Below are positions 1-12,223 of a stretch of DNA of 12,223 bases, piece by piece. The stretch's first letter is position 1, and each line of letters starts with the position of its first letter. The position numbers and the translations under genes are program-made. This DNA is from Clostridia bacterium (GTDB lineage: Bacteria; Bacillota_A; Clostridia; Christensenellales; Borkfalkiaceae). Where the stretch lies: positions 1 through 12,223 of the forward strand of contig JAFQBR010000340.1 of assembly GCA_017399665.1 (NCBI GenBank), in the 5' to 3' direction. The notes beneath the pieces are model-generated. The model did not search any database and had not been told where the DNA came from. It saw only the letters and a program-made list of their open reading frames with translations.

Positions 1-945
1 ACCGTATTATTCAATAAGTTCACAGCACTTAATGTTGGCGACGTATTCCAGTACGAAAAGGGAACGGACGGATATTGGTATGACAATGACGGCAATAAGG
101 TTGAAGGCATAATTGGCAAGTTCTGTGATTATACCTTAAATCAGGTACAAAACGAATTTGACGATATTATTAAAGACTTCACGTTAGGCGAAGTAATTGT
201 TCATAGTGGTAATTCAAACATCCTAACATTACTTGAAGACGTTAAGATTGAGGACCTTGAAATAGCTATTGAAAACATGTACGTAGGCGAAATCATGGGT
301 TACAGCTACTATATGGACGGAGCAACACCCGTTTGGTATAAAGATGCTGATAACGATCAAAACTGTGACGCAGGCGAAGATGAAATCGATACTATGATAG
401 AAGTAATTGCTGGTTACAAGGTATCTGAACTTTCAGACAGCACGTTCAGCGGTAGCTTAATTAATAGCATCTCTGCAAAACTAACGCTTAAAGATTTAGG
501 TATCAAGAGAAGCGACTCAACAATCTTCCAAGTATTTGCAACGGACGAAGAATTTGAATCACTAACTATCGATACCTTACCTGATGCTCTAGCTAGCAAG
601 TTTAGCGGTGACATGAAGCTATCAATGTTACAGACGATCGGAATGTACACCTTTGATGACGGAGCAAAAGATATGATTGTTAAGTTAACAGGTAAAGCTT
701 GGGAAAACATTACCGTTAACCATTGCTTCGAATCAGTATTCGGTCTTGGTGCAGATTCACCCGTTTCAACACTTGAAAAGCTTGGAATGTACACCTTCAC
801 AGCTACTCAGAAGACTGCAATAGTTGCACTTTACAACTCAACCAAAGCCGACGACGCTCCTGTAAGAACTTGGGAATCATTAACAGTTTCAGAATTCTTG
901 AATACAGTTATGAGTAAAGTCCCCGGTTCTGGTAGCGGTACCTAA
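1..945 (+). CDS. 3' end of a large repeat-containing protein of unknown function (partial)
   Basis: The frame is open from base 1 to the TAA at 943-945 and gives 314 residues, so the real start lies upstream of the window and the internal ATG at 277 is not the start. I do not recognise a family. The visible part is acidic and built of diverged repeats. One pair reads VGDVFQYEKGTDGYWYDNDG near residue 15 and VGEIMGYSYYMDGATPVWYK near residue 94. Another pair is centred on IGMYTFDDGAKDMIVKL and LGMYTFTATQKTAIVAL (about residues 214 and 262). It ends in a short Gly/Ser tail (PGSGSGT) with no hydrophobic anchor or sorting motif. The alternating beta-like and short helical repeats suggest an exported or surface modular protein, but no signal peptide can be seen because the N-terminus is missing. 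The following promoter belongs to the next operon. I am confident it is coding; the function is unknown. Confidence 0.85.
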   Translation, partial: TVLFNKFTALNVGDVFQYEKGTDGYWYDNDGNKVEGIIGKFCDYTLNQVQNEFDDIIKDFTLGEVIVHSGNSNILTLLEDVKIEDLEIAIENMYVGEIMGYSYYMDGATPVWYKDADNDQNCDAGEDEIDTMIEVIAGYKVSELSDSTFSGSLINSISAKLTLKDLGIKRSDSTIFQVFATDEEFESLTIDTLPDALASKFSGDMKLSMLQTIGMYTFDDGAKDMIVKLTGKAWENITVNHCFESVFGLGADSPVSTLEKLGMYTFTATQKTAIVALYNSTKADDAPVRTWESLTVSEFLNTVMSKVPGSGSGT

Positions 946-955
946 AAAAATTAAT

Positions 956-971
956 ACTGTTACAAAACAGT
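956..971. repeat. Small inverted repeat abutting the rpsF promoter
   Basis: ACTGTT at 956-961 and AACAGT at 966-971 form a 6-bp inverted repeat with a 4-nt loop. The right arm shares its last T with the -35 box of the rpsF promoter. There is no T-run after it, so it is a poor terminator for the upstream gene. It could be a protein-binding site or chance. Confidence 0.35.
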
Positions 972-999
972 TGACAAAATTAACTTAAAATGGTATACT
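971..999 (+). promoter_or_regulatory. Sigma-A-type promoter of rpsF-ssb-rpsR
   Basis: A perfect -35 TTGACA (971-976) and a near-consensus -10 TATACT (994-999) are separated by the optimal 17 bp. Transcription would begin near 1005-1007, giving a leader of about 150 nt before the rpsF start codon. This is among the strongest-looking promoters in the window, as expected for ribosomal protein genes. Confidence 0.85.
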
Positions 1000-1001
1000 T
1001 G

Positions 1002-1140
1002 CCTTTGGCGTGTGTGAAAAACGCCAAGGGCAGGGAATAACCTGACCAAAATAGCTACGGGAAACCGTTGTTATAAGCTTAAAAGGCAAACCTTGCTTGC
1101 GAGGAATGTAAAACGATGAAAACGCAAGCCGATTAAGACC
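1002..1140 (+). promoter_or_regulatory. Structured mRNA leader of rpsF, candidate S6:S18 autoregulatory element
   Basis: The leader can form at least three hairpins. The first pairs CCTTTGGCG (1002-1010) with CGCCAAGGG (1022-1030), although its outer bases may lie just before the transcription start. The second is ACGG-GAAA-CCGT (1057-1068), a GNRA-capped stem enclosed by AGCT (1053-1056) pairing with AGCT (1076-1079) across a 7-nt one-sided bulge. The third pairs GCTTGCG (1095-1101) with CGCAAGC (1123-1129) and is followed at once by CCG. In many bacteria the S6:S18 complex binds an rpsF leader motif containing a CCG trinucleotide and represses translation. The position fits that role, but I cannot match the consensus by eye. 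The shine-Dalgarno AGGAGG lies just after it, at 1141-1146. Confidence 0.5.
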
Positions 1141-1156
1141 AGGAGGTAAAAAAATC

Positions 1157-1441
1157 ATGACGAAGTACGAAATGCTTTACATTATCTCAACAAAAGTTGA
1201 AGATGAAGCGAAAGATGCAATCATTGCAAAATTCGAAGGTATTGTAACAGCAGCAGGCGGTACAGTTGTTAGCACAGATAAGTGGGGTGTTAGAAAGCTC
1301 GCTTACGCTATCAACTATCAAACTGAAGGCTACTACGTTCTTATGACATTCGAATGTGACCCCAGCATTATCGCGGAAATTACCCGTGTTGCAGGTATCA
1401 CCGAAGGTATGTTAAGACAAATGGTAACTAAAGTTGCTTAA
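1157..1441 (+). CDS. rpsF: 30S ribosomal protein S6
   Basis: S6 is a small-subunit ribosomal protein that binds 16S rRNA on the platform as a heterodimer with S18. The 94-residue product has the usual family length and sequence pattern: an N-terminal KYEMLYIIS strand, a KWGVRKLAYAI segment near residues 42-52, a YYVLMTFEC strand, and a C-terminal ITEGMLRQMV stretch. The start is supported by AGGAGG at 1141-1146, about ten bases upstream of the ATG. It is the first gene of the operon with ssb and rpsR, a classic bacterial arrangement, and is driven by the promoter at 971-999. The long structured leader suggests translational feedback. There are no anomalies in the protein. The identification is very secure. 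Confidence 0.97.
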   Translation: MTKYEMLYIISTKVEDEAKDAIIAKFEGIVTAAGGTVVSTDKWGVRKLAYAINYQTEGYYVLMTFECDPSIIAEITRVAGITEGMLRQMVTKVA

Positions 1442-1486
1442 TTTTAAGTTACACATCCAAAAAGAAAAATCTACAGAGGAATAAAG

Positions 1487-1903
1487 ATGAACAAAGTATA
1501 TCTTATCGGAAATTTAACACGCGATCCCGAACTAAGTGAAACCCCTAACGGAATTGCTCTTTGCCGTTTTTCAATTGCCGTAAACCGCAACTATTCAAGT
1601 AGCGACGGCGAACGTCAAACAGATTTCTTTAATATTACTGTTTGGAGAACGCAGGCAGAAAATTGTGGCAGATACCTTAAAAAAGGTAGCAAAGTAGCAG
1701 TTGTAGGCAGCTTACAAAACCGCACTTACGAAGATAAGGACGGCAACAAGCGCACAGTTACGGATATCGTAGCAAACGAAGTGGAATTTCTATCCTCAAA
1801 AGGATCAGGAGACGGCCAAGAAGAAGAAATTCGTCCCATGGCAAGATCTGGCAAAAAGCCCGAGCTTGAAGTTATGGCAGACGACGACCAATTACCCTTC
1901 TGA
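1487..1903 (+). CDS. ssb: Single-stranded DNA-binding protein
   Basis: SSB coats single-stranded DNA in replication, repair and recombination and recruits partner enzymes through its C-terminal tip. The 138-residue protein has an N-terminal OB fold covering roughly residues 1-105, opening with MNKVYLIGNLTRDPEL and including FFNITVWRTQAENC and LKKGSKVAVVGSL. A short polar linker follows, and then the diagnostic acidic tip DDDQLPF at 132-138. The linker is short compared with E. coli or Bacillus SSB, giving a compact protein. The start is supported by AGAGGA at 1475-1480. It lies 45 bp after rpsF in the standard rpsF-ssb-rpsR order. The fragment is complete and looks fully functional. Confidence 0.96.
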   Translation: MNKVYLIGNLTRDPELSETPNGIALCRFSIAVNRNYSSSDGERQTDFFNITVWRTQAENCGRYLKKGSKVAVVGSLQNRTYEDKDGNKRTVTDIVANEVEFLSSKGSGDGQEEEIRPMARSGKKPELEVMADDDQLPF

Positions 1904-1991
1904 TTTAACAAACCTTCGCTTTGCTTTTTCCTCGCTTTAGCTATGATTTTAGGCGGGGTAGGGTGTTTTTGCGCCAAAAAGCAGGCAAAAG

Positions 1992-2026
1992 CGCACCATT
2001 TTGGTGCGGTGTAAACCCAATGGGTT
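1992..2026. repeat. Two adjacent hairpins in the ssb-rpsR gap
   Basis: The 153-bp gap between ssb and rpsR is longer than usual for this operon and holds two compact palindromes. CGCACCA (1992-1998) pairs with TGGTGCG (2002-2008) over a 3-nt loop, and AACCC (2014-2018) pairs with GGGTT (2022-2026). Neither has a following T-run, so they are not obvious terminators. They sit just upstream of the rpsR ribosome binding site (AAGGAG, 2043-2048). They could be mRNA processing or stability elements, or a local regulator of S18 synthesis. Confidence 0.5.
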
Positions 2027-2056
2027 AAAATTCAAATATCATAAGGAGAAATAAAA

Positions 2057-2350
2057 ATGGAAGAAAATACTGTTAACACAGCTGCTCCTGCTACGGAAGC
2101 TCCTGCTGCCGCAGCACCTGCAAAAAAATCTTTTAAAAGAGTTAGCAAGAAAAAAGTATGTCAATTCTGTATCGAAAAAGCAACAGCTATCGATTATAAA
2201 GAAGTTGGCAAACTTAAAAAATACGTTACAGAAAAGGGTAAAATGCTCCCCAGACGTATGACAGGCGTATGCGCAAAGCACCAAAGAATGCTTGCAGAAG
2301 CTGTTAAAAGAGCAAGAATCGTTGCACTTCTTCCCTTCAAGGGCGAATAA
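2057..2350 (+). CDS. rpsR: 30S ribosomal protein S18 (C+ form)
   Basis: S18 binds 16S rRNA in the small-subunit platform together with S6. The 97-residue protein has a conserved core from about residue 30 ([13 protein letters not shown]) through [12 protein letters not shown] and [16 protein letters not shown] to [10 protein letters not shown]. It keeps a four-residue metal-binding set, Cys35, Cys38, Cys72 and His75, so it is the C+ version; many bacteria have lost these cysteines. The N-terminus carries an extension of about 25 residues rich in Ala and Pro before the core, not seen in short S18 proteins. AAGGAG at 2043-2048 supports the start. It is the last gene of the rpsF operon and is followed by a strong terminator. 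The identification is secure. Confidence 0.97.
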
Positions 2351-2373
2351 TTTGCAACTGCAATAAAAAAACA

Positions 2374-2402
2374 ACGCGTTACTTAAAGTAGCGCGTTTTT
2401 TT
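2374..2402 (+). terminator. Intrinsic terminator of the rpsF-ssb-rpsR operon
   Basis: ACGCGTTACT (2374-2383) pairs with AGTAGCGCGT (2387-2396) over a TAA loop, 10 bp with one G-T pair, followed by a run of T from 2396 to 2402 and more T to 2407. An A-run at 2364-2371 precedes the stem. It lies 23 bp after the rpsR stop. Confidence 0.92.
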
Positions 2403-2407
2403 GTTTT

Positions 2408-2626
2408 GGCTCTGTCACAACAAAGGGTTGATAAAAGAAGTTTTATATACTTCGTAATAGTTTGTTATTTGCAAATTTTTACAATTCCAACGTACGGCAA
2501 GTACGCTCTTTTACAAAAATTTACAAATGCTTGACATCTCTTACTCGCATCTAAAAACTTCTTTTGGTTTTTATCTAAAGTAATTTTATCCCTTTAAAAA
2601 AATCAACCATTGTTTGTGACATCGCC
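2408..2626. mobile_element. Nested 219-bp palindrome, MITE-like element
   Basis: The ends are imperfect inverted repeats: GGC-N2-TGTCACAA (2408-2420) matches the complement of TTGTGACA-N2-GCC (2614-2626), and GGTTGAT (2426-2432) matches ATCAACC (2602-2608). Inside, AAAAGAAGTTTT (2433-2444) pairs perfectly with AAAACTTCTTTT (2554-2565), leaving a 36-nt bulge on the right arm only. Next, 2467-2483 pairs 14 of 17 with 2512-2528. At the centre CGTAC (2491-2495) pairs with GTACG (2501-2505) around GGCAA. The element sits in the T-tail of the rpsR terminator and codes for nothing. Flanking bases are T-runs, so a target duplication cannot be judged. The termini resemble those of non-autonomous transposon derivatives. 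A large structured RNA is the alternative. Confidence 0.5.
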
Positions 2627-2826
2627 TTTTTATATTAAAAATTAAGTAATTTATAATGATTATCTAAAGGTTAGTTAACCGCCTTATAGCCCTACTTTTA
2701 AATATCTTTTCACTTTTGTTTTGTTATTTTTGTGGCGATTTTTTAATAAAAACAGGTAAAAAATGTCCTTCTTGAGATTGTTTTTACTATTTTTACATTA
2801 AATTTTGTTAAAAAGTGCCCATATAA

Positions 2827-2839
2827 GTCGATTATCGAC
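2827..2839. promoter_or_regulatory. Perfect 13-bp palindrome, candidate operator
   Basis: GTCGAT (2827-2832), T, ATCGAC (2834-2839) is a perfect odd palindrome with unusually high GC for its surroundings. It lies about 160 bp upstream of the promoter at 3002-3030. It is too short for a terminator and fits a dimeric repressor or activator site, but its target is unknown. Confidence 0.3.
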
Positions 2840-2946
2840 ATTTAAAAGGAAAACTCAAATATCAAAATATAAGGAATTTTCAAGTTGAATATTTGTTTTG
2901 TCTTTTGATGTTGTTTTTTACAAAAAGATAGGACAAAACTCAAACG

Positions 2947-2965
2947 TTTACTCTTAAAGAGTAAA
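2947..2965. promoter_or_regulatory. Perfect 19-bp palindrome upstream of the operon promoter
   Basis: TTTACTCTT (2947-2955), A, AAGAGTAAA (2957-2965) is a perfect inverted repeat ending 36 bp before the -35 box of the toroid-KGG-TIR promoter, a usual position for an activator site. It is AT-rich, so as a hairpin it would be weak; a DNA-level binding site is more likely. Confidence 0.4.
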
Positions 2966-3001
2966 AAATGCAAAAAGGAGAAAGTTAAATTAAGTTTGGG
3001 C

Positions 3002-3030
3002 TTGACTTTAAGGGCTTTATAGTATATAAT
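3002..3030 (+). promoter_or_regulatory. Sigma-A-type promoter of the toroid-KGG-TIR operon
   Basis: TTGACT at 3002-3007 and a perfect TATAAT at 3025-3030 are 17 bp apart. Transcription would start near 3037, leaving an untranslated leader of about 100 nt. GGGCTT occurs twice as a direct repeat, just before and overlapping the -35 (2998-3003) and in the spacer (3012-3017). Confidence 0.8.
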
Positions 3031-3078
3031 AAAAATTAAGTTATTTATATAATAGGGTAGTTTTGAGAAAAAAGCCCT
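3011..3078. promoter_or_regulatory. Split inverted repeat bracketing the transcription start
   Basis: AGGGCTTT (3011-3018), in the spacer between the -35 and -10 boxes, is exactly complementary to AAAGCCCT (3071-3078) in the leader. The centres are 60 bp apart, near six helical turns, which would suit a repressor bound to both sites across the start point. The left copy is not in the transcript, so an RNA hairpin is unlikely. Confidence 0.35.
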
Positions 3079-3083
3079 AAAAA

Positions 3084-3114
3084 ACAGTAAAAAAATAGTA
3101 AAAATTAGCAAAAA
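3084..3114 (+). repeat. Three phased A-tract repeats in the operon leader
   Basis: CAGTAAAAAAA (3084-3094), TAGTAAAAAT (3095-3104) and TAGCAAAAAT (3105-3114) are tandem variants with periods of 11 and 10 bp. A-tracts in helical phase bend DNA, so this may shape promoter architecture. It could also be simple slippage. It ends 13 bp before the ribosome binding site. Confidence 0.45.
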
Positions 3115-3139
3115 TCACTTTTTATGTAGGAGATAAAAG

Positions 3140-5254
3140 ATGAGAAAGAGCGCAGAAGTTTTAACAAGAGAAAAGGTTCTTAGTTTGGCGTTAGAAACAA
3201 AGCAAGCGTTAATTGCAGAATGGACAAAGTGCGGCGAGAAGTTTACAGATAAAAACTATTATACCGCAGAAGGTCTTCACCCTCAAGCGGTAGGTCTTGC
3301 ATCCTTACTGCTAATGTCTATTGTTTTTGGCGAAGAAAAGAAGGTTTTTCCCGAAAGCGAAAAGGCAGAAAACAACAGAAGACTTTGCAAAATGCTTACC
3401 GATATGGTAGACACTGTTGAGCGCGAAGGTTATTCTATTTCTCCATATAAATCAGCAGAAGCAACCAAAGATTTGTTTGGTACTTTTGGTTATACGGATA
3501 TTGCAACTTGGGTATTTTCTACCGGCGTGCTTGCTCGCTATGCAAGCAGAAAGGGCTCGCTTACTTTAGATAAGGGGCTTGAAGAAAGACTTTTAGTTAC
3601 AACTGCAAAATCTTTAAAGGCTATAATTGAAGGTCAAAGGGAAGATGGCTCTTGGGGCTTTAGACTTGACGGCGAAAGTGCCAGATCATTATTCTTTACT
3701 TACGGCGTAAGCGCTGCCGTTAACGATTTCTATAACTACGTAATGGGTAACATTGAACAGGTAGAAAAGGAAAATGAAACGGAGCTTTTAGGGGATGCAA
3801 AGGATAACAAGCTTATTGCATACTTAAACGGCGAGGGCGGTTTTGAAGACGTTGAAAAGGTAATGGATGAGGTTAAGGCTAAAATGCAAAGCTACCTTAT
3901 TAAGGAATGCTTACCTCTTCTTCCCAAGGTTGCGTCATGCGCAAAGCTTACCGAAGAGGAAAACGCTATTTTAGGCGTTGGTAAGCAATCTACTGCAGAA
4001 TTTGACCTTAACTACGTTAACCTTTACTATGCTTATTATCTAATCGATATGTTTATCGGTACGGAGTCAGATAAGCGCTATAAAGAAATCGTTTCAAATC
4101 CCGAAGAATTTGAAGAACTTAAAAATTACTACGGTGTAAATTCCGCGCGCGAAGAACAACGTTTTTCTATTGAAGATAACTATTATTTCTTCAAAGAAAA
4201 CGGCGGAGAAAACGCAATTAGTCTTTGCGAAGATTATATAGAACAGGCAATTCACGCAACAAGAACTAACTTCTTAAACGCAACAAGAACGGGCTTTGAG
4301 TTTTGGGATGGAACAAACTCTGAATTAGACGTTGAGTTTATTATGCCAGATGATGCAAAGGAGGCTTACACGGTAAGACAGCTTGTTAAGCGCGCTAACG
4401 TAAGCTTAAAAGAGCCCATCTTAGTTCCTATGGCACTACGTGTTAACATTCAATATTGCTACTATATCTCTAAGCAGATGGATAAGGTGGTAGACGATTT
4501 ATTCGATACCATTGCAAACGATAGATACATGGGCGAATCAAACGGCGAGTGCATTCACGGGCTTTGGGATAACTTAAGTTACAACCTACTTATCACCGAA
4601 CGCGCTATTGAAGCAATGATTGACGCATACGACTACGTTTGTATGTTTGAAAAGGAAGAAGGCGCAAAAGCAGAAGGACAAAGCGTTGGAGTTATTGACG
4701 AATGCGTTGCAAAAATGATTGATGCCCGCGTTGAAAAGGCAATGAAAAACTGCTTAAGCTCTGAAGCTGTTGCAAAGCTTGTTGAAAAAGAGGTTGAAAA
4801 ACGTCTTGCTAACGTTAAGGTTGAAGCAAAGAGCGCAAAAGCAACAGCCAGCGCACCTGCTGAAATTACCGATAAGCAAATTATTGAAAAAATACAGTAT
4901 ATTACAGACGCTTTAGAATACGGCGTTCCCAGATGCGAGGGCGAAGACGTTAGCGAGGGCGAGGTTTTGGCTCACGAAATGATTAATCTATTTAACGCAA
5001 TGCAAAAGGGCGCGTGGAGAACGGCTATTGCAAAACAGCGCTTCCTTGCTAAAACTGAAGGTAGCGACGGCGACGAGCTATTTAGCATAGAAGAACGCAA
5101 GTTCCGCGAATATAGCGAAAACGCAGTTAATATGGTTAAAGCATTTGAAACACGCTTCCCCAACTTATTCGGGGCAATAGTAAACGACGTTTCAAGAAAC
5201 GACGAAAAATACTTAATAGATTTATACAATGCGCTAAAAAGCGTAAACAAGTAA
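3140..5254 (+). CDS. Large helical protein with terpene-cyclase-like alpha/alpha-toroid signatures
   Basis: The 704-residue product has no signal peptide or membrane segment and is predicted cytosolic. Several segments resemble repeats of the terpene cyclase/prenyltransferase alpha/alpha toroid: YTDIATWVFSTGVLARY (118-134), a QW-like GQREDGSWGF (165-174) followed by a SLFFTYGVSAAVNDFY helix (183-198), an aromatic helix at 291-306, and GLWDNLSYNLLITERAIEA (474-492). I see no DXDDTA cyclase motif. A DDLFD string at 452-456 resembles an aspartate-rich motif but stands alone, so catalysis is doubtful and a binding or scaffold role is likelier. A charged Lys/Glu/Ala linker (about 505-577) leads to a C-terminal helical domain (578-704). 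AGGAG at 3128-3132 sets the start. It is first in a three-gene operon, 17 bp before the KGG ATPase. The toroid call is from motifs only; the role is inferred. Confidence 0.6.
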   Translation: MRKSAEVLTREKVLSLALETKQALIAEWTKCGEKFTDKNYYTAEGLHPQAVGLASLLLMSIVFGEEKKVFPESEKAENNRRLCKMLTDMVDTVEREGYSISPYKSAEATKDLFGTFGYTDIATWVFSTGVLARYASRKGSLTLDKGLEERLLVTTAKSLKAIIEGQREDGSWGFRLDGESARSLFFTYGVSAAVNDFYNYVMGNIEQVEKENETELLGDAKDNKLIAYLNGEGGFEDVEKVMDEVKAKMQSYLIKECLPLLPKVASCAKLTEEENAILGVGKQSTAEFDLNYVNLYYAYYLIDMFIGTESDKRYKEIVSNPEEFEELKNYYGVNSAREEQRFSIEDNYYFFKENGGENAISLCEDYIEQAIHATRTNFLNATRTGFEFWDGTNSELDVEFIMPDDAKEAYTVRQLVKRANVSLKEPILVPMALRVNIQYCYYISKQMDKVVDDLFDTIANDRYMGESNGECIHGLWDNLSYNLLITERAIEAMIDAYDYVCMFEKEEGAKAEGQSVGVIDECVAKMIDARVEKAMKNCLSSEAVAKLVEKEVEKRLANVKVEAKSAKATASAPAEITDKQIIEKIQYITDALEYGVPRCEGEDVSEGEVLAHEMINLFNAMQKGAWRTAIAKQRFLAKTEGSDGDELFSIEERKFREYSENAVNMVKAFETRFPNLFGAIVNDVSRNDEKYLIDLYNALKSVNK

Positions 5255-5271
5255 TAATTGGGAGATAGGTT

Positions 5272-6549
5272 ATGACTGCTTGTTATACATTCTATTCATA
5301 CAAGGGCGGTTCAGGTAGAACGACCACCTTGCTTAACACAACAAAACACCTTATTGAAGAACTTGGCGCATCGCCTGAAAAGCCAATGCTACTTGTTGAT
5401 GCCGATCTTGAAAGTGCAGGTCTTACCTACTTTTTTGATTGCCAAGATAAATTTACCGATATGTTTAACGGAAGCATACATACATGTAAGCTTCTTAACT
5501 CTTACGATATAGTTTTAGATAAGCGTGGGGCAGAAACTGTTTTTGGTAAGGGTGGCGGTTTAAAAAAGAGTTTAGCACCCATTATAAGAGTGCTAGCACC
5601 GCACTTTAAGGATGCAAATCTTCCAGCTCTTTTAGGGGATTTAAACCTTTCTTCAATAGAATGCGATATTTTACAAAAGATTGCAGACGTATGTAGCAGT
5701 TATTTTGAAAATCCACTTTCCGTTGACGAGGATAATTTACTTGTTTTAGAAAAATACAGTAAAGCGCTTAATTCGCTTATTTCTGCGCTTTCGCAAATCG
5801 AAAAGGATGGCGCTTTATCAAAAGAGCAAAAAATTGCTTTAAAGGAAGAAAAAATTACCGAGTTTTTACCTGCATATAAGTTCGCAGACGTATCTCACTT
5901 TTTCGGCAAAGAATACGGAACGGTTAAGTTTTTAGGTGTAGACGTATCTTATAGCGGTGAACAGCTTGTTGCAAACACCTCTATTGCGGCAATCAAAAAG
6001 CTAATAGTAACCTGCAATAAAAACAACTATTGCGCGCTTTTATTCGATAGTGGTGCAGGCGTACAAAGCTCTGCTAACGCACTTCATAAAACGTCGGATG
6101 CTATCGTTTGCTGTATGCGCCCATCTCAACAGTTTATAAGCGGTACAAGATTACAACTTGTAACGTACGAGCAGTTGCTTATTGAAAAGCAAGAGCTTAA
6201 GGATGGAAAGGATAAGAAGATTGTTCTTATAGTTCCCACCGCAGTTCCCGATTTAAGCGCAGAAACAGCAAAGCTTGAAGAAGCAAGCTTTACAGATATT
6301 CAAAAGATAGCAACCGATTTTGCTCACGTTGTAGACGGATATTTTTGTATGCCAGAAAACAGCGTTCACGAGGTATCGCTATTTAAATGGCGCGAGCAAA
6401 TTTTGGGTGTAAAAGATGCCCATGAATTAAGCGCAGACGTTCGCGCGATTTCAGATCGCTACGCTAGCGAAAACACAATGCCTGAAGATGCTAAAAAGGC
6501 ATACGCAATATACAAAGAGCTTGCTAAAAAGCTTATACAAAACACCTAA
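5272..6549 (+). CDS. ParA/MinD-like KGG P-loop ATPase
   Basis: The 425-residue protein belongs to the deviant-Walker (SIMIBI, ParA/MinD/Soj-like) class. YSYKGGSGRTTT (8-19) is the P-loop, with the signature Lys11. The usual P-loop lysine is replaced by Arg16. LLVDADLESAGL (40-51) is the switch I/A' motif, and ALLFDSGAGV (255-264) is the Walker B/switch II strand with Asp259. CMRPSQQFISGTRL (281-294) and IVLIVPTAVPDL (317-328) match later core strands. A helical insert of about 100 residues (130-230) separates the halves and is not present in plain ParA or MinD. There is no parB, minC, minE or flagellar gene nearby. GGGAG at 5260-5264 sets the start. Its position between the toroid and TIR genes suggests nucleotide-gated signalling. 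KGG ATPases of the GRT/GRS type are known beside TIR and NB-ARC proteins in other bacteria. The fold is secure; the role is inferred. Confidence 0.8.
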   Translation: MTACYTFYSYKGGSGRTTTLLNTTKHLIEELGASPEKPMLLVDADLESAGLTYFFDCQDKFTDMFNGSIHTCKLLNSYDIVLDKRGAETVFGKGGGLKKSLAPIIRVLAPHFKDANLPALLGDLNLSSIECDILQKIADVCSSYFENPLSVDEDNLLVLEKYSKALNSLISALSQIEKDGALSKEQKIALKEEKITEFLPAYKFADVSHFFGKEYGTVKFLGVDVSYSGEQLVANTSIAAIKKLIVTCNKNNYCALLFDSGAGVQSSANALHKTSDAIVCCMRPSQQFISGTRLQLVTYEQLLIEKQELKDGKDKKIVLIVPTAVPDLSAETAKLEEASFTDIQKIATDFAHVVDGYFCMPENSVHEVSLFKWREQILGVKDAHELSADVRAISDRYASENTMPEDAKKAYAIYKELAKKLIQNT

Positions 6550-6592
6550 AAACACTTAAAAAATACAACGAAAGAAGTAGTAACGGCAGATT

Positions 6593-9253
6593 ATGTATAA
6601 TAAACTTATTAGAGAAGGCCTTATAAACAGTTCTGTTGCAGAGGTGCTGTTTGGCGACGAATTTAATAGAGAAATAGCGTTAATGAGCGATATTCTACCC
6701 AAAACGGTGCACGAGGTGTGCCTGTTTTACTCTACCTTAGTGCAGGCTTACGTAATAGGGGTTGCGCACAAAAAGGGTGTTACGGTAACCGAGCTTGAAG
6801 AATACGGCCACGTTTCAGAAATGCTTACCTATCTTTGGTCGCCCGAAAAAAAGGCAGATATCGATAAAGGGGAAACTATTTTCTCTTTTATTACAGACTG
6901 TTCGCTAGTAGGTGGCGGTGAGCTTGTAAGTGAAAGCGCAACAGCCTTAATTGGCGAGCTTTGTGATGCTTACAAAAAGATTACCGCAAGAAAAAGAATA
7001 GTAAATTCGCCTGTAAGCGGAGCTAAGTTTATTGAATTTATAAAAGCGTTACCACTTCTTCGCCAATGCGAAATAGACGTTAAAAACAACAAACTTACCA
7101 TAGATAACGGCAAATACCGCATAGAATGCAACTGTTCGCCATATTTTGTATTCATAGAATACAACGAAGAAACGGGCGGGGAAAGAATTATTAGTGAAAT
7201 AACCGAAAACTGCTATCTGTTCACCTCTTCAGAGCGTGGCGAGCGCGACGGCGAACTTTTATTTAACTATTCAAAGCTTAACAGCAGTAATAAGGAAGGG
7301 CTTAAAAAGCGCATTTGCAGAAAGGTTAGCGATAACGAAAATTTAATTCTTATTTGCAAGGCTATCGGTATAGAAACTCAATGGTACGAGGATTCTTACT
7401 GGTGTGATTTTGCATTTATCAAAAAGTTAGCAGATGCAACTAACGAAAGCTTGCTTACATCTCTTGATTTAGATTCTCCTCAACGCGCGACCTCAGATAT
7501 TAGAAACACTCTTAACCTGTTATTTAAGGGCACTTCTTTAGAAAACGTTGTACCAAAGGATAAAAGCATTTACCCATCACAGTTAAAAATGTTCATATAC
7601 GAGCTTTTTATAACTCAAGGTGTGTTTAAAAGTATATACAGTTTAATGCACGCAGGCGAAGGCTCTGCAACAACTGTTTATACCGAAAAGCTTTTCCGCG
7701 TTATTATGGAAACCTTCCATAAGGAAGAAAATCTTGCTAAAGAGGAATGCGAAAGGGCTATTGAAGATTGTAAGGCTAAAATAGAAGAGCATCTTGAAAA
7801 GCTAAAAAAGATTGTTACAAGGGATACCCAAGCTTATAGAGCAAGGGCAAGCGAAATTAGGGCAGAGCAAAGAACAATTTGTATTTTACATACGGCAGGT
7901 ATTAAAAACGATAAAATCGTTGCAGATGCAGAAGAACTTCTTTCAATAGACGACTTTTACGATATGTTTGTAAATCCCGAAACCTCTATTAACGAAGTTT
8001 TAGGTAATTTGCTTTCGCTTTTATGCTGTTTTTACGGCGCAATTTTACAAAATAATAAAGAGTTTAACAGCACTAAATATTATCAGGACGTTTACCGTTT
8101 AAGAAAGGAATATAACGCAGAAAAAAGCGTAGAATATTTATTTGACGCCTTTAGTGAAATTGTTGAAAAATCTCAAGGTAACGAGGTTATAGATAAGCTT
8201 ATTGGCAGAGAAAGCATTTGCGACGTAAACAAGCTTATTGGCTTTAAGGATAAAATTCTTGCTTTAAAAAGAGAGGATGAAGAGGGTTTTTACGCATCAA
8301 AGAGCGCAATCTCTTTATCCAACGGCCCGGGTATGTTTATAAGCTATTGCAGAGATGATAATACTGAAGACAACCCCAAGATTTCGCGCGTGGCAGATTA
8401 CTTTAAAAGTAAGGGCATCAACGTATTTTTTGATACTTCTTCTATCGACTCTGGCGACGATTGGAAAAAACGCGTTCGCTCTTGTATAAGAGATAAAAAT
8501 ACAGTTATGGTGCTAATGTTTGTTAGTAAAGCTTCTATTTTGCGCCCAAGTGTGGAATTTGAGCTTGCGATTGCTAACGACGAAGCAAAGAAGAGATTTG
8601 ATAGCGACGCTGAAAAGCGCGAGCATTTCCTTTTAACTGTAAACCTAGAAGAAGAAAATATAGAAAAGTTTATCTATGATATGTGGACGGATGAAAGATA
8701 TATGGAATTTGAACACAGAATAGATAAATTTAAAGAAATTATATCGCATAAGACCTTTAGAAGAATTAACGAACTTGATAAAATTTGGGAAAACTTCCAA
8801 AGAAACGCAAGCGAAAGCGCAAAAGTCGGTCAAGACTTTGTTAGCGACGGCACAGTTTTAACCGAAGGTCAAAACGATCAGGTATATTTACAAATTGCAA
8901 ACTTCTTGGCATTTTTAAAGTATGGCAACAACTACGAATGGCAAGAGCTTGATGCAATAGACGAATACTTTAACAAGGATAAGGGAGATACCTCTTACTG
9001 CGTATTTCCAATGGTTGCCTCTGTTCGCGAAACGCGAATTAAAAGGGATAACATAACGGTTATTGGGCACGAAATTATCCGCGGTAAGGGCAGAGCAAAC
9101 AGGGGCGCTAATTACATTTTATCTTCTAAAAAGCTTTCTGTTGAAGAATATTATTGCGTTCCCAACTATAAAACGGTTGGCGAAAACTGTTCTTGGATGG
9201 TAGAGCCATTGCTTATCAGTCACGAAAAATTCGTTCATAAGGATGAAGAATAA
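6593..9253 (+). CDS. TIR-domain protein with large helical N-terminal region and C-terminal extension
   Basis: The TIR domain covers about residues 579-720 of 886. It starts with MFISYCRDD (581-589), continues with VADYFKSKGINVFFDTSSI (600-618), SGDDWKKRV (620-628) and VLMFVSKASIL (640-650), and then SVEFELAIA (653-661). Glu657 is the best candidate for the catalytic glutamate of NAD-cleaving TIR domains. The N-terminal 570 residues are mostly helical, with a coiled-coil-like stretch at 378-407, and match no family I recognise. A further domain of about 150 residues follows the TIR (730-886), so the TIR is internal. Bacterial TIR proteins in defence operons degrade NAD or make cyclic nucleotide signals after activation; whether this one does is inference. 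It starts 43 bp after the ATPase gene without a strong ribosome binding site. There is an in-frame stop at 6581-6583, which rules out a start further upstream. Confidence 0.8.
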   Translation: MYNKLIREGLINSSVAEVLFGDEFNREIALMSDILPKTVHEVCLFYSTLVQAYVIGVAHKKGVTVTELEEYGHVSEMLTYLWSPEKKADIDKGETIFSFITDCSLVGGGELVSESATALIGELCDAYKKITARKRIVNSPVSGAKFIEFIKALPLLRQCEIDVKNNKLTIDNGKYRIECNCSPYFVFIEYNEETGGERIISEITENCYLFTSSERGERDGELLFNYSKLNSSNKEGLKKRICRKVSDNENLILICKAIGIETQWYEDSYWCDFAFIKKLADATNESLLTSLDLDSPQRATSDIRNTLNLLFKGTSLENVVPKDKSIYPSQLKMFIYELFITQGVFKSIYSLMHAGEGSATTVYTEKLFRVIMETFHKEENLAKEECERAIEDCKAKIEEHLEKLKKIVTRDTQAYRARASEIRAEQRTICILHTAGIKNDKIVADAEELLSIDDFYDMFVNPETSINEVLGNLLSLLCCFYGAILQNNKEFNSTKYYQDVYRLRKEYNAEKSVEYLFDAFSEIVEKSQGNEVIDKLIGRESICDVNKLIGFKDKILALKREDEEGFYASKSAISLSNGPGMFISYCRDDNTEDNPKISRVADYFKSKGINVFFDTSSIDSGDDWKKRVRSCIRDKNTVMVLMFVSKASILRPSVEFELAIANDEAKKRFDSDAEKREHFLLTVNLEEENIEKFIYDMWTDERYMEFEHRIDKFKEIISHKTFRRINELDKIWENFQRNASESAKVGQDFVSDGTVLTEGQNDQVYLQIANFLAFLKYGNNYEWQELDAIDEYFNKDKGDTSYCVFPMVASVRETRIKRDNITVIGHEIIRGKGRANRGANYILSSKKLSVEEYYCVPNYKTVGENCSWMVEPLLISHEKFVHKDEE

Positions 9254-9258
9254 CTAAT

Positions 9259-9744
9259 ATGGGAAAGGTACAAATTAAGGACGGAAAAATTAATTTTTGT
9301 TGCCGTATGAACGAATGTCAGCATAGCTGTTGCGGACCGTTCAGCGGTATTACAAGCGAGCTTGGCAGTATAGATAACCGCCCTTTTGAAGAAATCGTTT
9401 TAACAAAAGAAGACTACGAACGCTTTTATCAAGCAGGGCTTTTACACTTTGTAGAAAAGGGCTTTTCGGAAGGTACAGGCAAAAGCTATTATAAAATGGC
9501 TTTAGAAAAAGATGGTACTTGCAAGGCGTTTGTAGACGGAAGATGTACTATAAATAACGAAAAGCCAACACTATGCAAGGCTTTTCCTTTTTACTTCGAT
9601 ATGTTCTCTGGACTATGCGCTATTGAATGCGAAGGCTTTTCGGAAGAATATTGGAGTGATTTAAGTAATTATGAGGGCTGTTTTGAGGCGGCGCAAAAAA
9701 TGTATGAATTCTGGATTGACTTCTACTCGAAAAAAAATAAATAA
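9259..9744 (+). CDS. YkgJ-family cysteine-cluster protein
   Basis: The 161-residue protein has the cysteine layout of the YkgJ (UPF0153) family, thought to chelate iron or zinc. It shows Cys14-Cys15, a C-x4-x3-CC group (Cys20, Cys24, Cys25), Cys88, then GRCTINNEKPTLCKAFPFYF (94-113) with Cys96 and Cys106, and later Cys120, Cys124 and Cys141. The exact biochemical function is not established for the family. The gene begins only 5 bp after the TIR gene and has at best a weak AAGGA 15 bases upstream, so translation probably depends on ribosomes finishing the TIR gene. Its 3' end overlaps the decarboxylase gene. It may belong to the upstream three-gene system or to the downstream metabolic genes; the sequence alone does not decide. 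The family call is secure. Confidence 0.85.
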   Translation: MGKVQIKDGKINFCCRMNECQHSCCGPFSGITSELGSIDNRPFEEIVLTKEDYERFYQAGLLHFVEKGFSEGTGKSYYKMALEKDGTCKAFVDGRCTINNEKPTLCKAFPFYFDMFSGLCAIECEGFSEEYWSDLSNYEGCFEAAQKMYEFWIDFYSKKNK

Positions 9745-11179
9745 AACCGACCATCAAAAAACGCCTATTGCAACCGCGCTTAAAAGCGAATGCGCGCTTT
9801 CGGCTATCCCGCTAGACGTGCCGGGGCATAAAGGTAATATTGCAGAGCTTAAAAACTTTTACGGCGAAGAGCTTTTGAAGTTAGATAAAAACTCTCGCCC
9901 CTCAATAGATAACCTTTGTCAGCCAACAGGCGTTATTAAAGAGGCTGAAGAGCTGGTGGCGGATGCCTTTGGAGCAGAAAACGCCTTTTTTATGGTTAAC
10001 GGCACGACTTCTACCGTGCAAGTAATGGTAATGAGCGCGGTTAACCCGGGCGAAAAAATTATTATGCCCCGAAACGTGCACGTTAGCGTTATTAACGCAG
10101 TAATTTTGGCTGGAGGCATTCCCGTTTACGTTGACCCAGACGTGCATGAAAAATACGGTATTCCGCTTGGCATGAAGATTAAGGACGTTAAAAATGCCAT
10201 AGCGCAAAATAGGGAAGCTACCGCAATTTTGGTCAATAATCCCACCTATTACGGCGTTTGCTCTGACCTTAAACAAATAGTAGAACTAGCGCATCAAAAC
10301 AATATGAAGGTGCTTGTAGACGAGGCGCACGGAACGCATTTTTACTTTGGCGAAAACATGCCGATTTCCGCAATGCAGGCAGGGGCGGACTTTTCTGCCG
10401 TAAGCATGCATAAAACGGGTGGCTCGCTAACTCAAACCTCATTCTTGCTTACAAATAACGGGGTAGACGTTGATTACGTAAGAAAAATTATTAACCTTAC
10501 CATGACGACTAGCGCATCATACTTACTTCTTTCTTCGCTAGATATTGCGCGCAAAAACCTAGTGCTTTGCGGTAAAGAAATTTTTGCAAGGCTTTGCGGT
10601 TGGGTAAGTGAAAGCATAGATAAAATTAATCAAATTAACGGGCTTGAAGTCCTTTCAAGCAGTAATATGTTAAACGGAGATTCCGTTTACGCCTTTGACC
10701 CAACAAAGCTTGCAGTTAATACCTCCGGTATTGGGCTTGCAGGTATAGAGGTTTACAATATTCTTCGCGAAAAATACAATATCCAGCTTGAATTTGGTGA
10801 TATAAGCAACATTTTGGCGCTACCTGCTGTGGGTGATGACAAAAACTACGGTATGATTTTAGCTGACGCTCTTTTAGATATTTCTAAAAAATACGGCAGA
10901 AATTCCAGACCTGTTTATTATTATGAATATATAAAACCCGTGGTAAAAATCCCCCCGCGTGATGCCTTTTATTATCCTAAGGAAAGTGTTTTGTTAAAGG
11001 ATAGCATTGGCAGAATTAGTGGGGAATACGTTATGTGTTATCCACCGGGAATACCGCTTTTAGCTCCCGGCGAGCTTATTACCGAGCAATTTTTAAGCCA
11101 TATTGAATACAGTAAGCAACTGTGCTGTAAAATTATAGGTGGAAGCGGAGAAAGAGATACTCTTACCGTTATAAAATAG
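9704..11179 (+). CDS. Orn/Lys/Arg decarboxylase family, PLP-dependent
   Basis: This is a fold-type I PLP enzyme of the SpeA/YaaO-like group, which makes polyamine precursors by decarboxylating arginine, lysine or ornithine; the substrate cannot be told from motifs. With a start at 9704 it is 491 residues, the usual length for this group. Visible motifs are LDVPGHKGN (37-45), FFMVNGTTSTVQ (95-106), VLVDEAHGTHF (203-213) with the cofactor-contacting Asp, and SMHKTGGSLTQTSF (234-247) with the PLP-binding Lys237. The start is uncertain. An ATG at 9671 would add 11 basic residues without a ribosome binding site, while 9704 has GAGGCGG 12 bases upstream; family alignment begins only about residue 18. 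The start lies inside the YkgJ gene (41-bp overlap), implying translational coupling. The product is cytosolic. Confidence 0.9.
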   Translation: MNSGLTSTRKKINKTDHQKTPIATALKSECALSAIPLDVPGHKGNIAELKNFYGEELLKLDKNSRPSIDNLCQPTGVIKEAEELVADAFGAENAFFMVNGTTSTVQVMVMSAVNPGEKIIMPRNVHVSVINAVILAGGIPVYVDPDVHEKYGIPLGMKIKDVKNAIAQNREATAILVNNPTYYGVCSDLKQIVELAHQNNMKVLVDEAHGTHFYFGENMPISAMQAGADFSAVSMHKTGGSLTQTSFLLTNNGVDVDYVRKIINLTMTTSASYLLLSSLDIARKNLVLCGKEIFARLCGWVSESIDKINQINGLEVLSSSNMLNGDSVYAFDPTKLAVNTSGIGLAGIEVYNILREKYNIQLEFGDISNILALPAVGDDKNYGMILADALLDISKKYGRNSRPVYYYEYIKPVVKIPPRDAFYYPKESVLLKDSIGRISGEYVMCYPPGIPLLAPGELITEQFLSHIEYSKQLCCKIIGGSGERDTLTVIK

Positions 11180-11201
11180 AAAACAATAAAAGGAGTAATT
11201 T

Positions 11202-11792
11202 ATGAATAAGATTATAACCATCAGCCGTGAATTCGGCAGCGGCGGAAGAACTATTGGCAAAAAAGTTGCAGAAAAACTTAATATTCCCTGTTACGATCAC
11301 GAAATTATTGAAAAAATTGCTCAAAAATCAGGTTTTTGTGAAGAATTTATTCGCGAAAAGGGTGAATATGCCAACACTGCAAGCAGATTTTTTAACGCTC
11401 TTGCAGCGGGCGCTACAAGTGGACTTTCTTTACAAGACAAATTGTGGATAGAACAGGAAAAGGTTATCACAGAGCTTGCTCAAGCGCAATCTTGCGTAAT
11501 TGTTGGTCGCTGTGCAGACGTTATTTTAAAAGATAAAGCAGACCTTTTAACCGTATTTATTCACGCAAGTATGGAAAAAAGAATGGAGCGCATCGTAAGG
11601 GTATACGGCGAAAAGGAAGAGCCCACCGAAAAACGCCTTAAAGATAAAGATAAACGCCGTAAAGCTTACTACCAATATTATACCGATAGCGAATGGGGCG
11701 TTGCTAACAAATACCACCTTTCACTAGATAGTGGCGAATTAGGTATTGATAAGTGTGTAGAGCTAATTGCTCTTGCATTCAACGCAAAATAA
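11202..11792 (+). CDS. Cytidylate-kinase-like P-loop protein
   Basis: The 196-residue protein is of the cytidylate-kinase-like family (Cytidylate_kin2 type), common in Clostridia and distinct from true Cmk. It opens with ISREFGSGGRTIGKKVAEKL (7-26), whose GSGGRT loop replaces the GxxGxGK of ordinary nucleoside kinases, then YDHEIIEKIA (31-40), VIVGRCADVIL (98-108) and a DLLTVFIHA strand (114-122). A lid-like KRMERIVRVYG and a Lys/Arg-rich stretch (141-154) follow, then a conserved YYTDSEWG. The phosphoryl acceptor is not established for the family. AGGAG at 11191-11195 gives a clear start. It follows the decarboxylase by 22 bp, is probably cotranscribed with it, and is the last gene before a terminator-like hairpin. 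Confidence 0.92.
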   Translation: MNKIITISREFGSGGRTIGKKVAEKLNIPCYDHEIIEKIAQKSGFCEEFIREKGEYANTASRFFNALAAGATSGLSLQDKLWIEQEKVITELAQAQSCVIVGRCADVILKDKADLLTVFIHASMEKRMERIVRVYGEKEEPTEKRLKDKDKRRKAYYQYYTDSEWGVANKYHLSLDSGELGIDKCVELIALAFNAK

Positions 11793-11825
11793 AAACAACT
11801 TTATAAAAATAAGAACATTACACTA

Positions 11826-11870
11826 AAAGGCAATTTTAAAAGATTTTTCTTTAAAAATTGCCTTTATTGG
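11826..11870 (+). terminator. Terminator-like hairpin after the kinase-like gene
   Basis: AAAGGCAATTTT (11826-11837) pairs perfectly with AAAATTGCCTTT (11854-11865), 12 bp around a 16-nt loop, 33 bp after the stop codon. The T-rich 3' arm continues into TTATT but lacks a long U-run, so termination may be partial. It probably ends the long transcript begun at 3037. Confidence 0.6.
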
Positions 11871-11873
11871 TAA

Positions 11874-12098
11874 TATACCAGAATACTTGACAGCGCTGGA
11901 AACTATGTGGTAAAATACTATTACGAAAGGCCGTGGGAGGTAACTGCAGATTTCTTTGGTGGTGTTTCAAGTCTATCTCGAGATCACGGGCGAAGAGGCT
12001 TTATACCACAAATGAGAGAAAATAGAGGCTGGTCGTATTTAATAACCTCAATTTTATTTGGGCCTTTAACTTATTTTTGGATCATAGGAGAATATTAA
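11874..12098 (+). pseudogene. Short frame resembling an Rhs/YD-repeat C-terminal remnant
   Basis: The frame is open from just after a TAA at 11871-11873 to the stop at 12096-12098. A GTG at 11907 could start a 63-residue product, but it overlaps the putative -10 box and has only a weak GGA upstream. The reading before and after that GTG, ILDSAGNYVVKYYYERPWEV, closely follows the Rhs/YD-repeat pattern ILDxxGNxVVKYxYDAWGxV. This suggests the frame is the torn-off end of an Rhs-type protein with its variable tip. The tip ends in a hydrophobic stretch, LITSILFGPLTYFWII, that could span a membrane. No Rhs core lies upstream in the window, and a housekeeping gene ends 79 bp before. An alternative is a genuine small membrane protein. 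The Rhs assignment is by eye. Confidence 0.4.
11887..11916 (+). promoter_or_regulatory. Possible promoter upstream of the terminal genes
   Basis: TTGACA (11887-11892) and TAAAAT (11911-11916) are 18 bp apart, and TGG directly before the -10 gives an extended -10. It matches consensus well, but the same bases read as coding sequence of the Rhs-like remnant (LDSAGNYVV), so the match may be partly coincidental. If real, it would transcribe the lipoprotein gene. Confidence 0.5.
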
Positions 12099-12100
12099 GA

Positions 12101-12223
12101 GTGAAAAGGAAAATAGGTTTATTAATAATTATAATTGCACTGGTTTTTTGTGTTTCTGGTTGTAATTTAAGAGAGAGACGAAGAAAACTATTAATAGAAT
12201 TTTATACAAAAGATGCAGAAGAA
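12101..12223 (+). CDS. Lipoprotein, N-terminal part (runs off window)
   Basis: A GTG at 12101, 10 bases after GGAG (12087-12090), opens a frame of 41 residues that continues past the window edge. The product begins with basic KRK, then the hydrophobic core IGLLIIIIALVFCVSGC, whose VSGC lipobox predicts lipidation at Cys21 and anchoring to the outer face of the membrane. A very basic stretch (RERRRK) follows. It starts 2 bp after the stop of the Rhs-like frame, so the two may be a pair. A lipoprotein immunity partner to an Rhs tip is possible but unsupported beyond position. Function is unknown. Confidence 0.75.
   Translation, partial: MKRKIGLLIIIIALVFCVSGCNLRERRRKLLIEFYTKDAEE

Follow-up and report, generated by a model that had tools for sequence, protein, structure and literature searches.

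The window, a stretch of 12,223 nucleotides from a Clostridia bacterium (contig JAFQBR010000340.1), carries five consecutive genes that we interpret as a TIR-effector conflict system not described before, built on a new core and recurrently joined by enzymes of amine metabolism. We predict a mobile accessory conflict cassette, probably antiphage, in which a TIR NADase is gated by a toroid protein, an ATPase and a scaffold; we place this reading at slightly better than even (a probability of about 0.52). It is favored because the operon is conserved, its spread is patchy, one relative (L099) is free of the cassette, GC content dips across an archaeal copy, and a transposase or a recombinase lies nearby in some loci. 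It is also favored because of the toroid fold, a TIR domain resembling those of SPARTA, plants and AbTIR with its catalytic glutamate, RyR and SLATT genes close to some copies, and the arginine and polyamine enzymes encoded alongside.

Organization of the cassette

The first-pass annotation had described three large frames in one run, spaced 17 and 43 bp apart, and their coordinates, strand and lengths were all reproduced (Table 1). The trio is real, but the run does not end with it as had been supposed: gene 4 begins 5 bp past gene 3 and gene 5 overlaps gene 4, so the unit has five genes. A consensus promoter had been placed ahead of the trio, and this stands, with 11/12 consensus bases and with the same hexamers and 17-nt spacer length upstream of the toroid gene of the relative L001. 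The promoter lies inside a 75-nt stretch that is 76% identical in L001 and is the longest part of the upstream gap alignable to that relative (the other four matches are of 13 to 27 nt). Promoter-like sites over the whole window occur at the number expected by chance (30 versus 28.5 expected, sd 4.7). The claim that the trio has no internal terminator needs qualification, given two overlapping weak patterns on the + strand at 6706-6722 in the TIR gene, although the window total of such patterns is also that expected by chance (15 versus 12.3, sd 4.2).

The left flank holds host genes that we take to be rpsF, ssb and rpsR, judging from their sequences. At the window edge (1-945) is an open-ended frame for a 314-aa protein without a Pfam match; a longer L001 protein at the matching place has a stretch that is 39% identical to it.

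Table 1. Features of the window and of related loci, with coordinates in the respective sequence
Feature	Location	Strand	Description
Left flank	1157..2350	+	rpsF, ssb, rpsR (presumed names; host genes)
Cassette promoter	3002..3030	+	TTGACT-17-TATAAT
Gene 1	3140..5254	+	alpha/alpha-toroid protein (predicted fold), 704 aa
Gene 2	5272..6549	+	KGGSGR (MinD/ParA-like) ATPase, 425 aa
Gene 3	6593..9253	+	scaffold-TIR protein, 886 aa
TIR domain	8336..8593	+	residues 582-667 of gene 3 product; TIR_2 E 2.8e-11
Catalytic-glutamate codon E657	8561-8563	+	kept in all aligned TIRs
C-terminal domain	8858..9232	+	about residues 756-880 of gene 3 product; common to separate scaffolds elsewhere
Gene 4	9259..9744	+	Cys-cluster protein (CxxCxxCC/YkgJ-like), 161 aa
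Gene 5	9671..11179	+	PLP-dependent Orn/Lys/Arg decarboxylase family; start 9671 or 9704
Right flank	11202..11792	+	cytidylate-kinase-like gene (host gene); PF13189 184.2 bits; 22 bp past gene 5
Tandem SpeD-like fusion, L058	5760-6554
Tandem SpeD-like fusion, L059	10349-11167
Tandem SpeD-like fusion, L061	3581-4378
Tandem SpeD-like fusion, L115	12777-13589
Type 3 locus, L011	1067-9129		radical SAM, toroid-like, KGG ATPase, scaffold, TIR
Type 3 locus, L012	5096-13577		radical SAM, toroid-like, KGG ATPase, scaffold, TIR
Type 3 locus, L019	4138-12256		radical SAM, toroid-like, KGG ATPase, scaffold, TIR

Conservation, insertion site and distribution

As had been proposed, the trio is conserved as a unit and is not made up of core genes of all relatives. 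Toroid, KGG ATPase and TIR genes occur in this order in 8/8 loci with a full-length ATPase relative in a species-level genome collection (L001 to L008; the TIR gene of L004 runs off its contig and the L003 toroid gene is interrupted by a run of two Ns), and chance alone does not explain the identical order. The remaining 19 of the 27 ATPase loci are distant or match mainly at the P-loop; these include L009, with a distant toroid, and L011, L012 and L019, with TIR genes. A toroid was found in 7/201 sampled genomes of the family of G001 (five of the seven distant), in 1/291 of the class of G006 and in 1/102 of a further sample, seed genomes counted. The distant toroid profile found 1/31, 1/306 and 4/325 genomes, again with seed genome(s) counted.

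Outer neighbors, where visible, vary among loci, except that in both the window and L001 rpsF-ssb-rpsR precedes the cassette and the cytidylate-kinase-like gene follows it. The three upstream genes are 86-93% identical to those of the window in L001 and 86-89% identical in L099, with their order kept. In L099 they are followed by the kinase gene (67% identity) and none of the five cassette genes is present. Since all five are missing together, the cassette appears to be gained or lost as a five-gene block, as judged from this one relative. A 140-aa P-loop ORF lies between rpsR and the kinase gene of L099, at the cassette position (7379-7801). Nine further loci (L100-L108) have the kinase gene with the rpsF-ssb-rpsR flank unmatched, and so are uninformative on this site. 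In L001 a Mutator-family transposase is encoded between rpsR and the cassette (5425-6600).

The cassette is also carried by an archaeal MAG, where GC content is 0.52-0.54 across it versus 0.57-0.63 around it; most named members are MAGs. The toroid had no match in plasmid or phage records and no relative in viral contigs. The ATPase had no match in plasmid records, and a scan of viral contigs with it gave 10 distant P-loop matches. Overall, the cassette is rare, looks mobile, and is a feature of gut microbes.

Predicted core proteins

The gene 1 product is predicted to adopt an alpha/alpha-toroid fold, with one QW-like motif (residues 166-172) and an extra C-terminal helical part modeled at low confidence. 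It had been called a terpene-cyclase-like toroid, which holds for the fold class only. Terpene-cyclase activity is rejected because the class II DxDD acid motif is absent from the window protein; the pattern occurs somewhere in 5/26 relatives. The CGEQ motif is likewise absent from the window protein. Squalene-hopene cyclase, cellobiose 2-epimerase and the complement thioester domain share only 6-16% identity with it among the matches listed, and it differs from these alpha/alpha toroids in lacking both motifs and in having the additional helical part. No model in Pfam, NCBIfam or PADLOC scored above its cut-off. Searches against sequences of solved structures gave only unrelated helical proteins and terpene synthases, at E 0.0024 or worse. 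In PADLOC-DB 2.0.0 the toroids of the window, L115 and L061 had no match, and that of L012 had one weak match, to ZorA (E 8.6e-4).

The gene 2 product has a KGGSGR P-loop and shares this region with the AAA_KGGVGR ATPases of NCBIfam (NF047398), yet scores below their curated cut-off (65.2 bits versus 90). The motif is invariant in 51/51 aligned ATPases, as are K11 and R16. Because the Walker-A lysine is replaced by arginine in all 51, ATP hydrolysis is uncertain. ATPases of the close family carry a long insert relative to those of the other architectures described below, and the window protein matched none of the sequences of solved structures. Such ATPases had been said to occur beside TIR and NB-ARC proteins; the TIR partner is present here, but no NB-ARC was found among the proteins scanned.

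The gene 3 product belongs to the TIR family (TIR_2, 44.4 bits versus a Pfam cut-off of 28), and is probably an NAD-cutting enzyme of the immune type. E657 is invariant in 15/15 aligned members, and the catalytic glutamate is kept in 11/11 TIRs of an alignment across architectures that does not include L115-L117. Foldseek placed SPARTA best for the TIR region, with plant TIRs alike (best E 8e-4), and a sequence search returned AbTIR and plant TIRs among its matches. Weak matches over this region were to the ThcB4, ThsB, retron-TIR and Aga_TIR models. The model of the whole protein is poor (pLDDT 61), too much so to serve for modeling the complex. Residues 756-880 match the C-terminal domain of scaffold proteins that are encoded separately elsewhere (hhalign 96.6%, E 5.7e-10 with A9; 85%, E 6e-6 with A5). 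TIR and scaffold are thus one protein in the window and two genes in other architectures, which suggests that the two work together. Three scaffolds were compared with PADLOC-DB 2.0.0, and 0/3 matched.

Related architectures and amine enzymes

A second architecture, which we refer to as type 2, comprises L058-L062 (from the family of G001) and L115-L117 (from the order of G006, the three new loci among the 4/325 genomes above). A profile of five of the type 2 toroids and that of L009 matches the close-family toroid (99.95%, E 1.9e-37). Toroid and KGG ATPase are present in 8/8 of these loci and a TIR is recognized in six (L058, L061, L062, L115, L116 and L117), that of L062 at a score of 27 versus a cut-off of 28. 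No TIR was recognized among the part of the ORFs scanned in L059 and L060. Six of the eight loci encode a scaffold (748 to 962 aa). The scaffold profile matches those of L059, L060, L061, L115 and L116; that of L117 (11668-14553) misses the profile, yet is 72% identical over its length to that of L116, and has a GNAT acetyltransferase domain fused at its C-terminus (residues 820-939). L058 encodes just a 232-aa protein resembling the N-terminal part of the scaffold, and a 200-aa protein of L062 gave no scaffold match. The L116 scaffold counterpart lies at 4187-7075 (-). A serine recombinase is encoded about 1.4 kb downstream in L117. Homologous proteins of 508/509 aa without an assigned family (25% identity, E 2e-45) are encoded at the cluster edges of L059 (2764-4290) and L060 (2834-4363), on opposite sides of the core (5' in one locus, 3' in the second).

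Of the 19 loci whose gene context could be read, 13 encode arginine or polyamine enzymes, which come from four unrelated families; this count was made without matched control loci, and loci of the same type are related and so are not independent events. The 19 are the window, L001, L002, L003, L005-L008, L058-L062, L115-L117, L011, L012 and L019; L004, L009 and L010 were excluded before counting as their contigs end. An Orn/Lys/Arg (OKR) decarboxylase is found in seven loci, a member of the agmatine deiminase family in L058, L060 and L062, a member of the arginase family in L059, and a SpeD-like protein in L058, L059, L061 and L115. The remaining six loci (L007, L116, L117, L011, L012 and L019) have none, which means that the amine is not a general requirement across the family. 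The notion that polyamine genes are always present was dropped, as L116 and L117 have none.

The recurrence of these four families, together with a GGGxHC(I/L)T motif that is intact in 3/3 agmatine deiminases, could point to a regulated arginine/polyamine metabolic operon with the toroid, ATPase and TIR protein as regulators or scaffolds and no role in defense. We consider this improbable. L116 and L117 encode a TIR, a toroid, an ATPase and a scaffold but none of these enzymes, three loci carry a radical SAM protein instead and L007 has neither. The rarity of the cassette also speaks against it, as does the second OKR-family copy encoded outside the cassette in five genomes.

The SpeD-like partners, none of which is in the window itself, are tandem fusions in which the serine preceding histidine (the pyruvoyl serine) is kept in the C half in 4/4 and in the N half in 1/4. 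According to the available parts of a study of SpeD1-SpeD2 fusions (Li et al., 2023; PMC10407285), the N half of the published proteins is an AdoMet decarboxylase, the two fusions assayed use ornithine and not arginine or lysine, and the ornithine activity resides in the C half of the one fusion dissected by mutation. As far as those parts describe, the type 2 partners are alike in the tandem arrangement and the kept C-half serine, and differ in that three of four have lost the N-half serine. No spermidine synthase was matched in 9/9 genomes, including G485 (L058), G433 (L059) and G518 (L061) and leaving out G1041 (L115), with controls positive in 10/14 (the genomes are perhaps incomplete); a supply of spermidine synthesis by the SpeD-like partner is thus disfavored. 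Given the lost serine, the published ornithine activity and the absence of a spermidine synthase match, the SpeD-like partners more likely decarboxylate ornithine or arginine than AdoMet.

In a third architecture (type 3; Table 1), the gene ahead of the ATPase encodes a protein of ~800 aa with a match to the toroid (97%, E 1.1e-10) and a TIR gene is present in 3/3 loci, which brings the recognized TIRs across both further architectures to 9/11 loci. Radical SAM proteins were assigned by family match in L011 and L012, the latter nearest to the PapB maturase (83.4 bits, cut-off 340). The known substrates of the agmatine deiminase, SpeD and arginase families are small molecules. This counts against a signaling system that modifies peptides or proteins, in which the toroid would act on a peptide or sugar and the radical SAM, Cys-cluster and PLP proteins would perform FxSxx-like tailoring, and no short precursor gene was noticed on casual inspection. 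The radical SAM genes of the three type 3 loci, with the PapB likeness, speak for such a system, as does the precedent of MinD/ParA-like, TIR and radical SAM partners in the available text on VMAP/FxSxx conflict systems (Kaur et al., 2020; PMC7159879). On balance we find it doubtful.

Genes 4 and 5

The gene 4 product carries a Cys-rich motif and resembles PF03692 (YkgJ/CxxCxxCC; 20.2 bits, E 0.001) below the gathering cut-off of 23; nothing matched among the sequences of solved structures. The gene comes after the TIR gene in seven relatives. Its profile identified 1/291 genomes of the class of G006 at E 1e-20, the single toroid-bearing one, and 2/201 genomes of the family of G001 at E 1e-15, the two with a close-type toroid. 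The cassette was already known from G001, G002 and G006, whose genes went into the profile; what informs here is that the subfamily is missing from the sampled genomes without a close-type toroid (0/290 and 0/199; the two samples partly overlap).

Gene 5 encodes a member of the OKR decarboxylase family (OKR_DC_1, 231.2 bits versus a Pfam cut-off of 27) with 2x3l as its closest solved structure, and the S-x-H-K motif of the PLP lysine is kept in 7/7 gene 5 proteins. Homologues at cassette loci, a set that takes in rows of the profile itself, score 657-907 bits versus 115-135 bits for the second copies on another contig in G001, G002, G005, G006 and G008. Identity of gene 5 with the host's other decarboxylase is not supported by these scores from five genomes. 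The profile had no match in G004 and G007.

Both genes follow the trio in L001, L002, L003, L005, L006 and L008, with gene 5 shortened in L003, whereas L007 has gene 4 only; the L004 contig stops before either could appear. From these patterns we take genes 4 and 5 to be dedicated to the cassette. That they are passengers on a working trio, as might be proposed from L007 (which has no gene 5 at the cassette or anywhere in its genome at E 1e-20) and from the lack of gene 4 or gene 5 profile matches inside clusters of the other architectures, is very unlikely in view of the restriction of the gene 4 subfamily, the distinct scores of the gene 5 copies, the persistence of the pair behind the trio in differing outer contexts and the joint absence of all five genes from L099.

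Defense context and comparison with known systems

Defense genes had been expected as neighbors. A few were seen, but they are few overall in the part of the L001-L008 flanking ORFs scanned (9 proteins in PADLOC, 10 in Pfam) and give weak support. RyR and SLATT genes lie 5-8 kb upstream of the cassette in L007. According to the available part of PMC13232231, RyR-domain proteins of phages act on the cADPR signals that TIRs make, by breakdown or by binding, and RyR neighbors therefore fit ADP-ribose signaling. A divergent RyR-domain gene is adjacent to and upstream of the L003 toroid gene (5539-7746, -). L003 also has a 239-aa N-terminal fragment of Cas9 (15393-16112, -) abutting its shortened gene 5. 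Both are broken at one point with no N run, so this neighbor counts little, and the junction may be a rearrangement or a misassembly.

The cassette has in common with Thoeris ThsB, SPARTA TIR-APAZ and retron-TIR systems a TIR with its catalytic glutamate, and differs from them in lacking a recognized ThsA, Argonaute or reverse transcriptase; four other proteins accompany the TIR instead. The ThsB-type models were matched at 18.6 bits versus a cut-off of 220 (NCBIfam ThcB4) and at E 5.9e-4 over the TIR only (PADLOC ThsB). No ThsA or other Thoeris effector was found in Pfam and NCBIfam scans of the five products or in a PADLOC scan of genes 1-4.

The available text of Kaur et al. (2020; PMC7159879) describes VMAP/FxSxx conflict systems with MinD/ParA-like proteins predicted to be inactive, TIR and radical SAM partners, and in this combination they resemble our type 3. 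Unlike those systems as described there, the cassette has no vWA, MoxR, VMAP or AP-ATPase recognized by Pfam. The main text of that paper has no occurrence of "KGG" or "polyamine", and its single "toroid" concerns STAND proteins. The first-pass annotation knew of no named system with a toroid partner, and the literature matches listed, from a search with subscription journals mostly outside it, likewise show no toroid-KGG-TIR system in the text available. A polyamine-coupled TIR in prokaryotes did not turn up among these listed matches either.

Proposed function

Taking the cassette as a conflict system, we propose that the toroid, ATPase and scaffold form a sensing and gating complex in which the toroid cavity could bind a ligand or peptide. 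Activation would assemble the TIR domains, which may then cleave NAD+ or convert it to an ADP-ribose signal, with the outcome that the infected cell arrests growth or dies. The product of the decarboxylase would be agmatine, putrescine or cadaverine, and this amine may set the threshold of the system or be used by the TIR as a substrate. The Cys-cluster protein is a possible metal-dependent partner of either the gating/TIR step or the amine step.

Several observations stand against the conflict reading. Defense neighbors are few, the Cas9 junction is doubtful, L059 and L060 are without a recognized TIR among the ORFs scanned, the toroid has no plasmid or phage match, the TIR protein model is poor, the P-loop has arginine, 6/19 loci lack a polyamine enzyme, and the named members are mostly MAGs.

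A bolder version, speculative and on the unlikely side, is that the TIR adds ADP-ribose from NAD+ to the amine made by the operon (agmatine, putrescine, cadaverine or N-carbamoylputrescine), forming a new class of amine-ADP-ribose signal, or that disturbance of polyamines by phages is what is sensed; different lineages would then have recruited unrelated amine-making enzymes for one role.

If the conflict reading is correct, the cassette would add to the TIR-effector systems one whose toroid and scaffold are absent from the libraries searched and whose span covers Clostridia, an archaeal MAG and a Bacteroidota MAG (with no TIR in its 5-kb contig). In prokaryotes it would also connect TIR/NAD chemistry with the metabolism of polyamines.
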